Of a stretch of DNA of 64,000 bases, positions 1-64,000 are shown one piece after another. The notes below the pieces were generated by a model, which saw nothing but the letters and a program-made list of their open reading frames with translations, was not told where the DNA came from and searched no databases. This DNA is from Synechococcus sp. C9 (GTDB lineage: Bacteria > Cyanobacteriota > Cyanobacteriia > Gloeomargaritales > Gloeomargaritaceae): the NCBI RefSeq assembly GCF_022984075.1, contig NZ_JALAAD010000001.1, positions 2,150,455 through 2,214,454 on the forward strand, given 5' to 3'. Positions within the stretch are counted from its first letter, which is position 1. Each line of letters opens with the position of its first letter. A program made the position numbers and the translations under genes.

Positions 1-126
1 GGTTGGGGCACCACCCCTTTGATGGCGGTGTTTATGGGTTTATTTTTTGTATTTCTGCTGATCATTTTGCAGATTTACAATTCTTCCTTGATCCTGGAAA
101 CCTTCAAAGTGGATTGGCGGGGCTAA
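1..126 (+). CDS. psbH: Photosystem II reaction centre protein H, C-terminal part (5' end outside window)
   Basis: The first 41 codons read as the end of a small one-helix membrane protein. They start GWGTTPLMA, continue through a hydrophobic helix with [16 protein letters not shown], and end in DWRG before TAA at 124-126. This is the conserved C-terminus of PsbH, a thylakoid subunit of photosystem II that stabilises the reaction centre around CP47 and the QB side. The phosphorylatable N-terminus of the plant form lies outside the window and cannot be judged. tatA follows 56 bases later on the same strand. The match is strong because the whole helix is recognisable. Confidence 0.93.
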
Positions 127-182
127 AAAATCCAAAGGGGTTGGCGCATCCCGCTGACCCCTGTTATGGGGGAACGTGAACG

Positions 183-416
183 ATGAATATTTTTGGCATG
201 GGGCTACCGGAGTTGGGGGTAATTGCGGTGGTGGCGTTATTAATTTTTGGCCCTCGTAAGCTCCCGGAGATTGGCCGCAGTTTGGGGAAAACGGTGAAAA
301 GTTTTCAGCGGGCGGCACGGGAATTTGAGGATGAATTTAAGCGGGAAGCCCAGGCGATGGAAGACCCCCCCGCCTTGGAAGCCAAATCCGGGGATGATGC
401 CAGCAAAAATGGTTGA
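183..416 (+). CDS. tatA: Sec-independent translocase subunit TatA/Hcf106 family
   Basis: A 77-residue protein with the standard TatA plan: a short N-terminus, one transmembrane helix (about residues 6-22), the FGPRKLPEIGR hinge, an amphipathic helix and a charged tail. TatA subunits oligomerise in the thylakoid or plasma membrane and let folded proteins with twin-arginine signals cross. Length is slightly below typical TatB, so TatA/E is the better label, but A and B forms are hard to separate in cyanobacteria. It follows psbH, fitting a protein that works in the thylakoid. The ATG at 183 is preceded by a GGGGGAACG stretch that may serve as ribosome binding site. Confidence 0.9.
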   Translation: MNIFGMGLPELGVIAVVALLIFGPRKLPEIGRSLGKTVKSFQRAAREFEDEFKREAQAMEDPPALEAKSGDDASKNG

Positions 417-442
417 AGGGTGGTGATGAATCAAACCAAATT

Positions 443-1627
443 CTAGGCTAAACTTTCCCGTTTGCGGCTCTCTTTCGCTGAAGGTAGGAGTTGCCCCAAG
501 CCACTGCGTTGGAGTTGCTCCTCAATCATGGCAAAAAACCTCGCCCGGTCCCCCGCCCGCACCACCGCCTGATTGTGGGCTTCCGCCAACGCCACCGGAT
601 ACCCGTACCCCTTCTCCACCTGCGCCAGGAGTAAACTTAAGCCCTGGTCGAGTAATTTTTTTTCTGCCGCCACCCAAACCGGAAACTCAACACGGGCGAT
701 TTCTGTCCCAACATTTACATAACAAAATACAACCTGTTGCTCCCCGTAATGCTCCAAAATGCGATGGGTACTCCGCCACAGGGGGCCCCGTTGCCCTGGT
801 TCCAACCAGGTTTGCATCAAGGTCGTGTCCCGCAGGGGTTTGAGTTTGTCGCAGGGGGCACCCTCCGTATGCCCGTCGCAGTGGCTCTGGCAGTCCGGCA
901 CCAGATGGGGACACAAGCCCAACCGCAGAAAATTCATCACCTCCAGGGAACGCCCCGCACTCAGATAGCTCATCAGGGGTACGCCCAGGCGTTGACAGAC
1001 CTGCCATGCCTCAAAAATGGGGGTCAAAATCAACGACCGTACCGGAGCGGGCAGACCCTCCAAAAACCAATAGGTCAAGGAACCATCCACCAGTGCCACC
1101 GTCGGTTCCGGGAGTCCCGCCCCCCGCCAATCCGTCGCCAGTTCCGCCAGGATGGTCGCCTCTAACTGGGTACGCCGATGCCCCAGCCATTCCTCCGTCC
1201 GTATTCCCCATTGGCGGCATTGATACAAATCCTGGGGTTGATAAAATACCTCAGGTATGCTGTCCAAGCGGGGTAAACGCCCGGAACCATAATGCAAAAG
1301 TACATAGCCAATGTTAATCAAATAGCAGTACACCGCTTCGTGGTGACTGGGGGAAATTTGGGAGCCATCGGTCGCCAACACCGTATGGACGGGGGGGGCC
1401 GGGGGAATGGTTACCCGGGTGGTCAGGGGTTCGAGGGGGACGGCGGGGGAAAAGCCCAACCCCGACCCGGCGGATTCCATGCGTTCCAACCAATCCGGTT
1501 GTTGGTCAATGGCCTGGCGGAGTAATTCCTGGGCCACCTGAAGTTTTTGCCGGTTGGCCAGGGTTTCCTCGGTCAGGTAGCGGCTGAGGTCGGGTAATTG
1601 TCCCGCCAGTTTGTTGAAATCCAACAT
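443..1627 (-). CDS. nurA: NurA-domain 5'-3' nuclease family protein
   Basis: A 394-residue protein with the NurA-domain core: an acidic motif VLATDGSQISPSHH near residue 85, then VALVDGSLTYWFLEG near residue 180. The two Asp-containing motifs are the metal-binding sites of this nuclease superfamily. In archaea NurA works with the HerA helicase in double-strand-break resection. In cyanobacteria it is usually encoded alone, and no herA is seen here. It is transcribed toward tatA and divergent from ccsB. A cysteine-rich stretch (CPHLVPDCQSHC, residues 245-265) is an extra that may bind metal. The family call is solid; the cellular role in this organism is inferred. Confidence 0.82.
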   Translation of the reverse strand: MLDFNKLAGQLPDLSRYLTEETLANRQKLQVAQELLRQAIDQQPDWLERMESAGSGLGFSPAVPLEPLTTRVTIPPAPPVHTVLATDGSQISPSHHEAVYCYLINIGYVLLHYGSGRLPRLDSIPEVFYQPQDLYQCRQWGIRTEEWLGHRRTQLEATILAELATDWRGAGLPEPTVALVDGSLTYWFLEGLPAPVRSLILTPIFEAWQVCQRLGVPLMSYLSAGRSLEVMNFLRLGLCPHLVPDCQSHCDGHTEGAPCDKLKPLRDTTLMQTWLEPGQRGPLWRSTHRILEHYGEQQVVFCYVNVGTEIARVEFPVWVAAEKKLLDQGLSLLLAQVEKGYGYPVALAEAHNQAVVRAGDRARFFAMIEEQLQRSGLGQLLPSAKESRKRESLA

Positions 1628-1802
1628 CGGTCATCCAGGATTTTTCGCCTATGGTACGGCAATCCTATCTAATTGGCGAACCAAGATTCGGATAGGGCTG
1701 GGAATAAAATGAGCCAGTCCCAGGACTGTGACCCTCCCCCATTCCCAGAACTTGCCCAACTGTCATAATAGAAAATGTTGCGAAACCTGTGTTGATGCCC
1801 CT

Positions 1803-2762
1803 ATGAGTTTGTTGATTTTAGAAAATATCTTGGATAATACTGCCTTTGCCCTGTTGCTGGTGACCACCTTGGTGTATTGGGTGAATTTGGCATTTGCCGG
1901 TCGGTTTGCCCAATGGGGCACGCTGGGGATGGGGTTAGCCAATGGGACGATTGCCGCCCTGCTGATTGCCCGCTGGGTGGAGGGGGGGTACTTCCCATTA
2001 AGTAATTTGTATGAATCTTTGTTCTTTTTAGCCTGGGGCATGACCGCCGTGCATTTGGTGGCGGAACGGCTGAGTGGGAGTGCCTGGGTGGGGGGGGTGA
2101 CGGCACCGGTTGCCCTGGGGGTGACGGCGTTTGCGGCCCTTTCTTTGCCCCCGGAAATGCAACAGTCGGCTCCCCTGGTGCCGGCGCTCAAGTCCAATTG
2201 GTTGATGATGCACGTTTCGGTGATGATGCTCAGCTATGCCGCCCTGTTGGTGGGTTCCCTGCTGGCGATGGCTTTTTTGGTGGTGACCCGGGGGCAGGCG
2301 GTGCATCTGCGGGGCAGTTCCGTGGGCACGGGGGCTTACCGGCTACAACGGGTCGCACCCCAAGAACCCCTGGCAGTGGGGGATGGTAACACGGCGGTGC
2401 TGACTCGGAATGACGTTAAGGTTACCCTGACCCCGGAGCGGTTGACCCTGGCGGAAACCTTGGACAATCTCAGCTATCGGGTGATTGGTCTGGGATTCCC
2501 TCTGTTGACCGTGGGGATCATTTCCGGGGGGGTGTGGGCGAACGAAGCCTGGGGTTCCTACTGGAGTTGGGACCCGAAGGAAACCTGGGCGTTGATCACC
2601 TGGCTGGTGTTTGCCGCCTATCTGCACGCCCGCATTACCCGGGATTGGCAGGGGCGACGACCGGCAATTCTGGCGACCGTGGGGTTTGGGGTGGTTTGGG
2701 TGTGTTATTTAGGCGTGAATTTTTTGGGCAAAGGCTTACACAGCTACGGCTGGTTTTTATAA
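1803..2762 (+). CDS. ccsB: Cytochrome c biogenesis protein CcsB (ResC/CcsA-like heme handling protein)
   Basis: A polytopic membrane protein of about 319 residues with the tryptophan-rich heme motif [13 protein letters not shown] in its C-terminal third, and conserved histidines in flanking helices. This is the system II partner that passes heme across the thylakoid membrane to apocytochromes such as cytochrome f and c6. A longer reading from 1728 exists, but its first 25 residues are polar and not conserved. The ATG at 1803 ([12 protein letters not shown]) matches the usual start of the family. The names CcsA and CcsB are swapped between plastid and bacterial literature. The other system II partner (Ccs1/ResB) is not in the window. 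Confidence 0.88.
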
Positions 2763-2773
2763 AACTTGATCCC

Positions 2774-3304
2774 CTACCCAGGGCGGCGCAATTCCGTCAC
2801 CTGATCCGCCAGGGCTAAAATTTCCGCCGGGAGGGTGGTGCCGGTGATGATCAGATCAATCATGGGCGGGCGTTGGTGCAAAAAACTCACCACCTCGATC
2901 AACCCCAACAACCCCAAATGCACCGCCAGGATCAGTTCATCCAAAACCACCAATTGGTACTGCCCGCTCAATACCAGGTTTTGGGTCGCCTGCCAGAGCT
3001 GATAGATAGCCTGGGCTTCCTCCTCCTGCACATCGGGCGTATCCACACAGCGGGGAATCGGACAGCGAATCCAGTCCAGATGTTGTACTAACTTCATGGG
3101 GTGTTGCAGACCTTGCCGGATGCCCCCCTTGAGAAATTGCACGATCAATACCCTTTGCCCATGCCCAGCACTGCGGATCGCCAAAGCCATCACCTCCGCA
3201 AAAAAAGTGCGCTGGGGGGCGGTGTACACCTGCAAACGACCGAGCCGGGGCAAGCCCTCCGGTGGGGTCAGGGGTGCCAAAGCCAGGGTGGAATTGGAAT
3301 TCAT
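2774..3304 (-). CDS. CobO/BtuR-like P-loop family protein with a degenerate Walker A
   Basis: The 176-residue protein follows the fold order of cob(I)yrinic acid a,c-diamide adenosyltransferases: beta strand, P-loop region, ALAIRSAGHGQRVLIVQFLKGG, then VLDELILAVHLGLL and DLIITGTTLP near the end. The nucleotide-binding loop, GKGKTT in true CobO, reads APQRTFF here and lacks the glycines and lysine. It therefore probably does not bind ATP in the usual way and may not adenosylate corrinoids. I recall similar degenerate paralogues in other cyanobacteria, so this looks like a retained family rather than decay. It converges on ccsB with only 11 bases between the stop codons. Confidence 0.72.
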   Translation of the reverse strand: MNSNSTLALAPLTPPEGLPRLGRLQVYTAPQRTFFAEVMALAIRSAGHGQRVLIVQFLKGGIRQGLQHPMKLVQHLDWIRCPIPRCVDTPDVQEEEAQAIYQLWQATQNLVLSGQYQLVVLDELILAVHLGLLGLIEVVSFLHQRPPMIDLIITGTTLPAEILALADQVTELRRPG

Positions 3305-3381
3305 ACCGACACATTTCAGGCGGAGAATGCTTTAATTATGCGTTAATTTAGGCGTTAACCCCCACCCCTTCGCTGCACCCC

Positions 3382-5085
3382 ATGCCGCCCCTGCTCATCG
3401 TGGAAGATTTGGCAGTCCATTTCCCCGGGCATACGCCGGTACGGGGCGTGTCCTTTAGCCTGGCGCCGGGGCAGGTGTTGGGCATTGTCGGGGAGTCCGG
3501 GTCGGGCAAATCCCTGACCGCCTTGGCTCTCATCGGGTTGGTGCCAGCCCCCGGCACCGTCCAGGCGGAACGACTAGAATTATCGCCTCCCCAGCAACCC
3601 CCGGTGGATTTACGTACCCTTACCCCCCGCTCCTGGCCCCAGTATCGAGGGCGGGCCATGGGGATGGTGTTTCAAGAACCCGCCAGTTCCCTGAATCCCG
3701 TGTACGCCTGTGGCTGGCAATTGGCTGAAGCCTGTCGGGCGCACCGCACGCTGACCCCCGCCCAACTCCGGCAACGGCAGGTACAACTGCTCCAGGAAGT
3801 GCAACTCCTGCCCCCGGATGCGCCGCCCGAACTGGTGTCCAGCCTCCTGCACCGGTACCCCCATCAATTCTCCGGGGGGCAATTGCAACGCTGGATGTTG
3901 GCGATGGCCTTGGCCAGTGACCCCTGGCTCCTGTTGGCGGACGAACCCACCACCGCCCTGGATGTGACGATTCAGGCAGAAATTCTCAGTTTAATGAAAC
4001 GCCTGTGCCAGCAACGGCAGATGGCCGCCCTTTTGATCAGCCATGACCTGGCCGTGGTGGCGGATTTGGCAGATCAGGTGTTGGTCATGTACCAGGGCAC
4101 CGTGGTAGAGTCCGGGGACAAAACAACCATTTTTCAGCACCCTCAGCATCCCTACACCCGGGGACTCCTGGCTTGCCGCCCCTCCCCCCGCCACCGCCTC
4201 GCTTTTCTCCCCACCCTGACGGATGTTTTGGAAAATCGCCCCGCCCCCGCCGTCATTTCCCCCACCGCCCACGCCCAACGCCTCAGCCACCTCCAGCAAC
4301 AGCCGGTTTTGTTGCAGGTGGAGAACCTCCAGGTGGGCTATCCCCGCCAACCCCCAGAGCAATGGGCGGTCAAAGGAGTTTCCTTCTCCATCCACCGGGG
4401 CGAAACCCTAGGGCTAGTGGGAGAATCCGGGTGTGGTAAAAGTACCTTGGCACGGGCGATCCTGGGTCTGCTCCGACCCCAAACCGGCAGGATTACCTTT
4501 GACGGTCAGGAGATCACCCAATATTCCCCCGCCCAACTCCGGCCCCTGCGGCGGCGGATGCAACTCATCTTCCAAGACCCCCTCGGTTCCCTCAGCCCCC
4601 GGATGACCGTGCGGGAAGCCCTCCTGGAACCCCTCCGCATTCACCTGCCCCGCCAGTCCCCCCGCTTGGCGCTGGCACAAGTCGTTACATTGTTAGAACG
4701 GGTGGGTTTGACTGCCGATGCCCTGCCCCGTTATCCCCATCAATTCTCCGGGGGGCAAAGACAGCGGCTGGCCATTGCCCGTGCCCTGGTCACCAGTCCC
4801 GATTTTCTTATCTGTGATGAATCCGTCTCCGCCCTAGATATTTCCGTTCAAGCCCAGGTGCTGAACCTGCTCAAAGAGTTACAAAGCGAATTCCATCTGA
4901 CCTACCTCTTTATTTCCCACGACCTGAGTGTGGTTCACTTTATGAGTGACCGGATCATGGTGATGAACCAGGGTCAAATCCTCGAAATCGGGTCAGCCGA
5001 CCAAATTTACCACCAACCCCAGCACCCCTATACGCAAAATTTGATCCAAGCCATTCCCCGCCTGGATGTTCCCCTGGTTTCCTAA
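3382..5085 (+). CDS. Fused peptide/nickel-type ABC transporter ATPase (two nucleotide-binding domains)
   Basis: 567 residues with two complete ABC ATPase domains in one chain. The first has Walker A GESGSGKS (near residue 40) and signature FSGGQLQRW. The second has GESGCGKST (near 350) and FSGGQRQRLAIARAL, with each Walker B followed by the D-loop and switch histidine. Each half ends in the oligopeptide-type tail (HPQHPYTRGLLAC and HPQHPYTQNLIQA). This is the DppD-DppF or YejF-like arrangement that powers import of peptides or nickel. No permease or binding protein is adjacent, so the substrate is unknown. First-domain signature LSGGQ is changed to FSGGQ, which is normal in this subfamily. 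Confidence 0.9.
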   Translation: MPPLLIVEDLAVHFPGHTPVRGVSFSLAPGQVLGIVGESGSGKSLTALALIGLVPAPGTVQAERLELSPPQQPPVDLRTLTPRSWPQYRGRAMGMVFQEPASSLNPVYACGWQLAEACRAHRTLTPAQLRQRQVQLLQEVQLLPPDAPPELVSSLLHRYPHQFSGGQLQRWMLAMALASDPWLLLADEPTTALDVTIQAEILSLMKRLCQQRQMAALLISHDLAVVADLADQVLVMYQGTVVESGDKTTIFQHPQHPYTRGLLACRPSPRHRLAFLPTLTDVLENRPAPAVISPTAHAQRLSHLQQQPVLLQVENLQVGYPRQPPEQWAVKGVSFSIHRGETLGLVGESGCGKSTLARAILGLLRPQTGRITFDGQEITQYSPAQLRPLRRRMQLIFQDPLGSLSPRMTVREALLEPLRIHLPRQSPRLALAQVVTLLERVGLTADALPRYPHQFSGGQRQRLAIARALVTSPDFLICDESVSALDISVQAQVLNLLKELQSEFHLTYLFISHDLSVVHFMSDRIMVMNQGQILEIGSADQIYHQPQHPYTQNLIQAIPRLDVPLVS

Positions 5086-5218
5086 GGACGAACCCCCATC
5101 CCTGTTCCCATTCTATGAGGGATAAAATTGGCAATTTTTAGGAAACTTATCCCCCAGGTAGTAGTCAAGAACCTATCCCCAGGATAAGCTAAAATAAGGG
5201 ATTCCCAATCGAGGTACT

Positions 5219-5770
5219 ATGTCAGGTCAACAGGAGCACACCTTCACCCCAACCCCTGGATTTAATCCCAGCGAACTTACCCCGGAGAGCGACCTACACC
5301 AGGAATTGGCGACCCTGCGGGCACAAGCGGAATGCCTCCTCCAGGAACTCCAACTCTGTCAACAGACCGCCAACGAACAACAGCGCTTAATCGAAACCCT
5401 GGCGGCTCAACTCCAGCAATCCCAACAACAGATGCACCAGTGGGAACAAACCCAGTCCTTTCAGCAAAAACGGCTCCAGGAACAGGAAGCGGCACTGATC
5501 CTCGAACAACAACAACGGCAGGAATTGGAAGCCCGGTGCTACCGGCAACAACAGGAAAACCTGCAACTACGGCAATTACTCTACACCTATGCCCCCGGCA
5601 TTGCTTGGGAAGAACAGGCACGGCTCTACCAACAACCCATTCCCCCCTGGCACGTCAGCCCCAGCGCCGAACCGGCACCCGCCCCGACCGACCCGGAACC
5701 CACAACCCTGATGGCTGAACGCACGCCCCCCAGCCAGCCCAAAAAATCCCCGGTTCTGCCCAAACTCTAA
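5219..5770 (+). CDS. Glutamine-rich coiled-coil protein, function unknown
   Basis: 183 residues, with a strongly helical and Gln/Glu-rich middle (about residues 28-122) that shows heptad-like spacing of Leu and Ala, so a coiled coil is likely. The final 50 residues are rich in proline and alanine and probably disordered. No signal peptide, membrane helix or catalytic motif is visible. The start ATG at 5219 follows a GAGGTACT stretch that can act as ribosome binding site. I do not recognise a family. It sits alone between the ABC ATPase and an oppositely oriented cysteine-rich gene. Confidence 0.7.
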   Translation: MSGQQEHTFTPTPGFNPSELTPESDLHQELATLRAQAECLLQELQLCQQTANEQQRLIETLAAQLQQSQQQMHQWEQTQSFQQKRLQEQEAALILEQQQRQELEARCYRQQQENLQLRQLLYTYAPGIAWEEQARLYQQPIPPWHVSPSAEPAPAPTDPEPTTLMAERTPPSQPKKSPVLPKL

Positions 5771-5805
5771 CCCCGCATCCCCTGCGGTTGTTCCAAACCC
5801 GTCTG

Positions 5806-6042
5806 TCAATGGGGTCGAGCGGCGACCGTCCCCAGAGCACCCGCTGGCGCCAAAGCCACTCCCAATCCCTCCATCCGTTCCCAGGAAGGGGCAAAAGGCG
5901 GCACCGCAAACTGGCAGACCGACCAATCCGCCTGCACCTCCACCCCCAGGAGACCACATTGACCCCCCCGCCGCCCCTCAGGACGGTAATGACGACAACA
6001 CCGACAGGCAGAACCGAAGTAATCCGTGCTGGGTAAAGGCAT
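5806..6042 (-). CDS. Small cysteine-rich protein conserved in cyanobacteria, function unknown
   Basis: A 78-residue protein opening MPLPSTDYFGSACRCCRHY, then PEGRRGGQC and a PPFAPSWE segment, with five cysteines in the first half. I have seen closely similar short proteins (SAC-x-x-CRxY-x-PEGRRGG-x-C and PPFAPSWE) in many cyanobacteria, which is why I accept this short gene. The cysteine arrangement could bind zinc or a cluster, but nothing proves it. The last 20 residues are low-complexity Ala/Gly and may not be conserved. It converges with the preceding coiled-coil gene, 35 bases apart. Confidence 0.62.
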   Translation of the reverse strand: MPLPSTDYFGSACRCCRHYRPEGRRGGQCGLLGVEVQADWSVCQFAVPPFAPSWERMEGLGVALAPAGALGTVAARPH

Positions 6043-6493
6043 GACCGTACAACCCTTTATTAAATGAATTTCAACCCTGTTTTAGATGGTATTGCCTTGA
6101 TCCCCAGCTTTTTTAATCTCTTAAGGATTTTTTCGGCATTCTATGGAAAATCTAAAGAATCCTAGGGACTGGCAGGATTAAACCCTACGGGGATCAAGCA
6201 AAAAGAATAAACTTTATAGATATTCTGGGATGCCGCTGGTAAAAGTAATAAATACTTAGGGATAGGGGTGACTCAGGGTATTGCGTTGCATTACCGCAGG
6301 TTTACTCAAGGGCACTTCTAAAAATCGGTTCCGGGGATACCGCCCCCGTACCTAGTGTGGGGTTAGGGCGAACCAACTGTGGTACGATTCAAGCAAACGT
6401 GATCTCATCGTATCGGTGCAAGTGATTTAGTTCATTGGAGCAGGGGCAGTCCCAGGGTTACGGTAAAGGGGTACGAAACTGCTCACAGAACCT
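6043..6493. other. 451-base gap: possible structured transcript and a partial dispersed repeat
   Basis: No convincing gene. Positions 6096-6105 (CTTGATCCCC) and 6190-6199 (GGGGATCAAG) are perfect 10-base inverted copies that could close an 84-base loop containing smaller repeats of AATC-TAAGGATT type. From 6310 to about 6362 there is a degenerate copy of the dispersed B repeat (GGGCACTTCTA, then a CCGCCCCCGTAC core). The end of the gap should contain the promoter of the pentapeptide gene, but I see no clear -35/-10 pair. Confidence 0.4.
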
Positions 6494-7600
6494 ATGCTAG
6501 AGTTGCTACCTGTGGTTATGACTGCTCCCGATTTAGCTGATTGGTTGCGGACGACCCTTGCCCCGGCGGATTGTACTGGGCAGGGAATTTTGGATGGTGC
6601 CCAACTGCGGATCATGGTCGAAGCCGCCAGTGTTCCTTCCCCCACCCAAGTTTTAAGCTGTTTGCGCTCCGGTTTGCCCCAATTGGCGGCAGGGGAGGTC
6701 ACTTCCCTTTTAGTATTCGGTCGGGTGCGGGGGGAGGCGATCCCCCACTGGGCGGAAACCCTGACCGTGACCCCCACCATGCGGGGAGAGTCGGTGCAAG
6801 AACGGTTGGCACGGTTGAAAAATAGTTTGCAACGCCAGTCCCAAGTGGGGCAAAAATTCCGGGAACAGATGGGCACGCTGCGCCCCCAAACCATTCCTCC
6901 GACCCCAACCCCCACCAGCCCTACCGTGACCGGGGTGGATGTGCGGCAACGGTTGAGCGAGGGACAGCGGGATTTTAGCCAGATGGATTTGAGTGGCGCA
7001 GATTTGAGCGGTTTGGATTTAAGCGGGGTGTGCTTCCGGGGGGCGGATTTATCCCGTGCCAATTTGCGGGGCAGTAATCTCAGTGGTGCCGACCTGCAAC
7101 AGGCGGTACTCCGGGGTGCCAATTTGAGCGAAGCCAACCTGCGCCGTGCCAATCTCCACCGGGCGACTATGGGCAGTGAACCCCGCAGTGCCACGAATTT
7201 ACGGCAGGCTGACCTCCAGCAGGCGAACTTGGCGGAGGCGACCCTGGGACGGGTGGTGGCGGTGGGTGCCAATTTTGCCGGGGCGAATTTGAGCCGGACG
7301 GATTTGAGTCGGGCGGATTTATCCCAGACCAATCTCACCCAGGCGGATTTATCCCAGGCGGATTTGTCCCGTGCCAATTTGAGCGGGGCGGGGTTGACGG
7401 ATGCCAGTTTATGTCAAGCCAATCTCACTGCCACAGATTTGACCTGGAGCGAACTGATCCGCACCAACTTGGAACGGGCGGACCTCTCGGAAGCCAGCCT
7501 CAACCACGCCAAGCTGGAGGGTGCCTACCTCAGGGATGCGGTCTTTAAGGGCACCATCATGCCCAATGGCATCGTCACCTACACAGCGCCTGTGGAGTGA
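6494..7600 (+). CDS. Pentapeptide-repeat protein
   Basis: 368 residues. The first 130 form a globular, non-repetitive N-terminal region. From about residue 155 to 355 the sequence is built from A(D/N)LSX pentads (for example DLSGADLSGLDLSG, ANLSEANLRRANL), the pattern that folds into a right-handed square beta-helix. Such proteins bind other proteins or mimic DNA, and cyanobacteria have many of unknown role. The run is briefly interrupted near residue 220 (GSEPRSATNL). The stop overlaps closely with the next gene, whose ATG lies 1 base after it, so the two are probably one transcript. Role in relation to the S4 protein is unknown. Confidence 0.87.
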   Translation: MLELLPVVMTAPDLADWLRTTLAPADCTGQGILDGAQLRIMVEAASVPSPTQVLSCLRSGLPQLAAGEVTSLLVFGRVRGEAIPHWAETLTVTPTMRGESVQERLARLKNSLQRQSQVGQKFREQMGTLRPQTIPPTPTPTSPTVTGVDVRQRLSEGQRDFSQMDLSGADLSGLDLSGVCFRGADLSRANLRGSNLSGADLQQAVLRGANLSEANLRRANLHRATMGSEPRSATNLRQADLQQANLAEATLGRVVAVGANFAGANLSRTDLSRADLSQTNLTQADLSQADLSRANLSGAGLTDASLCQANLTATDLTWSELIRTNLERADLSEASLNHAKLEGAYLRDAVFKGTIMPNGIVTYTAPVE

Positions 7601-7601
7601 G

Positions 7602-8354
7602 ATGGGGTTAACGCCGGAACTGCGGGCACGGCTAGAGGATTGGCTCGACCGGGCGGAACGGACGTGGCAGGTGGTCGTCAGTGATTTTCTCAGCCCCCCG
7701 GAAGCCCTGGCGGTGCAGGCTCACTGTGACCGTTTGAGTACGGTGCAATGGTGTACGTGGGGGGGCTATCCCCAGGCGGAGCGGGTGCGGGTGGCGGTGG
7801 CACCAACGGACATCCCCCTTGCCGTCACGGATGTGCCCCTGACCCTGTTGGGGGTAGCGGGGAATTTTTTGTTTGACCCCGCCAGCCACCGGGACTTTTT
7901 GGGGGCAATCCTGGGCACGGGTTTGGTGCGGGAAAAGGTGGGGGACATTTTGGTGCTGGGGGAACGGGGGGCGCAGGTGCTGGTGGTGCCGGAACTGGCA
8001 GACTTTCTCTGCACCCATTTGACCCAGGTGCGCTCCGTGCCCGTAACCGTCAGCCCCTTGCCCTGGGAGGAATTGCGGGTGCCGGAACCCCGTACCAAAA
8101 ATCTGACCACCGTGGAAGCCTCCCTGCGCTTGGATGCCCTGGGTTCAGCGGGCTTTGGACTCTCCCGTGCCAAGATGGTGGACTGGATCAAACAGGGGGA
8201 AGTGCGGGTCAATTGGCAAACCATCACCCAACCCAGCCATGCCCTCAAAACTGGGGATGCGATTGTCATCCGGGGTAAGGGACGGGTCGTGGTCGGGGCA
8301 ATTACCCTCACCAAAAAAGACCGTTATCGGGTGGATTTGACCCGCTTTAGCTAG
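7602..8354 (+). CDS. S4-domain RNA-binding protein, photosystem II S4 / YlmH family
   Basis: About 250 residues. The N-terminal two thirds match the YlmH-like part (HCDRLSTVQWCTWGGYPQAERVRVAV, later LLGVAGNFLFDPASHRDFLGAILGTGL). The S4 RNA-binding domain is at the end (EASLRLDALGSAGFGLSRAKMVDWIKQGEVRVNW and LKTGDAIVIRGKGRV). Cyanobacterial and plastid members are annotated as photosystem II S4 proteins; the Bacillus relative YlmH acts on stalled ribosomes. An upstream in-frame reading starts at 7521 inside the pentapeptide gene, but the ATG at 7602 directly after that gene's stop gives the normal family length. Confidence 0.85.
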   Translation: MGLTPELRARLEDWLDRAERTWQVVVSDFLSPPEALAVQAHCDRLSTVQWCTWGGYPQAERVRVAVAPTDIPLAVTDVPLTLLGVAGNFLFDPASHRDFLGAILGTGLVREKVGDILVLGERGAQVLVVPELADFLCTHLTQVRSVPVTVSPLPWEELRVPEPRTKNLTTVEASLRLDALGSAGFGLSRAKMVDWIKQGEVRVNWQTITQPSHALKTGDAIVIRGKGRVVVGAITLTKKDRYRVDLTRFS

Positions 8355-8356
8355 AT

Positions 8357-8633
8357 ATACAGCAATCCTAAATAAGAATGGAACAGGGGTCGCAGGGCAC
8401 CGCCCCGTACTTGGTTCTGCGGAATTGCTGTTTGTTAATCAAATAAGATACAGCAATCCTAAATGAGAATGGAACAGAGGGTCGCAGGGCACCGCCCCGT
8501 ACTTGGTTCTGCGGAATTGCTGTTTGTTAATCAAATAAGATATAGCAATCCTAAATGAGAATGGAACAGAGGGGCGCAGGGCACCGCCCCGTACTTGGTT
8601 CTGGGAAATTTCTGTTCGTTAATCAAATAGGAC
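8357..8633 (+). repeat. Three tandem copies of dispersed repeat family A
   Basis: Three head-to-tail units of 91-92 bases, starting at 8357, 8448 and 8540. Each begins A-T-A-(C/T)-AGCAATCCTAAAT, has a GTCGCAGGGCACCGCCCCG core and CTTGGTTCTG, and ends TTAATCAAATA. The first two units are almost identical over their whole length, which points to recent tandem amplification. This is the same element that occurs singly at many other places in the window with TATAGCAATCCTA ends. Confidence 0.88.
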
Positions 8634-8637
8634 GGCT

Positions 8638-8790
8638 AAAGGCATCTCTAAAAATAGGTCGCAGGGGCGTAGCCCCCGTCAAAGAAGCACCTGCGGTGTA
8701 TGGTTCTCGATAGCCTGCGTGGCGCAGCGATTAGTATGGGCATTTGAGACAGATAACCTCCAATGGATGCAAATAAATAGAGGTGCCCAT
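8638..8790. repeat. Dispersed repeat family B (near-complete copy)
   Basis: Starts AAAGGCATCTCTAAAAATAGG and ends AATAGAGGTGCCCAT, i.e. imperfect inverted ends of the GGGCACCTCTA type. The interior carries the GTCGCAGGGGC core and a GATAGCCTGCGTGGCGCAGC segment shared with the copy at 53387-53524. It directly follows the A-repeat array and ends just before the terminator of the rubrerythrin-like gene. Confidence 0.75.
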
Positions 8791-8800
8791 AAAAAAATAC

Positions 8801-8824
8801 AAAAAAACCCTGGGATTCCCAGGG
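8801..8824 (-). terminator. Rho-independent terminator of the rubrerythrin-like gene
   Basis: Read on the minus strand, a perfect 7-base-pair stem CCCTGGG / CCCAGGG with a 3-base loop is followed by seven T. It lies 64 bases after the stop of the minus-strand gene at 8888-9430, in the right orientation. Confidence 0.85.
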
Positions 8825-8887
8825 GCAGGTCATGCAATCAGACGTAAATACCTAAAATTTTCAGGTAACTTTTAGGCACCCAGAACC

Positions 8888-9430
8888 CTAAACATGGGCA
8901 GGGAGGGATTCCAACGCCCGCCGCACCCAAGTCGCATGACGAGTTTCGGAACGGACAATTTCCTCAAACACCCGGGCGACTTCTTCCTTGCCCTGTTTGC
9001 GAGCCAATTCCACAAACGCCGGATAGGTTTTTTCGCTCTCGATGCTTTCCACTTCCAGAGCGGTTTCCAATGCCCGCCGCAGACCCCGGGGGTCATTCGC
9101 CACCACTTCCATCTGGGCATGAATTTCCGCCACCAGCCGCTTGGCTTCCAGGGTTTGGGGGGTATCGGTCACTTCCAAATCCTGGTACAACTGCCGCACC
9201 AATTCGGCGTGTTCCCCTTCCTCCCGGGCAATCGCATCAAACATGGCACCAATTTCGGGATAGCCGGACTGACGGGCAATTTCCGCAAACGTGGGGTACA
9301 TACATTCGTGTTCGTACAGTTCCACTTCGATAGTGGAAGCCGCATTCAAATCCGTCTCATCGTGGTACACCGCTTCCTGGAAAAACCGGTCAATTCCCAG
9401 AAAGTCCTCTTGATAATGATTCAGACTCAT
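8888..9430 (-). CDS. Rubrerythrin/ferritin-like diiron protein
   Basis: About 180 residues that split into two similar halves. Each half has an acidic helix followed by an E-x-x-H type motif: EVELYEHECMYPTF with REEGEHAELV, and ESIESEKTYPAF with VRSETRHATWV. This is the four-helix diiron bundle of rubrerythrin-like ferritin proteins, which reduce peroxide or handle iron. The C-terminal rubredoxin domain of true rubrerythrin is missing. The ATG at 9430 lies 7 bases behind a GGAG; a TTG two codons upstream overlaps that site and is less likely. A strong terminator follows. The gene stands alone. Confidence 0.8.
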   Translation of the reverse strand: MSLNHYQEDFLGIDRFFQEAVYHDETDLNAASTIEVELYEHECMYPTFAEIARQSGYPEIGAMFDAIAREEGEHAELVRQLYQDLEVTDTPQTLEAKRLVAEIHAQMEVVANDPRGLRRALETALEVESIESEKTYPAFVELARKQGKEEVARVFEEIVRSETRHATWVRRALESLPAHV

Positions 9431-9806
9431 GCCCAACTCCTAAAACATTGTGATGGACTACAGGTTGCGACTAGCATTATTACCCACTCTGGGGGCAAAA
9501 AAGTTTTCATTTTGTTGCGCTCAATGGTGCATTTTTTTTACAAAACCCTTGACATTAGGGGCGCCTCTATTTATGCGCACTACCAGAACGTTCTCTCGCT
9601 GGTATCCTGATCGCAAGGGTGATGGTGCGATTGTTACAGAATATCAAATCCGGGGGCGGTGCCCTGAAAACCCCAGGTTCTCAATTGATGAATCGCATCG
9701 CTCAAAGTTGCTCAAGGTTCTGCTTCACCCGCCGAGATTGGTTTGAATGTTCAATAGACAATCTCTTAACGGTCGAGTATAACCGGATTGTTATGCGGCA
9801 GAGTGG
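9431..9806. other. 376-base gap, no gene recognised
   Basis: Contains the upstream region of the rubrerythrin-like gene and, near 9553-9600, degenerate pieces of the B repeat (GGCGCCTCTATTTATGCGCACTACCAG). A second trace of the GC-rich core with GGTTCTC lies around 9650-9685. Short readings in this stretch have no recognisable features. Probably decayed repeat material plus a promoter. Confidence 0.45.
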
Positions 9807-10179
9807 TTACCAAGCCACTGTTGATAAGTTTTCAACCTCCTGAAAATGAGCATCACGTGTTACTAAGATTAGCTGATGTTGTAGGGCAAGGGCTGCAATC
9901 CAAACATCATTCTCAGGTAATGGACGACCTTTGCGCCTCAACTTATTTTTGACCTCACCGTATCTCTGGGCAGTCTTGACATCACATACAAGTATTGTGC
10001 TATTAGCAAGCAACTCATCCACTCTTGTCAAATTTGCTTGAGTTTTCCCTGACTTTCTGGCTCCGTAACACAACTCACCAATGACAATGCTTGGCTTGAG
10101 CAAGATTGTTTTTAACGATCTCCTCATTTGCAAAAAGCGCAATAACAATGTTGGTATCGAGCAAGAACCTACCACTCAT
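9807..10179 (-). pseudogene. vapC: VapC-type PIN-domain toxin, frameshifted
   Basis: Reading from the ATG at 10179 gives MSGRFLLDTNIVIALFANEE... and runs into a stop after AQAKHCHW. Skipping one base in the GCTTGGCTTGAG stretch near 10090-10100 joins it to SIVIGELCYGARKSG... through ENDVWIAALALQHQLILVTRDAHFQEVE. All four PIN acidic positions (D in LLDTN, E in GEL, D in ENDVW, D in TRDAHF) are present across the two frames, so one single-base insertion is the only damage. Intact VapC proteins cleave tRNA or other RNA. The ATG overlaps the end of the antitoxin gene by 11 bases, the usual vapBC layout. Confidence 0.85.
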
Positions 10180-10396
10180 CAACATCTAACTGCTCACAAT
10201 CCTGCTCGATGGCTTCACGCATCAACTGAAGGTCATCAGCGGGAATGGAGCCAGCAAACTGCAACAATTTTTGCCCTGGTGTACCTCGCACTTCCGTTTT
10301 TGCCAATGCCCGAACAAATTCAAGTACCTGCCATTGTAAATGCTGTGGCATCACTTTCAACTGTTCAATGACTTCATCAATAATATGAGTGTCCAT
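10169..10396 (-). CDS. vapB: VapB-like antitoxin (DUF2281-like)
   Basis: 75 residues starting MDTHIIDEVIEQLKVMPQHLQWQVLEFVRAL and ending EQLDVDEW. The helix with V-(I/V)-EQL-K-MP-x-x-x-Q-x-x-VLEF is typical of short antitoxins found before PIN toxins in cyanobacteria. An ATG 7 codons upstream (10417) is also possible; 10396 is preferred because AGGGTGAT precedes it. It overlaps the toxin reading frame and appears undamaged, unlike the toxin. It could still repress its own promoter. Confidence 0.72.
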   Translation of the reverse strand: MDTHIIDEVIEQLKVMPQHLQWQVLEFVRALAKTEVRGTPGQKLLQFAGSIPADDLQLMREAIEQDCEQLDVDEW

Positions 10397-10558
10397 ATCA
10401 CCCTTTTCTACTATCATACATCACTAATCTATTAACTTGAAATACAGGCAAGGCATTGTCAATGATCCCCTCACCAGAGACTTCAACTGCATAACAGCAA
10501 TTTTGCCATTTTAACTCACCTTTAGAAGTATTTAGAAGTATTTTTCCCGTAGCACAAA

Positions 10559-11539
10559 TTACCCACCCCTAGCCGCCAAATCCGCATCCTGTAAGGTTCG
10601 TCCCGTCGCCGCTAGATAGACATCATCCAGGCTTGGTTGGGACTGCATCACACTAAATACGGGCAAATTGAGGCTCGTTACCTTTTCTTGAATCATTGCC
10701 AAGCTGTTGGGGGTCGGTGCAATCACCAAATTCAAGGAATTGCCCTGGGTGGTATTGATAATCACATTCTGGACAAAATGCAGTTCTTGTAAAACTTTTT
10801 GTACCCGTTCCGCCTCATCTCTGGGGGTAAATTCCCGCACCTTCAGGGTCACCCGTTCCCCACCCAAGGCGGCTTTCAAGGCACCGGGAGTATCGCTGGC
10901 GATCAGTTTCCCCTGGTCTAAAATCGCCACCTGATCCGCCAGGGCATCAATTTCTTCTAAGTAATGGCTAGTGAGAAACACCGTTGTGCCCTGGGCACGA
11001 ATCCGGCGGAGAAATTCCCAAACCACCGTGCGGCTTTCAATATCCAAACCCACTGTCGGCTCATCCAAAACCAACACCTGGGGCTGATGCAATAATCCCA
11101 TCGCCAAATCCAAGCGTTTTTTCATCCCGCCGGAATAGCCCCCCGTGCGACGATCCACCCAATCTTCCAGGTTGAGTAGGCTCACCATTTCGGCAATTCT
11201 CTGTTGGGCAAAATCCCGTGGTAAATGATAAATATCCGCATGGAGTTGCAAAAGTTCCCGCCCGGTTAAGACCTTATCTAGGGCTAACTCCTGCGCCACA
11301 TATCCCAATTTTTGCCGCACCCGCCGGGGCTGTTCCAAAACGGAAATCCCTGCCACAAAAATATCCCCCGTATCAGGTCGGGTCAGGGTACACAAACAGC
11401 GAATCAAGGTGGTTTTACCGGCACCGTTGGGACCTAATAAACCAAAGATTTCCCCCGCTGGAACGGTTAAGGAAATTCCCTTGAGGGCGGTAATTTTGCC
11501 ATAGGTTTTGTGGAGGTTAATAATTTCAATCAGGGTCAT
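10559..11539 (-). CDS. ABC transporter ATPase, DrrA/CcmA-like export type
   Basis: About 326 residues with one ABC ATPase domain: Walker [10 protein letters not shown] (near residue 40), Q-loop, signature YSGGMKKRLDLAMGL, Walker B VLVLDEPTVGLD and H-loop TSHYLEEID. The extra C-terminal 90 residues are typical of DrrA-like export ATPases, in which two copies pair with a separate membrane permease. No permease is adjacent. A longer reading to 11620 adds a non-homologous 27 residues, so the ATG at 11539 (MTLIEIINLHKTYG) is used. Substrate unknown; a related ATPase is encoded at 17234-18142. Confidence 0.87.
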   Translation of the reverse strand: MTLIEIINLHKTYGKITALKGISLTVPAGEIFGLLGPNGAGKTTLIRCLCTLTRPDTGDIFVAGISVLEQPRRVRQKLGYVAQELALDKVLTGRELLQLHADIYHLPRDFAQQRIAEMVSLLNLEDWVDRRTGGYSGGMKKRLDLAMGLLHQPQVLVLDEPTVGLDIESRTVVWEFLRRIRAQGTTVFLTSHYLEEIDALADQVAILDQGKLIASDTPGALKAALGGERVTLKVREFTPRDEAERVQKVLQELHFVQNVIINTTQGNSLNLVIAPTPNSLAMIQEKVTSLNLPVFSVMQSQPSLDDVYLAATGRTLQDADLAARGG

Positions 11540-11817
11540 CGGGTAAATGCTGGGGAATCCTGCCGGTTCTAGTATAGAATAATTGTATCCGAATTGTGAA
11601 CAGTTCTTTGGCAGAACCAAGGACAGTAGTTGCCCGACCTACGACCGATGATTCATTAACGGTATTCCAAGTGTCCAAAAATGGCTTACTGCCGCCGGGT
11701 ATCTCGTTACCCAGATCAGTGTTATAAAATGAGATGTGGTTCGCAATTCCCTCCTCAGGTCAATCATTCTCGGATTGGCGGTGGGGCGATACCATTCCAC
11801 CCTCACATACAAAAATT

Positions 11818-12201
11818 ATGGATATTTTGACCATCCTGCGGGAAGATTACGCCCGGTTTCCTGAGAATCAAACCTATAGTATTTATGCGGAAGATATAAC
11901 TTTTGCTGACCCAATGATGCGGGTGCAAGGGCGCAAGAAATATGAGGATATGATCCATTTTTTGGCAACGTGGTTTCAGAATATTCGTCTGGAATTACAT
12001 GGGATGGAACCGCAGGAACAGGTGATTCACACCCGGTGGACGATGAGTTGGACGGCACCCTTGCCCTGGCGACCCCGGGTGGTGGTGACCGGGCGCAGTG
12101 AATTGACGCTGAATGACCAGGGGCAGATTAAGCAACAAATCGATTACTGGGATTGCTCCCGTTGGGATTTGTTCCGTCAGCATTTGCCATGGGCAACCTA
12201 G
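11818..12201 (+). CDS. DUF2358 family protein
   Basis: 127 residues, MDILTILREDYARFPENQTYSIYAEDITFADPM... with W-rich conserved segments (TRWTMSWTAPLPWRP, IDYWDCSRWDLFRQ). The pattern matches DUF2358, a cyanobacterial and plastid family with an NTF2-like fold and no defined activity. The upstream in-frame ATG at 11734 adds residues that look non-coding. The last 13 bases overlap the next gene, so the two are likely co-transcribed and translationally coupled. Confidence 0.75.
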   Translation: MDILTILREDYARFPENQTYSIYAEDITFADPMMRVQGRKKYEDMIHFLATWFQNIRLELHGMEPQEQVIHTRWTMSWTAPLPWRPRVVVTGRSELTLNDQGQIKQQIDYWDCSRWDLFRQHLPWAT

Positions 12202-12569
12202 TCGTTGAACCGGCATCCTTGGCGTATCGGCGGGGGCGGTTGGCGCTCCGGTGTTTGCCCTTTACCGTGACGTTGCTGACCGTCATGTTAGAGCGCAGTG
12301 TGGCGGTGGGAGAATTGGTGGGGGCTAAGGCGGTGGCGATGGGTTATACCCGGCGGGCGTTGTCCCTGGTGCAGGCGGAACGGGATACGGATTGGTTACT
12401 CACCCTGGGGGTACTGCGCCGGGAGGTGGATGGGCAGGGGTTGACGGACCGGTTTCGGCTCACGCCTTTGGGACGGCAATTGCTGGCGGAATGGCAAACC
12501 ACACCTTGGTCGCCGCCGACTTGGGGGGAACGGTTGCGGCATTTTAGCTGGCGGTGGCTGGGGCGATAG
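12189..12569 (+). CDS. Npun_F0494-like conserved cyanobacterial protein
   Basis: 126 residues. It contains RLALRCLPFTVTLLTVMLERSVAVGELV, then LLTLGVLRREVDGQGLTDRFRLTPLGRQLL. The combination resembles a winged-helix-like fold and a family I remember as Npun_F0494. Function unknown. The start ATG at 12189 overlaps the end of the DUF2358 gene, and no other start fits. The name is from memory of the pattern and should be checked by profile search. Confidence 0.6.
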   Translation: MGNLVVEPASLAYRRGRLALRCLPFTVTLLTVMLERSVAVGELVGAKAVAMGYTRRALSLVQAERDTDWLLTLGVLRREVDGQGLTDRFRLTPLGRQLLAEWQTTPWSPPTWGERLRHFSWRWLGR

Positions 12570-12636
12570 AATTTGCACCTGGGGAACAAAATCAAGGACA
12601 ATAGATAAGCAACTATTTTGTGACTTGCGGAGAATT

Positions 12637-12963
12637 ATGGCTCCCCTGCCCATTCGGGATGAGGTATTTACCACGGAAGTGCTACAAGCCCCAGAACCGG
12701 TGCTGGTGTATGTCTGGGCAGACTGGTGTGGTCCCTGTCGGTTGATGACCCAGATTTTGACCCAGATGGCAGACCAGTGGCAGGGGCGGCTGAAGATGGT
12801 GAAAATGCACGCCGATGAAAATCCCCTGACGGTCAAACAGTACCAGGTGGAGGGGATTCCGACCCTCCTGCTGTTTCGGGAGGGGCAATTGCTCTGGAAC
12901 CATGAGGGGGTGCTGAATCAGGCAAAACTCCAGCAAGCCTTGACGCAACATTTGGCGGGGTAG
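12637..12963 (+). CDS. Thioredoxin-fold protein with WCGPC active site
   Basis: 108 residues with VYVWADWCGPCRLMTQIL near residue 30 and the cis-proline EGIPTLLLF near residue 74. This is a complete thioredoxin fold with the canonical redox pair, so a thiol reductase acting in the cytoplasm is expected. The ATG at 12637 has a GCGGAGAATT ribosome binding site and is preferred over one four codons upstream. The aminotransferase gene begins 5 bases after the stop, suggesting a shared transcript. Confidence 0.85.
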   Translation: MAPLPIRDEVFTTEVLQAPEPVLVYVWADWCGPCRLMTQILTQMADQWQGRLKMVKMHADENPLTVKQYQVEGIPTLLLFREGQLLWNHEGVLNQAKLQQALTQHLAG

Positions 12964-12968
12964 GGTTT

Positions 12969-14144
12969 ATGGTGCGGTTGGCGCAACGGTTGGCTCCCCT
13001 GGCGCAAAATGTGTTTGCCGATATGGATCAGGCAAAGGCGCAGGTGGTGGGGCAGGGAATGGATGTGATCGATCTTTCTTTGGGGTCTTCCGATTTGCCC
13101 ACCCGCCCGGAGATTTTGGCGGTGATCGCCGAATCCTTGCAAGACCAGCGCACCCACGGGTATCTGTTGTTCCACGGCACCCAGGAATTTCGGCGGGCGG
13201 CGGCGACCTGGTATGAACGGCGTTATGGGGTGGCGGTTGACCCGGAAACGGAGGTATTGCCCCTGATTGGTTCCCAGGAGGGGACGGCGCATTTGCCCCT
13301 GGCGGTGCTGAATCCGGGGGATTACGCTATTCTGCTTGACCCGGGGTATCCTTCCCATGCGGGGGGGGTGGCGTTGGCGGGGGGGCAAATGTATCCCCTG
13401 CGTTTGCGGGCGGAACAGGGGTTTTTGCCGGATTTTGGACAAATTCCTGACCGGGTTTTGGAGCGTGCCCGGTTGTTGGTGCTGTCCTATCCCCACAACC
13501 CCACGGCGGCGGTGGCGGATTTGGAGGTGATGCGGGCGGCGGTGGATTTTTGTCGCCGTCATGATTTGGTGCTGTGCCATGATTTCCCCTATGCGGATTT
13601 GGTGTTTGGGGAAACCTTGCCCCCGTCGGTACTGCAAGCGGATCGGGAAAAACAGCTCAGTATTGAGTTTTTCAGTATGTCCAAGTCTTATAATATGGGG
13701 GGCTTTCGGTTGGGCTATGCCATCGGCAATCGGGAGTTAATCTTGGCGCTGCGGCGGGTGAAGGCGGCGGTGGATTTTAACCAGTACGGTGGGATTTTGC
13801 GGGCGGGTGCCCAGGCTCTGTTGGGGGATCAAACGGGGGTGCGGGAGATGGTGGCGACCTTCCGGGAGCGGCGGGATGCCTTTGTGAGGGCTTTACACCG
13901 GATTGGTTGGTCCGTGCCCCTACCCCCGGCGACCATGTATGTTTGGGCACCGCTTCCCTTGGCATGGGCGGGCAATTCCTTGGAATTTTGTCAGCATTTG
14001 GTGCAAAAAACTGGGGTAGCCGCCTGTCCTGGGGTGGGCTTTGGCGCTGGGGGAGAAGGGTATGTGCGGTTTGCCCTGGTGCATCCCCCGGCTCGCTTGC
14101 AGTTGGCGGTTGACCGCATGGCGACGTGGTTGGGGATGGGTTAA
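12969..14144 (+). CDS. PLP-dependent class I/II aminotransferase, LL-DAP aminotransferase-like
   Basis: 391 residues. The PLP lysine is in SMSKSYNMGGFRLGYA (near residue 240), with SYPHNPTAA (the Asn that contacts the PLP ring) and FPYADLVF before it, and the carboxylate-binding Arg in GGEGYVRFALV near the end. Fold-type I aminotransferases of this group include LL-diaminopimelate aminotransferase (lysine and peptidoglycan precursor) and alanine or methionine transaminases. Sequence alone does not fix the substrate; the SxGSQEG opening and the spacing favour the DapL-like group. It follows a thioredoxin gene closely. Confidence 0.8.
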   Translation: MVRLAQRLAPLAQNVFADMDQAKAQVVGQGMDVIDLSLGSSDLPTRPEILAVIAESLQDQRTHGYLLFHGTQEFRRAAATWYERRYGVAVDPETEVLPLIGSQEGTAHLPLAVLNPGDYAILLDPGYPSHAGGVALAGGQMYPLRLRAEQGFLPDFGQIPDRVLERARLLVLSYPHNPTAAVADLEVMRAAVDFCRRHDLVLCHDFPYADLVFGETLPPSVLQADREKQLSIEFFSMSKSYNMGGFRLGYAIGNRELILALRRVKAAVDFNQYGGILRAGAQALLGDQTGVREMVATFRERRDAFVRALHRIGWSVPLPPATMYVWAPLPLAWAGNSLEFCQHLVQKTGVAACPGVGFGAGGEGYVRFALVHPPARLQLAVDRMATWLGMG

Positions 14145-14231
14145 ATACCCCTGGAGTTGCTTCGGTGATTGGAAGATCAGGTTCAGTTGGAAGCCAAACT
14201 TTACCGCAATTCAGGGAGGTTAATCAGGGGT

Positions 14232-14771
14232 TTAAGGCTGAATTGCCAGCAATTCCACATCAAAGTAGAGGGTCGCATTGGGGGGAATCACCCCGCCCGC
14301 TCCCCTGGCCCCGTAGCCCAACTCTGGGGGAATTTCCAACCGCCGTTTGCCCCCGACCTTCATGGTGGCGACCCCCTCATCCCAGCCCTTGATCACCTGC
14401 CCCACCCCGACCCGGAAGCGGAAGGGTTGGTTGCGGTCATAGGAACTGTCAAATTTTTGCCCGTTGGCGAGGGTGCCCACGTAATGTACCACGGCGGTTT
14501 GTCCCCGTTGCGGACTGGCACCTTTCCCCGGTTGCAGTTCCTGGTAGCGCAGTCCCGAAGGGGTGATGATCCAATCGTCCAGGGTGGTGCTGGGCTTTTG
14601 ACTCACCTCCACCGGGGTCGCGGGGATGGCAGGCTGTTCTTCCGGTAGGGATTCCGTCATTGCCAGCGCCGGGGGCGGATTGCCATTGCCCATCACCTGC
14701 GCCCCCAAGAGCACCAACGCACTCAGGAGAAACACCACCAAACTCACCACAATCGCTGGCATATGCTCCAT
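14232..14771 (-). CDS. FKBP-type peptidyl-prolyl isomerase, membrane-anchored or secreted
   Basis: 179 residues. An N-terminal hydrophobic helix (about residues 5-27, IVVSLVVFLLSALVLLG) acts as a signal or anchor, then a Pro-rich linker, then one FKBP domain from about residue 70. Conserved pieces are VHYVGTLANGQKFDSSYDRNQPF, GQVIKGWDEGV and IPPELGYGARG. It accelerates X-Pro isomerisation in proteins outside the cytoplasm, in periplasm or thylakoid lumen. It starts 9 bases after the ahcY stop, so they form an operon. Confidence 0.88.
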   Translation of the reverse strand: MEHMPAIVVSLVVFLLSALVLLGAQVMGNGNPPPALAMTESLPEEQPAIPATPVEVSQKPSTTLDDWIITPSGLRYQELQPGKGASPQRGQTAVVHYVGTLANGQKFDSSYDRNQPFRFRVGVGQVIKGWDEGVATMKVGGKRRLEIPPELGYGARGAGGVIPPNATLYFDVELLAIQP

Positions 14772-14780
14772 AACCCCCCC

Positions 14781-16094
<1,314 letters not shown>

Positions 16095-16174
16095 TTAGCC
16101 ATGCGCTTTTCTAAGGTACACCAAAGCCGGCCCCAGTTGGGTTAGGATCGCTTCAAAGCAGTCCCAAATCGGCC

Positions 16175-17116
16175 ATGATGCAACGGCACAGCCGCATTTA
16201 TATTGCAGGTCACCGGGGGTTGGTCGGCGCCGCCATCCATCGTCAATTGCAACAACAGGGTTTTGAATATACTTTAACCGTGTCCCGTTCAGAATTAGAT
16301 TTGCGGGATAGCCAAAGGGTGGGGGAATGGTTTGAGCGCCATCAACCGGAATATGTTTTTCTCGCCGCCGCCAAAGTGGGGGGCATTGTGGCCAATTCCT
16401 CCTACCCGGTAGAGTTTCTCCAGGATAATTTACAGATACAAATTAATCTCATTCACCACAGCTACCGCACCGGCGTTAAAAAATTATTATTTCTCGGTTC
16501 CTCCTGTATTTATCCCAAATTTGCCCCCCAACCCATCAAGGAAGAATATCTGTTAACCGGTGCCCTCGAACCCACCAACCAATGGTATGCGATTGCCAAA
16601 ATTGCCGGGATCAAACTCTGTCAAGCCTACTGGCAACAATATGGCTGGTGTGCCATTTCCGTCATGCCCACCAATCTCTATGGCCCCGGTGACCATTTTG
16701 ACCTGCAAAACGCCCATGTTTTACCCGCTTTGATCCGCAAATTTCACGAAGCCAAAATCCACCAACACCCCCAGGTCACCATCTGGGGCACTGGCACCCC
16801 CCGCCGGGAATTTTTGTATGTGGAGGATTTGGCGACCGCCTGTATTTTTCTCATGCAAAATTACCATGAACCGGAAATTATTAATGTGGGCACGGGTGAG
16901 GATTTAAGTATTAGCGAATTGGCCAATCTCATCAAAAAAATTGTGGGCTACACCGGCGAACTGTGCTACGACCCCAGCAAACCCGATGGCACCCCCCGCA
17001 AACTCCTAGACGTTTCCCGCATTCACCAACTGGGCTGGCGGGCGCAAACCCCTTTGCCCCTGGGGATTGAAAAAACCTACGCCTGGTACGTCACCCATGC
17101 CCAAGGGAATCCCTAA
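16175..17116 (+). CDS. fcl: GDP-L-fucose synthase
   Basis: 313 residues of the extended short-chain dehydrogenase type: NAD(P) motif GHRGLVGAA near the start, [15 protein letters not shown], the Y-x-x-x-K pair in [12 protein letters not shown], and [20 protein letters not shown]. These are diagnostic of GDP-4-keto-6-deoxymannose epimerase/reductase, which makes GDP-L-fucose for surface polysaccharides. The usual partner GDP-mannose 4,6-dehydratase is not in the window. The last 20 bases overlap the small DUF2256 gene. Confidence 0.93.
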
Positions 17117-17252
17117 AGCCGACCTGCCGGAAAAAATCTGCCCGGTTTGTGGCCGTCCCTTCACCTGGCGCAAAAAATGGGCCGACTGCTGGGACGAGGT
17201 GAAATACTGTTCCGAACGGTGCCGCCGCCGCCGTCAATCCGCCAGTTCCTGA
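17097..17252 (+). CDS. DUF2256 zinc-ribbon-like small protein
   Basis: 51 residues, [22 protein letters not shown] followed by [15 protein letters not shown] and SERCRRRR. The C-x2-C and C-x3-C pairs and the WRKKW stretch are the hallmark of DUF2256, a small family in many proteobacteria and cyanobacteria. Probably binds one zinc. The gene overlaps the end of fcl by 20 bases and the end of the opposite-strand ABC gene by 19 bases. Start at 17097 is the first ATG that gives the family N-terminus. Confidence 0.78.
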
Positions 17253-18142
17253 CCCGTCAACCGCAAAAACACATCCTCCAAATTCGCCTGCCTACGGCTC
17301 AAACGGGTACTTTTCAGCCCCTGCAATGCCTGCCATAACCTGTCATCCTGAGCGGGTAAACTGACCACAAACCCCTGCCCCAAGGGTCGCCACCACACCC
17401 CCGCCGGTTCCGCCAACTGTTGGACCGCCGCCCGCTCCACTCCCTCGATTTCCGCCACCTCCACCCCAATAATCCGCTGGATCAAGTCCGCCGGTGTCCC
17501 CTGGTCCACAATCACCCCTTTTTGCAACAGCAATAACCGGTCCGATAGCCGCTGGGCCTCATCCATGTAATGGGTAGTTAATAAAACACTACACCCCGCC
17601 TGTTTGAGGAGCGAAATACTCCGCCAAAATTCCTGCCGGGCATCCGGGTCAAGCCCCGTGGTCGGTTCGTCTAAAAAGACAATTTTGGGATGATGGACTA
17701 ACGCCCGGGACAAGACCAACCGCCGCTTGAGTCCGCCCGACAATACATCCACCCGCTGATGGGCATAGGCGGTTAATCCCGCCTGTTCTAAAAGTTCCCA
17801 CGCCCGCCGCTGGGCTGGTCGCCCCGTCATCTTGTAATGGTGGGCAAAAAACACCAAATTTTCCAACACCGTAAAATCCGGGTCAAGATTATCTTCCTGG
17901 GTGACGACTCCGAGGATTTGGCGCACCTGCCGGCCGTGCCGGTGGACATGGTAGGAACCGATGTGGACAAACCCCCGACTGGGGATCACCGCCCCGTAGA
18001 GCATCCCCACTGTAGTGGTTTTTCCAGCGCCATTGGGGCCGAGCAGTCCCAAAATCTCCCCCGGCTGGAGACTCAGGCTGACCCCCTGCACCACCGCTCG
18101 TTCCTTATAGTATTTCCATAAATCCTGGGCTACCAATTCCAT
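17234..18142 (-). CDS. ABC transporter ATPase, export type
   Basis: About 302 residues with Walker [10 protein letters not shown], signature [15 protein letters not shown], Walker [13 protein letters not shown] and switch TTHYMDEAQ. The C-terminal extension (about 80 residues) groups it with CcmA/NodI/DrrA-like export ATPases. A longer reading to 18244 exists but the extra N-terminal residues are not homologous; the start at 18142 ([12 protein letters not shown]) fits. The permease is not next to it. It ends convergent with DUF2256. Similar to the ATPase at 10559-11539 but not a close duplicate. Confidence 0.85.
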
Positions 18143-18271
18143 CTGGGCTACCGTGCCGCTGTCTGCTATTAGATTACCACGGACAAGAATTGGCGAACCC
18201 CTGTGGACTGATAAACTGCTCATCAAAACGAATAATAAACACAAAAAAACCTAATAAGAATTAGGAATTAA

Positions 18272-18334
18272 GGGCACTTCTAAAAATAGGTTGCAGGGGC
18301 GTAACCCCCGTATTTGGTTCTGGGTCATTTCTAT
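18272..18334. repeat. Partial dispersed repeat family B
   Basis: AGGGCACTTCTAAAAATAGG followed by a GCAGGGGCGTAACCCCCG core and TTGGTTCTGGG. Only the left half is present; it runs up to the stop of the CPBP protease gene. Confidence 0.65.
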
Positions 18335-18891
18335 TGATTTTGCCATTTCCACAGCCCCGCCGAAATCCAATTGGTCAGTCCATGCGCCACGATGGCTACC
18401 AAAACATTGCCACTGGCCAGCACCGCCAACCCCAAAATCAAACCAATACAGCTGGCCCACACCCCATAGGGCCACTGTTGCCAACTACCCAGGTGCAAAA
18501 TGCCAAAACAGGCACTACTGACCAACAACCCCACCCAGGGGGGAGCCAACGCCGAGAGGATCACACCCCGAAACAGCAATTCCTCACTCAAGCCGGGCAG
18601 TAACCCCAACCACAGCAAATCGGGCCAAACCAAAGGGCTTAACACCAATTCCAAATAATAATTACTGCATTCCCGATAACTCGGCCAGAGCCAATACACC
18701 AACCGGCTCAAGGCACTAATCCCCACCCCCAAAGCCATCCCCCACAGCACATCCGCCCATCGCCACACCAGGGTAAACTGCGCCAGCGGGTCAAAAAATT
18801 GCCACAGCCGGGACACCAGCCATAACCCCACCGCCGTCAAACCCATTGCCACCAAAATTTCCGTGCGGCTTAACTCTGGCGTTCTGGTCAT
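18331..18891 (-). CDS. CPBP-family intramembrane metalloprotease
   Basis: 186 residues with five or six hydrophobic helices. Motif 1, EELLFRG, follows PGLS; motif 2, SSACFGILHLG, supplies the histidine; and the last helix has AHGLTNWIS. These are the CAAX-processing/bacteriocin-processing (CPBP, Abi) motifs, in which Glu and His residues bind zinc inside the membrane. Substrate unknown. A longer reading upstream is low-complexity glycine and is not used. The stop of DUF3326 lies 2 bases before its ATG, so the two form an operon. Confidence 0.82.
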   Translation of the reverse strand: MTRTPELSRTEILVAMGLTAVGLWLVSRLWQFFDPLAQFTLVWRWADVLWGMALGVGISALSRLVYWLWPSYRECSNYYLELVLSPLVWPDLLWLGLLPGLSEELLFRGVILSALAPPWVGLLVSSACFGILHLGSWQQWPYGVWASCIGLILGLAVLASGNVLVAIVAHGLTNWISAGLWKWQNQ

Positions 18892-18893
18892 GG

Positions 18894-19949
18894 TTAATGC
18901 TGTCCTCCCCGCCCACACCACCGCCAATCCACCCCCGCCTTGTGCGCCGCCATCACCCCGATCGCCTCCAAATAGGACGTGACTGTAACCGCCGGGATGC
19001 CCAACGCCTGCGGCGCCACCCCCATCCGGGAGGTATTGTCCTGTACCGCAATGATCAACTTTCCCTGCGTTGCCCAATGGAGCACCGCCGCCCCCCCACA
19101 CGCCGTTCCCGGCACCACCACCGCATCCACCTGCTCCGTCCAGACCCCCCCCTGTGCCCGCTGGCTGACATACCCCGGTGCCCGACTCAAGCCCACCAAC
19201 ACCGATGGCAAAAAGGTATAGCCCAACTCTTCCGCCGCCGCCGGGGGAGCCACCGTGGGGTCAAGGGGCAAAGGACGCAACGCCGGTGCATGGGCACAGG
19301 GCAAATGGAACGTCCGCACCACCAAATGGCTGATCACCGCCTCCGCCCCCGCCAACGGGTCAACCCCCTGCCCCTGCCGATAACGGATTACCGCCTCATC
19401 CTGGGCATCCGGAAACCGTGCCACCACCGCCACCGCCGTCACCTGGTACTGTTCCTTCAATTGTGCCACCGCCCGCAGGAGGCTATCGGGATGCGCCAAC
19501 GTGCCCCAAGTCGCCCCGGAATCCGCCGTTTGCAAGCCCACGCCCAACGGTTCATCCGTCCGCACCTCCCCGGCAATGGTTAACCCCAACGTCGCCTGCG
19601 CCGCCTGGATTACCTGCCGATGCCGCAGTTGCAAATCCGGTTCCATCCCTGCATCCAGCACCACCCCCAGCCGCTGTTGATGCACCGGTTGCAATCCCCA
19701 CTCCCCCGCCGCCCAGCGATCCAAGGCATAGCCCTCCACATACCACACCTGCGGCAACGACCAATACAGCATCGCCCCATTCAACACATTGGGATGGGTC
19801 ACCACCCAGTCCGCCACCTGCGCCATCGCCCGAATTACCGGTATGGCATCCCCCGCATAGCCACCAATCCTGGCACCAATACCAGTGGGAATAATTACCG
19901 CCGCCGTGTATGGACGCTGGAGGGACATCAACTGCACAAATGCACTCAT
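18894..19949 (-). CDS. DUF3326 family protein
   Basis: 351 residues. The opening AAVIIPTGIGARIGGYAGDAIPVIRAMA and HPNVLNGAMLYW, and the GTACGGAAVLHWATQGKLIIAVQDNTSRMG segment, match DUF3326, a family found in cyanobacteria and some plants with no assigned reaction. The glycine-rich motifs look like nucleotide or phosphate binding but this is inference. An internal ATG at 19928 (MSLQRPYT) is an alternative start. It precedes the CPBP gene with a 2-base gap. Confidence 0.78.
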   Translation of the reverse strand: MSAFVQLMSLQRPYTAAVIIPTGIGARIGGYAGDAIPVIRAMAQVADWVVTHPNVLNGAMLYWSLPQVWYVEGYALDRWAAGEWGLQPVHQQRLGVVLDAGMEPDLQLRHRQVIQAAQATLGLTIAGEVRTDEPLGVGLQTADSGATWGTLAHPDSLLRAVAQLKEQYQVTAVAVVARFPDAQDEAVIRYRQGQGVDPLAGAEAVISHLVVRTFHLPCAHAPALRPLPLDPTVAPPAAAEELGYTFLPSVLVGLSRAPGYVSQRAQGGVWTEQVDAVVVPGTACGGAAVLHWATQGKLIIAVQDNTSRMGVAPQALGIPAVTVTSYLEAIGVMAAHKAGVDWRWCGRGGQH

Positions 19950-20103
19950 TTTTTGTTGACTGTTTTCCTATTTTAAGCGATCCGGGCATCCCAAATTTTT
20001 GCTTGACCAACGGCGGATCATGTAATATCCTGTAAGAGGGTAACGCACCGCTGAAAAACTATTTTTTCTCAAATTTTTCATCCCCCTTCCAAACAGTAAT
20101 TTT

Positions 20104-21081
20104 ATGATTTTGGTTCTACCGTTGGTGTTATTGGCGTTAGCGGCGGCAGGGGGCGCAACCGGCATAGCCTTTGGAGCCAAGGGAGCCGTTGACATTGCCA
20201 GTGCCCAAGGCAAAATTGATGAGGCTAAAAAACGTTATGAATATCAGCGTTTGGTTACGGATAATGCGGCAGTTTTAACCAATCGCCTCGCCCAGGAATA
20301 CGGTCAGTATCAAATGCACGTCAAAACCATTACCTTCCAGCGCTGGGTGCAATTAATGCAGAAAATTCGCCAAAACGTTGCGCTTCGGGAAATGCAACAC
20401 TTGGTTGGCATCGAAGTTGTGATTCAAGAAATCAAACGGGATTTTGGCATTAATTTGAATGCCGGGAACGTTCTCACCGGGGGAGCGACTGCCGCCGGAG
20501 CCGCCTTTGCCGCCAGTCAGGGAACCATCGGCTTGGTGGGATTATTTGGAGCCGCCAGTACGGGGACAGCCATTAGTAGTTTGAGTGGTGCCGCCGCCTG
20601 GAATGCCACGTTAGCCGCTTTGGGGGGTGGTTCCTTAGCCGCTGGGGGTGGGGGCATGGCTTTGGGTGCCGCCGTTTTGGGGGGCATTACGGTAGCACCG
20701 GCACTTTTGATCGGGGGATTTGTCCTGGCAGGTGAGGGGGAAAAAGCCCTAACGGAAGCCGAAAATTTTATCGCTGAAGTTGATGTGGAAATCAGTAAAT
20801 TACGAGCACTGGTCGCCTATTTTGAGTTGGTGAAAGCCCGAATTACGGAACTGGAACATCTGCTACTAACCTTGAATATTAAAGCCATAAAACTGATGAA
20901 TGAAATTGAATCACACTTGGATCAAAATGGTTTTAGCATCGAAAAAGATGGTCATTTAATTCAGTCCCTCTTGTTGATCATTAAAGCCTTAGCCGATATG
21001 CTTCGCACCCCTATCCTTGACAACGAGGGGAATCTCAATCCCCTGTCTGCCCAACTCAAGATCAAATACCGATCCCTATAG
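20104..21081 (+). CDS. Glycine-rich membrane-associated protein of unknown function
   Basis: 325 residues with a clear three-part plan. Residues 1-28 form a hydrophobic segment (ILVLPLVLLALAAAGG). About 35-115 is a charged helical part. Then a long Gly/Ala block (about 120-225) has many GxxxG-type contacts, such as LAALGGGSLAAGGGGMALG. The C-terminal 100 residues are again helical, probably a coiled coil. The architecture suits a protein that inserts a hairpin into membranes. I recall similar Gly/Ala blocks (SGAAA-NATLA-LGGGSLAAGG) in uncharacterised proteins of other bacteria, sometimes mislabelled as chemotaxis proteins. It is immediately followed by a helical partner gene. Confidence 0.72.
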   Translation: MILVLPLVLLALAAAGGATGIAFGAKGAVDIASAQGKIDEAKKRYEYQRLVTDNAAVLTNRLAQEYGQYQMHVKTITFQRWVQLMQKIRQNVALREMQHLVGIEVVIQEIKRDFGINLNAGNVLTGGATAAGAAFAASQGTIGLVGLFGAASTGTAISSLSGAAAWNATLAALGGGSLAAGGGGMALGAAVLGGITVAPALLIGGFVLAGEGEKALTEAENFIAEVDVEISKLRALVAYFELVKARITELEHLLLTLNIKAIKLMNEIESHLDQNGFSIEKDGHLIQSLLLIIKALADMLRTPILDNEGNLNPLSAQLKIKYRSL

Positions 21082-21088
21082 GTCACTG

Positions 21089-21499
21089 ATGAAACAAAAT
21101 CCCCTGCGTAACATTGACCAACTCACGCTCATCATGGCACCAGCGCAATGTGTGAACGATGTCGTTTCCGCTTACACCGCATATCTAAAAATTGCTGAAC
21201 AGGAGCAAACCAAACGGGAGCAAATTCGCACCTGGAAAGAAACAAATTTAGCCCAGATTCAAACCCTCCGTACCGCTTTAATCACCTATTTAGAGCGGGC
21301 ATTTGATGAACGCAAAGTCTATTTTCAGGAGACCTTTATTCGCATTGACCAAGCGATGGCGCAGGGGGACAATCAACAGTTAGCTTTGCTATTGGATAAT
21401 ATGCTCAAAGTCGCCCAGGCGAGTCCTTTTAGAGATTTAGCCAATTTAGCCCACGTCCAGCAGGCACTGGCTGACCCCAATCATGTTTGGGAAATTTAG
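21089..21499 (+). CDS. Helical partner protein of the glycine-rich membrane protein, unknown
   Basis: 136 residues, almost entirely predicted helix, with NDVVSAYTAYLKIAEQEQTKREQIRTWKE... and ERAFDERKVYFQETF, no signal peptide and no membrane segment. The ATG lies 7 bases after the preceding stop, so the two genes are one unit. The partner could regulate or shield the membrane protein, as an immunity or chaperone protein would, but nothing in the sequence proves this. I do not recognise the family. Confidence 0.68.
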   Translation: MKQNPLRNIDQLTLIMAPAQCVNDVVSAYTAYLKIAEQEQTKREQIRTWKETNLAQIQTLRTALITYLERAFDERKVYFQETFIRIDQAMAQGDNQQLALLLDNMLKVAQASPFRDLANLAHVQQALADPNHVWEI

Positions 21500-21597
21500 A
21501 AGATACAAGCCAATTTTTTAATTTTTTTACGAGTCACGGCTTGATTCATGAACCGATTGTATATTAGGAGCAACCGTCTGGGGATGCCAAGGTACTG

Positions 21598-22014
21598 ATG
21601 AACGACCCGGCTTTTGCTGAATTTCGTGCCGTCGTTGCCCAAGCCAATCGGGAGATGGTACAGGGAAATCCTACCCGTCTTAAAGCAATTTATTCTCATC
21701 AAGAGGACGTTACGATTCTCGGGGGATTTGGCGGTGTGGAACGGGGGTGGTCGCAGGTGGAACCCCGCCTGGATTGGGCGGCCAGTCAATTGCAGGACGG
21801 CACATTGACCGAAGAAACAGTGAGTATGGGGGTGGGGACAGAATTGGCTTACACGGTAACCATCGAGCGGAACTGGGTGCGCTTGGACAACAATCCGGAA
21901 CCCCAGCCTCTGGAACTGCGGGTGACCCAAATCTTTCGCCGGGAGTCGGGGCAATGGCGGTTGGTGCATCGCCATGCCGATCCTTTGGTACATAAGCTTT
22001 CCCCGCAAACCTAA
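21598..22014 (+). CDS. NTF2-like (SnoaL/DUF4440-type) protein
   Basis: 138 residues. AEFRAVVAQANREMVQGNPTRLKAIYSHQEDVTILGGFGG and VTQIFRRESGQWRLVHRHAD have the alternating helix and strand order of NTF2-like cone folds, with the WRLVHRH ending typical of YybH/DUF4440 proteins. These are often small-molecule binding or isomerase-like domains. No substrate can be assigned. A dispersed A-type repeat follows the gene. The start ATG at 21598 comes shortly after AAGGTACTG. Confidence 0.72.
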   Translation: MNDPAFAEFRAVVAQANREMVQGNPTRLKAIYSHQEDVTILGGFGGVERGWSQVEPRLDWAASQLQDGTLTEETVSMGVGTELAYTVTIERNWVRLDNNPEPQPLELRVTQIFRRESGQWRLVHRHADPLVHKLSPQT

Positions 22015-22076
22015 CCCCCCACTGCCCTGGACTTAATACTGGTGAATTTTAGCTATCAACGCATCACGATACACGA

Positions 22077-22199
22077 TATAGCAATACTAAATGAGAATGG
22101 AATAAGGGTCGCAGGGGCACCCCCCCGTCCTTGGTTCTGGGGAATTTCTGTATGCCTACGGCACGCAAGCTAATGCCAATCGAATAGGACTGCTGTATA
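22077..22199. repeat. Dispersed repeat family A (complete copy)
   Basis: Ends are TATAGCAATACTA and TAGGACTGCTGTATA, imperfect inverted copies. The interior has GGTCGCAGGGGCACC, CCTTGGTTCTGG and the TATGCCTACGGCACGCAAGC segment. Confidence 0.85.
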
Positions 22200-22266
22200 T
22201 TTACATTTCCATTTTGTACTGCTAAACTAAAGGATAAATTAGTGCTACTGTGGGGAGTGAGTAACG

Positions 22267-22707
22267 ATGAAAAGCATTAAGTATGGAATGGTGATAGCGG
22301 TGGGAATGCTGGGTGCGCTCCTGTCTGTACCGCCAACGTATGCACAAACTGAACGTTCGATTGAATATCAGTTAGCCCTGTTGGGAAGCGACCAACCCAG
22401 CCAGGCGGTGGCTTCTGCTAATTCCATTTCCCGGTTTCGCACGGTTTTGGATGAGTTGTCCCTGAATTATCGCCAATCCCGAGAAGAAATGGGTTATGCC
22501 ACCATTGCCATGTGGAAAAAGCTCCAGGAACAAAAAGTCCCAGCCAGTTTAGTAGAAATGCTGGATGGTATGAATTTGGTTGCCAACGGGGAAGCGGGTA
22601 AACAGGATTTTATGCGGAATATGACCCTCTACTATGCGCTGAGGAGCCGGGGGATGTCCCACAAACAAACCCTGCGCCAGATGCTCTTGCTCACAGGCAC
22701 AAAATAA
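22267..22707 (+). CDS. Secreted or periplasmic protein of unknown function
   Basis: 146 residues with a good Sec signal peptide: basic MKSIK, a hydrophobic core VIAVGMLGALLSV and a likely cut after TYAQ. The mature part is helical (RFRTVLDELSLNYRQSREEMGYATIAMWKKLQEQ and FMRNMTLYYALRSRGMSHKQTLRQMLLL). No cysteine, metal motif or known domain seen. It is flanked on both sides by dispersed repeats. Confidence 0.68.
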   Translation: MKSIKYGMVIAVGMLGALLSVPPTYAQTERSIEYQLALLGSDQPSQAVASANSISRFRTVLDELSLNYRQSREEMGYATIAMWKKLQEQKVPASLVEMLDGMNLVANGEAGKQDFMRNMTLYYALRSRGMSHKQTLRQMLLLTGTK

Positions 22708-22726
22708 CCCCAGCAATTTCCCCCAA

Positions 22727-23005
22727 GGGCACCTCTATTTATTCACAAGACCAGCACAAAAGAAAGGTAAAGCACTTAACTGAATTTAGAACACCGGTCG
22801 CAGGGGCACCGCCCCCGTCCTTGGTTCTGGAAACTTTCTATATGCCTACAGCACGCAAGCTAACGTTCATCGAATCAGATCGCTATAGCAATACTAAATG
22901 AAAATGGAATAGGGGTCGCAGGGGCACCGCCCCCGTCCTTGGTTCTGGAAACTTTGTGTATGCCTACGGCACGCAAGCTAATGTAAATCAAGTAGGATTG
23001 CTATA
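22727..23005. repeat. Two dispersed repeats sharing one end (chimeric B/A then A)
   Basis: From 22727 the sequence starts with the B-family end GGGCACCTCTATTT but finishes at about 22887 with an A-type end (CGCTATA). That TATA is at once the start of a complete A element, 22884-23005, ending TAGGATTGCTATA. Both units have the CAGGGGCACCGCCCCCG core. The first is a B/A chimera. The 418-base gap to topA holds nothing else recognisable. Confidence 0.82.
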
Positions 23006-23125
23006 GAATGTCGCAAACTTGTTGGAAATTACTATAAAACTGGCAATTGTGGTGTTGCCCCAGTACGACTGGATTGACCTGGATGGCGATAACAATGACC
23101 TCTTTCAGGTCAGGCGGGGTCAAAG

Positions 23126-25750
23126 TTAGCTTTTTTTGCGGCGACTGGTGGTCTTTTTGCGGGGATTTTGGCTCCGGGCGGCTAACAATTCCACTGCCTG
23201 TTCCAAAGTCACCGTTTCCGGGGTGGTGCCCTCCGGTAAGCCCGCATTCACCTTGCCGTGTTTGACGTAATAGCCATAGGGACCTTGGTAAACGTTCACC
23301 GGCTGTTGATCCTGGGGATGGGCACCCAGTTCCCGCAAGGGCGTGCTACTGCTCCGCCCCCGGCCAGCCTTGGGTTGCGCCAGGAGTTCTAAAGCCCGCT
23401 CCAGGGTAATGGTGAGGACATCATCTTCCGCTTTGAGGGAACGAAAGTCCTGCCCTTCCTTGCCCCGGTCGTGTACCACATAGGGGCCAAACCGCCCCAG
23501 ACCGGCTTTGACTTTGCCGCCGTTGGGATGCTCCCCCAGGGTACGGGGTAAGGACAACAACCCCACCGCCATCGCTAAAGTCACTTGTTCCGGGGTCACC
23601 CCCTTGGGGAGGGAAGCCCGTTTGGGTTTTTTGTTGGTTTCCGTCGCTTCCCCCAACTGCACGTAGGGGCCGTAACTGCCGGTGAGGACGTAAATCGGTT
23701 CGCCGGTCTCCGGGTGCATCCCCAGTTTGGTGGGGCCTTCGGTTTTTTGCCGGAGCAATTCCTCGATCACCTGGGGGGTCAACTGCGCCGGGGTGAGGTC
23801 CTTGGGGAGGGAAACCGTGACCACTTCGCCATTTTGGGGAATTTCCACGTAGGGGCCGTAGCGGGTGCTGATGTGGACTTTGGCATCCCCCAACCCTTCG
23901 AGTTCCAGGGTGCGGGCGGTGGCGGGGTTAATCGCCTGGGCTTGGGTTTTTACCTGGCTGGCTAACCCCTGTTCCCCCAGATAAAATTCCCGCAGATAGG
24001 GCAACCAGGCGGTTTCCCCTTCGGCAATATGGTCCAGGGTTTGTTCCATTTTGGCGGTGAACCCGGTGTCCACTAAATGGGGGAAATTTTGCTCCAGCAG
24101 GGCGGTGACGGCAAAGGCGGTAAAGGTGGGGACTAGGGCGTTTCCCTCTAGCTGGGCATACCCCCGGTCCTGGATGGTGCCGATGATGCTGGCGTAGGTG
24201 CTGGGACGGCCGACTCCCTCGCTTTCCAGGGTTTTCACCAGGGACGCTTCCGTGTAACGGTCCGGGGGCTGGGTTTCGTGGCGCAGGGCTTCCAGGTGGG
24301 TGCATTGGGGCGTGTCCCCCACGGCCAGGGGCGGCAGGCTAATTTCCTGGTCCTCCAGGGCGGACTGGGGGTCGTCGGAGCCTTCCACATAGGCTCGGAA
24401 AAAGCCGGGAAAATCAATCCGTTTGCCGGTGGTGCGAAATTCCGCTTCCCCCGCTTCAATGGTCACGGTCAGATGGGTCAACCGGGCTTCCGCCATCTGG
24501 GTGGCCACCGTGCGCTTCCAAATTAAATCGTATAAGGCTAATTCCCGTCCGGTTAAGCCCGTCTCTTGGGGGGTGCGAAAATGACTCCCGGCGGGGCGGA
24601 TGGCTTCGTGGGCTTCCTGGGCACCTTTGCTCTGGGTGGCGTATTGGCGGGGCTGGGGGCTGAGGTAAGGTTCCCCGTACATCTGTTGAACACATTCCCG
24701 GGCGGCGGTGATCGCCTGTTGGGACAAATGCACCGAATCCGTCCGCATATAGGTAATGTAGCCCTGTTCGTACAGATTTTGGGCAATCCGCATGGTCTCC
24801 CGGGTGGAGAGCCGCAGTTTCCGGTTGGCTTCCTGTTGCAGGGTGGAGGTGGTAAAGGGGGGCGCGGGTTTGCGCTGGACTTGCCGGGATTCCACGTCCC
24901 GTACCCGCCAGGTTGCCCCCTGGAGTTGTTGGCAGAGGGCTTCCGCCTGGGCTTGATCCAGCAAACGCACCCGGCGACGGGGGAGTAGTTCTCCGGTTTG
25001 GGGGTCAAAGTCCTGGCCGCTGGCGAGTTTCATCCCCCCCAAGGCCACCAAGCGGGACTCGAAGGGGGTTTGGTGGGCGGTCAACTGGGCCTTCACATCC
25101 CAATAGGTAGCACTGCGAAAGGCGCGCCGCTGCCGCTCCCGTTGTACCAGTAACCGCACCGCCACGGACTGCACCCGCCCGGCGGACAACCCCGGCCCGA
25201 CCTTTTGCCAGAGCAGGGGGGACAGGGTGTACCCCACCAACCGGTCCAGAATCCGGCGGGTTTCCTGGGCGCGCACCAGCCCCTCATCCACCTGACGGCA
25301 CTGTTGGAGGGCGGCTTGGATCGCCTCCCGGGTAATTTCGTGGAAGACCATCCGTTTCACCGGCACCTGGGGTTGCAACACCTGGGTCAAATGCCAGCTA
25401 ATGCTTTCCCCCTCCCGGTCCTCGTCCGTCGCTAGGATCAGTTCTTTGGCTTCCTTGAGGGCGGCCTTGAGGGTGCTGACCACTTTCTTTTTGTCCCCCG
25501 GCACGATGTACAGAGGTTCAAAGTCCTGATGCACATTTACCCCAAGGGTGGCCCAGTCCTGGTTTTTCAGTTCAGGCGGAATGTCGCTGGCGGATTGGGG
25601 CAAATCCCGCACATGACCCATAGAGGCTTCCACCCGGTAATTTTCCGGTAGGTATTGGCGGATGGTGCGGGCCTTGGTGGGGGATTCCACAATCACCAGG
25701 GTCGGTTGGCCATTGAGGGACGGGTCAGCGGTGGTACGGGAACGGGGCAT
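23126..25750 (-). CDS. topA: DNA topoisomerase I (type IA)
   Basis: 874 residues. N-terminal Toprim domain ([12 protein letters not shown] and [15 protein letters not shown]), then the active-site region [13 protein letters not shown] with the catalytic Tyr, and [21 protein letters not shown]. The C-terminal third carries several repeats of the G-x-GRFGPYV-x-G kind (for example [44 protein letters not shown]) instead of zinc fingers. The enzyme relaxes negative supercoils. Domain order and length match the cyanobacterial form. Confidence 0.96.
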
Positions 25751-25800
25751 AGGTTAGAGGATGGGCGTGAATCGCAGGTGAACTTCCTACCTATTATGGG

Positions 25801-26790
25801 TTAGTTTTGGGAGTCCCCTTTCTTGGGATAGCAAAGTTCAGGGTCGGGCGGCAAGTCGGGCTGGGGGGTATTTGGGACGGCGACGGCCTGGTGCCAGGGG
25901 ATTTTGCGCCCGAAATAGTTTCCCAAACGGGCACCGTACATTTGCCCCTGTGCCCCGGCGACCAAACGCCCCACCGTACCCCCAATCAATTCGCTGGTGG
26001 TTTCCCCGGAATGGTCAATTGCCCAAAGTTTATCCTCCTGGGCTTGCCCCTGTTTGATGTGTTGGTAAACATTCGTCCCCAACTGTCCCCCCACCGCATC
26101 CCCGACAAAATTTCCCACGAGCGCCCCCACCGGCCCCAAAGTGACCTGTCCCACCACGGTTCCCACCGCCGCCCCCACACTGCTCCCCATGTAATCCGAG
26201 GCCAACCGTTGCAGACGTTCATCAATTGTTTCCAGGGGTTGCCCTCCCGCCAGGGTTTCGCCCAAATGCGCCCCCACCACCCGCCCGGTAAAGCCGCCCA
26301 TCTGGGTGCCAATCACCGCCCCCACGGGGCCAAAGGTCACCGCCCCCGCCACCCCCCCCAGGGCAGAGCCGACCACATGACCGCCCATCAACCCCACCAT
26401 ACCCCCCCCGATGCTCTGGAGTCTCTGGGGTTCGGGGATCACCGCTTGCAGGTGTACTGTGACTTGTTGGCTGACCCCCACCCGGTTTTGTTCCAGGCGG
26501 TTGAGGAACTCTTGCAGGGGTTCCATTTGCCCTTCAACTGTCGCCTGCGCCTTTTGCACCCATTGATTCACCAGGGCGTGATTGGTGGCAACGGCGGCTT
26601 GCACCTCGGGGGGGACGACCTGCTCCAGGGTCTGGTGTACCTGCTGTTCTAGGTTGTGTTGCGCCTGGGTCGCCCGCTCCTGTAAGGCATTCATGGTCTC
26701 CGCAATCTGCGTTTGGGTCTGCTCGGCGAGCTTTTGCAAATCCTCTAAGGTCTGGTTGAGCCAGGGGAATTCAGGCTTGGGGAACATCAT
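25801..26790 (-). CDS. Glycine-zipper protein with N-terminal coiled coil, unknown function
   Basis: 329 residues. The first 110 are a Gln/Glu-rich helical region (TLEDLQKLAEQTQTQIAETMNALQERA). Residues about 125-285 contain glycine-zipper helices (GGGMVGLMGGHVVGSALGGVAG, GAAVGTVVGQVTLGPVGALVGNFVGDAVGG), which usually insert in membranes. The tail is hydrophilic. The name of such proteins in databases is often just glycine zipper domain. No partner is adjacent. It is convergent neither with topA nor with the TA genes, but reads in the same direction as topA and just upstream of it. Confidence 0.65.
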   Translation of the reverse strand: MMFPKPEFPWLNQTLEDLQKLAEQTQTQIAETMNALQERATQAQHNLEQQVHQTLEQVVPPEVQAAVATNHALVNQWVQKAQATVEGQMEPLQEFLNRLEQNRVGVSQQVTVHLQAVIPEPQRLQSIGGGMVGLMGGHVVGSALGGVAGAVTFGPVGAVIGTQMGGFTGRVVGAHLGETLAGGQPLETIDERLQRLASDYMGSSVGAAVGTVVGQVTLGPVGALVGNFVGDAVGGQLGTNVYQHIKQGQAQEDKLWAIDHSGETTSELIGGTVGRLVAGAQGQMYGARLGNYFGRKIPWHQAVAVPNTPQPDLPPDPELCYPKKGDSQN

Positions 26791-26959
26791 GGCACGTCTA
26801 GAAAATATAGTTTAATTCATAATATTTTAGGGAACTAGGCTAGGGACAGCTTTATTTCACGGAAATGCTACAACTTCCACAAAGCGATGAAATAAACCGT
26901 GAGATATGCTATGATTAGATTATTATCCATAAGATTGACGTAACTACGACCTATTAAAA

Positions 26960-27469
26960 ATGTTACCTCAGCAAGAATCTACTATTTTTCGGGATAAGGT
27001 CAGAACAGGAATATCTACAATCCAAGCTCAACTTATCGAAGAGGAAATTCACGCTTTATTCGGCGCTGATCTATGGGCTATAGTTGTGTACGGTTCCCGT
27101 GTTCATCATTTATGGGTCAATAGCTCTGATCTCGATTTATTAGTCATTGCTGAAAATATACCAGATTGCAAAAGCAGAGATGATTTATTGTTGAATACTT
27201 GTATGAAGTTGGAAAAATTATTTGGTTTTGAAGTAAATTTTACTTTACTAAAACCAATGGAGTTATGCAGACCAAACAGTTTAACTTACGAAATGGCTAT
27301 CAATCACTATATAATTTATGAAAAATCCAACTTTATTACTCAGATTAGTGATACAGTAAATCAATTAATTCGTGAAGGTTTAATTAAGCGTAAAATATGT
27401 CGAGGGATTCCGTATTGGGTGAATAATAATGAGAAAGAAATTAGCAAGAGATTCCTATCAAAGGGCTAA
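26960..27469 (+). CDS. MNT-type minimal nucleotidyltransferase
   Basis: 169 residues with the nucleotidyltransferase core VVYGSRVHHLWVNSSDLDLLVIAEN near residue 45, which gives G-S-x(10)-S-D-x-D. This is the metal-binding motif of MNT proteins, which modify partner HEPN proteins by adding AMP. The C-terminal 60 residues are helical. The gene overlaps the HEPN gene by 41 bases, the classic MNT/HEPN pair arrangement. The region is clearly richer in AT than its neighbours, so the pair was probably acquired. Confidence 0.82.
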   Translation: MLPQQESTIFRDKVRTGISTIQAQLIEEEIHALFGADLWAIVVYGSRVHHLWVNSSDLDLLVIAENIPDCKSRDDLLLNTCMKLEKLFGFEVNFTLLKPMELCRPNSLTYEMAINHYIIYEKSNFITQISDTVNQLIREGLIKRKICRGIPYWVNNNEKEISKRFLSKG

Positions 27470-27899
27470 CTATCGCATACAAGCATTGTCATTCTTTTAT
27501 GATGTTGGTGATTATGCCGATGTGGTTCGGATGTGCCAAGAAATTATTGAATTACTGATCAAGGCTTGTTTAATCATTAAGGGAATTAACTACGGCAAAA
27601 CCCACGACCCAGGCGGTCAAATCGCCGAAAATAGAGAACGGTTCCCAGAGCTTTCTGATCAGGAAATAACCTTGATAGAAGATATATCGTTTGAGATTCG
27701 TAAAGATAGGGAATTGGCTTTCTATGGGGCGGTAGATATTATTCCCTTGGAATACTACAAACGAAAAAATGCAGATAAGGCTATTGCCTATGTTAATCAG
27801 ATCAAGTCTTTTGTTGAAAAATGTTTTGGTTCAGAGGTGGGAATTGATATTAATCTCGATATGATCAACTTTATGAATGAGAGTGAAGCGATGGAATAG
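27429..27899 (+). CDS. HEPN-domain protein, partner of MNT
   Basis: 156 residues. ALSFFYDVGDYADVVRMCQEIIELLIKACLIIKG and THDPGGQIAENRERFPEL then RKDRELAFYGA are the helices of the PF05168-type HEPN fold. The R-x4-6-H ribonuclease motif of HepT-like toxins is not visible; the position reads RKDRELAFYG. This version may therefore not be an RNase. The pair acts either as a toxin-antitoxin system or in small-molecule modification. Both genes look intact, in contrast to the three broken toxins elsewhere in the window. Confidence 0.8.
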   Translation: MRKKLARDSYQRANYRIQALSFFYDVGDYADVVRMCQEIIELLIKACLIIKGINYGKTHDPGGQIAENRERFPELSDQEITLIEDISFEIRKDRELAFYGAVDIIPLEYYKRKNADKAIAYVNQIKSFVEKCFGSEVGIDINLDMINFMNESEAME

Positions 27900-28048
27900 A
27901 CAATAAATCCTATCTTGGCTTTGGTGTATTAAGATTATGAATTACAGTCTTTTTGTTGATTACAGGGTACAAATCGAATCCTTCCCATCAGTGTATGGAC
28001 AACTCCCCCATACCCCAAAATCCCTGAAAAGACTGTAATAATAGCATA

Positions 28049-28149
28049 TATAGCAATCCTACTTGATTAGTGAACAGAGATTTCCCAGAACCAAGGATGG
28101 GGTTGGTACCCCGGCGACCCCTGTGCTAAATTCATTTAGGATTGCTACA
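28049..28149. repeat. Dispersed repeat family A (inverted orientation)
   Basis: Starts TATAGCAATCCTACTTGATT and ends TTTAGGATTGCTACA. The interior reads AGAACCAAGGATGGG and CGGCGACCCCTGTG, i.e. the reverse complement of the usual core. Confidence 0.82.
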
Positions 28150-28196
28150 GATAGGAATCATGCTGTAAATTAACAGAAAACTATCGTGTTGGTACA

Positions 28197-28258
28197 CAAG
28201 GATTACCAAGAATCAAAAATGAGGGTAGTGCCCCGGCGACCCATTTTTAGAGGTACCC
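28197..28258. repeat. Partial dispersed repeat family B (right half)
   Basis: Reads AGGATTACCAAGAATCAAAA, then GTGCCCCGGCGACCC and TTTTTAGAGGTACCC. It has only the B-type right end. Together with the A copy just before it, it fills the gap between the HEPN gene and rimI. Confidence 0.6.
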
Positions 28259-28288
28259 TCGAGAATGTTTCCTGAATACTAATTCCCC

Positions 28289-28738
28289 ATGTTGCGTCGT
28301 TTAACCCATCTGGATTTAGAAGCTGTAATTGAGTTGGATCATTTGGCTTTGGGGGGGTGGTGGTCTCCGGGGCAATATGCAGAAGAATTGCAAAAATCTC
28401 ACACTTTATTTGTTGGTTGCCCCCAGGAATCCACCCTGCTCAGTATGGCAGTCGCCTGGCTCATTTTGGATGAAGCCCATATCGTCCTTTTGTCCGTACA
28501 TCCTGACCACCGGGGTAAAGGTTTGGGGCGGTTAACCCTCAATTATTTAATAGAACAATTCCCCCCTGAAATTTGCCACATTACCTTGGAAGTGCGGTCG
28601 CAAAATAGCATTGCCCTCAATTTGTATCAATCCCTGGGTTTTGCTATTCTGGGTCGTCGTCCCCGCTATTATCAAAACCCTGAAGATGATGCGTTGATTC
28701 TGTGGCGGCGGCATGAATCTGGGGTCAGGGAAAATTGA
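28289..28738 (+). CDS. rimI: Ribosomal protein bS18 N-alanine acetyltransferase-type GNAT protein
   Basis: 149 residues with the GNAT acetyl-CoA site VHPDHRGKGLGRLTLNYL (R/Q-x-x-G-x-G/A type), EVRSQNSIALNLYQSLGFAILGRRPRYYQNPEDDALIL at the end. The LEVR-x-x-N-x-x-AxxLYxxxGF pattern and the final PRYYxxPxxDALxL are typical of RimI. The family acetylates the N-terminus of ribosomal protein S18 or acts in tRNA t6A complexes. The substrate is assigned by family only. Confidence 0.85.
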   Translation: MLRRLTHLDLEAVIELDHLALGGWWSPGQYAEELQKSHTLFVGCPQESTLLSMAVAWLILDEAHIVLLSVHPDHRGKGLGRLTLNYLIEQFPPEICHITLEVRSQNSIALNLYQSLGFAILGRRPRYYQNPEDDALILWRRHESGVREN

Positions 28739-28796
28739 GGTAGTTACCCTTTTTTTATTGGCTGAAATTATTAGCTAAAACTATAATTAGCAATAG

Positions 28797-28918
28797 AAAA
28801 TCTCTATTTATGTGAACCAATCATCAATCCCATCGTGGGAATGCCCATCTTACCCAGAACCAAGGACGGGGGCGGTGCCGCTGTGATCCGTATTCTATTC
28901 TCATTTAGGATTGCTATA
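28797..28918. repeat. Chimeric dispersed repeat (B-type left part, A-type right end)
   Basis: Left part reads AATCTCTATTTATGTGAACC, later GAATGCCCATCTTACCCAG like B. The right end is TTCTCATTTAGGATTGCTATA, the A-type end. The core is CCAAGGACGGGGGCGGTGCCG. Lies between rimI and the stop of dprA. Confidence 0.75.
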
Positions 28919-28947
28919 GCCTAATTTTGCGTGGAAATGATCCCCAA

Positions 28948-30027
28948 TCAACGCTGATAACGCAGTCCCGGCAATTGGGTAATGTGACCGCTCAGTTCCA
29001 ATTCCAAGAGGGCATTCGCCACCTGATCTGTCGGTTGACCAGACTGGGCGACAATTGCATCAAAAGTGATTGGCTCCGAGGAAATCAGGGCGAAAATCCC
29101 CGCCAACTCCGGGGGCACCGCTGGTGAAGGCTTTGCTAAAGGGGGTATGGCTCCCAATAGTTCCAGCAAATGTTCCACCCCCAAAAGCATCTGCGCCCCT
29201 TGGTTGATCAAATGCAAACACCCCAAAGCGGCGGGATTGTCCAGAGAACCGGGCAGAACATACACATCCCGATTGTACTGACAAGCTAATTCCGCCGTGA
29301 TCAACGCCCCGGAGTGCAGGGGGGCTTCCGTAATCACAACTGCCCGACACAAACCCGCAATAATCCGATTCCGCCGGGGGAAATGGGTGCGCTCTGGTCC
29401 AGTTCCGGCGGGATATTCACTGAGCAAGACCCCCTGGGTAGCAATATCCTGGTGCAGTTGCCGATTCCCCGTCGGGTACACCTGATCCACCCCCGTGCCC
29501 AACACCGCCCAGGTGCGTCCCCCAGCCTGCAAACAGGTGCGATGGGCAGTGGTGTCAATGCCTGCCGCCAACCCGGAAACCACCCTCCAGCCCTGACTGA
29601 CCAAACCTTGCACCAGTTTTTCTGTCCACTTGCGCCCATACGCCGAAGGCTCCCGGGTGCCCACCACCCCAATCATGGGCATTGCCCCGGTGCATTCCCC
29701 AGGTTGAGGATGCCCCGCATAGTACAAAATTGGCGGTGGGTCGGGAATTTCCCGCAACAGTTGGGGATAATTCGCATCCGCCGGTGTCCAGAAATGGGGG
29801 TTTTTGGCAATACATTGTTCATATAAAATCTGCGGGTCAAGCTGGGGACGGGTCGCCAGAATTGTGGTCACTAATTGCAACCCCAGCCCCGGCACCGCCA
29901 GCAATTCCTCCCCGTCAGCCGCCCACGCCCGCTCCAGACTGCCAAATTTTTGCCACAACCGTTGCAGCAACACCGCCCCGATCCCAGGGATTGCCCCCCA
30001 GGCGAACCAGTAAGCGGCTTCCGCCAT
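28948..30027 (-). CDS. dprA: DNA-processing protein DprA/Smf
   Basis: 359 residues. An N-terminal helix-hairpin-like part (GIGAVLLQRLWQKFG, VPGLG) precedes the Rossmann-like core with GVVGTREPSAYGRKW, SGLAAGIDTTAHR, PRRNRIIAGL and EAPLHSGALITAELA. A C-terminal winged helix (DAIVAQSGQPTDQVANALLELELSGHITQLPG) completes it. DprA binds incoming single-stranded DNA and loads RecA during natural transformation. Its ATG overlaps the stop of the peroxiredoxin gene (TAATG), showing coupling. Confidence 0.93.
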   Translation of the reverse strand: MAEAAYWFAWGAIPGIGAVLLQRLWQKFGSLERAWAADGEELLAVPGLGLQLVTTILATRPQLDPQILYEQCIAKNPHFWTPADANYPQLLREIPDPPPILYYAGHPQPGECTGAMPMIGVVGTREPSAYGRKWTEKLVQGLVSQGWRVVSGLAAGIDTTAHRTCLQAGGRTWAVLGTGVDQVYPTGNRQLHQDIATQGVLLSEYPAGTGPERTHFPRRNRIIAGLCRAVVITEAPLHSGALITAELACQYNRDVYVLPGSLDNPAALGCLHLINQGAQMLLGVEHLLELLGAIPPLAKPSPAVPPELAGIFALISSEPITFDAIVAQSGQPTDQVANALLELELSGHITQLPGLRYQR

Positions 30028-30566
30028 TAACCCACCACGCCCAATTCGTCCAATTGCCGCAGGACTTCCTGGCTGTGGGTGCTGGGGTTGACCTTGACAA
30101 ACCGTGCCCGCAGAATGCCCTCCGGGTCAATGATGAAGGTGTGCCGCAGGGAAATAAACCCCAACCAGGAACCATAGGCACGACTCACCGCCCCATCCGT
30201 ATCCGCCAGCAGGGGAAATTTCAAGCCCTCGCTGTCGCAAAACTGCTCGTGGGAATCCACCGAATCCGCACTCACCCCGATAATCTGCACCCCCCGCACC
30301 TGGTACTGGGGCAAATCCTGCTGAAACCGGCGGGCTTCCAGGGTACACCCGGACGTAAAATCCTTGGGATAAAAGTACAGCACCACCCATTGCCCCCGCA
30401 GGTCGGTCAGGGAAATTTGCCGATTGTCCAGAGTGGGTAAGGTAAATGTCGGTGCCGGTTGACCCAGTGCTGGTAAGGTGCCCCCCAATGCCCACGCCGG
30501 TTGTCCCCAGGCGAAGTAGCCCCCCAAAGACACCGCCAAGCCCCCCAATAAAGTGCGCCGTTGCAT
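30027..30566 (-). CDS. Peroxiredoxin of BCP/PrxQ type with export signal
   Basis: About 179 residues. The N-terminus MQRRTLLGGLAVSLGGYF has two arginines and a hydrophobic stretch ending in AWA, so export by Tat or Sec is likely. The peroxiredoxin core has VVLYFYPKDFTSGCTLEARRF with the peroxidatic Cys, and a second Cys in HEQFCDSEGLKFPLL, consistent with an atypical two-Cys enzyme. It reduces peroxides in lumen or periplasm. The ATG at 30566 is used; a longer reading upstream lacks homology. The stop overlaps the start of dprA by one base. Confidence 0.87.
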   Translation of the reverse strand: MQRRTLLGGLAVSLGGYFAWGQPAWALGGTLPALGQPAPTFTLPTLDNRQISLTDLRGQWVVLYFYPKDFTSGCTLEARRFQQDLPQYQVRGVQIIGVSADSVDSHEQFCDSEGLKFPLLADTDGAVSRAYGSWLGFISLRHTFIIDPEGILRARFVKVNPSTHSQEVLRQLDELGVVG

Positions 30567-30625
30567 GGGTGTTACCTTAAAAACAAACGGTTTTATTGTA
30601 GCCGATTCCCTGTTGGGGGTTGCAG

Positions 30626-32188
30626 ATGAGGGACAGCCAAGGCTTAATTGACCCGGAAGCCCTGTTGGTGACGGCGGCACAAATGGGTTTGATTGAACAG
30701 GAATTGTTTGCCCACGGATTCCCCGTTGCCGCACTGATGGAAAAGGTGGCAGGAAAAATTAGCCAACGGCTCCGGGAATTGCTCCCCCCAGGGCAAAAAA
30801 TTGGCTTATTGGTGGGACCTGGGCACAATGGCGCTGATACCTTGGTAGTGGCTCGGGAACTGTGGCAAAAGGGTTATTTTTTAATAATTCATCACCCCTT
30901 TCGCTCTGCCAAAGAATTGACCCTTGCTCATAAAACTTATGCCCATTATCTGGGGATTCCCGAAGTGGAAAATCTGCAAGAATTAAATACTTGTGATGTG
31001 TTGATTGATGGGCTATTTGGATTTGGTTTAGAACGGGAATTAGCTCCAGAATTAGTGGATTTAATCAATACAGTGAATGGGTGGCAAAAACCGGTGATCA
31101 GCATTGATCTGCCTTCGGGACTGCACACGGATACGGGACAGCCCCAACCCGTTGCTATTCGTGCCCAGCGCACCCTGTGTTTGGGGCTATGGAAACTGGG
31201 ATTACTGCAAGATGTTAGCCAAGAATATGTGGGGATTTTAGAACGGATTGATTTTGACATTCCTGCCCCAGCGATTTGTAAAATTCTCGGCACTGCGCCC
31301 GCTCTCACCCGGTTAACCCCTAGAGCCATGATCCAGGCGTTACCCATGCCCCGCCCGACCGTGATCCATAAATACCAATGCGGTCATCTGCTGTTGGTCT
31401 GTGGTTCCCGTTCCTACCCGGGGGCAGCAGTCCTAGCGGCTTTGGGGGCACGCGCCAGTGGGGTGGGAATGTTGACCATTGCCGTGCCAGCATCCATCAA
31501 AGATATTATTACATTAGAAGTACCGGAAGCCATCCTGATCCCCTGCCCAGAAACGGCTGAGGGAGCCATCGCCGACCTACCTGGGGAATTAACCGCCTAC
31601 GATTTCATTGCCATCGGTCCGGGATTAACCCGTGCTGCCCAGCGTATGGTTCAAACCTTATGTTCCACGCATTTGCCCATACTTTGTGATGCGGATGCCC
31701 TAAATATCCTTGCCCCCTGGTCGGGAAAACGCCCTGGATTTACCCTGCTCACGCCTCACGCTGGCGAATTTCACCGTTTGTTCCCCCAATTCAATCTCAG
31801 CAACCGTTTGGAGGCGGCACAACAGGCGGCGCAGATTGCCCAGGCGGTGATCCTGCTCAAGGGTGCCCGCACGATAGTCACCACGCCGGATGGTCGTACT
31901 GCCATCAACCCCGATAGCACACCAGGTCTGGCACGGGGGGGGAGTGGGGATGTGTTGACCGGTTTGCTCGGCGGGTTGTTGGCGCAGGGAGTGAAGCAAG
32001 GACGGGATTTGGTCGCCCTCACCCAGGCGGGGGTGTGGTGGCACGCCCAGACCGGCTTATGGTTGGCGCAACAGGAAGGGGAATTGAGCGTACATCCCCA
32101 ACGGGTCGCCCAGCATTTGGGACAGGCTTTAGTGCAGATATGTGAGAAATTTAGGGATGAAACAGTACCCTTTCTAATCCGTTTTTAA
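30626..32188 (+). CDS. nnr: Bifunctional NAD(P)H-hydrate epimerase / ADP-dependent dehydratase
   Basis: 520 residues. The N-terminal half is the YjeF epimerase domain ([54 protein letters not shown]). The C-terminal half is the ribokinase-like dehydratase ([54 protein letters not shown]). It repairs damaged hydrated NADH and NADPH. The ATG at 30626 follows GGGGG; a TTG two codons upstream is an unlikely alternative. The stop overlaps the end of ilvC by 15 bases. Confidence 0.92.
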
Positions 32189-33169
32189 CCAACTGAACAT
32201 CGCCCGCAAATCCCGCCCCACTTCCTCAATCGGGTGTTCCGCTTCCCGCCGCCGCATGGCTGTAAAGCCCGGTTTTCCCGCTTGGTTTTCCAGGACAAAC
32301 TCCCGGGCAAATTGACCAGTTTGGATTTCCGTGAGAATTTTCCGCATTTCCGCACGCACCCGCTCATCAATCACCCGTGGACCCCGGGTGTAGTCCCCGT
32401 ATTCCGCCGTGTTGGAGATGCTATCCCGCATCCGTGCCAAGCCCCCCTCCACGATCAAATCCACGATCAATTTCACCTCATGCAGGCATTCAAAATAAGC
32501 CAATTCCGGCTGATAACCCGCCTGCACCAGGGTTTCAAACCCCGCCTTGATCAGGGCAGTCAACCCGCCGCACAGCACCGCCTGTTCTCCAAACAAATCC
32601 GTCTCGGTTTCCTCCCGAAACGTGGTTTCCAAAATCCCCGCCCGGGTGCCGCCAATGCCCTTGGCATAGCTCATCGCCCGTTCCCTCGCCTGCCCCGACG
32701 CATTTTGATACACCGCAAACAGACAGGGCACCCCCTGACCTTGGACATAGGTCCGCCGCACCAGATGCCCCGGTCCCTTGGGCGCCACCATGATCACATC
32801 CACCTCCGGGGGGGGCACAATCTGAGCAAAATGAATGTTAAACCCGTGGGCAAAGGCGAGAATTTTCCCCGGACGCAGATGGGGCTGAATTTCCTGGAGA
32901 TAAACCGCTTTTTGTACCTCATCGGGAAGCAGGATCATGACCAATTCCGCCTGCGCCGCCGCTTCCGCCACAGGTAACACGGGCAGACCTTCCGCCTGCG
33001 CCTTTGCCGCCGATTTACTGCCGGGGTAAAGTCCCACCATGACCTGCAAACCGCTGTCCCGCAGATTCAACGCATGGGCGTGCCCCTGGGAACCATAGCC
33101 AATAATGGCAATGGGCTTGGACTGCAAAAGGCTTAAATCCGCATCCGTGTCGTAATACATCCGAGCCAT
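32174..33169 (-). CDS. ilvC: Ketol-acid reductoisomerase (NADP+)
   Basis: 331 residues of class [20 protein letters not shown] then [21 protein letters not shown] (NADPH site); [36 protein letters not shown] with the metal-binding Asp/Glu; [14 protein letters not shown]. It converts acetolactate to dihydroxyisovalerate in valine and isoleucine synthesis. The start MARMYYD at 33169 matches the family; six extra codons upstream are ignored. Converges with nnr, with 15 bases of overlap. Confidence 0.95.
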
Positions 33170-33211
33170 GCGCCACCTCTGGAGCAAAAGTAGTTATGGG
33201 TACTAGATCAT

Positions 33212-33315
33212 ACCAAGAATCCGGTTCCTGGGGATCATTGACTTAATAATGCCGGTATGATTGAGCATCAGGGGTGGGGTAGTGTCCCGGCAACTTGATG
33301 TTTAGAGATGCCCTA
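33212..33315. repeat. Degenerate dispersed repeat of family B type
   Basis: ACCAAGAATCCGGTTCCTGG at the left, GGTGGGGTAGTGTCCCGGC core and TTTAGAGATGCCCTA at the right. Matches the right half of B; the left is decayed. Lies between ilvC and the antitoxin at 33367. Confidence 0.5.
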
Positions 33316-33366
33316 GGTGTTAAATATGCTAAATTAATTTTCATGTAGTGTAGCATAGCCAATTCA

Positions 33367-33573
33367 ATGTTATTTAATGATGTCATTGAATCTATTAAAA
33401 GTCTCTCGCTCGAAGAAAAGCGGGAAATTCAATTGCTGTTGCATCATTATATCCGTGAAGATAATCGTGAAGAAATACTGAAAAACTTCCAGTCAGCCAA
33501 AGTGGAACAGGAGAGAGGAGAACTTGTTTTTTCCGCCGATATTGCTGAACTGAAAAATCTGATTGAACAATAA
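33367..33573 (+). CDS. Putative antitoxin of a RelE/ParE-type pair
   Basis: 68 residues, MLFNDVIESIKSLSLEEKREIQLLLHHYIRED... with a C-terminal acidic helix (SADIAELKNLIEQ). The sequence IKSLSLEEKREIQLLL resembles short addiction-module antitoxins that precede RelE/ParE toxins in cyanobacteria. The stop lies 2 bases before the ATG of the disrupted toxin, as in functional pairs. The surrounding sequence is AT-rich. No obvious damage in this gene. Confidence 0.7.
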   Translation: MLFNDVIESIKSLSLEEKREIQLLLHHYIREDNREEILKNFQSAKVEQERGELVFSADIAELKNLIEQ

Positions 33574-33575
33574 GG

Positions 33576-33842
33576 ATGGAAGTTAGTTTCAGTTCTTCAT
33601 TTAAGATTGCTTTTAAGAAACGCATCAAACCAAATCGTAAGCTAGAGGCAAAATTTTGGAAGAAGTTAGAACAATTTATATAAAACCCGTATGAACCAAG
33701 TCTTAGAACTCATAAATTGTCTGGAAAGCTCGAAGGTTTATGGAGTTTTAGAGTTGATTACAGTGTGAGGATTGTATTCTATTTCACAGAAGACGGAAAA
33801 GCTGTACTTGTGGATATTGGTAACCATGATGAAGTTTACTAA
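33576..33842 (+). pseudogene. RelE/ParE-family toxin with a premature stop codon
   Basis: Reading from the ATG at 33576 gives MEVSFSSSFKIAFKKRIKPNRKLEAKFWKKLEQFI, then TAA at 33681-33683, and the same frame continues NPYEPSLRTHKLSGKLEGLWSFRVDYSVRIVFYF...HDEVY to TAA at 33840-33842. The part after the stop holds the typical LRTHKLSGKLEGLWSFRV and RIVFYF pieces of the RelE/YafQ fold. One in-frame nonsense codon therefore splits an otherwise full-length toxin of 88 residues. The intact antitoxin precedes it by 2 bases. Confidence 0.84.
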
Positions 33843-33898
33843 GTTGAGTATTATAAAAAATCACTACACTTCTTTGGTACCAGTAGCAAGTTATCTCG

Positions 33899-33978
33899 CT
33901 AGTAGGCACATATTCTGGAGAACCAAGGGCGGGGGTGTCCCTGCGACCGCTACCTTTGAATTTATAGAGGTGCCCATA
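33899..33978. repeat. Dispersed repeat family B (right-hand part)
   Basis: AGAACCAAGGGCGGGGGTG, CTGCGACCGCTACC, TTTGAATTTATAGAGGTGCCC. The right end is the B-type end; the left end is decayed. Confidence 0.72.
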
Positions 33979-34092
33979 AATCACATTCGTGAGGCGATAA
34001 CACAATCGGTAAAGACCTTGGGCTTGGTCATTAGCCGGTTGCATACTTGTTCGATTTAACGTATTGACTAATGATAAAATTTTAGCTCAAAA

Positions 34093-35232
34093 TTACTTTT
34101 TACCCATCAGGTAATACACCCGCATATCCCCCTTACCTTTCACCGGAATTACCCCCCGTTCCTCCAGCACAAAAGCATCTTTCAAATGCTCATAGGTAGC
34201 CTCGGAAACTTGAATCGTATTGGGGTTACCCACCATCTGCATCCGGCTGGCCGTATTCACCGTGTCCCCCCACAGGTCATAGATGAATTTTTTGGTGCCA
34301 ATCACCCCCGCCACCACCGGCCCGGTGTGAATCCCGATCCGCACCCGCAGTAAATGGCTGGTTTGTTCATTCCCCTGCAGTACCCGCAAAATATCCAGGG
34401 CAAACGCCGCCACCGCCTGGGCATGATCCGGACGCTCCGTCGGCAGTCCCCCCACCACCATGTAGGCATCCCCAATGGTCTTGATTTTTTCCAGACCATG
34501 CCGTTCCGCCAGCCAGTCAAACCGGGAAAATACCGCATTCAACAACGCCACCACATCCTGGGCGGGCATCCGGGCGGCTAAAGAAGTGAAATCCACAATA
34601 TCGGCAAATAATACGGTCACCGCTGGAAAATCATCGGCGATCACCTGTTGCCCTTGCTTCAACCGTTCCGCCACCGGTTTGGGCAGAATATTGAGCAACA
34701 AACGCTCGGATTTTTCCTGTTCCAATCGCAGGAGTTGGTGCTGTTCATCCAAGGATTTCAGGGCTTGGGAGAGGTCAATGGTCATCTGCCGCAACTGCGC
34801 TTCCTTCGCTTTGCGTTGATCCATTTCATACTTGAGGCGTAAACTCGCCCGCACCCGTGCCAAGAGTTCAATTTGATGGGGGGGTTTGACAATATAGTCC
34901 GTTGCCCCCGCCTCAAAAGCCGCTTCCAGGTCGGAAACCTCCACACTGGCGGTGACCATGATGATGGGAATATCGTGCAAGCTCGGTTGGCTTTTGATCC
35001 GCCGACAGGCTTCGATGCCATTGATCCCAGGCATACTCACATCCATGAGGATCAAATCCACTGCCTGCCGGTTGAGTAGGTCAAAGCAGTCCGAGGCATC
35101 ATCCCCCGTGTGAATGTGGTGAAACCCCGCCGCTTTCAAAATCGCCACCAAAGACAACCGCTGAGCCGGGGAATCGTCCACGATCAAAATGGTCATGTTC
35201 TGCAAGTGGCTGGCAGAGAGGCTAGATTCCAT
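34093..35232 (-). CDS. Adenylate cyclase with N-terminal response-regulator receiver domain
   Basis: 379 residues. Residues 13-130 form a receiver domain (ILIVDDSPAQRLSL, phosphoacceptor Asp in DLILMDVSMPG, Lys in YIVKPP), followed by a coiled coil about 135-175. From about 195 is a class III cyclase domain: VLFADIVDFTSLAARMP (metal Asp), LEKIKTIGDAYMVVGG and YDLWGDTVNTASRM (substrate-recognition Lys and Asp), with the transition-state Arg in ASRM. Lys/Asp predicts ATP rather than GTP. It would make cAMP when the receiver is phosphorylated by an unidentified histidine kinase. Confidence 0.9.
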   Translation of the reverse strand: MESSLSASHLQNMTILIVDDSPAQRLSLVAILKAAGFHHIHTGDDASDCFDLLNRQAVDLILMDVSMPGINGIEACRRIKSQPSLHDIPIIMVTASVEVSDLEAAFEAGATDYIVKPPHQIELLARVRASLRLKYEMDQRKAKEAQLRQMTIDLSQALKSLDEQHQLLRLEQEKSERLLLNILPKPVAERLKQGQQVIADDFPAVTVLFADIVDFTSLAARMPAQDVVALLNAVFSRFDWLAERHGLEKIKTIGDAYMVVGGLPTERPDHAQAVAAFALDILRVLQGNEQTSHLLRVRIGIHTGPVVAGVIGTKKFIYDLWGDTVNTASRMQMVGNPNTIQVSEATYEHLKDAFVLEERGVIPVKGKGDMRVYYLMGKK

Positions 35233-35395
35233 ACACCTGAAGGCAGATTCCTAAATGTATCCTACGCCAAGTTCTCTGGTGCCCCCGGATTACGTCCATC
35301 AATTTAAGCATTTTCTAGGGTTCATTACCGGAATTTAACCTTGGAGTATCAGGGTTGCCGGTACACTAAAGGGCAGTTGTGCGCGAGGAATCCCT

Positions 35396-35848
35396 ATGCT
35401 ATTCGACAGTGCCCCCCAACGAACCTGTTATGAAAAAATCCGCCCCTGGATGCAGGAACTGTTTGGTGACAAGCTGGAAATCCGGGATGACCTGCCCATT
35501 TTTATTATTCCCCGGGGTTCCGCCTACGCCGCTGTGGAAGTTCTGCCCTGGACGGAGGATGATGCGATTGTCTGTACCTGGTCCTACGTGGTCAAAGGGG
35601 CGGAGTTAAAACCGGAATTGTTGCAGTACCTTCTGCGGCAGAATACGGAAATTCCCTTTGGTGCCTTTGGCATTGACGAGGATGGGGATATTCGTTTAGA
35701 ACACGCCATTGTGGGTTCCACCTGCGACCCCAAGGAGTTGGAAACTTCAGCAAAATCCATCATGGAAATGGCGGACCACTACGACGATGAAATTTCTGCC
35801 CTCGCCGGGGGACAACGAGCCTCTGACCGTTTGGGCGTACAATCCTAA
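35396..35848 (+). CDS. YbjN/CesT-like small acidic protein
   Basis: 150 residues, strongly acidic. FDSAPQRTCYEKIRPWMQELFGDKLEIRDDLPIFIIPRGS, then QYLLRQNTEIPFGAFGIDEDGDIRLEHAIVGSTCDPKELE match the YbjN domain (type III secretion chaperone-like fold) found widely in cyanobacteria. The function is unknown; such proteins may bind partners rather than act as enzymes. The gene is followed 28 bases later by two TM2-domain genes. Confidence 0.78.
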   Translation: MLFDSAPQRTCYEKIRPWMQELFGDKLEIRDDLPIFIIPRGSAYAAVEVLPWTEDDAIVCTWSYVVKGAELKPELLQYLLRQNTEIPFGAFGIDEDGDIRLEHAIVGSTCDPKELETSAKSIMEMADHYDDEISALAGGQRASDRLGVQS

Positions 35849-35875
35849 GTAGCTTAATTTCCGGGAGGTGCGACC

Positions 35876-36136
35876 ATGACGACAACGACGGCGGATGCCA
35901 GTGCCAAAATTCCCGCTGGGTTGTGTGGGATTTTCTTCGGTTCCTTGGGCATCCACAAGTTCATCCTAGGTTACACCCCGGAAGGGCTAATCATGCTGGG
36001 GATTTCCCTGCTCACGGGTGGGTTGGGTTCGCCGCTGATGGGACTGCTGGGCTTGGTGGAAGGGGTCATTTACCTAACCATGAGCGATGAGGAATTTGTG
36101 AATACCTACGTCCTCAACAAGAAAGCCTGGTTGTAA
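35876..36136 (+). CDS. TM2-domain membrane protein (first of a tandem pair)
   Basis: 86 residues. IPAGLCGIFFGSLGIHKFILGYTPEGLIMLGISLLTGGLG, then LLGLVEGVIYLTMSDEEFVNTYVLNKKAW. The G-x-x-G-x-HKF-x-LGY helix pair is the TM2 domain. The end SDEEFVNTYVLNKK is identical in the next gene, showing duplication. The ATG at 35876 has GGGAGGTGCGACC in front. Role unknown. Confidence 0.87.
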   Translation: MTTTTADASAKIPAGLCGIFFGSLGIHKFILGYTPEGLIMLGISLLTGGLGSPLMGLLGLVEGVIYLTMSDEEFVNTYVLNKKAWL

Positions 36137-36196
36137 TTGGTCTGGATGCACACAATTAATTTAGATAAATTTAGATAATTTTGAGGAGTTTGACCC

Positions 36197-36457
36197 ATGA
36201 ACACCAGTCCACCGGATGCCAGTAAAAAAATAGCCGCCGGTATTTGCGGTATTTTGTTGGGAGGTTTAGGAGTGCATAAGTTCGTCCTCGGCTACACCAC
36301 TGAAGGGCTGGTTATGCTCTTGGTATCTCTCCTGACCTGCGGGCTTGCGGCACCAATTATGAGTATTATCGGTTTAATTGAAGGCATTATGTATTTAACC
36401 AAAAGCGATGAAGAATTTGTGAATACCTACGTCCTCAACAAAAAGGGTTGGTTCTAG
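36197..36457 (+). CDS. TM2-domain membrane protein (second of a tandem pair)
   Basis: 86 residues of the same length and plan as the gene 60 bases before it: IAAGICGILLGGLGVHKFVLGYTTEGLVMLLVSLLTCGL, and SDEEFVNTYVLNKKGW at the end. About two thirds of positions match the first copy. The GAGGAGTTT stretch before the ATG is the ribosome binding site. The pair probably forms a related membrane complex, but nothing is known. Confidence 0.87.
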   Translation: MNTSPPDASKKIAAGICGILLGGLGVHKFVLGYTTEGLVMLLVSLLTCGLAAPIMSIIGLIEGIMYLTKSDEEFVNTYVLNKKGWF

Positions 36458-36468
36458 GTTCTGCCCCG

Positions 36469-36777
36469 ATGAGTTTGCCCCCTTTCGTGTGGAATGCGGG
36501 TACGGTTGCCGGTGCGAGTTTGTGGGCGATTGCGTTTTACTGGGGCTTTTCCCCCCAAAGTGACCGGATGTTTACTGCTTTGGTGCAACGGCTCCCGGCG
36601 GGGCTGGCTTCCCTGGTGGGCATGGTGCCTTGGTTGGGGTTGGGAGTGCTTTGCGAGTACCTGTGCGATTGGTCCTTGGGCAAAAGTTGGGGGGTGAGTT
36701 TGGGGCTGTTGTCCGCCTTGGGGTGCGGGGTGTATGAATTGGGTCGCCGCAGTGGTCGTTCCCAAGATGGGGACTAA
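36469..36777 (+). CDS. Small membrane protein, unknown
   Basis: 102 residues with three hydrophobic segments (AGTVAGASLWAIAFYWGF, AGLASLVGMVPWLGLGVLCEYL, WGVSLGLLSALGCGVYELG) and a short basic tail. The start MSLPPFVWN at 36469 is 11 bases after the TM2 stop, so it may be in the same transcript. No family recognised. Confidence 0.58.
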   Translation: MSLPPFVWNAGTVAGASLWAIAFYWGFSPQSDRMFTALVQRLPAGLASLVGMVPWLGLGVLCEYLCDWSLGKSWGVSLGLLSALGCGVYELGRRSGRSQDGD

Positions 36778-36825
36778 AATTAATTTCATTAATTAAAATG
36801 AAGCAATCAGTCTGATGGAACCCCT

Positions 36826-37029
36826 ATGCTAAAAACGCTTTGGGCTACGGTGCGGCAAGGGCAAATCGAGCTATTGGAGCCTGCCGAATTACCAGAGGGA
36901 GTCCGGGTGCTGGTGACCGTTTTCCCGGACAATGAGGCTGTATTTTGGTATGGTGCCAGCGAATCCGCTTTGGCTGGGGTCTGGGACAACGCTGAGGATG
37001 ATGTCTATGCCCAGCTACTCCAAACATGA
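36826..37029 (+). CDS. Putative antitoxin of a MazF/PemK-type pair
   Basis: 67 residues, MLKTLWATVRQGQIELLEPAELPEGVRVLVTVFPDNEAVFW. The VRQGQIELLEPAELPEGVRVLVTV opening is the beta-strand pattern of short antitoxins (AbrB/DUF104-like) that pair with PemK. The end overlaps the ATG of the disrupted toxin by 23 bases, as in functional pairs. This gene has no visible damage. Confidence 0.72.
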   Translation: MLKTLWATVRQGQIELLEPAELPEGVRVLVTVFPDNEAVFWYGASESALAGVWDNAEDDVYAQLLQT

Positions 37030-37366
37030 CGTTATTTTAGTGCGCTATCCCTTTTCAGATGCGTCAAGTTCCAAGGTGAGACCGGCGGTCGTTGTCAGTA
37101 CATTTCATCCATCCCCAGATATTTTTGTCACCCCTTTGACAAGTAAAACAGGTTGATTGTTGGCTGGGGAATTTGTCCTGTCCGCATAGGCGACCGCCGG
37201 ATTGAACGTCCCAACCGCAGTCAAAAGGGGTGTCTATACAGTGCATGAACGTTTGGTTATCCAAGGGATTGGTCGGTTGGCACAGGCGGATGCCACACAA
37301 CTTGAGCAATCCTTACAAACTTGGTTTGGTTGGGAGGGACTAGGGAAATCCGGGGCAACTCGGTAA
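37007..37366 (+). pseudogene. MazF/PemK-family toxin with two nonsense codons
   Basis: From ATG 37007 the frame reads MPSYSKHDVILVRYPFSDASSSKVRPAVVVS...IFVTPLTSKTG, then TGA at 37154-37156, LLAGEFVLSA, then TAG at 37187-37189, and continues ATAGLNVPTAVKRGVYTVHERLVIQGIGRLAQADATQLE to a final TAA at 37364-37366. FPFSD/RPAVV-type start and the LNVPTAVKRG...TVHERLV part are typical of PemK/MazF endoribonucleases. No frame shift is needed; the two stops alone kill the gene. The stretch LLAGEFVLSA between the stops still reads as normal toxin sequence. Confidence 0.86.
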
Positions 37367-37398
37367 AATAAAAAAACCAGTCCTTATCCCCCCGCTGG

Positions 37399-39396
37399 AT
37401 GGAAACGCCCCGTCTGCACCCGGACACCATCGAACAGGTGCGGCAGAAAGTGGACATCGTGGATGTGGTCTCCACCCGGGTGGTGTTGCGGCACCAGGGG
37501 AAGGGGTTGGTGGGCTTGTGTCCGTTCCATGAGGACAAAAAACCCAGCTTTCATGTCAGTCCCCAAAAACAGTTGTACCACTGCTTCAGTTGCGGGGCGG
37601 GCGGCGATGCGATCAAATTTCTCATGGAATTGGGGAAAACCTCGTTTCATGAGGTGGTTTTGGATTTAGCCCACCGCTACCAAGTCCCCATTCAAACCCT
37701 AGAACCCGCCCACCAGGAACAGTATCAACAACAGCGAACCCGACGGCAACAACTCTACGAAATTTTGGCGGTGGCGGGGCATTTTTATGAGTACGCCCTG
37801 GGACAAAAAAATAATCAAATGGTGCGGGATTATTTAATGCAAAAACGGCAATTAACCCCGGAAACCATTCAAAAGTTTCAACTCGGTTATGCCCCCCACG
37901 GTTGGCAAACCCTCACCAGTTATTTGGTGGAACATAAGGGGTTTCCCGCTCCTCTGGTGGCGGAAGCTGGGTTGATTGTCAAACGGGATAATGGCGGTTA
38001 CTACGACCGGTTTCGTAACCGTCTGATGATCCCCATTCGGGATAACCAAGGGCGGATCATTGGCTTTGGGGGACGCAGTTTGGATGGGGAAGAACCCAAG
38101 TATCTCAACTCCCCAGAAACCCCTTTGTTTAATAAAAGCCAAACCCTTTTCGCCCTGGATCAGGCGAAGGATGCCATTGCCCGCCAGGATCAGGTGTTGG
38201 TGGTGGAAGGGTATTTCGATGCCATCGCCCTGCACCAGGCGGGGTTGACCCACACGGTCGCCGTTTTGGGAACTGCCCTCAATGCCGACCAGGTGCGCCT
38301 GCTGTTGCGCTACACGGAATCCAAGCGGGTCATTTTGAATTTTGATGCGGACAAAGCCGGACAAAAGGCGGTGGAACGGGTGATCGGTGAGGTAAAAGAC
38401 CTGGCTTACAAAGGGGAAGTATCATTACATATTCTGTACTTGCCCGAGGGGAAAGATGCCGCCGAATATCTGCAACAGCATTCCGCCAGCGATTACCAAA
38501 CCCTGGTACAAGCCGCTCCCCTGTGGTTGGACTGGCAGATCAACCAAATCTTACTGCAACGGGACAGCCAACGCCCGGATGAATTTCAATTGATCCTCAA
38601 ACAACTCGCCGCCCTGCTCCGGCAAATTCCCAACCCCGCCCTGCGCCTGCGCTACATCAGTTTGGCGGTGAACGACTTGAGCAAGGGCAATTCCCGCCTG
38701 GTTCTGCAACTGGAAGCCTATCTGAACCGCCTTCTGCGCTGGCGTGAGGACCACCCCCGCCGTCCGCCCCCCGCCCCCGTCACCAGCACCAACTTACTGG
38801 AAGCCGCCGAAGCCCAACTATTACGCATTTATCTGCATTTGCCTGCCCTGCGCCAACGGGTGGTGGATGCCCTGGAGGAGTGGGATTTGGCATTTTGTAG
38901 CCGTAGCCATCGGTGGCTCTGGCAACAGATTCGGGACATGGAGCAGAGGGTCGCCCAGACCGGCGGCGTGCCCCACACCCTGGATTTGATTGTGGGTCTG
39001 CAACGGCTGTACCAGGAAGCCCCCGAGCCAATGCGCCAGGTGCAGGGGTTATTTCAGTTGGACGAGGTGACGGAATTGGAACTGTGCCAACCCCATTTGG
39101 TGATCCAATCGGCGGTGGCAACGATGGCACGCGTGATTTGTGAAAAAAATTGCAAACAATTGCTTTCCCTGTGGCAAGAACGCAGTACCTTACTCGCCCA
39201 GACCCAAGAGCAGGAGCAACGCCAAGCCCTGCTCGCCGAACTCCAACGCCTGCAAGACTCCATTCACCTGGAAAAAAGCTACCTGGAAAACCTGGATCGG
39301 CAACGCTGTCTGCACCCGGGTCGCCCCGCTGAACCGCCAACCCCAGCCCCCGACTTGGAACCCTGGGAGGAAGCATTCAGTCCCCTGCCCGATTAG
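37399..39396 (+). CDS. dnaG: DNA primase
   Basis: 665 residues. N-terminal zinc ribbon (GLCPFHEDKKPSFHVSPQ then YHCFSCGAGGDAIKF). The Toprim catalytic region has VLVVEGYFDAIALHQAG and ILNFDADKAGQKA with the metal-binding acidic residues. The C-terminal 190 residues correspond to the DnaB-binding helical domain. DnaG makes RNA primers for the replication fork. The ATG at 37399 begins METPRLHPDTIEQVRQKVDIVDVV, the usual start. Not part of a rpsU-rpoD cluster here. Confidence 0.96.
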   Translation: METPRLHPDTIEQVRQKVDIVDVVSTRVVLRHQGKGLVGLCPFHEDKKPSFHVSPQKQLYHCFSCGAGGDAIKFLMELGKTSFHEVVLDLAHRYQVPIQTLEPAHQEQYQQQRTRRQQLYEILAVAGHFYEYALGQKNNQMVRDYLMQKRQLTPETIQKFQLGYAPHGWQTLTSYLVEHKGFPAPLVAEAGLIVKRDNGGYYDRFRNRLMIPIRDNQGRIIGFGGRSLDGEEPKYLNSPETPLFNKSQTLFALDQAKDAIARQDQVLVVEGYFDAIALHQAGLTHTVAVLGTALNADQVRLLLRYTESKRVILNFDADKAGQKAVERVIGEVKDLAYKGEVSLHILYLPEGKDAAEYLQQHSASDYQTLVQAAPLWLDWQINQILLQRDSQRPDEFQLILKQLAALLRQIPNPALRLRYISLAVNDLSKGNSRLVLQLEAYLNRLLRWREDHPRRPPPAPVTSTNLLEAAEAQLLRIYLHLPALRQRVVDALEEWDLAFCSRSHRWLWQQIRDMEQRVAQTGGVPHTLDLIVGLQRLYQEAPEPMRQVQGLFQLDEVTELELCQPHLVIQSAVATMARVICEKNCKQLLSLWQERSTLLAQTQEQEQRQALLAELQRLQDSIHLEKSYLENLDRQRCLHPGRPAEPPTPAPDLEPWEEAFSPLPD

Positions 39397-39488
39397 CCCC
39401 AGCCCACGTTAAGATCAGGGCACAAACTTGGGTACAGTAACATTAAACTGGTCTGGTAAGTGACCTGCCCATCCTGGAGGCTAAACCC

Positions 39489-40709
39489 GTGAGTACCACC
39501 CCCATCCCTCCCCCACCCAGAGGCGGTATCCCCCCCGTTCCCCCGGTGCCCCCCCGCCCCCCCATGCCCACCATGCCGGTCGCCCCTCCAGCACCCAAGG
39601 CTCCCGCTCCCCCCGCCCCCAAAAGCACGGGATCCCGGATTCCCTCCATGGAAGAATTGGTCTTTCGTGCCCAGGAGGAGGGGGTTTCGGATATTCACGT
39701 GGGGGTGAACGAGCGTCCCCGCTTCCGCAAACGGGGGATCATGGAAATCATCGAAGATTTACCCGTCACGGACCTGGAAACCTACGACCGGTGGGTGGCG
39801 GAAATGCTCCAGCCCGACCAGATCGAACAGTTTCGCAAAAACATGGAATTTGACGGTGCCTGCACCTTCCAGGACAAAATCCGGGTGCGGATCAACCTAT
39901 TTATCTCCCTACGGGGACCGGGGTTGGTGCTACGCTTGATCCCCTTAAAAATCCTCACCCTGGAGCAGTTAAATTTGCCCTCGGTGTTCAAGGATTTGTG
40001 CCACTACCACAAGGGCTTGATTTTGGTCACGGGTCCCACCGGTTCTGGGAAATCCACCACCTTGGCGGCGATGGTGGACTACATCAACCAAAATCTCGCC
40101 AAACACATCATCTCCATCGAGGACCCAGTGGAATTTGTCCATTTCAGCAAAAAATCCTTCATCCGCCAACGGGAAGTGGGCATCCACACCCTCAAATTTG
40201 AAAATGCCCTGAAGGCCTCCCTGCGGGAAGACCCGGACATTATCCTAATTGGGGAAATGCGGGATCGGGAAACGGTGAATATCGCCATGAAAGCCGCCCA
40301 AACCGGTCACCTGGTCTTTGGCACCCTGCACACCAACAGCGCCGTGAAAACCATAGACCGGATTCTCAACCTGTACGAACCCTCCGAGCAACCCCCCATG
40401 CGGGTGCAGATTGCCGAAACCCTAGTGGCGGTGATTGCCCAAGCCCTGGTGCGGACAACGGATGGGAAACGGGCGGCTATTCACGAAATCATGGTGAACA
40501 CGGATGCCATCAAGGACTACATCCGCCGGGATGAGGTGGAGGAGATCGAGCAGATCATTCCCCGTTCCAACTTTGATGGGATGTGTACCATGAACCAGTG
40601 CCTGCAACGGCTCTACGAGGAGGGTCGGATCACGGAGGAAACCGCCCTGGAAGCCTCCCCGAAACCCAACGAAATGGCGATGATCCTGCGGGGTCGGGCG
40701 GGTTACTAA
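39489..40709 (+). CDS. pilT: PilT-like twitching motility ATPase with proline-rich N-terminus
   Basis: 406 residues. Residues 1-48 are proline-rich (IPPVPPVPPRPP) and disordered. The ATPase has VTGPTGSGKSTTLAAMVDYIN (Walker A), IEDPVEFVH, ALKASLREDPDIILIGEMRDRETV (Walker B) and GHLVFGTLHTNSAV. PilT-type motors pull back type IV pili for motility and DNA uptake. The start is GTG at 39489 with GGAGGC a few bases before. The Pro-rich extension is unlike E. coli PilT. It may be PilT or one of the PilT paralogues; no pilB or pilC is adjacent. Confidence 0.9.
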   Translation: MSTTPIPPPPRGGIPPVPPVPPRPPMPTMPVAPPAPKAPAPPAPKSTGSRIPSMEELVFRAQEEGVSDIHVGVNERPRFRKRGIMEIIEDLPVTDLETYDRWVAEMLQPDQIEQFRKNMEFDGACTFQDKIRVRINLFISLRGPGLVLRLIPLKILTLEQLNLPSVFKDLCHYHKGLILVTGPTGSGKSTTLAAMVDYINQNLAKHIISIEDPVEFVHFSKKSFIRQREVGIHTLKFENALKASLREDPDIILIGEMRDRETVNIAMKAAQTGHLVFGTLHTNSAVKTIDRILNLYEPSEQPPMRVQIAETLVAVIAQALVRTTDGKRAAIHEIMVNTDAIKDYIRRDEVEEIEQIIPRSNFDGMCTMNQCLQRLYEEGRITEETALEASPKPNEMAMILRGRAGY

Positions 40710-40715
40710 ATCCCC

Positions 40716-41240
40716 TCACAACCTTTGGGGTAAGCAGGAGGTGGGGGCTTGCAAAAACTGCACAGCCCGAGCCATCACCGCAGGCGTAATTTCCACCTGG
40801 CGCAGGTGTACCAAACCCTCGGTGATAAAGCCCCCCTGCACCGTATTATCCCCGTGGAACGGCGTTTCATAGACCACCTCCCGTATCCCGGCGGAAATAA
40901 TCAGCTTCAAGCAGGACAGACAGGGAGCCAGGGTAACGTAAAGCGTCGCCCCTTCCGTGGCAATTCCGTGTCGTGCCGCCTGGGCAATCGCATTCGCCTC
41001 CGCATGGATCGCCCGAGAGGGTAGGGTGCGGCTGGCATCACAGCGGGGCAAACCCGGATAACAAAACCCCTGCGCCGTGCAGTGGGGGGAGCCGGAAGGG
41101 GGACCATTGTAGCCCGTCGCCAACACCTGCCGTTGCTTGACAATCACCGCCCCCACCGGCAGAGCCAGACAGGTCGAGCGGGTAGCCGCCAACTTCGCCA
41201 GCATCAAAAAATACTCATCCCAACTGGGGCGGGTCTCCAT
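40716..41240 (-). CDS. dCMP deaminase (deoxycytidylate deaminase family)
   Basis: 174 residues. SWDEYFLMLAKLAATRSTCLALPVGAVIVK, then the zinc site HAEANAIAQAARHG and APCLSCLKLIISAGI. Histidine and the PCxxC cysteines bind zinc, and Glu of HAE is the proton shuttle. The MSRPSWDEYF opening and GYNGPPSGSPHC identify a ComEB/dCMP deaminase, which gives dUMP for thymidylate synthesis. It follows the PilT gene in convergent orientation, 6 bases away. Confidence 0.92.
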   Translation of the reverse strand: METRPSWDEYFLMLAKLAATRSTCLALPVGAVIVKQRQVLATGYNGPPSGSPHCTAQGFCYPGLPRCDASRTLPSRAIHAEANAIAQAARHGIATEGATLYVTLAPCLSCLKLIISAGIREVVYETPFHGDNTVQGGFITEGLVHLRQVEITPAVMARAVQFLQAPTSCLPQRL

Positions 41241-41246
41241 CCAGCC

Positions 41247-41933
41247 TTACCGGGGGGCAGGGGTTGGTTGGGGCGTGGGGGTAGTCGGGGTCGCCGGCCG
41301 GGATTGGGTTTGGGCTGGTGCTGTGGGCGTAGCCGGTGTCCCTGTCCGGGGGGTCGTATCCCCAAACCGGGGGAATGGCACATCCACAAAACCAATTTCC
41401 AATAACTGTTGGTACGCTTTTTGCCCCAACTCCCGGGTGGGTTGCTGACTGCGAATAATCTGGACTAACAGCGGCACCGCCAAATCCGGCTCCTGTTGCG
41501 CCCGATGCACCAAAGCCAGTTGGTACGTCGCCTGGTCCCGCATTTCCGCCGCTTCCCCAGCTTTGCGCCGTTGACTGTCCGCCACCTGATTATCAATCCC
41601 CGTAAAACTCGTCACCAACTGGGAGTGGAAAGTGGACACCTGGTTAAACACCTGCCGGGCATCCTGCAATTTGGACACTGCCAATTTGTAGTCCTGGCGG
41701 GCAATCGCCTGCGCCGCTTCATCCATGAGCCTACGCCCACCGGGCACGCTCAGCAATTTCGGGGGTGAAACCGTTGCATCCAGGGGGTCAACGCCAATGG
41801 GATTAGCCGGTTGACTCGCCGGAGCAGAGGTTTGCGCCGGAGCTAACCCCGTTGCCCCCAAAATCACCAGCCCGGTAATTGCCAACCCCACCAGCAGGGT
41901 GCGGAGCCATTGCAGAGAGTGACGAACACGCAT
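41247..41933 (-). CDS. Exported helical-repeat protein, unknown function
   Basis: 228 residues. A signal peptide (LRTLLVGLAITGLVILGATGLAPAQ) precedes a mature region with DEAAQAIARQDYKLAVSKLQDARQVFNQV and YQLALVHRAQQEPDLAVPLLVQII, resembling tetratricopeptide-like helices. The last 40 residues are Thr/Pro/Ala-rich and likely disordered. Probably periplasmic or lumenal. It is transcribed in the same direction as the dCMP deaminase gene, with 6 bases between the stop and start. Confidence 0.66.
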   Translation of the reverse strand: MRVRHSLQWLRTLLVGLAITGLVILGATGLAPAQTSAPASQPANPIGVDPLDATVSPPKLLSVPGGRRLMDEAAQAIARQDYKLAVSKLQDARQVFNQVSTFHSQLVTSFTGIDNQVADSQRRKAGEAAEMRDQATYQLALVHRAQQEPDLAVPLLVQIIRSQQPTRELGQKAYQQLLEIGFVDVPFPRFGDTTPRTGTPATPTAPAQTQSRPATPTTPTPQPTPAPR

Positions 41934-42039
41934 GAACGGTAACCCAAAAAACGAATTTATCTGGTATGATAACAGGGCTGTACCGAAAGCATCTAATTGC
42001 TACACTAGAAAATGTCCAATAGGTGAAATCGGTTGGTTT

Positions 42040-42112
42040 GGGCATGTAGCTCAGTGGATAGAGCACCAGATTCCGGTTCTGGGTGTCGGGGGTTCAAATC
42101 CCTCCATGCTCG
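42040..42112 (+). tRNA. tRNA-Arg (anticodon CCG)
   Basis: Acceptor stem GGGCATG pairs with CATGCTC, D arm AGCTCAGTGGATAGAGC, anticodon stem CCAGA/TCTGG around loop TTCCGGT, and T arm GGGGGTTCAAATCCCTC. The anticodon CCG reads the Arg codon CGG. The 3' CCA is not encoded. A clear terminator follows 14 bases downstream. Confidence 0.95.
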
Positions 42113-42125
42113 TAAGTCTCAAACT

Positions 42126-42146
42126 CCCGCCCTAAGCGGGTTTTTT
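42126..42146 (+). terminator. Rho-independent terminator after tRNA-Arg
   Basis: A perfect 5-base-pair stem CCCGC / GCGGG with a 5-base loop is followed by six T. It lies 13 bases after the tRNA end on the same strand. Confidence 0.88.
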
Positions 42147-42233
42147 AATATCTACCGTAAATACTTTGCCTTACGCATTGTCAATAAGACGCTACGATCA
42201 TCCATCTTTTAGAGATGACTTATGGGCACCTCT

Positions 42234-42344
42234 ATTTATATTGTCAGCACTGGAAGATTATTTCGCTGAGATACCCATATTACCCAGAACCAAGGGCGGG
42301 GGTGCCCCCCTGCGACCGCTAACTTTGAATTTATAGAGATGCCC
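42234..42344. repeat. Dispersed repeat family B (complete copy)
   Basis: Starts GGGCACCTCTATTTATATTG and ends TTTATAGAGATGCCC, so both inverted ends are present. The interior has CCCATATTACCCAGAACCAA and a GGGGGTGCC core with CTGCGACCGC. This is the best complete B copy in the window. It fills the gap between tRNA-Arg and the SpoIIM-like gene along with AT-rich sequence. Confidence 0.88.
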
Positions 42345-42509
42345 TTATGGGATTGACACTCCCCGATCTAAAGATGCAGGGCTTCTTGGCTCAACTGGCG
42401 GGGTTTCAAACCCAAGTTCTTTGATAAATAAATGTTAAAAGGCAAAGTTCTGTAGATAACCTGTAGATATGGCAATTCTAATCTGCATGGTTTATGGAGG
42501 CAAAGGCAG

Positions 42510-43517
42510 GTGGACGTGAAACGCTGGCTCAGTCGCCGGGAAGCGGATTGGCAAGAACTGAAAGCCCTTTTGGAACGGCTAGAGCAACGGGGGTTATCCC
42601 ACCTATCCGCCAGGGAAATCCGGCGTTTGGCCAGCCTGTATCGGGTGGTGTCCGGGGATTTAGCCCGTGCCCGCACTTTTAGGCTGAGTCCCGTCTTGAT
42701 CCAGGATTTACAAAACTTGACCAGCCGCAGTTACAGCCAGATTTACCAGGGGAGTCGCCGTCAGGAATGGCAGGCGATTGGGCGGTTTTATCGCTGGGGA
42801 TTGCCCCAAGTCTTGCGGCAAACCTGTCCCTATTGGGCAACGGCGGCCGGAATTTTGGTCTTGGGCGGGCTGATCGGGTGGTGGTACGGTTGGCGGGACA
42901 GCAGTTTCTCAGCCCTATTGTTGCCCCAAGATTTAATCACCCAGGTGCGGGAGCGGGGGGAATTGTGGACGGGGAGCATCCTGGGGAATGAACCCTGGGT
43001 CGCCAGCAATATCATGGTGAATAACTTGAGCGTTGCCTTTCGTGCCGTCGCCGGGGGCATCACGGGGGGATTCTTGACCAGCTATTTCCTATTTGTGAAT
43101 GGACTGCTGTTGGGGGTGATTGGCTCCCTGGTGGGGGAATACGGCTTGGCTTACCCCTTTTGGGCGTTTGTGGCTCCCCACGGGGCGTTGGAATTGCCCG
43201 CTATCTTTTTCGCTGGCGGCGCAGGACTGTTGATCGGGCGGGCACTGCTGTTTCCGGGGCGATGGGGGCGGGGAACCGCTCTGCAAATTTATGGTGCCCA
43301 GGCGGCTCAGTTGGTCTATGGCATCGTGCCCCTATTGGTGATCGCCGGGGTGATTGAGGGCTTTTTTTCCCCCAGCGAAGCCATCCCCGCCGGGTTAAAG
43401 TATTTGGTGGGTTTAGCCCTATTGAGCAACTTAGTTTGGTATGGTTTGTGGGAACCTGCCGCCGGTCATTCCCCGTCATCTGAGTCTGGGCAACTGCCCC
43501 GGCAATCAGTACAATGA
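42510..43517 (+). CDS. SpoIIM-like integral membrane protein
   Basis: 335 residues with a soluble, charged N-terminus (about 95 residues) and six to seven hydrophobic segments. The NIMVNNLSVAFRAVAGGITGGFLT and LVGEYGLAYPFWAFVAPHGALELPAIFFAGGAGLLIGRALLFPG region is the stage II sporulation protein M-like domain. GEYGL-x(6)-F-x-PHG-x-ELPA is the family motif. In non-sporulating bacteria the role is unknown. The start is a GTG at 42510, nine bases after GGAGG, because no ATG in frame fits. Confidence 0.82.
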   Translation: MDVKRWLSRREADWQELKALLERLEQRGLSHLSAREIRRLASLYRVVSGDLARARTFRLSPVLIQDLQNLTSRSYSQIYQGSRRQEWQAIGRFYRWGLPQVLRQTCPYWATAAGILVLGGLIGWWYGWRDSSFSALLLPQDLITQVRERGELWTGSILGNEPWVASNIMVNNLSVAFRAVAGGITGGFLTSYFLFVNGLLLGVIGSLVGEYGLAYPFWAFVAPHGALELPAIFFAGGAGLLIGRALLFPGRWGRGTALQIYGAQAAQLVYGIVPLLVIAGVIEGFFSPSEAIPAGLKYLVGLALLSNLVWYGLWEPAAGHSPSSESGQLPRQSVQ

Positions 43518-43543
43518 GAGCAAATTTAATGCAAGGAGTAGGG

Positions 43544-44428
43544 ATGAACAGTTTGATTCGGGGTGGTTTGATCGTCAGTCTGTTGTGCGGTGCTGGCATT
43601 GGTTTCACCCCCACCCTCGCCCCAGCCATTGCCCAGGGAATTCCGGCGAAGGACATTGCTGAACAATTGAAACAGGTGCCGGTTTTCACCCTCATTGACA
43701 GCACTGGTAAACAAAGTTTAACCATCACCATCAAAGACGGCGGCAAGGATAAGGAAATTAGTTTTTTCTTCTTTAGCCCCCAGGATGCCCAAACCGCTCT
43801 CCAACGGGTACAAGCCCAAAATCCTGCCATTGCCAAGGGTGCCCAAATTCGTGCCATTGGTCTGGATAAAGCCTACGAATTAGCCAAATCTGTCCAACAA
43901 AGCAAAGACCAGAAGTTTGATGTCAGTTTTCAGCCGGAGGGGGCGCAGGTGGATGCGGCTTTGAAAATTCTCCAGGCTAATGGTCAAAAAACTGATAAAT
44001 TTCCTGGCATTCCCCTGTTTTTCATCACCGGGGGTCCCCAACAAGCCCAACTGACCGTGCAGGTGAGCGACCCGAAAGGGGGCAAAAGCGAGGAAATGGC
44101 ACCCATGTTTTTCAGCCGTCAAGATGCGGATGCCTTCCTGGCAGAAGTGAAAAAACAGGACCCGAAAATTGGGGAATCAGCCAAAATCCAAGTCAGTAGC
44201 CTCGACCGGTTGGTGGCGATCATGGAACAAAAAAATGACCCCCAACTGCGGCAGTTGTACTTCGTTCCCTCCAGTTCCGCCCTGCGGTTTATCCAACAAC
44301 AACAGGGGAATACGGGCAACCGCCCCCAAACCCAACCGGCTCCTCGTCCCCAAGCCAGTCCTGCCCCCCAACCGCAAACCTCCCCAGCACCCCGTCCCCA
44401 AGCCTCCCCTGCCCCCAAACCCCAGTAA
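43544..44428 (+). CDS. Tic22-like protein
   Basis: 294 residues. Signal peptide (LIRGGLIVSLLCGAGIGF...AIAQ), then two related halves: IPAKDIAEQLKQVPVFTLIDSTGKQSLTI and IPLFFITGGPQQAQLTVQV, each with SFFFFSPQDAQTAL- or MFFSRQDADAFL-type segments. This is the Tic22 fold. In plastids Tic22 assists protein import; cyanobacterial forms are periplasmic and important for outer membrane biogenesis. A Pro/Gln/Ala-rich tail (about 45 residues) is extra. Start ATG 43544 follows AAGGAGTAGGG. Its stop overlaps prmC start as TAATG. Confidence 0.88.
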   Translation: MNSLIRGGLIVSLLCGAGIGFTPTLAPAIAQGIPAKDIAEQLKQVPVFTLIDSTGKQSLTITIKDGGKDKEISFFFFSPQDAQTALQRVQAQNPAIAKGAQIRAIGLDKAYELAKSVQQSKDQKFDVSFQPEGAQVDAALKILQANGQKTDKFPGIPLFFITGGPQQAQLTVQVSDPKGGKSEEMAPMFFSRQDADAFLAEVKKQDPKIGESAKIQVSSLDRLVAIMEQKNDPQLRQLYFVPSSSALRFIQQQQGNTGNRPQTQPAPRPQASPAPQPQTSPAPRPQASPAPKPQ

Positions 44429-45270
44429 TGACCCTGCGGGAGTGGTGGCAACAGCAACGCCAACGGGCGCCCGAATTGGCAACGGAATTGGACTGGTTGG
44501 TGCGTCAGGTCACGGGCTGGGACACCCTCACCCTGCGCTGGGCGGAGGCAACCGGGGCGGAATTTCTCCCGCAGTTGCAAACCCTTTGGCACACCTACAC
44601 CCAAACCCGCCAACCCCTGCAATATCTTGTCGGTACAACCCCTTGGCGGGACATGGACTTGCAGGTGGCACCGGGGGTGTTGATTCCCCGCCCGGAAACG
44701 GAACGGCTGGTGGATGTGGCGGTTCACTGGGCAAACTGTTGGGGGTTGACGACCGGGGAATGGGTGGACTTAGGGATAGGGAGCGGTGCCATTGCCTTGG
44801 GATTACTGCGGGAGTTGCCGGGGATTCATGTGCATGGGGTAGATTGCAGTCCAATAGCATTACAAATAGCTAAAAATAATGCGATGACCCTGGCGTTAAA
44901 TACCCGGTTAACGCTCTATCAAGGGGATTGGTTTACGCCCTTGGCACATCGGCGGGGACATCTTCAGGCGATGGTTAGCAATCCGCCCTACATTCCCACC
45001 CATTTACTTGCCACCCTTGCCCCGGAAGTCCAGTATGAACCCCGTTTAGCCTTGGATGGGGGTGAAAATGGTTTAGTATCTTTGCAATACCTTGTCCAAA
45101 CGGCTCCCGCTTATTTGGCTCCCGGCGGACTTTGGTGTGTGGAAACCATGAGTGGGCAGACCGGGGCGGTGGTGGCTTTACTCCAAGAACAGGCCGGTTA
45201 TCAAAACATTCAGGTTTATCGGGACTGGGGCGGGCATGACCGGCTCGTTGTCGCCCGGTGGGGTGGGTAA
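44428..45270 (+). CDS. prmC: Peptide chain release factor N5-glutamine methyltransferase
   Basis: 280 residues. N-terminal helical domain (about 1-75), then DLGIGSGAIALGLLRELPG (SAM-binding) and MVSNPPYIPTHL with the NPPY motif. The FLxRPETE-like IPRPETERLVD precedes it. PrmC methylates the Gln of the GGQ motif of RF1 and RF2. The start overlaps the tic22 stop (TAATG), and its own stop overlaps the next gene in the same way, giving a three-gene coupled set. Confidence 0.93.
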   Translation: MTLREWWQQQRQRAPELATELDWLVRQVTGWDTLTLRWAEATGAEFLPQLQTLWHTYTQTRQPLQYLVGTTPWRDMDLQVAPGVLIPRPETERLVDVAVHWANCWGLTTGEWVDLGIGSGAIALGLLRELPGIHVHGVDCSPIALQIAKNNAMTLALNTRLTLYQGDWFTPLAHRRGHLQAMVSNPPYIPTHLLATLAPEVQYEPRLALDGGENGLVSLQYLVQTAPAYLAPGGLWCVETMSGQTGAVVALLQEQAGYQNIQVYRDWGGHDRLVVARWGG

Positions 45271-45830
45271 TGTTGGTGAGTTTGCCTAGTTTAATCCTAG
45301 GGGCACGGGGGGGGAATGTGGTCAGCTTTCCGACGGACACTGTACCGGCATTAGCAGTACAACCGGCGTACGGCACCAAAATTTACCAATGCAAACAACG
45401 TCCCCCGGATAAACCGTTAATTCTCATGGCGGCGAATTTAGGAGCGTTTCTGCCCTGGATTGCGCCCGGCTCAACCATTCCCTGGGAGGATTTGGCACAC
45501 CAGCATTGGCCGGGGGCATTGACCATTGTTGTACCTGCGAGTGAACGGGTGACGACGGCGATTAACCCCGAAAATACGGGCACGATTGGGCTGAGGATTC
45601 CCAAGCATCCCATTGCTTTGAGCGTTTTACAGCAAACGGGTATTTTAGCAACCACCAGTGCCAATTATTCGGGGGCAGACCCTTTGTTGACGGGGGAAGC
45701 AATTAACGCCACATTTCCAGATGTTTATGTATGGAATGGGGTTTATCAAGGTTCAGGACAGCCCTCCACCGTCGTAATTTGGCAGGATGGGAGTTGGCAC
45801 ATTCTGCGCCAGGGAGCGGTGCAATTGTAG
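45270..45830 (+). CDS. tsaC: Threonylcarbamoyl-AMP synthase (TsaC/YrdC/Sua5 family)
   Basis: 186 residues. VVSFPTDTVPALAVQP, KIYQCKQRPPDKPLILMAANL and the LRIPKHPIALSVLQQTGILATTSANYSG segment (the SxN motif) identify the YrdC domain. The enzyme makes threonylcarbamoyl-AMP from threonine, bicarbonate and ATP for t6A37 in tRNA. The ATG at 45270 overlaps the prmC stop (TAATG). prmC and tsaC as neighbours is a common arrangement. Confidence 0.92.
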   Translation: MLVSLPSLILGARGGNVVSFPTDTVPALAVQPAYGTKIYQCKQRPPDKPLILMAANLGAFLPWIAPGSTIPWEDLAHQHWPGALTIVVPASERVTTAINPENTGTIGLRIPKHPIALSVLQQTGILATTSANYSGADPLLTGEAINATFPDVYVWNGVYQGSGQPSTVVIWQDGSWHILRQGAVQL

Positions 45831-45844
45831 CAATTTACAGCAAG

Positions 45845-45972
45845 TTAGAGCAATCCTACTTGATTTACATTAGCTTGCGTGTCATAGGCATACAAAAATT
45901 TTCCAGAACCATACACCGCAGGTGCTTCTTTTAGGGGAGCGGTGTCCCTGCGACCTATTTTTAGAGATACCC
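45845..45972. repeat. Chimeric dispersed repeat (A-type left end, B-type right end)
   Basis: Left reads TTAGAGCAATCCTACTTGATT and TAGCTTGCGTGTCATAGGCA as in A. Right reads GCGACCTATTTTTAGAGATACCC as in B. The core GGAGCGGTGTCCC is shifted. Confidence 0.75.
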
Positions 45973-46098
45973 TTTAGAATAATCACTTTGCTCATGTACT
46001 CACAATGTTAATGTTAGGAATATGTAATCTCTATTACATTGACGCTGACTCATAAAGTTTTTATAGTAAAAGCAACCAAAATTAGATAGGTTCTGGTG

Positions 46099-47349
46099 AT
46101 GGGCAGTACGCAGATAAAAATCACTGGCTCAGAGTCCGGGAAAAAGTTGACCTTGGTGGGACTTGAACGGATGGATGGTATCGGACGAATATTCGCTACC
46201 TTTTGGTTCTTTATCATTGGCTTTATTTTGGCGTATGTGATATTTTTTACTGATTTGGAATATTATTTGAAATATCAGTATTCTGTTTTCATCGGTCAGA
46301 GTGATTTGGCGGAAAAACTGGTTACCCCAATCATGGTGATTTTGATCAGTTTGGCTTTCACGCTGATGTTAATCAGTTATCTTATCTGGCAATGGTTGGG
46401 AAATTATATTAGTGAACAATTAGGAATCACAGGCTTCGCTAGATTGGCACTTGAAGTATGGCTGTTGGACAAGATTCCAACATTCGGTGGTGTATTGCTC
46501 CTACTCCTTTCCTGGCCGCTAAGTAAGTTTATTCTTGCCCCTGTGGGAGCTAGTTTTTTGAAACCACCAACGGGCTTTCCTTTATATGTAATAGGGTATT
46601 TTTTGATGTTTTTTCTCCCCGCCGGTCTTTTACTTTTTATCTGCTTTAGCTTGATTGTTTGTGCCTACACGGCAACCTATACCTACGAGTTTGTCAAAGG
46701 GGCAGGGGAATTAACTTTTCATTTTCAAGCCTGGTTTCCCGGTCTGGTCAAAATCGAGAAAGACCCCCACCGAGATTACTTCAATTTCGTACCGATTTGG
46801 AACTACCGCTCGGAGGTTTATGAATGGTCACTGAGTGCGATTCGTTCGGTGCATGCCTATGGGAATCAACCCACATTGGCATTAGCAATAGGTGGTGAGA
46901 CGGTGTATCTGCCGCTGGTCAAACATCCCCATCGCCGGGCCTGTGCGGAAACCTTGGCGCAACTGGGGGAATGGCTGGGGGTACCCCAAGGGCAGGATAT
47001 AGATGGACGCACGGCTAAGGAAAGGGTGCAGGTGCCTGGGGATGCGGTGCAGGGGATTCGTCGCCGGATGCTACCCCAACAGAGTGAGGCAAAGGAGGAC
47101 AATGTTCTGGCACTGCTGGTGGCTTCCGCCCTGACCATGGGCAATCGCTACTACGAGAAACGGCTCATCAACCAGACGGATGATCCCGCATTGCTCTTCA
47201 AAGCCGGGATTGCCAATCTCGCCGCAGAGAAACGGGACAAAGCCATCCAGCAGTTTGAACAAGCCAAAACCTTGAGTGAAAAGAAATTTCATTTGACCCT
47301 ACAGAATCTGACGCAACGCTGTCTCAAATCCGCCAAACAGCGGCGTTAA
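46099..47349 (+). CDS. Multi-pass membrane protein of unknown function
   Basis: 416 residues. Four or more transmembrane helices lie between about residues 28 and 215 (ATFWFFIIGFILAYVIFF, IMVILISLAFTLMLISYLIW, VLLLLLSWPLSKFIL, FLMFFLPAGLLLFICFSLIVCA). The C-terminal 200 residues are soluble and end with a repeat-like helix (LFKAGIANLAAEKRDKAIQQFEQAKTLSE), resembling one TPR. Function not recognised. The ATG at 46099 lies one codon after an in-frame GTG. Base composition of the first half is richer in AT than its neighbours. Confidence 0.62.
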   Translation: MGSTQIKITGSESGKKLTLVGLERMDGIGRIFATFWFFIIGFILAYVIFFTDLEYYLKYQYSVFIGQSDLAEKLVTPIMVILISLAFTLMLISYLIWQWLGNYISEQLGITGFARLALEVWLLDKIPTFGGVLLLLLSWPLSKFILAPVGASFLKPPTGFPLYVIGYFLMFFLPAGLLLFICFSLIVCAYTATYTYEFVKGAGELTFHFQAWFPGLVKIEKDPHRDYFNFVPIWNYRSEVYEWSLSAIRSVHAYGNQPTLALAIGGETVYLPLVKHPHRRACAETLAQLGEWLGVPQGQDIDGRTAKERVQVPGDAVQGIRRRMLPQQSEAKEDNVLALLVASALTMGNRYYEKRLINQTDDPALLFKAGIANLAAEKRDKAIQQFEQAKTLSEKKFHLTLQNLTQRCLKSAKQRR

Positions 47350-47355
47350 GCATAA

Positions 47356-47478
47356 GGGCACCTCTATCAATTCAAAGTTAGCGGTCGCAGGGGGCACCCC
47401 CGCCCTTGGTTCTGGGGAATATGGGTATTCTCACAATGGGATTGATGATTTGTTCAAATAATAAATAGCGGTTCCCAT
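47356..47478. repeat. Dispersed repeat family B
   Basis: Left end GGGCACCTCTATCAATTCAA, core GGTCGCAGGGGGCACCCCCG, then TTGGTTCTGGGGAATATGGG. The right end ATAGCGGTTCCCAT is a diverged B end. Confidence 0.8.
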
Positions 47479-47494
47479 AAGAAGAATTGAAGAA

Positions 47495-49231
47495 TTATTT
47501 ACGACTGGGGGGTAGCCCATCCAGGGTGATCAACCGTTCAATCACCGCCTTGACCACCGGGGCGGTCACCGTCGAACCAAAGGCATTCCCCGCCTGGGGT
47601 TCATCCGCCACCGCCAAAACCACGTACTCCGGGCGCGGGACAGGGAACAGAGCCACAAAGCTGGTAATTTTGCCGCTCCGGTAGCCCCCCACCCCCGCTT
47701 TCTGCGCCGTGCCGGTTTTGCCCCCCAACCGATAACCGGGAATCCGAGCCGGTTTGCCTGTACCCCGCTCCACCACCCGCTCCAACATGGGGATCACCGC
47801 ATCGCAGGTCGCCTGGGAAAACACCCGCACCCGGGGGGGCTGGTGCAAAGGGGTCAATTCCTTGGTCTGGGGGTGCCACAAGCCCGCCACCGCATGGGGA
47901 CTGACCAGCCAACCGCCATTGCCAATCGCCGCATACAGTTGCGCCAGTTTCAACGGGGTGAGCGCCAAACCCTGACCAAAGGCTGCCGTCGCCGCCTCCA
48001 CCGGGTAATTGACAAATTCCGTCTCGGATTTGAGGCTAGTGGGGCTGGTAAACGGTAAATCCGTACTCAATTCATCCCCCAACCCCAACCGGCGCAGGGC
48101 TTGGTAATAATCCCGCCGGGGCAGTTGCGCCATGATGTGTACCATGCCCACGTTGCTGGACTGCTCCAAAATTTCGCTGACACTCAAACTGCCCCCCGCC
48201 CCCGCCTGGTCAAAATTAAAATTCTGAATCGGCCAGCCGCCCACAAAAATCCGCCCTTCATCGTAAAAAACCTGATCCGGGCGCACCCGCTGGCTTTCCA
48301 GGGCAATCGCCACATTCACCGGCTTAAAGGTAGAACCGGGTTCGTATAAATCCGTGACCGCCCAGTTTTTGAACCGCTCCAAGGGAAAACGATAAAATTC
48401 GTTGGGGTCATAGCCCGGTTCCAGCACCAACGCCCGGATCGCCCCATCCTTGACCCGCAGGACGATCACCGCCCCCCGCTGGGCTTGAAATTTCTGCAAA
48501 CTCTGGCGCAGGGCTGACTGGGCCCCCCGCTGGAGGCGCACATCCAGGGTCAAACGCAACTGCCGGGGGTCATCCAACAGCCAACTGGTGGGCACGGTGG
48601 CACTTTGGTAATGACCTCGCCCGTCCCGTTGCAACAGTGCCGGAATCTGGGGTTGCCGGAGCAGAGCTTCCTGGCTCAATTCCACCCCCGCCTGCCCCCG
48701 ATGCTCCCGGTTCACATAGCCCACCAATTCCGCCCCCACCCCCTGCTGGGGATAGACCCGCGCAAACCCCCCCACCAATTCCAGCCCATCCAGGTGTAAC
48801 CGTTCGATCTCCTGCGCCACCCCCGGCAAGAGTCCCCGTGCCAAAATAATGCCGCTCGGTGCCCGTTGCAATTCCTGGGTGAGTGCCGCCACCGGTCGCC
48901 CCAAAATCGGTGCCAACGCCTGGGCAATCTGCGGCATGGGTTGCTTGAACAAACGGGGATGGGCGTACAACTCATACACCGGCTGATCCAACGCCAACAC
49001 CGTTCCCTGGCTGTCCACCACCGTCCGCCGGGGACTCGCCTGGCGAATGAGCGCCTTCTGTTGCGCTGCCGCCCGCTCCCGGAACCACTCCGCCTGCACC
49101 CCCTGCAAATACACCAAACGCACTGCCAACCCCAGGGCACCCACACTCAACCCCGCCCACACCAGGCGCAACCGCCACCGCTGGCGTGCCAAATGCACCC
49201 GCACCTGACTGGGACGCAGGGTCGTCGCCAC
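47495..49231 (-). CDS. ftsI: Peptidoglycan D,D-transpeptidase FtsI (penicillin-binding protein 3 type)
   Basis: About 578 residues. One N-terminal transmembrane helix (WAGLSVGALGLAVRLVYL), a dimerisation region, then the transpeptidase: EPGSTFKPVNVAIAL (active-site Ser, S-x-x-K), LEQSSNVGMV (S-x-N) and GGKTGTAQKAG (K-T-G). It crosslinks septal peptidoglycan with FtsW. The long reading upstream to 49465 overlaps the ftsL-like gene. GTG at 49231 (ATTLRPSQ follows) lies two bases after that gene's stop, with GGGAGG before it, giving the normal length. Confidence 0.9.
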   Translation of the reverse strand: MATTLRPSQVRVHLARQRWRLRLVWAGLSVGALGLAVRLVYLQGVQAEWFRERAAAQQKALIRQASPRRTVVDSQGTVLALDQPVYELYAHPRLFKQPMPQIAQALAPILGRPVAALTQELQRAPSGIILARGLLPGVAQEIERLHLDGLELVGGFARVYPQQGVGAELVGYVNREHRGQAGVELSQEALLRQPQIPALLQRDGRGHYQSATVPTSWLLDDPRQLRLTLDVRLQRGAQSALRQSLQKFQAQRGAVIVLRVKDGAIRALVLEPGYDPNEFYRFPLERFKNWAVTDLYEPGSTFKPVNVAIALESQRVRPDQVFYDEGRIFVGGWPIQNFNFDQAGAGGSLSVSEILEQSSNVGMVHIMAQLPRRDYYQALRRLGLGDELSTDLPFTSPTSLKSETEFVNYPVEAATAAFGQGLALTPLKLAQLYAAIGNGGWLVSPHAVAGLWHPQTKELTPLHQPPRVRVFSQATCDAVIPMLERVVERGTGKPARIPGYRLGGKTGTAQKAGVGGYRSGKITSFVALFPVPRPEYVVLAVADEPQAGNAFGSTVTAPVVKAVIERLITLDGLPPSRK

Positions 49232-49233
49232 CC

Positions 49234-49656
49234 CTAATACCCTCCCAAGGGCCAGGAACGCACCTGGGGCGATGGCACCGGCCGGGATGCCCGTGGGGGG
49301 GCTGGGGCAACAAACAACGTCTGGGCTGGAGTTTGTACCACCCCCCGTCCCCCGGATTCCACCAGATGGTGTTCCAAGGTAGCGGTCATAGTCGTCAGTT
49401 CCAAGCGTTGTTGTTGCAATTGCCGGTAATAACTGTATTGTTTTTGCCAGTGCATTTCCCCCCACACGGTTCCGGCATAAAACAGCAGGGTGGTACCGCT
49501 AAGCAGGAGCGTCATTCCCTGGGTCAGCCGATAGACGCGCCGCAGGGCTAGGGGCGGCTGGGTACGCTGGGGAAAGGTGACAATGGTATCGGAGTGAGGG
49601 CGAAGGTGGGGCTGGTCTAAAACCTCAGGCGGCAAAGGACGCGCAGGTAAGGCCAT
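49234..49656 (-). CDS. FtsL-like septum protein
   Basis: 140 residues with a positively charged N-terminus, a transmembrane helix (MTLLLSGTTLLFYAGTVWG) and a short extracytoplasmic coiled coil (YYRQLQQQRLELTTMTATLEHHLVE). The Pro-rich tail is variable. Its place directly before ftsI, two bases away, is the ftsL position in cyanobacterial division clusters. The name is based on topology and position, since FtsL sequences are poorly conserved. Confidence 0.68.
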   Translation of the reverse strand: MALPARPLPPEVLDQPHLRPHSDTIVTFPQRTQPPLALRRVYRLTQGMTLLLSGTTLLFYAGTVWGEMHWQKQYSYYRQLQQQRLELTTMTATLEHHLVESGGRGVVQTPAQTLFVAPAPPRASRPVPSPQVRSWPLGGY

Positions 49657-49787
49657 GATTCACTCCCGAAATCACCTATTTTTCTATCCATAGGATGGGA
49701 CTCTCCACCCTAAGCACGGTTCCAGTGTAAGCGATTTCATCAAAAAATGGGAATGCTTGGGATAATTATTTCGTATTTGTTTCGTAC

Positions 49788-49909
49788 TATAGCAATCCTA
49801 CTTGATTAGTGTTAGCTTGCGTGCCGTAGGCATACAGAGATTTTCCAGAACCAAGGACGGGGGCACTGCCCCTGCGACCCCTATTCTATTCTCATTTAGG
49901 ATGGCTATA
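49788..49909. repeat. Dispersed repeat family A (complete, inverted orientation)
   Basis: Starts TATAGCAATCCTACTTGATT and ends TAGGATGGCTATA. Inside: TTAGCTTGCGTGCCGTAGGC, CCAGAACCAAGGACGGGGGC. The rest of the 365-base gap (49657-50021) holds nothing further recognised. Confidence 0.87.
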
Positions 49910-50021
49910 TCCCCAATTCCCCCCGCTTCACAGATATGGGGATTGCACCCCTGTGACCGCTCAGCATCAGGAATCATCCCATGAATTTGCGACCGGTGAC
50001 AAATAATTTGAGATTGTATAA

Positions 50022-51770
50022 CTACCGAACGTCCCCCCAGCTATCGGGAAATTGCTGGCTATAAAATTGGGCATACCTGCCCCCTTGGCTGAGTAACGCC
50101 TCATGGGTGCCCATTTCCGTGATTTGCCCCTGCTCCAGCACCACAATCCGATCCGCCCGGCGCACCGTGGACAGCCGGTGGGCAATAATCAACACCGTCC
50201 GGTTCTGCATCAAACGTTCCAGGGCTTCCTGCACCAACACCTCCGATTCCGAATCCAAGGCGGACGTCGCCTCATCCAAAATCAGAATTTTAGGGTCCAA
50301 CAAAACCGCCCGGGCAATCGCAATCCGCTGGCGCTGACCCCCGGACAAATTCACCCCCCGCTCCCCCACCAAGGTGTGATACCCCTGGGGCAAATCCGCA
50401 ATAAACCCGTGGGCATTGGCCACCCGTGCCGCTTGCTCCACCCTCCCCAAATCCCACTCCGTCTGCCCAAAAGCAATATTCTGGGCAATCGTGCCGGAAA
50501 AGAGCAAGGTTTCCTGGGGCACCATACCAATTTGACGGCGCAAACTCTTCAGCGTCACCGTGCGAATGTCCACCCCATCAATCCGGATCGCTCCCCCCTG
50601 CGGGTCATAAAACCGAGGCAACAACTGCACCAGAGTACTTTTCCCCGCCCCCGAAGGCCCCACCAGCGCCACGGTTTCCCCCGGCAGAATCAGCAAATCA
50701 ATCCCCCGCAGTACCGGCTGGCCCGCCTGATAATGAAACACCACCTGCTGGTATTCCACCTTCCCCGTGATGGCTGGCAATGGTTGCGCCGTGGGGGATT
50801 CCTGCACCTGGGGCACCAGCGCCAAAAGCTCCAAAATCCGCTCCACCGAAGCCTGCCCCTGCTTATACTCGTTGTAATTGCTGGTGGTAATGGTAATCGG
50901 GTCGAACAGCAGTGCTACCGCCGCCGCAAATGCCACAAATTCCCCCGCCGTCAGCCAGCCCCGACTGATCTGTACACTGCCCAGCCAAAATAAGAACAAC
51001 ACACTCATGGCTTCCAAAAAACCCACCACCGGGAATTGCACCGCCTTCAACCGTTCTGCCCCCAACCGGGCCCGCCGATTTTGTTCCGCCGCCTGGGTAA
51101 ACCGTTGCAATTCGTAATCCTCAGCGGCAAACGCCCGCACCAACCGCATTCCCGCCAGCACCTCCGTCAACAAAGCCGCAATATCCGCCACCTTCGCCTG
51201 ACTTCGTTTGGACAACAGCAGTAACCTCTGCCCAAACCAGCCAATCAACAGGGTCATCAACGGCGCCACCACAATCGTCGCCACGGTCAGCGTCCAATTC
51301 AAAAACACCATGTAACTCAGCACCGCAATCAACTGGAGTACACAGGGCAAAAACTGGTGAAAGAGCTTATGCACCATTTCCCCCACCCGGTCCACATCCT
51401 CCGTCAGCCGGTAACTCAAATCCCCCGTGCGGGACTGCTCAAAAAAACCAATGTCCAGCTTTTGTAAATGCTGATACACCTGACAACGTAAATCCAAAGT
51501 TAAACGCAGTGCCACATCCGCCATCAGGGTATCCTGGCCGTATTGGAATAGACCCCGCACCACAAAAAACAGCATCACCAGCCCACTGGTACGGGTAATC
51601 GCCTGCACATCCCCGCTCCCCACCATCGGTGCCAACACCCCCGCCAAATGGGCCAGGGCTGGCATCGACAACACAAACCCCAGGGTACACACCAACGCCT
51701 GGAAAATGCGCCAGCGATAGGGATACAGGTACGGCAGAATAGAACGCAGAGAGGTTGCTATCATCGGCAT
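50022..51770 (-). CDS. ABC exporter (half transporter, MsbA/HepA type)
   Basis: About 582 residues: six membrane segments in residues 1-310 and an ATPase at the C-terminus with Walker A GPSGAGKST, signature LSGGQRQRIAIARAV, Walker B ILILDEATSALD and H-loop IAHRLSTV. Two copies form a lipid or polysaccharide exporter. In cyanobacteria similar proteins (HepA type) export glycolipid or saccharides, but no neighbour fixes the substrate. ATG at 51770 or 51764; the TTG codons before them are unlikely starts. Confidence 0.88.
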   Translation of the reverse strand: MPMIATSLRSILPYLYPYRWRIFQALVCTLGFVLSMPALAHLAGVLAPMVGSGDVQAITRTSGLVMLFFVVRGLFQYGQDTLMADVALRLTLDLRCQVYQHLQKLDIGFFEQSRTGDLSYRLTEDVDRVGEMVHKLFHQFLPCVLQLIAVLSYMVFLNWTLTVATIVVAPLMTLLIGWFGQRLLLLSKRSQAKVADIAALLTEVLAGMRLVRAFAAEDYELQRFTQAAEQNRRARLGAERLKAVQFPVVGFLEAMSVLFLFWLGSVQISRGWLTAGEFVAFAAAVALLFDPITITTSNYNEYKQGQASVERILELLALVPQVQESPTAQPLPAITGKVEYQQVVFHYQAGQPVLRGIDLLILPGETVALVGPSGAGKSTLVQLLPRFYDPQGGAIRIDGVDIRTVTLKSLRRQIGMVPQETLLFSGTIAQNIAFGQTEWDLGRVEQAARVANAHGFIADLPQGYHTLVGERGVNLSGGQRQRIAIARAVLLDPKILILDEATSALDSESEVLVQEALERLMQNRTVLIIAHRLSTVRRADRIVVLEQGQITEMGTHEALLSQGGRYAQFYSQQFPDSWGDVR

Positions 51771-52220
51771 CAACAAGGATTGGACTTACCCTAGCATGGA
51801 CGCATCCGCCCAACCCAAAAAAAAGAGTGCCGAGCCGCATGGCAGGGACACCCCTGGTCATTCATCCTTCAGGAAAACTCAATACACTTGATACGCCAAC
51901 CTAGCTAATTGCGCTCCCCAGATCCCGAATCGAGGTAATTCCCGTGTCTGATTGGCTGAGCTATGAACACTCTAAACCTTCTAGTAAGGTACAAGGTCAA
52001 GCCCTATTCATCATAAAAACTTCTAATCTTTGGGTATCCAATCATATCAGTATAAACACTGAAAAATGGGGTTACTAAGTCCATACCCCTGGAATTACAC
52101 GGTAAAAACCAGCAAATTTATTGACATCTCTCAAGTGGGCATCTCTATGTTATTTGAATTAGCAAACATTTCACTCCTAAAATGAAATGCGGAAATTTTG
52201 GAAACTAAGTCCGGGGAGGA
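51771..52220. other. 450-base gap before the IS element, nothing clear
   Basis: No gene recognised. A TTGACA at about 52120 with TATGTTAT 18 bases later resembles a promoter pair pointing toward the IS. A B-repeat scrap (GGGCATCTCTATGTTATTT) lies around 52137-52156 and overlaps that possible -10. The sequence runs into the IS target site CGGGGAGGA at 52212-52220. Confidence 0.4.
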
Positions 52221-53307
52221 CAGTAGTGTTGAATGTCCGTAATAAAACTTAACATAAGGGGTCAGGGTTATCCTACGAGCGGCTCTACCCCTACGAGTTC
52301 CATGAAGCTACAGTGTCGGCCTATTTCTATTTGTAAATATCGCAACTTGTCAATCAATTCATAGGTCTTATTGTGACCTATCTCCAGCAATCTTAAAATT
52401 AGATAACCAATCAATACGGCATAAATCTGTAGCCGCACACCATTCTCATTCTTGGTAATGATTCTATCCAATTTCAAGTGCATCTTTAGTGCCTTCCAAA
52501 GCAACTCAATTCGCCAGCGCAAACGATAGGCTGAACAAATCTCTTCATCCGTCATCGAAGTCACGTTAGTCGCTAGCCTATATTCTGTGTTTTCCTCTTC
52601 ATTAAAAAATTGAATTACCCGAATATCCGGATTGTCAGGTTGCAACTTCATATTATTTCTAATCCGCACAATAAACAATGTATTTCGTTTACACATTTCG
52701 TCCATTAATTTCCAGGAAGCAAAACCCCTATCCATGATACCAACGGCATTCTCAGGTATCGTCCCAATCACAAGATGCCCAATTTTATGGTCATTAGTCT
52801 TTCCAAATATAATTGATTCGTCACCGATATTGCCCTCATTTATATCCAGGCCAAGCGTCAATTTTACCTGCTTGTAGTGCCAGAATAATTTGCTGGTCAG
52901 GGTGATAATGGTAGAATCTAATGGGAATAAGTGCTTAAATTCACCTTGATGATGTTTAAGCCGTTTTTGCAGTTCTCTTAGGATCACTTGAAACGGCTCG
53001 GTGCTACGATGTTTACACGCCTTAGAAAACGTTGATATGTCAACTTTAAAATTGAGATGATTCAAGAGGAAGAATAAGCCCCGCATGGTGGCGACTCTTG
53101 CATCTAAAATGAAGTGCATCCATATGAGTACAAACAAGCGAGTATCCAAGACTGGATAGTCGTTTTTGGGAAGAAGGTTCAGCAAGGGCTTGATAAGTCC
53201 CTGAATTTGTCGTCTCATAAAAATACTGTTACTCGTGGTTTCTACCAATCTAAAATACCATTTTTAGTCTCCCTTTTCCACCCTTTCGTTAACATTCAAC
53301 ACTACTG
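52221..53307 (-). mobile_element. IS4-family insertion sequence, complete, with 9-bp target duplication
   Basis: The element is 1,087 bases. Its ends are a perfect 16-base inverted repeat: CAGTAGTGTTGAATGT at 52221-52236 and the inverse at 53292-53307. It is flanked on both sides by the same 9 bases CGGGGAGGA (52212-52220 and 53308-53316), a target duplication. One transposase gene occupies most of the length. Identical flanks indicate a recent insertion, so the element may still be active. Confidence 0.93.
52268..53218 (-). CDS. IS4-type DDE transposase
   Basis: About 316 residues. The DDE residues fit PLDSTIITL (first Asp), GIMDRGFASW (second Asp) and the RLRWRIELLWKALK block (Glu in the Y-x2-R-x3-E-x6-K signature, CSAYRLRWRIELLWK). 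It cuts and joins the IS ends. ATG at 53218 (MRRQIQGLIKPLL) is used; a TTG at 53248 would add 10 residues. The reading frame has no damage, in agreement with the intact ends. Confidence 0.9.
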   Translation of the reverse strand: MRRQIQGLIKPLLNLLPKNDYPVLDTRLFVLIWMHFILDARVATMRGLFFLLNHLNFKVDISTFSKACKHRSTEPFQVILRELQKRLKHHQGEFKHLFPLDSTIITLTSKLFWHYKQVKLTLGLDINEGNIGDESIIFGKTNDHKIGHLVIGTIPENAVGIMDRGFASWKLMDEMCKRNTLFIVRIRNNMKLQPDNPDIRVIQFFNEEENTEYRLATNVTSMTDEEICSAYRLRWRIELLWKALKMHLKLDRIITKNENGVRLQIYAVLIGYLILRLLEIGHNKTYELIDKLRYLQIEIGRHCSFMELVGVEPLVG

Positions 53308-53386
53308 CGGGGAGGATGTTCCTACCACCCCTCATCCCCGACGGCTACTCGTACCCGCTGATAGCGAAAAACAAGACCCCTCATTA

Positions 53387-53524
53387 GGTCACCTCTATTT
53401 TATTTATTTATATTTATTGCCAGCACTGGAAGATGATTTCGCTAAAATGCCCATATTAATGGCTACGCCACGCAGGCTATCGAGAAAGAAGACGGGGACT
53501 ACGCCCCATTTTTAGAAGTGCCCA
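53387..53524. repeat. Dispersed repeat family B (complete copy)
   Basis: GGTCACCTCTATTTTATTTA at the left, GAAGTGCCC at the right. The interior carries GCCAGCACTGGAAGATGATT and a TACGCCACGCAGGCTATCG segment also seen at 8638-8790. The rest of the 428-base gap from the IS end to tRNA-Tyr shows nothing else clear. Confidence 0.75.
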
Positions 53525-53735
53525 TTGGATTTTTAGATTTATGGGTATTTCTACGAATTGACTTCAGGAGAGATGAATGAAGGTACCGCCAATCTAGGGG
53601 TAGAGTGTCGCCAAGGCAGGCTATGCCCCTATCACCGATGCGTGGTAGCACCAATATTAAGATAAATTTCTACAATTTCTACGAATCCCTATAAGCAGGG
53701 ATACCCTGTAGTATAATTATGATTCGGTGAGTTTT

Positions 53736-53820
53736 GGGTCGGTGCCCGAGTGGTTAATGGGGGCGGACTGTAAATCCGCTGGCTCTGCCTACGCTGGTTC
53801 AAATCCAGCCCGGCCCACCA
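53736..53820 (+). tRNA. tRNA-Tyr (anticodon GTA)
   Basis: Class II tRNA of 85 bases. Acceptor GGGTCGG pairs with CCGGCCC; anticodon arm GCGGACTGTAAATCCGC has GTA; long variable arm GGCTCTGCCTACG; T arm GCTGGTTCAAATCCAGC. The 3' CCA is encoded (53818-53820), unlike the other two tRNAs in this window. It is 5 bases before tRNA-Thr. Confidence 0.94.
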
Positions 53821-53825
53821 TCGTT

Positions 53826-53897
53826 GCCCGTGTAGCTCAGTGGTAGAGCACACCCTTGGTAAGGGTGAGGCCACGAGTTCAATCCTCGTCACGGGCT
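53826..53897 (+). tRNA. tRNA-Thr (anticodon GGT), integration target
   Basis: 72 bases. Acceptor GCCCGTG pairs with CACGGGC; anticodon loop TTGGTAA has GGT (reads ACC, and ACT by wobble); T arm CACGAGTTCAATCCTCGT. The 3' CCA is not encoded. From position 53850 onward its 3' half is part of a 53-base direct repeat whose second copy lies at 63351-63403, so this gene is the attachment site of the inserted element. The tRNA itself is intact. Confidence 0.95.
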
Positions 53898-53902
53898 TAC
53901 CG
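53850..53902. repeat. Attachment site copy at the left end (attL)
   Basis: 53 bases identical to 63351-63403. Begins ACACCCTTGGTAAGGGTGAG inside tRNA-Thr and extends 5 bases beyond its end (TACCG). Confidence 0.95.
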
Positions 53903-54012
53903 ATTACAACCCAGTTTCCCCCGCCATAACCCGCATTCAGCCGTTATCCCGTTAGTACACATAGTTTCAGTTGGTAGCAGTTTAGGTGCAGTTAGGGTAT
54001 GTTGGAAGTGTA

Positions 54013-54034
54013 AAAACTGGATCAAAACTGGATC
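54013..54034. promoter_or_regulatory. Tandem integrase arm-type binding sites, left end
   Basis: AAAACTGGATC occurs twice in direct tandem here, 7 bases before the integrase start codon. The same 11-mer recurs at the right end (63293-63303, with a one-sided partner before it) and variants lie inside the integrase gene at 54247-54257, 54259-54269 and, inverted, 54278-54288. This layout fits arm-type sites of a tyrosine recombinase. Binding is inferred, not shown. Confidence 0.6.
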
Positions 54035-54040
54035 AAAGAA

Positions 54041-55195
54041 ATGGAGCTTATACAGGCGGGCGGTAAGGGCAAGGTAGCGATATACAACCGGGATGGTTTG
54101 TACTGGTTGCGGTGGAGCTACAAAGGCAAGCGGTACAGTCTAGCGGTGGGGCACTCGCAGGTAAAACCCACACGGGCATTGGCGGGACGGATAGAAATGG
54201 ATATGGCGGCGGGGCATTTTGACAGTAGCTTGGAATCCTACCGCCCAAAACAGGATCAAAAAGTGGATCAAACTTCTGATCCAGTTTTGGGAGTGCAGGA
54301 GTTATGGCAGATGTTTATGGATGCCCGTAGGCTTGCCGGTACAAGTGAGTTTTTTATAAACAACAGGTTTAAGAGCCTAGCCCGGAATCTAGCCCGGTGG
54401 GGCAAGGACATTACTTCAGAAGATACCGCCCGTGCGTTTATTGAATATCTGCGTAGCCGTCAGTCCCCCACGACTGCCAACGATAACCTACGGCACCTTA
54501 AATCTTTTGGCAGATGGGCTGTGGAGCAGGGGCACTGGCAAGCTAACCATTTTGAGAGACTGCAACACGCTAAGGTGCAGATTGCCCCGAAGCGTGATAA
54601 CCCGTTTACTGCTGATGAAGTGCGACTATTCCTACAAACCATTAAAACGGACGCTACATATTATAAGTATCACGACTTCTGCTATTGCCTATTCCACCTT
54701 GGTACCCGCCCATCAGAATTGATAGGACTGCGGTGGAGTGCCATAGATTTTACCCGTAGGCTGATTACCATAGCGGAATCCCTTAGCAGGGGTGATGATG
54801 GCAAGAGTGCTGGTTACGCTAGACAACGCAAGAGTACCAAAACCGGCAATGTACGAGTCCTACCCATGACTGAATCAGTTTATAGCCTGTTAACCGGGCG
54901 GTTTCAGGAATCACAACCTAAATCACCTGATGCGTTGGTGTTTACCAGTCCCACCGGGCGGGCGATTGATGATCACAATTTCAGTCAGCGGTGTTGGCGT
55001 AGCATTTGCCAGCGGGCGGGCATACCGTACAGGCCGCCATATATTGCCCGGCACACGGCACTTAGCCATATTGTGGAATCCACCGGCTCTCTAGCGCAGG
55101 CGGCGGCGGTGGCGGGGCATAGCTCCCTACGGATGGTGAGTCAAACCTACGGGCACCTGGTAAGCCGGGTGCAGATGCCCAGTTATGAAGGTTAG
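54041..55195 (+). CDS. int: Tyrosine-type site-specific integrase
   Basis: 384 residues. The N-terminal 50 residues (KVAIYNRDGLYWLRWSYKGKRYSLAVG) look like an arm-DNA-binding domain, followed by a core-binding SAM-like part. The catalytic domain has the first Arg in LGTRPSELIGLRW, then PYIARHTALSHIVE for the H-x-x-R box (here Y-I-A-R), AGHSSLRMVSQ (H/W) and the nucleophile Tyr in TYGHLVSR. The first His of the box is replaced by Tyr, which is known in some family members. It should catalyse integration into and excision from tRNA-Thr. It starts 143 bases after the tRNA. Confidence 0.93.
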   Translation: MELIQAGGKGKVAIYNRDGLYWLRWSYKGKRYSLAVGHSQVKPTRALAGRIEMDMAAGHFDSSLESYRPKQDQKVDQTSDPVLGVQELWQMFMDARRLAGTSEFFINNRFKSLARNLARWGKDITSEDTARAFIEYLRSRQSPTTANDNLRHLKSFGRWAVEQGHWQANHFERLQHAKVQIAPKRDNPFTADEVRLFLQTIKTDATYYKYHDFCYCLFHLGTRPSELIGLRWSAIDFTRRLITIAESLSRGDDGKSAGYARQRKSTKTGNVRVLPMTESVYSLLTGRFQESQPKSPDALVFTSPTGRAIDDHNFSQRCWRSICQRAGIPYRPPYIARHTALSHIVESTGSLAQAAAVAGHSSLRMVSQTYGHLVSRVQMPSYEG

Positions 55196-55200
55196 GGAAA

Positions 55201-56040
55201 ATGAATCAGATAACCGTCATTGGCTCCAACCCTAAATATGTGGACAAGGAAACCTATATTAGGGATGTTAATGTTTTTCTAAGAAACCACCCCTACTACC
55301 GGGCTGTACGGGTTATCAAAAATGAATTTAACCCGGATGAGGAAACAGTAGAGTATCTGTTTTCCTACCTGCTGGTGGACACCTTAAAAAATACTCAATA
55401 CCAGGGGAATTTGAGAGCAGAATTAGCTTACAAGTGCTTTCATCTATTGGTGCTTGAGTCATTGTGGCGGTCACTCATTTACCCTAAATTCAGGTTAGAT
55501 GATCCCGTTTTTAAGCAAAAATTACAACTGAATAAAAAAACTCGCACCATCCTGTCACCCCACGTCAATTTACAAGCTAATGCGTGTTTAAGTATGTGGA
55601 AAATGTTGGAGCGTTTACATTCCTTGGGGCGGGTTGGCTACGCTACAACGACGCTATTTCAACTGCTATGGCATGAGCCATCGGGACTTATGTTTCCCGA
55701 TTGCAATGCTTTTGATAACCTTAGCCATACCACGATCCGCAATTCGCAAAACGAAACCCAAAACTACCTGCGGAATATAGGGGGATTGTCTGTTTATAAG
55801 AAACAACACTGGGAGCAGGGGGAAAGCCTACCGCCGTTAAATCCATTCCAAGACTGGCCTGTATCAAATTTGATTCTAAAACTAGCAAGAAATGAAGCAA
55901 TAAACTCACCAGTGTTTAGAAAGGAATTTTATTGTCCCTTTGTAGATGCCCGCCACAAACTAATCCATTACTTGCAACATACCCAATTGATACTTTTGCA
56001 CCAATCCCCAAAAGGTGTAATGACAAAAGCTACACGCTAA
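55201..56040 (+). CDS. Unknown protein of the integrated element
   Basis: 279 residues, starts 5 bases after the integrase stop, so it is likely cotranscribed. Segments such as DVNVFLRNHPYYRAVRVIKNEFNPDEETVEYLFSYLLVDTL and NLQANACLSMWKMLERLHSLGRVGYATTTLFQLLW are predicted helical; no signal peptide, membrane segment or known motif seen. Its place between integrase and the small HTH gene is where cargo or defence genes are often found in satellite elements, but I have no direct evidence. No family recognised. Confidence 0.62.
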   Translation: MNQITVIGSNPKYVDKETYIRDVNVFLRNHPYYRAVRVIKNEFNPDEETVEYLFSYLLVDTLKNTQYQGNLRAELAYKCFHLLVLESLWRSLIYPKFRLDDPVFKQKLQLNKKTRTILSPHVNLQANACLSMWKMLERLHSLGRVGYATTTLFQLLWHEPSGLMFPDCNAFDNLSHTTIRNSQNETQNYLRNIGGLSVYKKQHWEQGESLPPLNPFQDWPVSNLILKLARNEAINSPVFRKEFYCPFVDARHKLIHYLQHTQLILLHQSPKGVMTKATR

Positions 56041-56130
56041 CTCAAGATCCCCCTAAAAATTTTGGCTTTTTATCGGGGTTTGCCGGATTTTTTTAACAAG
56101 CACAATGCAGGAATAATCTTTTTTAGACTG

Positions 56131-56149
56131 CCAATAGTGATTCTATTGG
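56131..56149. promoter_or_regulatory. Inverted repeat upstream of the small HTH gene
   Basis: CCAATAG then TGATT then CTATTGG: a perfect 7-base inverted repeat with a 5-base centre, 9 bases before the HTH gene ATG. It overlaps the ribosome binding region (TTGGGGG). It is well placed as an operator for autorepression, or as a hairpin that hides the ribosome site. Confidence 0.55.
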
Positions 56150-56158
56150 GGGTTTTGA

Positions 56159-56380
56159 ATGCTGTTGAAAATCGAAGAAGCGGCGGAGCTTTGTCGGGTT
56201 TCCACTTGGTGTTTCAAGCGATGGGTTAGGGAGGGGCGGATACCGGCAACCGCCATCTTCAAACCATCCCGGCGGTGTGTGCGATACAGATCGGAAATCC
56301 TTGATAAATGGATTGCGGGGAAACTGGAATCCCCGGAGCCACGCAGGGTGGGGCGGCCCCGGAGGGAGCGCCATGAGTAA
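56159..56380 (+). CDS. AlpA/excisionase-type helix-turn-helix protein
   Basis: 73 residues. MLLKIEEAAELCRVSTWCFKRWVREGRIPATAIFKPSRRCVRYRSEILDKWI is a MerR-like winged HTH with the AAELCxVSxxxFxRWVREG recognition helix and a wing (SRRCVRYRSEILDKW). Such AlpA-like proteins regulate or assist excision of integrated elements. It stands after the integrase and one unknown, and a palindrome lies just upstream, so autoregulation is likely. The tail is Arg-rich. Confidence 0.82.
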   Translation: MLLKIEEAAELCRVSTWCFKRWVREGRIPATAIFKPSRRCVRYRSEILDKWIAGKLESPEPRRVGRPRRERHE

Positions 56381-56537
56381 CCCAAAAAAACAACCCCCGA
56401 CACCGTTGCCGGGGGGAATGTCAAAAAAACTTTCAATGATAAGGAGAGACTATCATGACAAGCTTAACCCATGCAAACAATGCGGTACACCATTTAGACA
56501 ATCGGCACCGACAAGAGTGGCTACAGTCGGCGGTTAG
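56373..56537 (+). CDS. Doubtful small gene between HTH and primase genes
   Basis: 54 residues beginning MSNPKKQPPTPLPGGMSKKLSMIRRD, with a CKQCGTPF pair of cysteines. It overlaps the HTH gene by 8 bases and the primase gene by 83 bases. A zinc-knuckle-like CxxC may be chance. The overlap with the well-started primase gene makes it uncertain. Confidence 0.25.
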   Translation: MSNPKKQPPTPLPGGMSKKLSMIRRDYHDKLNPCKQCGTPFRQSAPTRVATVGG

Positions 56538-58848
56538 CCCGGATGTAATTGATCTCAATGTTGAAACCCTAAGGGATGCCCAGGCGGTAGCCAAATTACT
56601 AAACCTGCCATTGGATGGGCTTCACGGATGGGGGGCAAAGGATTTAACACCGGGCTGGATAGCTTGGAGTGTCGATCCCCTGACGGGCAAACGGGACGGC
56701 TCATTCATTTACAAGCCCGACAAGGCACCCTTAGCCCTTGATGACGGCAAACCCAAGATTGGCACTGATGGCACTATCAAACGGTGCAAATACATCCAGC
56801 GCAGGGGGGCGGCTACAAAGCCCCTATTTCTACAAGCAGACTGGTTAAATTGGCCTGAGATTTTAGCTGATGAAAGCTACGATTTAGCACTCTGCGAAGG
56901 GGGCAAAAAAGCAGGCTCACTTATCAGTCAGTCTATCGCCGCCATTTCCATTCAGGGGATGTGGAATTCCCAGGTTAATTGGGAATTAAAACCCGAATTA
57001 AGGATATTTTGCCCAGGGCGGAATATCTATCTTTTCCCTGATGCTGATTGGCGGACTAATGCCAATGTCGCTCAGGGGTGGTTACGCACTGGAGCATTGC
57101 TCCAAGATGCGGGGGCAAACATCAAAGTTTGTGTCTGGGATTCAGCACTAGGTAAAGGCGTTGATGATGCCCTAGCTAATGGTGCCATCCTAGAAAAAAT
57201 CATGGGCAAGGCATTGGATTTATCCCAATGGGCAAAGCAGGTTAAAACAATCAAGACTGAAGCCCCAGAAGTTACACCGGAATTGGTGAATCAGGTATTA
57301 GCTGAATCTCAAGCTAGATTTGATGTTTATCAGCTAATTCCCACCGAATTGGCTAATGCAATCACCCGTAAAGCTAAAACCTTTGAATTACCCCCGGAAA
57401 CCCTGCTATCCGTATTTCTAGCGGTTGCCAGTAGCCTAATTCCCCATAAACTATCCTTGGGGGATGATTACACGATACCCGCCATTTTATGGTTAGGTTT
57501 GATGGGGGATAGTGGCACTGGAAAATCACCCGTAATCAACACCTTTACCAAGCCCCTAAGCAAGTTTCAAAGGGAAGCCTATGAGCGTTATGAATCGGCA
57601 ATGGAAGCCTATAGGCAAGCCTTAGGGGACAAGGAAATTGAAAATAAACCCTCCCCCCCTAATCGCAGGTTTTACTACCTTCAAGACTTCACCTGGGAAG
57701 CGATTAGCACAGCCCTAAAAGCCCGTAATCATTGCCTGATTTATTCAGATGAATTAGCAGGCTTTGTGCTAGGGCAAAATCAATATAAACAACGGGGCGG
57801 AAACGATAGGCAAAGATGGTTAACCGCCTATGATGGTGGGGCAATTGACGTTTTAAGGACTACCCGGAATTTGCATATTCCTGATGCAAGTCTCAGTGTT
57901 TTAGGGGGCATACAACCGTCAATACTGCAACAGTTAATAGGTAGGGATGGCTCAACGGTGGATGGATTTTGGGCACGGTTTTTATGGATTGAAATTCCCA
58001 GTCGCAAATTACCTTGTCCTATCGATGCCCCGGTCGTCAATCTGAGTGAGCTACTCGCAGGGGTTTATGAGCGCCTGGATCAACGGGCGGGGGTAAGTAG
58101 CACTTTCAGCCTGTGCCCCAGGGGAAAACGCTTATGGGCGCAATGGTGGGATGAAGTCGAAGCCCTTAAGGATTCAGAAGTAAACCCATTCCTAAAGGCA
58201 ATCTATCCCAAGATGATGGAGCGAGCCGGGCGGGTAGCCCTGGTTGCCCATTGTGTGAATAGTGCATTTAGGAATGATTGCCCAGGCGAAGTCATACCCC
58301 CGGAAACCTTGGAATGGGCAATCGCATTTATTAGGTGGACACTTCAACAATCCAGGCTGGTTTATGCCGATTGTGGACACTGCGAAAGCCCCGAAGCGCA
58401 ACGGATAGCCCGGTTTATCCAAAAATTCCAGGGCAAAACTGTTGACGGTAGGCGGGTGAATGCTTGGTGGACTGGTAATAAAAAACCCCTAGCCAAAGAA
58501 TGCCGCCAATGGCTTGCCGATCTGGTAGCCCTTGGTTATGCCGAAGTCATCTCCGGCACCCCCGATAAACCCGATTTTGCTGTAAGGATTCTAGGTGCAA
58601 AGGTGCATAATCCCCAGAAGTCGCATTATGACGGGGATACAAGCGCACCTACCCCAGGTGCATTTTTAGGTGCAAAGGTGCATTTGCCAAACCCCGATAC
58701 GAAAAATGCACCTAACGCACCTGTAGATGCACCTACCACAGGTGCGCCGGAAACCACGACTGGGAGCCAATTCCAGGGAAATGCACCTAATGCACCTGAT
58801 TTTATAGATTCCAATTCAGAGGGGGATGAGCAATGGGAGGACTTCTAA
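56455..58848 (+). CDS. Replication protein: Toprim-like N-terminus and DUF3987-type helicase
   Basis: 797 residues. The first 270 contain LALCEGGKKAGSLISQSIAAI and FPDADWRTNANVAQGW, similar to DUF3854/Toprim-type primase parts. From about residue 340 is a P-loop ATPase with GLMGDSGTGKSPVINTF (Walker A) and NHCLIYSDELAGFVLGQ (Walker B), then LSVLGGIQPSILQQLIGRDGS. This matches DUF3987, a helicase family of mobile elements and phages. The tail has Ala/Pro/Thr repeats. The ATG at 56455 has AAGGAGAG as ribosome site. The likely role is to start replication of the excised element, perhaps at the repeat array at 60.4-60.7 kb. Confidence 0.84.
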   Translation: MTSLTHANNAVHHLDNRHRQEWLQSAVSPDVIDLNVETLRDAQAVAKLLNLPLDGLHGWGAKDLTPGWIAWSVDPLTGKRDGSFIYKPDKAPLALDDGKPKIGTDGTIKRCKYIQRRGAATKPLFLQADWLNWPEILADESYDLALCEGGKKAGSLISQSIAAISIQGMWNSQVNWELKPELRIFCPGRNIYLFPDADWRTNANVAQGWLRTGALLQDAGANIKVCVWDSALGKGVDDALANGAILEKIMGKALDLSQWAKQVKTIKTEAPEVTPELVNQVLAESQARFDVYQLIPTELANAITRKAKTFELPPETLLSVFLAVASSLIPHKLSLGDDYTIPAILWLGLMGDSGTGKSPVINTFTKPLSKFQREAYERYESAMEAYRQALGDKEIENKPSPPNRRFYYLQDFTWEAISTALKARNHCLIYSDELAGFVLGQNQYKQRGGNDRQRWLTAYDGGAIDVLRTTRNLHIPDASLSVLGGIQPSILQQLIGRDGSTVDGFWARFLWIEIPSRKLPCPIDAPVVNLSELLAGVYERLDQRAGVSSTFSLCPRGKRLWAQWWDEVEALKDSEVNPFLKAIYPKMMERAGRVALVAHCVNSAFRNDCPGEVIPPETLEWAIAFIRWTLQQSRLVYADCGHCESPEAQRIARFIQKFQGKTVDGRRVNAWWTGNKKPLAKECRQWLADLVALGYAEVISGTPDKPDFAVRILGAKVHNPQKSHYDGDTSAPTPGAFLGAKVHLPNPDTKNAPNAPVDAPTTGAPETTTGSQFQGNAPNAPDFIDSNSEGDEQWEDF

Positions 58849-59543
58849 CCGCCCCGAAGGTGGGGGAATGCTATGCCGGGGGGATTGTCACTCGCAGGCA
58901 ACGGACACCCCAGGGGCAAGTACGGCTATTGGTTAATGGGCAATGGATAACCTTTGAGCCATCCCCGCCATTGGATAGATTCAAACCGGGGGACAAAATC
59001 AGATTGATTAACCCCACCTGCTGGGAGTGGCAACGGTGGCCGGGGGGCGTTACTGCCAAGGTTGTGGACGTGTTGGATGGGGGTGCAAGGCTAAGAATAA
59101 GCACCCCCGAAAGTGAGCGGGGCGGGTTTTATTACGGTGTGGACAGTGAAAACTGGGAATTAGTAGAGACACCTGCACCACCACCGGCACCCCCGCCGCC
59201 GCCACCACCGCTGGTAATCTCTGAGCCGGATGCGCCTACTACAGGTACACCGGAAACCCCTGTCCCCCATACTCCGAAACAAATTAATCAGGTGAGTTTG
59301 CAGGTCGGGGACTGGGTGCGATACCGGGGGAGCTATCAATCGTTGCGGGTGCAGTGCGAGCATTCCCGCCGGGACGGTGTGAGGATAACCGCCATTGATG
59401 GGGATATGGCAACCATCAAAGCCAAAAAATGGATTTATGGTTATACGGTGCCGATTGCCGAATTGGTTTTAGAGCGCAGGGGAAACCCACCGGCAAAAAC
59501 TATTAGCGCAGTTGGGGGAAATGATGATGACACCCCGTTTTAG
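58833..59543 (+). CDS. Two-domain protein with Pro linker, unknown
   Basis: 236 residues, overlapping the end of the helicase gene by 16 bases. Residues 8-108 and 152-222 are both rich in beta strands (GECYAGGIVTRRQRTPQGQVRLLVNG, and VGDWVRYRGSYQSLRVQCEHSRRDGVRITAIDG), each like a small SH3/KOW-type barrel. They are joined by a run of Pro and a DAPTTGTPETP segment also found at the end of the helicase (DAPTTGAPET). No enzyme motif. Possibly a DNA- or RNA-binding accessory protein. Confidence 0.68.
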   Translation: MGGLLTAPKVGECYAGGIVTRRQRTPQGQVRLLVNGQWITFEPSPPLDRFKPGDKIRLINPTCWEWQRWPGGVTAKVVDVLDGGARLRISTPESERGGFYYGVDSENWELVETPAPPPAPPPPPPPLVISEPDAPTTGTPETPVPHTPKQINQVSLQVGDWVRYRGSYQSLRVQCEHSRRDGVRITAIDGDMATIKAKKWIYGYTVPIAELVLERRGNPPAKTISAVGGNDDDTPF

Positions 59544-59598
59544 CGCAAACAAGTCTGGCTAACCGCCGGAGTAAACCACACCTCAAGGAGTCATCAAA

Positions 59599-59772
59599 AT
59601 GATCAGCGAAATTATTGGCATTGTCAAACAATTGCCGCCGGGTGCCCAACGGGACGTTTTAGACTTCTGCCAATTTGTGGCACGTCAACACCGGGGCAAA
59701 GTTGAGAAACGGCAACGGGAATGGCAGAAACGTCACACCGATGATCCGCCAATGTACAAGGGCACTCCCTAA
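59599..59772 (+). CDS. Small DUF2281-like protein, orphan antitoxin-like
   Basis: 57 residues: MISEIIGIVKQLPPGAQRDV, then DFCQFVARQHRGKVEKRQREW. The helix pattern resembles the antitoxin at 10169-10396 (VIEQLKVMPQHLQWQVLEFV). The ATG follows AAGGAGTCATCAAA, a good ribosome site, and the coding pattern is clean. No toxin gene is next to it, so either it is an orphan antitoxin or another kind of small regulator. It is the last rightward gene of the left operon. Confidence 0.58.
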   Translation: MISEIIGIVKQLPPGAQRDVLDFCQFVARQHRGKVEKRQREWQKRHTDDPPMYKGTP

Positions 59773-60388
59773 CACCATCTGGGGGCATCATTCCCGGTGC
59801 CCCCTCCCCTGCTGATGAGAATCCACATTCTAAAAAGTGAATCGCAAATTAGGGTGAGCCTAGTCCCCCATCGCCGCCCGGCCACCGCACCCCCAGTAAA
59901 CAAAAATCAGTACCTTGGTGTGTTGCGTACTCACCCACCCGTGTACGCAAAATTTAAGCCAATTTTGTACTAACAGTCCCCGTAAAATCCCCAGCAATGC
60001 CCCCACGAGCAACCGCCCGTATGATTCTATCTGTAGGTGGGGGAAACTCGCTGTAGGGCATTCTAGCGGGCAATCAGATAAAACTAGCCCAAAAACCAAG
60101 GCATACCTTTGGCAATCCGATATATTCAACATTGATATACATAAGTTGTACTAATCAATGGCTGTAACTAACAATGTATTTACTCGCAAGGTTACGTTAT
60201 TACAATGCTTACGCCGGAATAAATCGTTAATGCACCTTCCAAGCGTACTGCAATCGGAGCGGGGAAACTGATTGCCAGTCCAACAGTTTATGACAATCCC
60301 CCGACTATATCAGTTTGATACACCTTTTAGGCACCGGGTGGTGGTGGGGATAGGCGGCAAGTAATGGCGGTTGCGGTTGCACCAAAGG
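59773..60388. other. 616-base stretch without a clear gene; nested inverted repeats
   Basis: Starts the long non-coding zone of the element. TTGCGTAC at 59923-59930 and GTACGCAA at 59943-59950 are perfect inverted 8-mers with a 12-base loop. The second overlaps a further inverted pair, AAAATT and AATTTT (59949-59966) with flanking GTAC. A short reading (59860-60132, minus strand) shows no features of a gene. Upstream of the hairpin array, GGCACC and GGCGGCAA motifs begin near 60330. Confidence 0.5.
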
Positions 60389-60660
60389 CACCACATTACA
60401 CCGTCGTGTAAAATGGTGAAACCCCGTCTGGGAGGGCTTTTCAGGGTTGATCCTGAAAAATCACCACGTTACCCCGTCGGGTAATCTGGTGAAACGCCGT
60501 CTGGGAGGGGGATAGGCGGCAATCCATCCCCCCAGTGAATGCACCATTTTATCTCTAGAGTCAAGGTGGTGAAACGCCGTCAGGGTGGGGGTTAGCGGCA
60601 ATCAATATGCCACCATCTTATCCGTAGAGATAATGTGGCGAAAACGCATCAGGGCGGGTA
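60389..60660. repeat. Four-unit hairpin-repeat array, candidate replication origin or regulatory region
   Basis: Four imperfect units begin at 60389, 60462, 60542 and 60611, 69-80 bases apart. Each has CACCA, then a short inner stem (TTACAC CGTC GTGTAA in unit 1, TTACCC CGTC GGGTAA in unit 2, weaker in 3, TTATC/GATAA in 4), then TGGTGAAAC(C/G)CCGTC(T/A)GGG and, in three units, a trailing TA(G)GCGGCAATC. CACCA and TGGTG flank the stem as outer inverted arms. Stem bases change on both sides in step. A separate perfect stem TTTTCAGG/CCTGAAAA (60438-60459) lies between units 1 and 2. GGCACCA repeats follow at 60687-60740. Confidence 0.78.
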
Positions 60661-60757
60661 TTAGCGGCAATCGATCCACCTTAGCTGGCACCAGGCACCA
60701 AAGGCACCAAGGGGAATTCCCACCTGGCAGGGGCACCAGGCGGGGGATATAGGCGGG

Positions 60758-60958
60758 TTACAGTTTGCTGGCAAGCTCAGTCAATTCAGCCAGCCGCAAC
60801 AGCATAGATTCCCACTCCCGAAGTTGTGTTTCCCCGGGATAGGTTTCTTCTTTAAAACACAAGGAGACTTGCGCCGAAAGTGCCTTCAAGGAATTCGCAA
60901 CAAACTCCAGCAATTCCGGTTGGTTGGTGAGCAGAGTGGGCAAGTTGTCATTAGTCAT
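60758..60958 (-). CDS. Small unknown protein of the leftward operon
   Basis: 66 residues, MTNDNLPTLLTNQPELLEFVANSLKALSAQVSLCF, helical, no motif. The ATG at 60958 has AGGAG 8 bases before it. It is the last gene in a leftward series of small genes that starts at 62632. No family recognised. Confidence 0.55.
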   Translation of the reverse strand: MTNDNLPTLLTNQPELLEFVANSLKALSAQVSLCFKEETYPGETQLREWESMLLRLAELTELASKL

Positions 60959-61024
60959 GGCTAAAACTCCTAAATCAAGGTACAAGGGACGGGGCAGTTT
61001 AACGCCATGCCCCAGGGCGGCAAG

Positions 61025-61435
61025 CTAGATTTTGCGGGTGAGAGCGATAAACACCGTAATCGCCATATCCTTGATCAGCTCAGGCGGCAATCCTTCCATT
61101 TGCCCCGCCATTTCCTGATAGCAGGTTGTCAGCAGGTGGCAGTAATGGCTAACCGTATCAGGGGACGGCATGGTGTTGGCGGGCGTAGTCTTTGGCGGCG
61201 GGGGGACAGTCTCACCTTCTGGGGGGACTTCTAGCGGCTTATACTTTCCGCCGTTTGCCATTAAGACAATTTCTTCACCCCTAGAATAAGTGCCAATAAT
61301 ATCGCCCGGTTTCCCCCACAATTTAATCTCTTGTTTGTCGGGCAACTCCACCACGATATTGATCCTCTCGCCGTACTGGGTGTTAAAAACCCGCCCAGCA
61401 GGAAATTTCACCTTCCCTTTTACCAACGTGGCCAT
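61025..61435 (-). CDS. Small protein with possible OB-like fold
   Basis: 136 residues. The first 70 (MATLVKGKVKFPAGRVFNTQYGERINIVVELPDKQEIKLWGKPG) alternate beta strands in an order that could form an OB fold, i.e. a single-strand DNA-binding type domain; a Pro-rich linker and a helical tail follow. This is inference from the pattern, with no conserved motif. It lies in the leftward operon. A longer reading to 61498 adds poor N-terminal sequence; ATG 61435 is preferred. Confidence 0.52.
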   Translation of the reverse strand: MATLVKGKVKFPAGRVFNTQYGERINIVVELPDKQEIKLWGKPGDIIGTYSRGEEIVLMANGGKYKPLEVPPEGETVPPPPKTTPANTMPSPDTVSHYCHLLTTCYQEMAGQMEGLPPELIKDMAITVFIALTRKI

Positions 61436-61523
61436 AATTTTCACACTCCAATTTGCAGGGTTTAACGTTGTCAGTACAATGCAGACAATCCCCGCCAATC
61501 AAGGGACGGGCGGGGAATTGTAC

Positions 61524-61709
61524 TTACCAATCGTGTCCTAGTGCTTCCAACTCTTCCCAGGTTTCAACACCCCAGGCGGACAGCATTTCCTCACGGCGCA
61601 TATCCTCTTGGGCGCATTGCAAGTCGTACTCCTGATCCGGGGTTAATATGGCTTCGCCACGCAAGCTATCGGTAGTGCCGTCAACAATCAAATCAGATTC
61701 AAATTCCAT
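61524..61709 (-). CDS. Small acidic unknown protein containing a dispersed-repeat segment
   Basis: 61 residues, MEFESDLIVDGTTDSLRGEAIL...QEDMRREEMLSAWGVETWEELEALGHDW, acidic. The ATG at 61709 has GGAGG six bases before. The DNA at 61650-61675 (TGGCTTCGCCACGCAAGCTA) resembles a segment common in the dispersed repeats (for example TGCCTACGGCACGCAAGCTA at 22151), so repeat sequence seems built into the coding region without breaking it. Function unknown. Confidence 0.55.
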   Translation of the reverse strand: MEFESDLIVDGTTDSLRGEAILTPDQEYDLQCAQEDMRREEMLSAWGVETWEELEALGHDW

Positions 61710-61722
61710 TGCAATCCTCCTA

Positions 61723-61845
61723 TTACCATTCAAAACGTTGGATAATTTGCCGCCAATCAGTAGCGGGTTGTTGTTGTGGCTTAGGCATGGGGGTTTTGGA
61801 TTCCTGTGCCGGTTGCGTTTTCTTAGTCCGTTTTGTGGTTGCCAT
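61723..61845 (-). CDS. Very small basic protein of the leftward operon
   Basis: 40 residues, MATTKRTKKTQPAQESKTPM, then KPQQQPATDWRQII and QRFEW. The ATG at 61845 follows AGGAGATTCACC. Its stop lies 13 bases before the ATG of the next gene, with that gene's ribosome site in between. Lysine-rich start, no known family. Accepted because spacing and ribosome site fit the operon. Confidence 0.5.
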   Translation of the reverse strand: MATTKRTKKTQPAQESKTPMPKPQQQPATDWRQIIQRFEW

Positions 61846-61901
61846 TGGTGAATCTCCTATTAGGTGAATGCCCCCAGCGGGATTGCCGGGGGCGGTGAAT
61901 T

Positions 61902-62384
61902 TTAGGCGTAGTAGGCGTGGTCTTGCGGGTATTCTTTGACGCCGAATTGCTCAGGCTGACGGCGTTTCCGGGGTTTGGGAGCAGGGGAAACCGGGGTGGG
62001 GTTATTAACGGTTTCTTTTTGCCGTTTCTTGTCAAGCCGGATAAACAAATCCACCAAGTCGGCGGTGGGGCGGTGGATTTTGATTTCCCACTTGTAAATA
62101 TCGGAAGGGAAATACTCGCTAGGGCGGGGCAAATTGATACCGCTATCCGACTGGTGGCGGTAGCGGGTGACTTTGCCCTTTTCTAGCAGGTAATTAAAGG
62201 TTTCCATTGCCGCTTCCACTGTCTCAAATGCGAGATACAGGAAAAACTTGGAAGCCGGGGGATAAAACCCTAACCGCACACGGGGGGCACCCACCGGGGC
62301 ACTGATAACCAAACCGCCCTTATCATGAAGCACCTTCTCAATCTTGGAGCGGTGCCCTTGGGGTTGTGTCGCAGTTGTAGTCAT
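61902..62384 (-). CDS. Unknown protein of the leftward operon
   Basis: 160 residues, MTTTATQPQGHRSKIEKVLHDKGGLVISAPV...VRLGFYPPASKFFLYLAFETVEAAMETFNYLLEKGKVTRYRHQ..., with a basic Pro-rich end (APKPRKRRQPEQFGVKE). GGAGG lies before the ATG at 62384. Alternating strands and helices suggest a compact alpha/beta domain. No family recognised. Confidence 0.6.
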   Translation of the reverse strand: MTTTATQPQGHRSKIEKVLHDKGGLVISAPVGAPRVRLGFYPPASKFFLYLAFETVEAAMETFNYLLEKGKVTRYRHQSDSGINLPRPSEYFPSDIYKWEIKIHRPTADLVDLFIRLDKKRQKETVNNPTPVSPAPKPRKRRQPEQFGVKEYPQDHAYYA

Positions 62385-62446
62385 GGGAAAATACCTCCAA
62401 AGAAATGTTTGTGAATTGCCCCGGAATTTCACCGGGGCTGTTTTGT

Positions 62447-62632
62447 TTAACGGCGGAGCGCTTGCCGGTATACGCTCCCGGCAAGCTCACTGATCAGTCC
62501 GAGTTGCTTCACCGGCTCCAGCGTGGCAAACAGCCGCCGAATTTCCGCCAGCGTTGCAGACTCCTCGTCCGTGAAATCCAAACTGCGAGGTGTCAAGTAG
62601 TCGATCACCTTCGAGCGAGTTTTGTCGTCCAT
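62447..62632 (-). CDS. Small protein at the head of the leftward operon
   Basis: 61 residues, MDDKTRSKVIDYLTPRSLDFTDEESATLAEIRRLF, helical and charged. The ATG at 62632 has GGAG just upstream (TTTGGAGATAGC). It is first behind a strong consensus promoter (TTGACA, 18 bases, TATATT at 62754-62783, minus strand) that contains an operator copy. No family recognised. Confidence 0.6.
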   Translation of the reverse strand: MDDKTRSKVIDYLTPRSLDFTDEESATLAEIRRLFATLEPVKQLGLISELAGSVYRQALRR

Positions 62633-62753
62633 TGCTATCTCCAAAAAAAACTACAGATTGGAAGGCTTCAAACTTGGTTGACACCTATGTTGCGCTCAGG
62701 GGCGGTTGTTGCCGGGCGTCCGCCTGCCCTATTTGATTGCCTTCCATATCTTT

Positions 62754-62783
62754 AATATAACCCGGTATACAGCGTTATGTCAA
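62754..62783 (-). promoter_or_regulatory. Leftward promoter of the small-gene operon
   Basis: On the minus strand TTGACA (62783-62778) and TATATT (62759-62754) are separated by 18 bases, matching the sigma-70 consensus closely. Operator copy 1 (CGGTATACAGCGTTATGT, 62763-62780) lies within the spacer and overlaps the -35. Repressor binding there would block transcription. Confidence 0.75.
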
Positions 62784-62861
62784 TCATTTTAGCAATGATA
62801 ATTGATAACACTTTTTGCGGTATACAGCGTTATGTGATAAGATAGGCTTATCGCTGTATAC
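62763..62861. promoter_or_regulatory. Repeated operators between divergent operons
   Basis: CGGTATACAGCGTTATGT occurs perfectly at 62763-62780 and 62818-62835, 55 bases apart. CGCTGTATAC, its inverted core, lies at 62852-62861. The gene right next to it encodes a ribbon-helix-helix protein, which is the natural candidate to bind. TTGCGG (62815-62820), 17 bases, TAAGAT (62838-62843) could be the rightward promoter, with copy 2 in its spacer. Confidence 0.75.
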
Positions 62862-62870
62862 AGGATGAGT

Positions 62871-63278
62871 ATGCCTAACCCGTCACCCCGTCAAACTGAA
62901 GAATTTAAGAAACACTGCTACCAGCCCAAAGGTGCTGTATACAGTGATTATCCTTTAGCAGATAAGCCTACGCAGGTGCGGTTAGCAGAGGATATTACGG
63001 CGGCGGTGGATGCGCTGGGCAACGACAAGACACCTTGGCTACGGCGGGTGATCACTGAAGCAGTCCGTAAGGAATTACTAAGCCAAGCACAGGGGACTGT
63101 ATCAGCAAACGAAGTGCCATCCCCACCACCGGCTAGTCCCCCCTTGGATGCAGATACCTTGGTGAAGGTGTTGAATGAAGTCTTAGCGGTACCACGACTG
63201 CCAGCGGCGGCTAAGAAAAAACTGGAAACCCTGCTAGAAACATTGAGCCAATCCCAGGGGCATTTACCGCTAGGCTAA
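62871..63278 (+). CDS. Ribbon-helix-helix type regulator at the right end of the element
   Basis: 135 residues. YSDYPLADKPTQVRLAEDITAAVDALGNDKTPWLRRVITEAVRKELL is a strand-helix-helix pattern of RHH DNA-binding proteins, with a TQVRLAEDI strand. The C-terminal part is a Pro-rich linker and a helix (LDADTLVKVLNEVLAVPRLPAAAKKKLETLLETL). The ATG at 62871 follows AGGATGAG; an ATG at 62865 is a possible start with a worse ribosome site. The upstream GTATACAGCG operators, also seen once inside this gene (62937), suggest autoregulation and control of the divergent operon. Confidence 0.7.
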   Translation: MPNPSPRQTEEFKKHCYQPKGAVYSDYPLADKPTQVRLAEDITAAVDALGNDKTPWLRRVITEAVRKELLSQAQGTVSANEVPSPPPASPPLDADTLVKVLNEVLAVPRLPAAAKKKLETLLETLSQSQGHLPLG

Positions 63279-63292
63279 TTGAGAATTGGATC

Positions 63293-63303
63293 AAAACTGG
63301 ATC
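63293..63303. promoter_or_regulatory. Integrase arm-type site at the right end
   Basis: AAAACTGGATC, identical to the tandem sites at 54013-54034. A variant AGAATTGGATC (63282-63292) precedes it in direct tandem. It lies 47 bases inside the right att copy, mirroring the left end. Confidence 0.58.
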
Positions 63304-63350
63304 ATAAATTCCGGCTAATTCCTGTAAATCCCTGCTGGAGCCAACAGATA

Positions 63351-63403
63351 ACACCCTTGGTAAGGGTGAGGCCACGAGTTCAATCCTCGTCACGGGCTTA
63401 CCG
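63351..63403. repeat. Attachment site copy at the right end (attR)
   Basis: 53 bases identical to 53850-53902. It is the 3' half of tRNA-Thr without the 5' half, so it is not a functional tRNA gene. The following 80 bases resemble the sequence after attL. Confidence 0.95.
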
Positions 63404-63574
63404 GTTTACACGCTATAAACCCCGCCATAACCCGCATTCCACCGTTAGCACGTTAGTACAGATAGGGTTTAGATTGGGTACATTCGTGTTGATCTTTTAT
63501 TTAAGCCAGAAGAGGGCACAGACAAAGTAGAGAAAGCTCAGGAAGTTCCTTGCCAATTTATCACAACGAGAAAA

Positions 63575-63670
63575 TATAGCAATCCTAATTGATTAATAAA
63601 TAAAAATTCCCCAGAACCAAGGGCGGGGGTGCCCCCTGCGACCGCTAACTTTGAATTTATAGAAGTGCCC
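63575..63670. repeat. Chimeric dispersed repeat (A left end, B right end)
   Basis: TATAGCAATCCTAATTGATT at the left (A type), CCAGAACCAAGGGCGGGGGT core, and TTTATAGAAGTGCCC at the right (B type). Confidence 0.82.
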
Positions 63671-63692
63671 TAATTAATTACAGCTTTTTAAG

Positions 63693-63793
63693 TATAGCAG
63701 TCCTATTTGATTAGCGAACAGAAGTTCCCCAGAACTAAAGACGGGGGCGATGCCCCTGCGACCCCTATTCCATTTTCATTTAGGATTGCTATA
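63693..63793. repeat. Dispersed repeat family A (inverted orientation)
   Basis: TATAGCAGTCCTATTTGATT at the left and TTTAGGATTGCTATA at the right, with CCAGAACTAAAGACGGGGGC between. 22 bases after the chimeric copy. Confidence 0.85.
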
Positions 63794-63843
63794 GTTATGG
63801 AATCAAGATTTTTGTACCCTTTAATATTCATCAATACTTCAGC

Positions 63844-63872
63844 AAAAACGGCTAACCCGTGAGAGCCAGCCG
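63844..63872 (-). terminator. Possible terminator of the porin gene
   Basis: Read on the minus strand, CGGCT and AGCCG can pair over a 14-base loop, followed by TTTTT. It is 42 bases after the porin stop. The short stem makes this moderate. Confidence 0.5.
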
Positions 63873-63913
63873 CTTTAATCTCCTCACCCACGTTTGGGAA
63901 AAGGGTAAGTTAT

Positions 63914-64000
63914 TTAGAACGCAAATGTCGTCCGAATCGTATAAACTACCAAGGGGTCATTCTCGGACTGACCATTGGGGTTGAACACCACAAAGGCACC
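63914..64000 (-). CDS. Outer-membrane porin, C-terminal end (start outside window)
   Basis: The minus strand ends in GAFVVFNPNGQSENDPLVVY, then TIRTTFAF and TAA at 63914-63916. A final beta strand ending in Phe is the Omp85-recognised C-terminal signature of outer-membrane barrels. TIRTTFxF is the usual end of cyanobacterial OprB/iron-uptake-type porins with an SLH domain. Only 28 residues are in the window, so the type of porin is inferred. Confidence 0.68.
   Translation of the reverse strand, partial: GAFVVFNPNGQSENDPLVVYTIRTTFAF

What the first reader, a model, noticed from the sequence alone, without database searches (positions are those of the whole stretch)
55201..56040. Unrecognised 279-residue protein directly behind the integrase
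It is cotranscribed with the integrase (5-base gap), has clean coding sequence and no known motif. This is a typical position for accessory or defence genes in integrated elements.
Basis: inference. Interest (0 to 1): 0.5.

Follow-up and report, generated by a model that had tools for sequence, protein, structure and literature searches.

The report
Replication-module protein behind an integrase
The unrecognised gene behind the integrase belongs to a family of mostly basic proteins that sits just upstream of the DNA-copying gene in a number of cyanobacterial mobile elements and small plasmids, so it is more likely part of the element's own replication and excision control than a defence gene.

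Summary
The 279-aa ORF is real and lies 5 bases behind a tyrosine integrase, inside a 9.5-kb element in a tRNA-Thr gene (53-bp exact repeat at 53850-53902 and 63351-63403). No Pfam, PHROG, NCBIfam or PADLOC family matches it; best PDB match E=0.26. Iterated profiles found a divergent family, here X, in 31 other genomes of the phylum and on four small cyanobacterial plasmids. In 33 of 33 loci with at least 2.5 kb downstream, a same-strand ORF of 450 aa or more starts within 2 kb (control genes 34 of 88); at least 15 of these carry DUF3987 or DUF3854, others Prim-Pol, D5, VapE or helicase domains. An integrase lies within 600 nt upstream in 11 of 37. Once X is fused to the excisionase-type HTH protein. 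X lineages and replicases recombine independently. 'Defence' is unsupported; 'accessory' holds, as replication/excision control. Closest functional precedent: PICMI gene iolg (PMC10803314), same position, needed for excision. The mechanism is inferred; a single-sequence fold failed.

The parts
53850..53902 (.). left attachment repeat (3' part of tRNA-Thr 53826-53897 plus 5 bases)
   Evidence: 53-bp exact direct repeat with 63351-63403; tRNA by ARAGORN and Rfam
54041..55195 (+). tyrosine integrase, 384 aa
   Evidence: PF00589 9e-21, phrog_1 2.2e-47
55201..56040 (+). protein X, 279 aa (the finding); pI 9.4
   Evidence: family alignment A5
56159..56380 (+). excisionase/AlpA-type HTH protein, 73 aa
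   Evidence: PF12728 39.4 bits (cut-off 27), phrog_66 2e-8
56455..58848 (+). replication primase-helicase, DUF3854 + DUF3987, 797 aa
   Evidence: PF13148 6.4e-49, PF12965 6.1e-20
58833..59543 (+). uncharacterised 236-aa ORF overlapping the end of the replicase gene
60384..60676 (.). four imperfect repeats spaced 69-80 bp, each able to form a hairpin; candidate origin (inference)
   Evidence: no other copy in own genome at E<=0.001
61524..61733 (-). 69-aa element gene shared with the element of G239 (36% over 59 aa)
61902..62432 (-). 176-aa element gene shared with the element of G239 (57% over 157 aa)
62865..63278 (+). 137-aa element gene shared with the element of G239 (38% over 139 aa)
63351..63403 (.). 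right attachment repeat

Best explanation
X is a core protein of the replication/excision module of cyanobacterial mobile replicons rather than cargo. SHOWN by sequence: it belongs to a divergent, mostly basic protein family encoded just upstream of a large ORF that is, where recognised, a replication primase/helicase. In chromosomal elements with the window's type of integrase it is sandwiched as int - X - HTH (excisionase/AlpA-type) - rep; once it is fused to that HTH. INFERRED: X binds DNA in the control region next to rep (and perhaps the attachment sites) together with the HTH protein, and sets when the excised or plasmid form starts to replicate (copy/initiation control coupled to excision). 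It is not tied to one replicase: one X lineage is found beside unrelated replicases, and near-identical replicases can carry very different X. It behaves like a specificity factor for its own DNA sites.
For: 33 of 33 loci with >=2.5 kb downstream have a same-strand ORF >=450 aa starting -1 to 1969 nt after X, against 34 of 88 control genes. Domains in those 33 proteins: DUF3987 in 9, DUF3854 in 8, DEAD 5, ResIII 4, Prim-Pol 4, D5_N 3, VapE-like 2, DNA pol A 1 (overlapping tallies); by place at least 15 of 33 carry DUF3987 or DUF3854. In 23 X-bearing genomes 8 of 16 DUF3987 proteins lie just behind X. Four small plasmids carry X before a large ORF annotated CyRepA1, DUF3987, DEAD/DEAH helicase or hypothetical (CyRepA1 confirmed). 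Int-X-HTH-rep in WIN, L122, L123, L129, L130, L131, L144, and with X and HTH fused in L147. pI >8.5 in 30 of 33. L123/L130: X 58% identical, replicases no blastp match; L141/L142: replicase 80%, X 23%; L130/L131: int 98%, HTH 98%, X 62%, dS 0.51 versus 0.07 and 0.10.
Against: No structure, no DNA-binding motif found by any library, no experiment. No common iterons between X and rep: excess direct repeats in 4, inverted in 5 of 31 regions. Only 8 of 137 DUF3854 matches in 32 X-bearing genomes have X just upstream (counted by hand), so X is an optional partner. X is not always the fast gene: in L146/L148 X is 93% and the replicase 88% identical. The control is conservative but coarse, and the large ORF of L122 runs through withheld bases (244 of its residues), so 32 of 32 without it. 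How many of the 33 downstream proteins carry no replication domain is not known. An integrase is directly upstream in 11 of 37 loci, and all four plasmids carry a tyrosine recombinase elsewhere, which also suits a recombination role. Homology of the most divergent members rests on profile scores (down to 3.4e-4) plus context; L154 links to no other member by blastp at 1e-3.
Confidence: 0.5

Rival explanations
1. Excision cofactor (IOLG-like): X joins the integrase and the HTH protein in the excision complex, as proposed for the integrase-overlapping gene iolg of the Vibrio satellite PICMI115.
For: Same position between int and an HTH_17 gene with a DUF3987 primase downstream; iolg is needed for excision of PICMI115, and iolg/icg genes fall into 13 families of unknown function (PMC10803314, passages). 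X:HTH fusion. Of 9 X loci with the window's type of integrase, all 8 not cut by a contig end have the HTH next to or fused to X. All 4 plasmids carry a tyrosine recombinase somewhere.
Against: 26 of 37 X loci have no integrase within 600 nt upstream (some regions are contig-limited). The integrase family mostly does without X: of 30 integrase loci (1.5-kb flanks) only the window's and one G239 copy have X. No sequence comparison with IOLG proteins was possible.
Confidence: 0.22
2. Replication initiation factor proper: X binds the origin or loads the helicase for the downstream replicase.
For: Constant adjacency to primase/helicase-type genes; a replicase patch (L130 8400-9150) is divergent together with X in L130/L131.
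Against: One X lineage is found beside replicases with no detectable similarity (L123/L130), and most DUF3854 replicases lack X. CyRepA1 and CyRepA2 plasmids replicate with rep and its flanking or regulatory region only (PMC10079941, PMC10899382, passages).
Confidence: 0.15
3. Defence, counter-defence or superinfection-immunity gene placed in the early operon; allele turnover reflects an arms race.
For: Strong local divergence of X between otherwise near-identical elements; operon position; other copies of this integrase family are followed by what look like HicA/HicB and BrnT genes (names recalled, not tested).
Against: No PADLOC match for X, two DpdC models with one weak member match each among 35. 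Constant linkage to rep is not a cargo pattern. Fusion to the HTH points to DNA transactions.
Confidence: 0.1
4. HEPN-type RNase/abortive toxin, from the motif R-x4-H (RHKLIH) near the C terminus.
For: The motif is present in the window protein (motif recalled).
Against: The arginine is kept but the histidine is absent in the five other proteins of alignment A3 (RSKFVN, RERLTA, RKALTA, RMELVT, RQKFTA); Pfam finds no HEPN in the window protein.
Confidence: 0.02

Closest known systems
iolg/icg of phage-inducible chromosomal minimalist islands (PICMI, Vibrionaceae; PMC10803314, passages)
   Same: Gene of unknown function behind or overlapping int, before an AlpA/HTH_17 gene and a DUF3987/DUF5906 primase; small element.
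   Different: Other bacterial group and att site (tRNA-Thr, not fis); 9.5 kb versus 6.1 kb; sequence relation to any of the 13 iolg/icg families not tested; X also occurs on plasmids without an adjacent integrase; no helper phage known; capsid genes were looked for only among the five window proteins given to PHROGs (none).
CyRepA replicons of cyanobacteria (PMC10079941, PMC10899382, PMC9978351, passages)
   Same: The window's replicase has the DUF3854 domain described for CyRepA; X precedes a CyRepA1 on plasmid pSYN7502.02.
   Different: The window replicase does not match the NCBIfam CyRepA1 model and has DUF3987 where CyRepA has a DEXDc domain; the passages seen do not mention X; in pSYSA the gene before rep is the 64-aa ssr7036.
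Excisionase/AlpA-type HTH proteins (PF12728)
   Same: Fused to X in L147 and encoded behind X in seven other loci.
   Different: X itself has no HTH_17 match.

Membership tests
PICMI satellite (element as a whole) | integrase PF00589 | tested here: met
PICMI satellite (element as a whole) | AlpA gene, PF05930 or PF12728 | tested here: met
   PF12728, 39.4 bits
PICMI satellite (element as a whole) | primase with DUF3987 (PF13148) or DUF5906 | tested here: met
   PF13148 6.4e-49
PICMI satellite (element as a whole) | insertion at the fis gene (optional in one model of the paper, mandatory in another) | tested here: not met
   attachment repeat is the tRNA-Thr 3' part; therefore not filed as a PICMI
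PICMI satellite (element as a whole) | packaging by a helper phage | not testable with these tools
   needs infection experiments
IOLG/ICG protein | gene overlaps or adjoins int, before alpA | tested here: met
   5-nt gap in the window; in L147 a 4-nt overlap with a TTG start or a 14-nt gap with the next ATG
IOLG/ICG protein | sequence similarity to one of the 13 iolg/icg families | not tested
   those sequences were not held
IOLG/ICG protein | needed for excision | not testable with these tools
   deletion experiment needed
CyRepA1 (for the neighbouring replicase) | match to NF042913 | tested here: not met
   0 families for window:56455-58845; the pSYN7502.02 neighbour of X matches at 2.5e-106
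HEPN ribonuclease | conserved R-x4-6-H | tested here: not met
   His absent in the five relatives of A3
Known anti-phage defence protein | match in PADLOC-DB | tested here: not met
   0 families for X; two DpdC models with one member each of 35, best 0.015

The most novel reading that the evidence does not exclude
X is the specificity (incompatibility/immunity) determinant of a class of cyanobacterial replicons: a portable DNA-binding module placed in front of interchangeable primase/helicase genes, exchanged as alleles by recombination between otherwise near-identical elements so that related plasmids and integrated elements can coexist or exclude one another, and coupled through the HTH partner to excision. 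(Probability lowered from 0.25 to 0.22 on checking, because in one close pair, L146/L148, X is the more conserved gene.)
Probability: 0.22. Interest if true: 0.7.

Novelty: new variant of a known kind. Interest (0 to 1): 0.48.

Why it matters
It defines a protein family without a consistent match in the libraries searched here (Pfam, PHROGs, NCBIfam, PADLOC, PDB) that links integrase, excisionase-type protein and replicase in cyanobacterial mobile elements and plasmids. It gives testable candidates for copy control, compatibility and excision, and offers a cyanobacterial counterpart to the unexplained iolg genes of phage satellites.

Tried and rejected
HEPN/Abi reading (R-x4-H): rejected, histidine not conserved. 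Window protein alone in genome contigs, viral contigs, plasmids and phages: nothing. Two-row profile in genome contigs and viral contigs: nothing; relatives and sub-alignments in viral contigs: nothing. tblastn of relatives: phages nothing; plasmids only cyanobacterial records; fusion protein nothing; window replicase in phages nothing at 1e-10. Library scans of the 35-member family gave only scattered matches (Imm9 0.0011, one member; phrog_25101 0.0045, two members; phrog_34914 0.0037, one member; TIGR04379 0.0039, one member). PDB profile searches: best E 0.62 and 1.3. AlphaFold2 on the window protein alone: mean pLDDT 34.8, helices only, not used; no fold search was run. Common iterons between X and rep: not found. 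The 313-aa ORF behind the integrase of G391 is not an X by profile (-2.0 bits). Rows dropped before counting: L099, L100 (partial hits in frames above 1300 aa), L102 (166-aa partial hit), L133 (same record as L119); sub-threshold hits were not used unless the gene context supported them, and not every one was inspected. X versus replicase similarity: Spearman 0.14 over 528 non-independent pairs. Literature: accession/locus-tag search 0 papers; Gloeomargarita + integrase 0; some searches were seen as listings; passages only were read from PMC10079941, PMC10899382, PMC9978351, PMC10803314 and PMC5862659. No paper was read whole.

Full report
Observation. The ORF at 55201-56040 (+) is as described: ATG start, 279 aa, five bases after the stop of a 384-aa tyrosine integrase. 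It is not a chance frame: 0 of 2000 single-base shuffles stay open, and relatives keep the gene in the same order. Nothing in Pfam, PHROGs, PADLOC or NCBIfam matches at E<=10, and the one PDB match is E=0.26.

Setting. The integrase lies next to tRNA-Thr (53826-53897). The 3' part of that tRNA plus 5 bases, 53 bp in all, is repeated exactly at 63351-63403, which marks a 9.5-kb integrated element. Gene order on the + strand is int, X, a 73-aa HTH_17/excisionase-type protein, a 797-aa primase-helicase with DUF3854 and DUF3987, and a 236-aa ORF; smaller ORFs follow on both strands, three of which have relatives in the G239 element. The host is taken to be a cyanobacterium because all four plasmid records with X are Cyanobacteriota; the genome itself is unnamed.

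Finding the family. The window protein alone found nothing in four collections. In 386 genomes of the phylum the clearest relative is in one same-genus genome, G239: 27% identical, again directly behind an integrase (70% identical to ours) and before an HTH protein. That copy has one in-frame stop. A two-row profile gave weak matches, several of which proved real by context: ORFs of 226-283 aa near integrase, HTH, primase or helicase genes. Further rounds gave 8 clear genomes of 386 (6 of them built the profile), 17 of 192 in one family (2 later dropped as doubtful) and 15 of 143 relatives of another genome; the sets overlap, and the loci kept come from 31 genomes besides the window's. tblastn with relatives added four small plasmids, of Synechococcus PCC 7502, Geminocystis NIES-3708, Nostoc N6 and Fischerella NIES-4106; the Nostoc one is the same record as one genome locus. 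Within a set of 33, 32 members link into one blastp cluster at E<=1e-3; L154 does not. Library scans of 35 members gave only scattered weak matches.

What X is attached to. I examined 37 loci with wide flanks. All 33 with at least 2.5 kb behind X have an ORF of 450 aa or more on the same strand starting between -1 and 1969 nt after X; the other four end at a contig edge within 84-2044 nt. One of the 33 (L122) runs through withheld bases, so 32 of 32 without it. Among other genes of 200 aa or more in the same regions the figure is 34 of 88 (integrases lying before X count as hits there, which makes the control conservative). A Pfam tally of the 33 proteins shows replication domains of unrelated types: DUF3987 in 9, DUF3854 in 8, DEAD in 5, ResIII in 4, Prim-Pol in 4, D5_N in 3, VapE-like in 2, DNA polymerase A in 1. 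The tallies overlap and the number without any such domain is unknown; by place, at least 15 carry DUF3987 or DUF3854. In 23 X-bearing genomes 8 of 16 DUF3987 proteins lie just behind X, but only 8 of 137 DUF3854 matches in 32 such genomes do (both counted by hand). X is thus an optional companion, more often of DUF3987 replicases.

Integrase. A tyrosine recombinase lies within 600 nt upstream in 11 of 37 loci and somewhere in the stretch examined in 16 of 37, including all four plasmids. Conversely, of 30 integrase loci related to ours (1.5-kb flanks), only the window's and one G239 copy have X. So X follows the replicase more than the integrase. Eight scanned int-X loci (window, L002, L123, L129, L130, L131, L144, L147) lie beside a tRNA gene: Thr, Arg, four Gly, Arg, Thr.

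Link to the excisionase-type protein. Seven loci (window, L122, L123, L129, L130, L131, L144) have int-X-HTH-rep. In L147 the HTH is fused to the C terminus of X in one 396-aa protein; its HTH part is 52-57% identical to the separate HTH proteins of five loci and 28% to that of the window. With its first possible start (TTG) this ORF overlaps int by 4 nt, with the next ATG the gap is 14 nt; rep overlaps its end by 1 nt. This argues for joint action of X and the HTH protein.

Evolution. Two elements from one family of genomes (L130/L131) have integrases and HTH proteins 98% identical, but X 62% (dS 0.51 against 0.07 and 0.10), plus a second divergent patch inside rep. This looks like allele replacement. 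In L141/L142 the replicases are 80% identical and X 23%; in L123/L130 X is 58% identical and the replicases give no blastp match. Against a general rule, in L146/L148 X is 93% and the replicase 88% identical. The window and G239 elements share int, HTH, X and three small genes, but no DUF3854 was found in G239 (parts of that genome are withheld), so the replicase was probably exchanged. X therefore moves and diverges independently of any one replicase.

Mechanism. The family is mostly basic (pI >8.5 in 30 of 33), precedes rep, and is once fused to a DNA-binding HTH. The simplest reading is a DNA-binding control protein of the replication/excision module with its own site specificity. Binding sites are not identified: no common iterons were found. 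The strongest precedent for the position is iolg of the Vibrio satellite PICMI115, which lies between int and alpA and is needed for excision (PMC10803314, passages). The window element meets the int, HTH_17 and DUF3987 criteria of that model but not the fis site, so it is PICMI-like in layout, not filed as a PICMI. CyRepA papers (PMC10079941, PMC10899382, PMC9978351; passages) show that DUF3854 proteins are plasmid replicases; the passages seen do not mention X.

Limits. The fold of X is unknown: AlphaFold2 on the single sequence gave pLDDT 34.8. Everything about function is inference from gene order, fusion, charge and divergence.

Noticed in passing
window 60384-60676: Four imperfect repeats spaced 69-80 bp whose stem bases change in a compensating way (TTACAC/GTGTAA, TTACCC/GGGTAA), in the gap between rightward and leftward genes; DNA fold z -2.59; no other copy in the genome; candidate replication origin of the element.
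   Followed up: partly
L007 1172-2993: G239 carries a second copy of this integrase (71% identical) beside the same tRNA-Tyr/tRNA-Thr pair as in the window, followed by what look like HicA and HicB genes instead of X (names recalled, not tested).
   Followed up: partly
L008 2675-2959: In G391 the integrase lies beside tRNA-Ala and is followed by a BrnT-like toxin ORF (name recalled, not tested).
   Followed up: no
L156 4485-5426: A different 313-aa ORF with CxxC pairs lies directly behind the integrase in G391, before an excisionase-like ORF seen in L035; not an X by profile.
   Followed up: partly
L119 (Nostoc pNPM10, NZ_CP026683.1): X sits on a linear 21.9-kb plasmid annotated with a protelomerase, so X may also occur in phage-plasmid-like replicons.
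   Followed up: no
L122 9790-10590: The G239 copy of X has one in-frame TAG and may be a pseudogene; its element lies beside tRNA-Arg, not tRNA-Thr.
   Followed up: partly
G000:C2:42227-42574: The window's own genome has a second DUF3854 protein on contig C2, while the genome-wide search found only the one X.
   Followed up: no

Follow-up and report, generated by a model that had tools for sequence, protein, structure and literature searches.

Lambda O is an instance of an origin of replication lying inside a replication gene. Origins inside rep genes are also found in the staphylococcal plasmids pSK41 and pT181 (PMC5703833). In the archaeal Sulfolobus plasmid pRN1, a stem-loop of 100 nt located 3' of the primase-helicase gene is required, and it is conserved in sequence in its flanks and only in shape in its stem (PMC4234260). 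Plasmid RSF1010, as described in the same article, has iterons that are separate from its ssi hairpins (ssiA/ssiB), the latter being read by a primase (PMC4234260). CyRepA are cyanobacterial plasmid replication proteins with a DUF3854 domain (PMC9978351, PMC10079941).

The locus described here, which is located in an integrated element of a 2.96-Mb genome (G000) from the Gloeomargaritales, shares some features with these systems. As in pRN1, stem-loops are found downstream of a primase-helicase gene, and in the comparison with one sister element (L146) the flanks are kept in sequence and the hairpins seem to be kept only in shape; however, pRN1 lacks iterons and has a single stem-loop of ~100 nt immediately behind the gene, whereas here four small hairpins are located 1.5 kb away, separate iterons are present within the gene, and any origin activity of the array is putative. 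As in RSF1010, an iteron array is combined with separate small hairpins, and a primase is part of the replication system, but RSF1010 has two ssi sites against four hairpins in the same orientation here, the protein families differ, and priming is putative in the present case. The likeness to pSK41, pT181 and lambda O concerns the repeats at 58593-58797 and not the hairpin array: origin repeats, candidate ones in our case, are located in coding sequence and translated as a linker, the difference being that the gene is here a DUF3854-DUF3987 or a Prim-Pol gene and that the iteron blocks are mirror-symmetric. The replication protein resembles CyRepA in its N-terminal DUF3854, its helicase domain and its occurrence in cyanobacterial replicons, but it contains DUF3987 and matches none of the NCBIfam models. 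Finally, the element resembles PICI-type phage-satellite-like islands in being integrated at a tRNA gene, in encoding an integrase, an AlpA-like protein and a primase-helicase, and in having relatives with RusA- and TerS-like genes; it differs from them in that it has no recognisable packaging genes, and its mobilisation by a helper is putative.

Gene content of the integrated element

The window, i.e. the whole stretch of 64,000 nucleotides that was analysed, contains the element and the following features on either side of the hairpin array:

53826-53897: tRNA-Thr, integration site of the element
53850-63465, no strand: integrated element of about 9.6 kb, at the tRNA-Thr gene (self-BLAST)
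53850-53964 and 63351-63465, no strand: 115-bp direct repeats bounding the element, 87% identical (self-BLAST)
54041-55195, plus strand: tyrosine integrase (Pfam PF00589, E 9e-21; PHROG integrase)
56159-56380, plus strand: AlpA/excisionase-like HTH protein (Pfam HTH_17, 7e-10; phrog_66 excisionase)
56455-58848, plus strand: replication protein (Rep) with DUF3854 (Toprim-like primase) and a DUF3987 helicase domain (Pfam E 6e-20 and 6e-49; phrog_2373 DNA helicase)
58593-58797, no strand: candidate primary origin with 12 iterons (six AGGTGC, six GCACCT) within the DUF3987 gene, at the 3' end of its coding sequence
59599-59772, plus strand: gene for a DUF2281-like protein of 57 aa, bordering the gap on its left (sub-threshold Pfam match to DUF2281, E 0.002; not in the list of open reading frames)
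59781-59804, plus strand: GGGGGCA...TGCCCCC hairpin after the plus-strand operon, probably terminator-like (sequence; present in L146 too)
59944-60335, no strand: conserved non-coding core, common to L146 (78%) and L145 (69%)
60758-60985, minus strand: 75-aa gene, last of the convergent minus-strand block (open reading frame; a related 74-aa one at the same place in L146)

The remaining genes of the element are small and have no assigned function (Pfam/PHROG annotation), and PADLOC gave no match to defence genes within the element. The longest non-coding gap of the element extends from 59773 to 60757, between a rightward and a leftward, i.e. convergent, gene block. A preliminary description of this DNA had called it the only long non-coding gap; it is indeed the longest, but it begins after the unlisted 57-aa gene. 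The array lies downstream of the replication gene as described, at a distance of 1.54 kb from the stop codon of Rep. On the other side of the gap, a 157-aa protein (61025-61498) is distantly related to proteins encoded on plasmids of Acaryochloris and Synechococcus. A GGGGC-GTTTNACGTCATGCCCC motif is found repeatedly ahead of minus-strand genes, in the window (60990-61030) and in related elements (L145:8337; L146:10310; L139:6030), and might be a regulatory hairpin common to them.

Among the relatives, RusA- and TerS-like genes are encoded in L139 (6993-7833) and L145 (6251-7226), suggesting a family of phage satellites in the Gloeomargaritales. Genes coding for an HK97-type capsid and a prohead protease are also found on contig G007:C56 (L030:1953-3948). 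This contig probably continues the tRNA-Thr DUF3987 element of contig G007:C192 across an inferred junction, which would make it a small capsid-bearing element.

The four-unit array and its pairing

The four units begin at 60389, 60462, 60542 and 60611, with start-to-start distances of 73, 80 and 69 bases, in agreement with the spacing of 69-80 bases reported at the outset. The array and its surroundings comprise the following features:

60328-60365, plus strand: degenerate 'unit 0' (CACC..GGTGGGGATAGGCGGCAA), a weak model match (E 0.047) recognised mainly by its position
60379-60393, plus strand: GCACCAAAGGCACCA, left copy of a 15-bp direct repeat bracketing the array (sequence)
60389-60435, plus strand: unit 1, hairpin at 60389-60418 and tail (alignment, folding)
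60438-60459, plus strand: extra perfect 8-bp hairpin TTTTCAGG/CCTGAAAA, which replaces the GGCGGCAATC tail of unit 1 (sequence, fold)
60462-60526, plus strand: unit 2, hairpin at 60462-60491 and tail (alignment, folding)
60542-60606, plus strand: unit 3, outer stem intact, inner stem broken (alignment, folding)
60611-60675, plus strand: unit 4, hairpin at 60611-60640 and tail (alignment, folding)
60695-60709, plus strand: GCACCAAAGGCACCA, right copy of the direct repeat (one copy only in L146)

The relatedness of the units is far beyond chance, as the array region matches itself with E=3.6e-19. Whole units are 56-75% identical to each other, and the identity amounts to 95% in the outer arms, 50% in the inner stem and loop and 73% in the 3' tail. 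A covariance model built from the four units scores each of them at 68-87 bits, which is circular as detection and shows a clean four-copy array. The outer CACCA/TGGTG arms, previously attributed to all units, are exact in units 1-3, but unit 4 has CACCA/TGGCG. Likewise, the blocks said to be conserved after the hairpins are present in part: an exact TGGTGAAACGCCGTC is confined to units 2 and 3, and the second block reads GGCGGCAATC exactly only in unit 2 and AGCGGCAATC in units 3 and 4, unit 1 being devoid of it. Small hairpins with a conserved sequence 3' of them, as in ssi-type sites, are found (73% in the tail vs 50% in the inner stem), the hairpin of unit 3 being weak. A second hairpin (GCCGTC/GGCGGC), considered as a part of every unit, was rejected as it fails in units 1 and 4; integron attC sites and CRISPR were dropped on sequence grounds, owing to the lack of core sites and of short identical repeats, respectively.

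The preliminary description also held that the two sides of the inner stems change together, so that the folded shape rather than the exact sequence is kept. The inner stems are fully paired in units 1, 2 and 4 (5 bp in unit 4), but unit 3 (TTATCT/AGTCAA), which had been omitted from the list of stems, has two mismatches and as DNA folds no better than shuffles (z -0.44). Three pairs are changed on both sides, a number matched by 31 of 500 shuffles in which the 3' letters were dealt at random. In a substitution simulation the units were made to drift from unit 2 at the observed distances, in the variable columns only, under the assumptions of a star-like tree and of an ancestor with all pairs intact; as many inner-stem pairs were reached in 0.3% of the runs (P=0.003). 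With these array statistics and with the paired differences of L146 (see below), hairpin shape seems to be kept at the locus while the sequence turns over; covariation in the array itself is modest and the evidence for a constraint on its shape is moderate, unit 3 being a poor hairpin. The wobble-type changes are split evenly by strand (four G-T vs four A-C) and give RNA no advantage over DNA. Both arms of a quasi-palindrome can also be altered together, in the absence of selection, through template-switch repair.

The array has been seen in one genome only. No fifth copy was found in the whole genome, nor any further copy of the kind expected in numbers from an interspersed repeat (REP/MITE type). 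An array-wide BLAST against 386 cyanobacterial genomes, phages and plasmids returned only scraps of 18-31 bases; the 15-mer TGGTGAAACGCCGTC had 22 single matches in IMG/VR, none of them with an array, and a longer pattern gave 0. With Rfam 15 at gathering score, only tRNAs were detected in the window, and the gap contained nothing credible at E up to 5. The covariance-model matches across the 386 genomes were weak and single (21-28 bits) and were taken as chance, since their numbers are not far from expectation over 386 genomes (rough E-values); those that were inspected were mostly coding, e.g. antirepressor-like genes encoding VKRxQGGGS in L081, L082 and L084. The array is missing from the L024, L025, L145, L146 and G007 elements, and its absence from elements of similar kind is what the preliminary description had named as refuting its interpretation.

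The non-coding core and the iterons of the replication gene

Sister elements were reached through relatives of the integrase, and the core was found in two genomes, i.e. in the window and in two elements of the Gloeomargaritales strain VI4D9 (G005). The first of these, L146, located at a tRNA-Gly gene, matches the window at 59944-60274 (78%) and at 60694-60761 (86%). Between these matching flanks it has just 129 bp and no array, and this slot is occupied by two tandem 32-bp palindromic repeats, AAAACTGTTTGGTCGACCAAACACTTTAGGGG and AAAACTGTTCGGTCGACCGAACACTTTAGGGG, whose only two differences are mutually paired (T-A to C-G). In the second VI4D9 element, L145, the core is present at 69% and there are no hairpins; a stem-loop kept in shape and not in sequence at a fixed place is a feature of the window and of L146, not of L145. 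From these alignments, the region 59944-60760 is interpreted as a putative conserved cis-acting non-coding cassette. Stubs similar to unit 0 occur at the same place in L146 (E 0.41) and L145 (E 0.74), these being weak scores supported mainly by position. As a tail-motif stub follows the core in all three elements, a stub of this kind may have been the starting point of the array. No consistent codon-phase bias was detected that would make the core a protein gene.

The replication genes of the elements with the cassette code for a DUF3987 protein in the window, a Prim-Pol protein and an AAA helicase in L146, and a weak DnaD-like match in L145. Hairpins are present in the two elements that have their own primase (window, L146) and absent from L145, in which no primase was found; with n=3, an association of hairpins with an element-borne primase is suggestive only.

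The 12 iterons near the 3' end of the DUF3987 coding sequence mirror each other in position and orientation about 58693 within one base (mirror sums 117384-117386), and their number exceeds a synonymous-codon null, being reached in 0 of 100 permutations. GCACCT, in either orientation, occurs 12 times in the gene tail and once in the gap, where 0.89 is expected. When 20 plasmid loci, almost all of them cyanobacterial DUF3987 ones, and the window were scanned for repeats, most rep genes proved to have a strong cluster at the 3' end of their coding sequence. Of 23 primase-helicase genes, 18, each with its own iteron, go beyond the synonymous-codon null (≤2/100 permutations reach the observed value), and opposed iteron blocks are present in the 3' coding region of the rep genes of L024, L025, L098, L099, L101-L103, L105, L106, L108, L109, L111, L112 and L146. 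Iterons in this opposed-block style include AGGTACATC/GATGTACCT in L025, AAAGTAGAC/GTCTACTTT in L102 and TGTCGGCGA/GCCGACA in L106 and L109, and the Prim-Pol rep gene of L146, which is not homologous to DUF3987, contains ten ATGGTGAA. One of three non-cyanobacterial DUF3987 genes has in-gene repeats. Three of ten control genes from the same plasmids also reach ≤2/100 and a fourth comes close, the excess being smaller in most of the controls, or absent; the statistic therefore lacks specificity when taken by itself, and the case is made better by the opposed, mirrored layout. In pOSC7112.05 (L098:7383-7645), four CTGTGCCA-type repeats are located directly downstream of the DUF3987 gene, besides the in-gene repeats. 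No literature linking DUF3987 to iterons was found. Since the iterons are in the gene, the gap is not enriched in them and the cassette accompanies unrelated rep genes, the primary origin is probably located in the gene, with 58593-58797 as the candidate.

Possible roles of the hairpins

The explanation to which we give the highest probability, albeit only about 0.36, is that the array consists of lineage-specific imperfect DNA palindromes serving as an auxiliary cis-acting signal, perhaps for priming or as second-strand sites, the primary origin being in the gene. The element would be a tRNA-integrated, satellite-like element of Gloeomargarita with the array in a cassette between convergent gene blocks. 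Rep would bind and open the DNA at the mirror-symmetric array of 12 iterons, and the hairpins of the gap would be auxiliary DNA structures, most plausibly serving as priming or second-strand sites on the single strands that are exposed when the element replicates. Each hairpin and its conserved 3' tail could be read as the RSF1010 ssi sites are, shape and tail being kept while the stem sequence drifts. Protein binding, origin activity and the priming role are predicted ones. The inner stems, which are the most diverged part (50%) yet paired beyond simulated drift, and the retention of the cassette while the rep gene is swapped are in favour of this explanation, as are the paired differences of the L146 repeats, the in-gene iterons, the occurrence of hairpins in the two elements with a primase (n=3) and the even split of wobble changes, which suits DNA as well as RNA; the small number of covarying pairs, the poor hairpin of unit 3, the core without hairpins in L145, the occurrence in one genome and the possibility of template-switch repair are against it.

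The palindromes could also be devoid of a dedicated function, having arisen by tandem duplication in a free spacer with template-switch correction, and perhaps helping transcripts to end. This is a serious, if minority, candidate, consistent with the absence of the array from all relatives, the single copy of the bracketing 15-bp repeat in L146, the site between convergent blocks and the extra tail-motif stubs nearby. However, the units (56-75%) are at least as diverged as the flanks between elements (78%), with three of the four inner stems and all outer arms kept; closer to the stop codons, each of the two operons seems to be provided with GC-rich hairpins of its own, and the adjoining core is strongly conserved. 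A structured non-coding RNA, the main functional rival and also a suggestion of the preliminary description, has nearly the same minority probability. In that case the gap would be transcribed and the hairpins would be repeated RNA motifs, e.g. decoys or regulators. None of 100 shuffles folds as well as the RNA of 60380-60690 (z -4.16), the L146 gap also does well against shuffles (z -3.83), and a promoter-like TTTACT-16-TACAAT is present upstream (60179-60206, plus strand). Promoter-like matches are nevertheless near shuffle expectation, G-U changes are not in excess over A-C and no strand is favoured, Rfam gave no match, and RNAalifold found no covariation support in the core on either strand.

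That the array is itself the origin recognised by the helicase of the element, as initially proposed, now appears improbable. The similarity to pRN1, with its required 100-nt stem-loop, shape-only conservation and conserved flanks (PMC4234260), and a stretch of 34% GC adjoining the array speak for it, but the cassette is common to elements with three unrelated replication proteins, and the putative Rep-specific iterons are in the gene, which offers the better candidate, and not enriched in the gap. Moreover, the closest DUF3987 relatives (54-61% protein identity), L024, which has a phage-like context, and L025, have in-gene iterons and no array, and hairpins show no clear general excess downstream of DUF3987 genes (0.76 per kb vs 0.65 upstream). 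Still less probable is another kind of DNA site, i.e. a packaging (pac/cos) or transfer site read by a protein of a helper or of the element. The RusA- and TerS-like genes of L139 and L145, the L145 core beginning right after the TerS-like gene, and the capsid and protease genes of the two-contig G007 element would fit such a site, whereas no TerS is recognisable in the window element or in L146, both of which possess the core, and the core has no match in phage or IMG/VR collections.

A broader interpretation is that the cassette is a Rep-independent, exchangeable hairpin module of cyanobacterial satellite-like elements, used together with in-gene mirror-symmetric origins. It would be composed of the conserved 0.4-kb core followed by a slot in which hairpins are replaced in sequence and kept in shape, and, as structured DNA or RNA acting in cis, would represent a new class. 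This is unlikely, both as to the module and as to the new class.

Should the origin be formed by the in-gene iterons, the cyanobacterial DUF3987 plasmids and islands, a large uncharacterised group, would have a predicted origin ready for cloning, and minimal vectors would become possible. If the hairpins are priming or second-strand sites, the primase fused to the DUF3987 helicase would be tied to a defined substrate. If neither is true, the locus would be a clean case in which selection on shape can be set against template-switch correction of palindromes.
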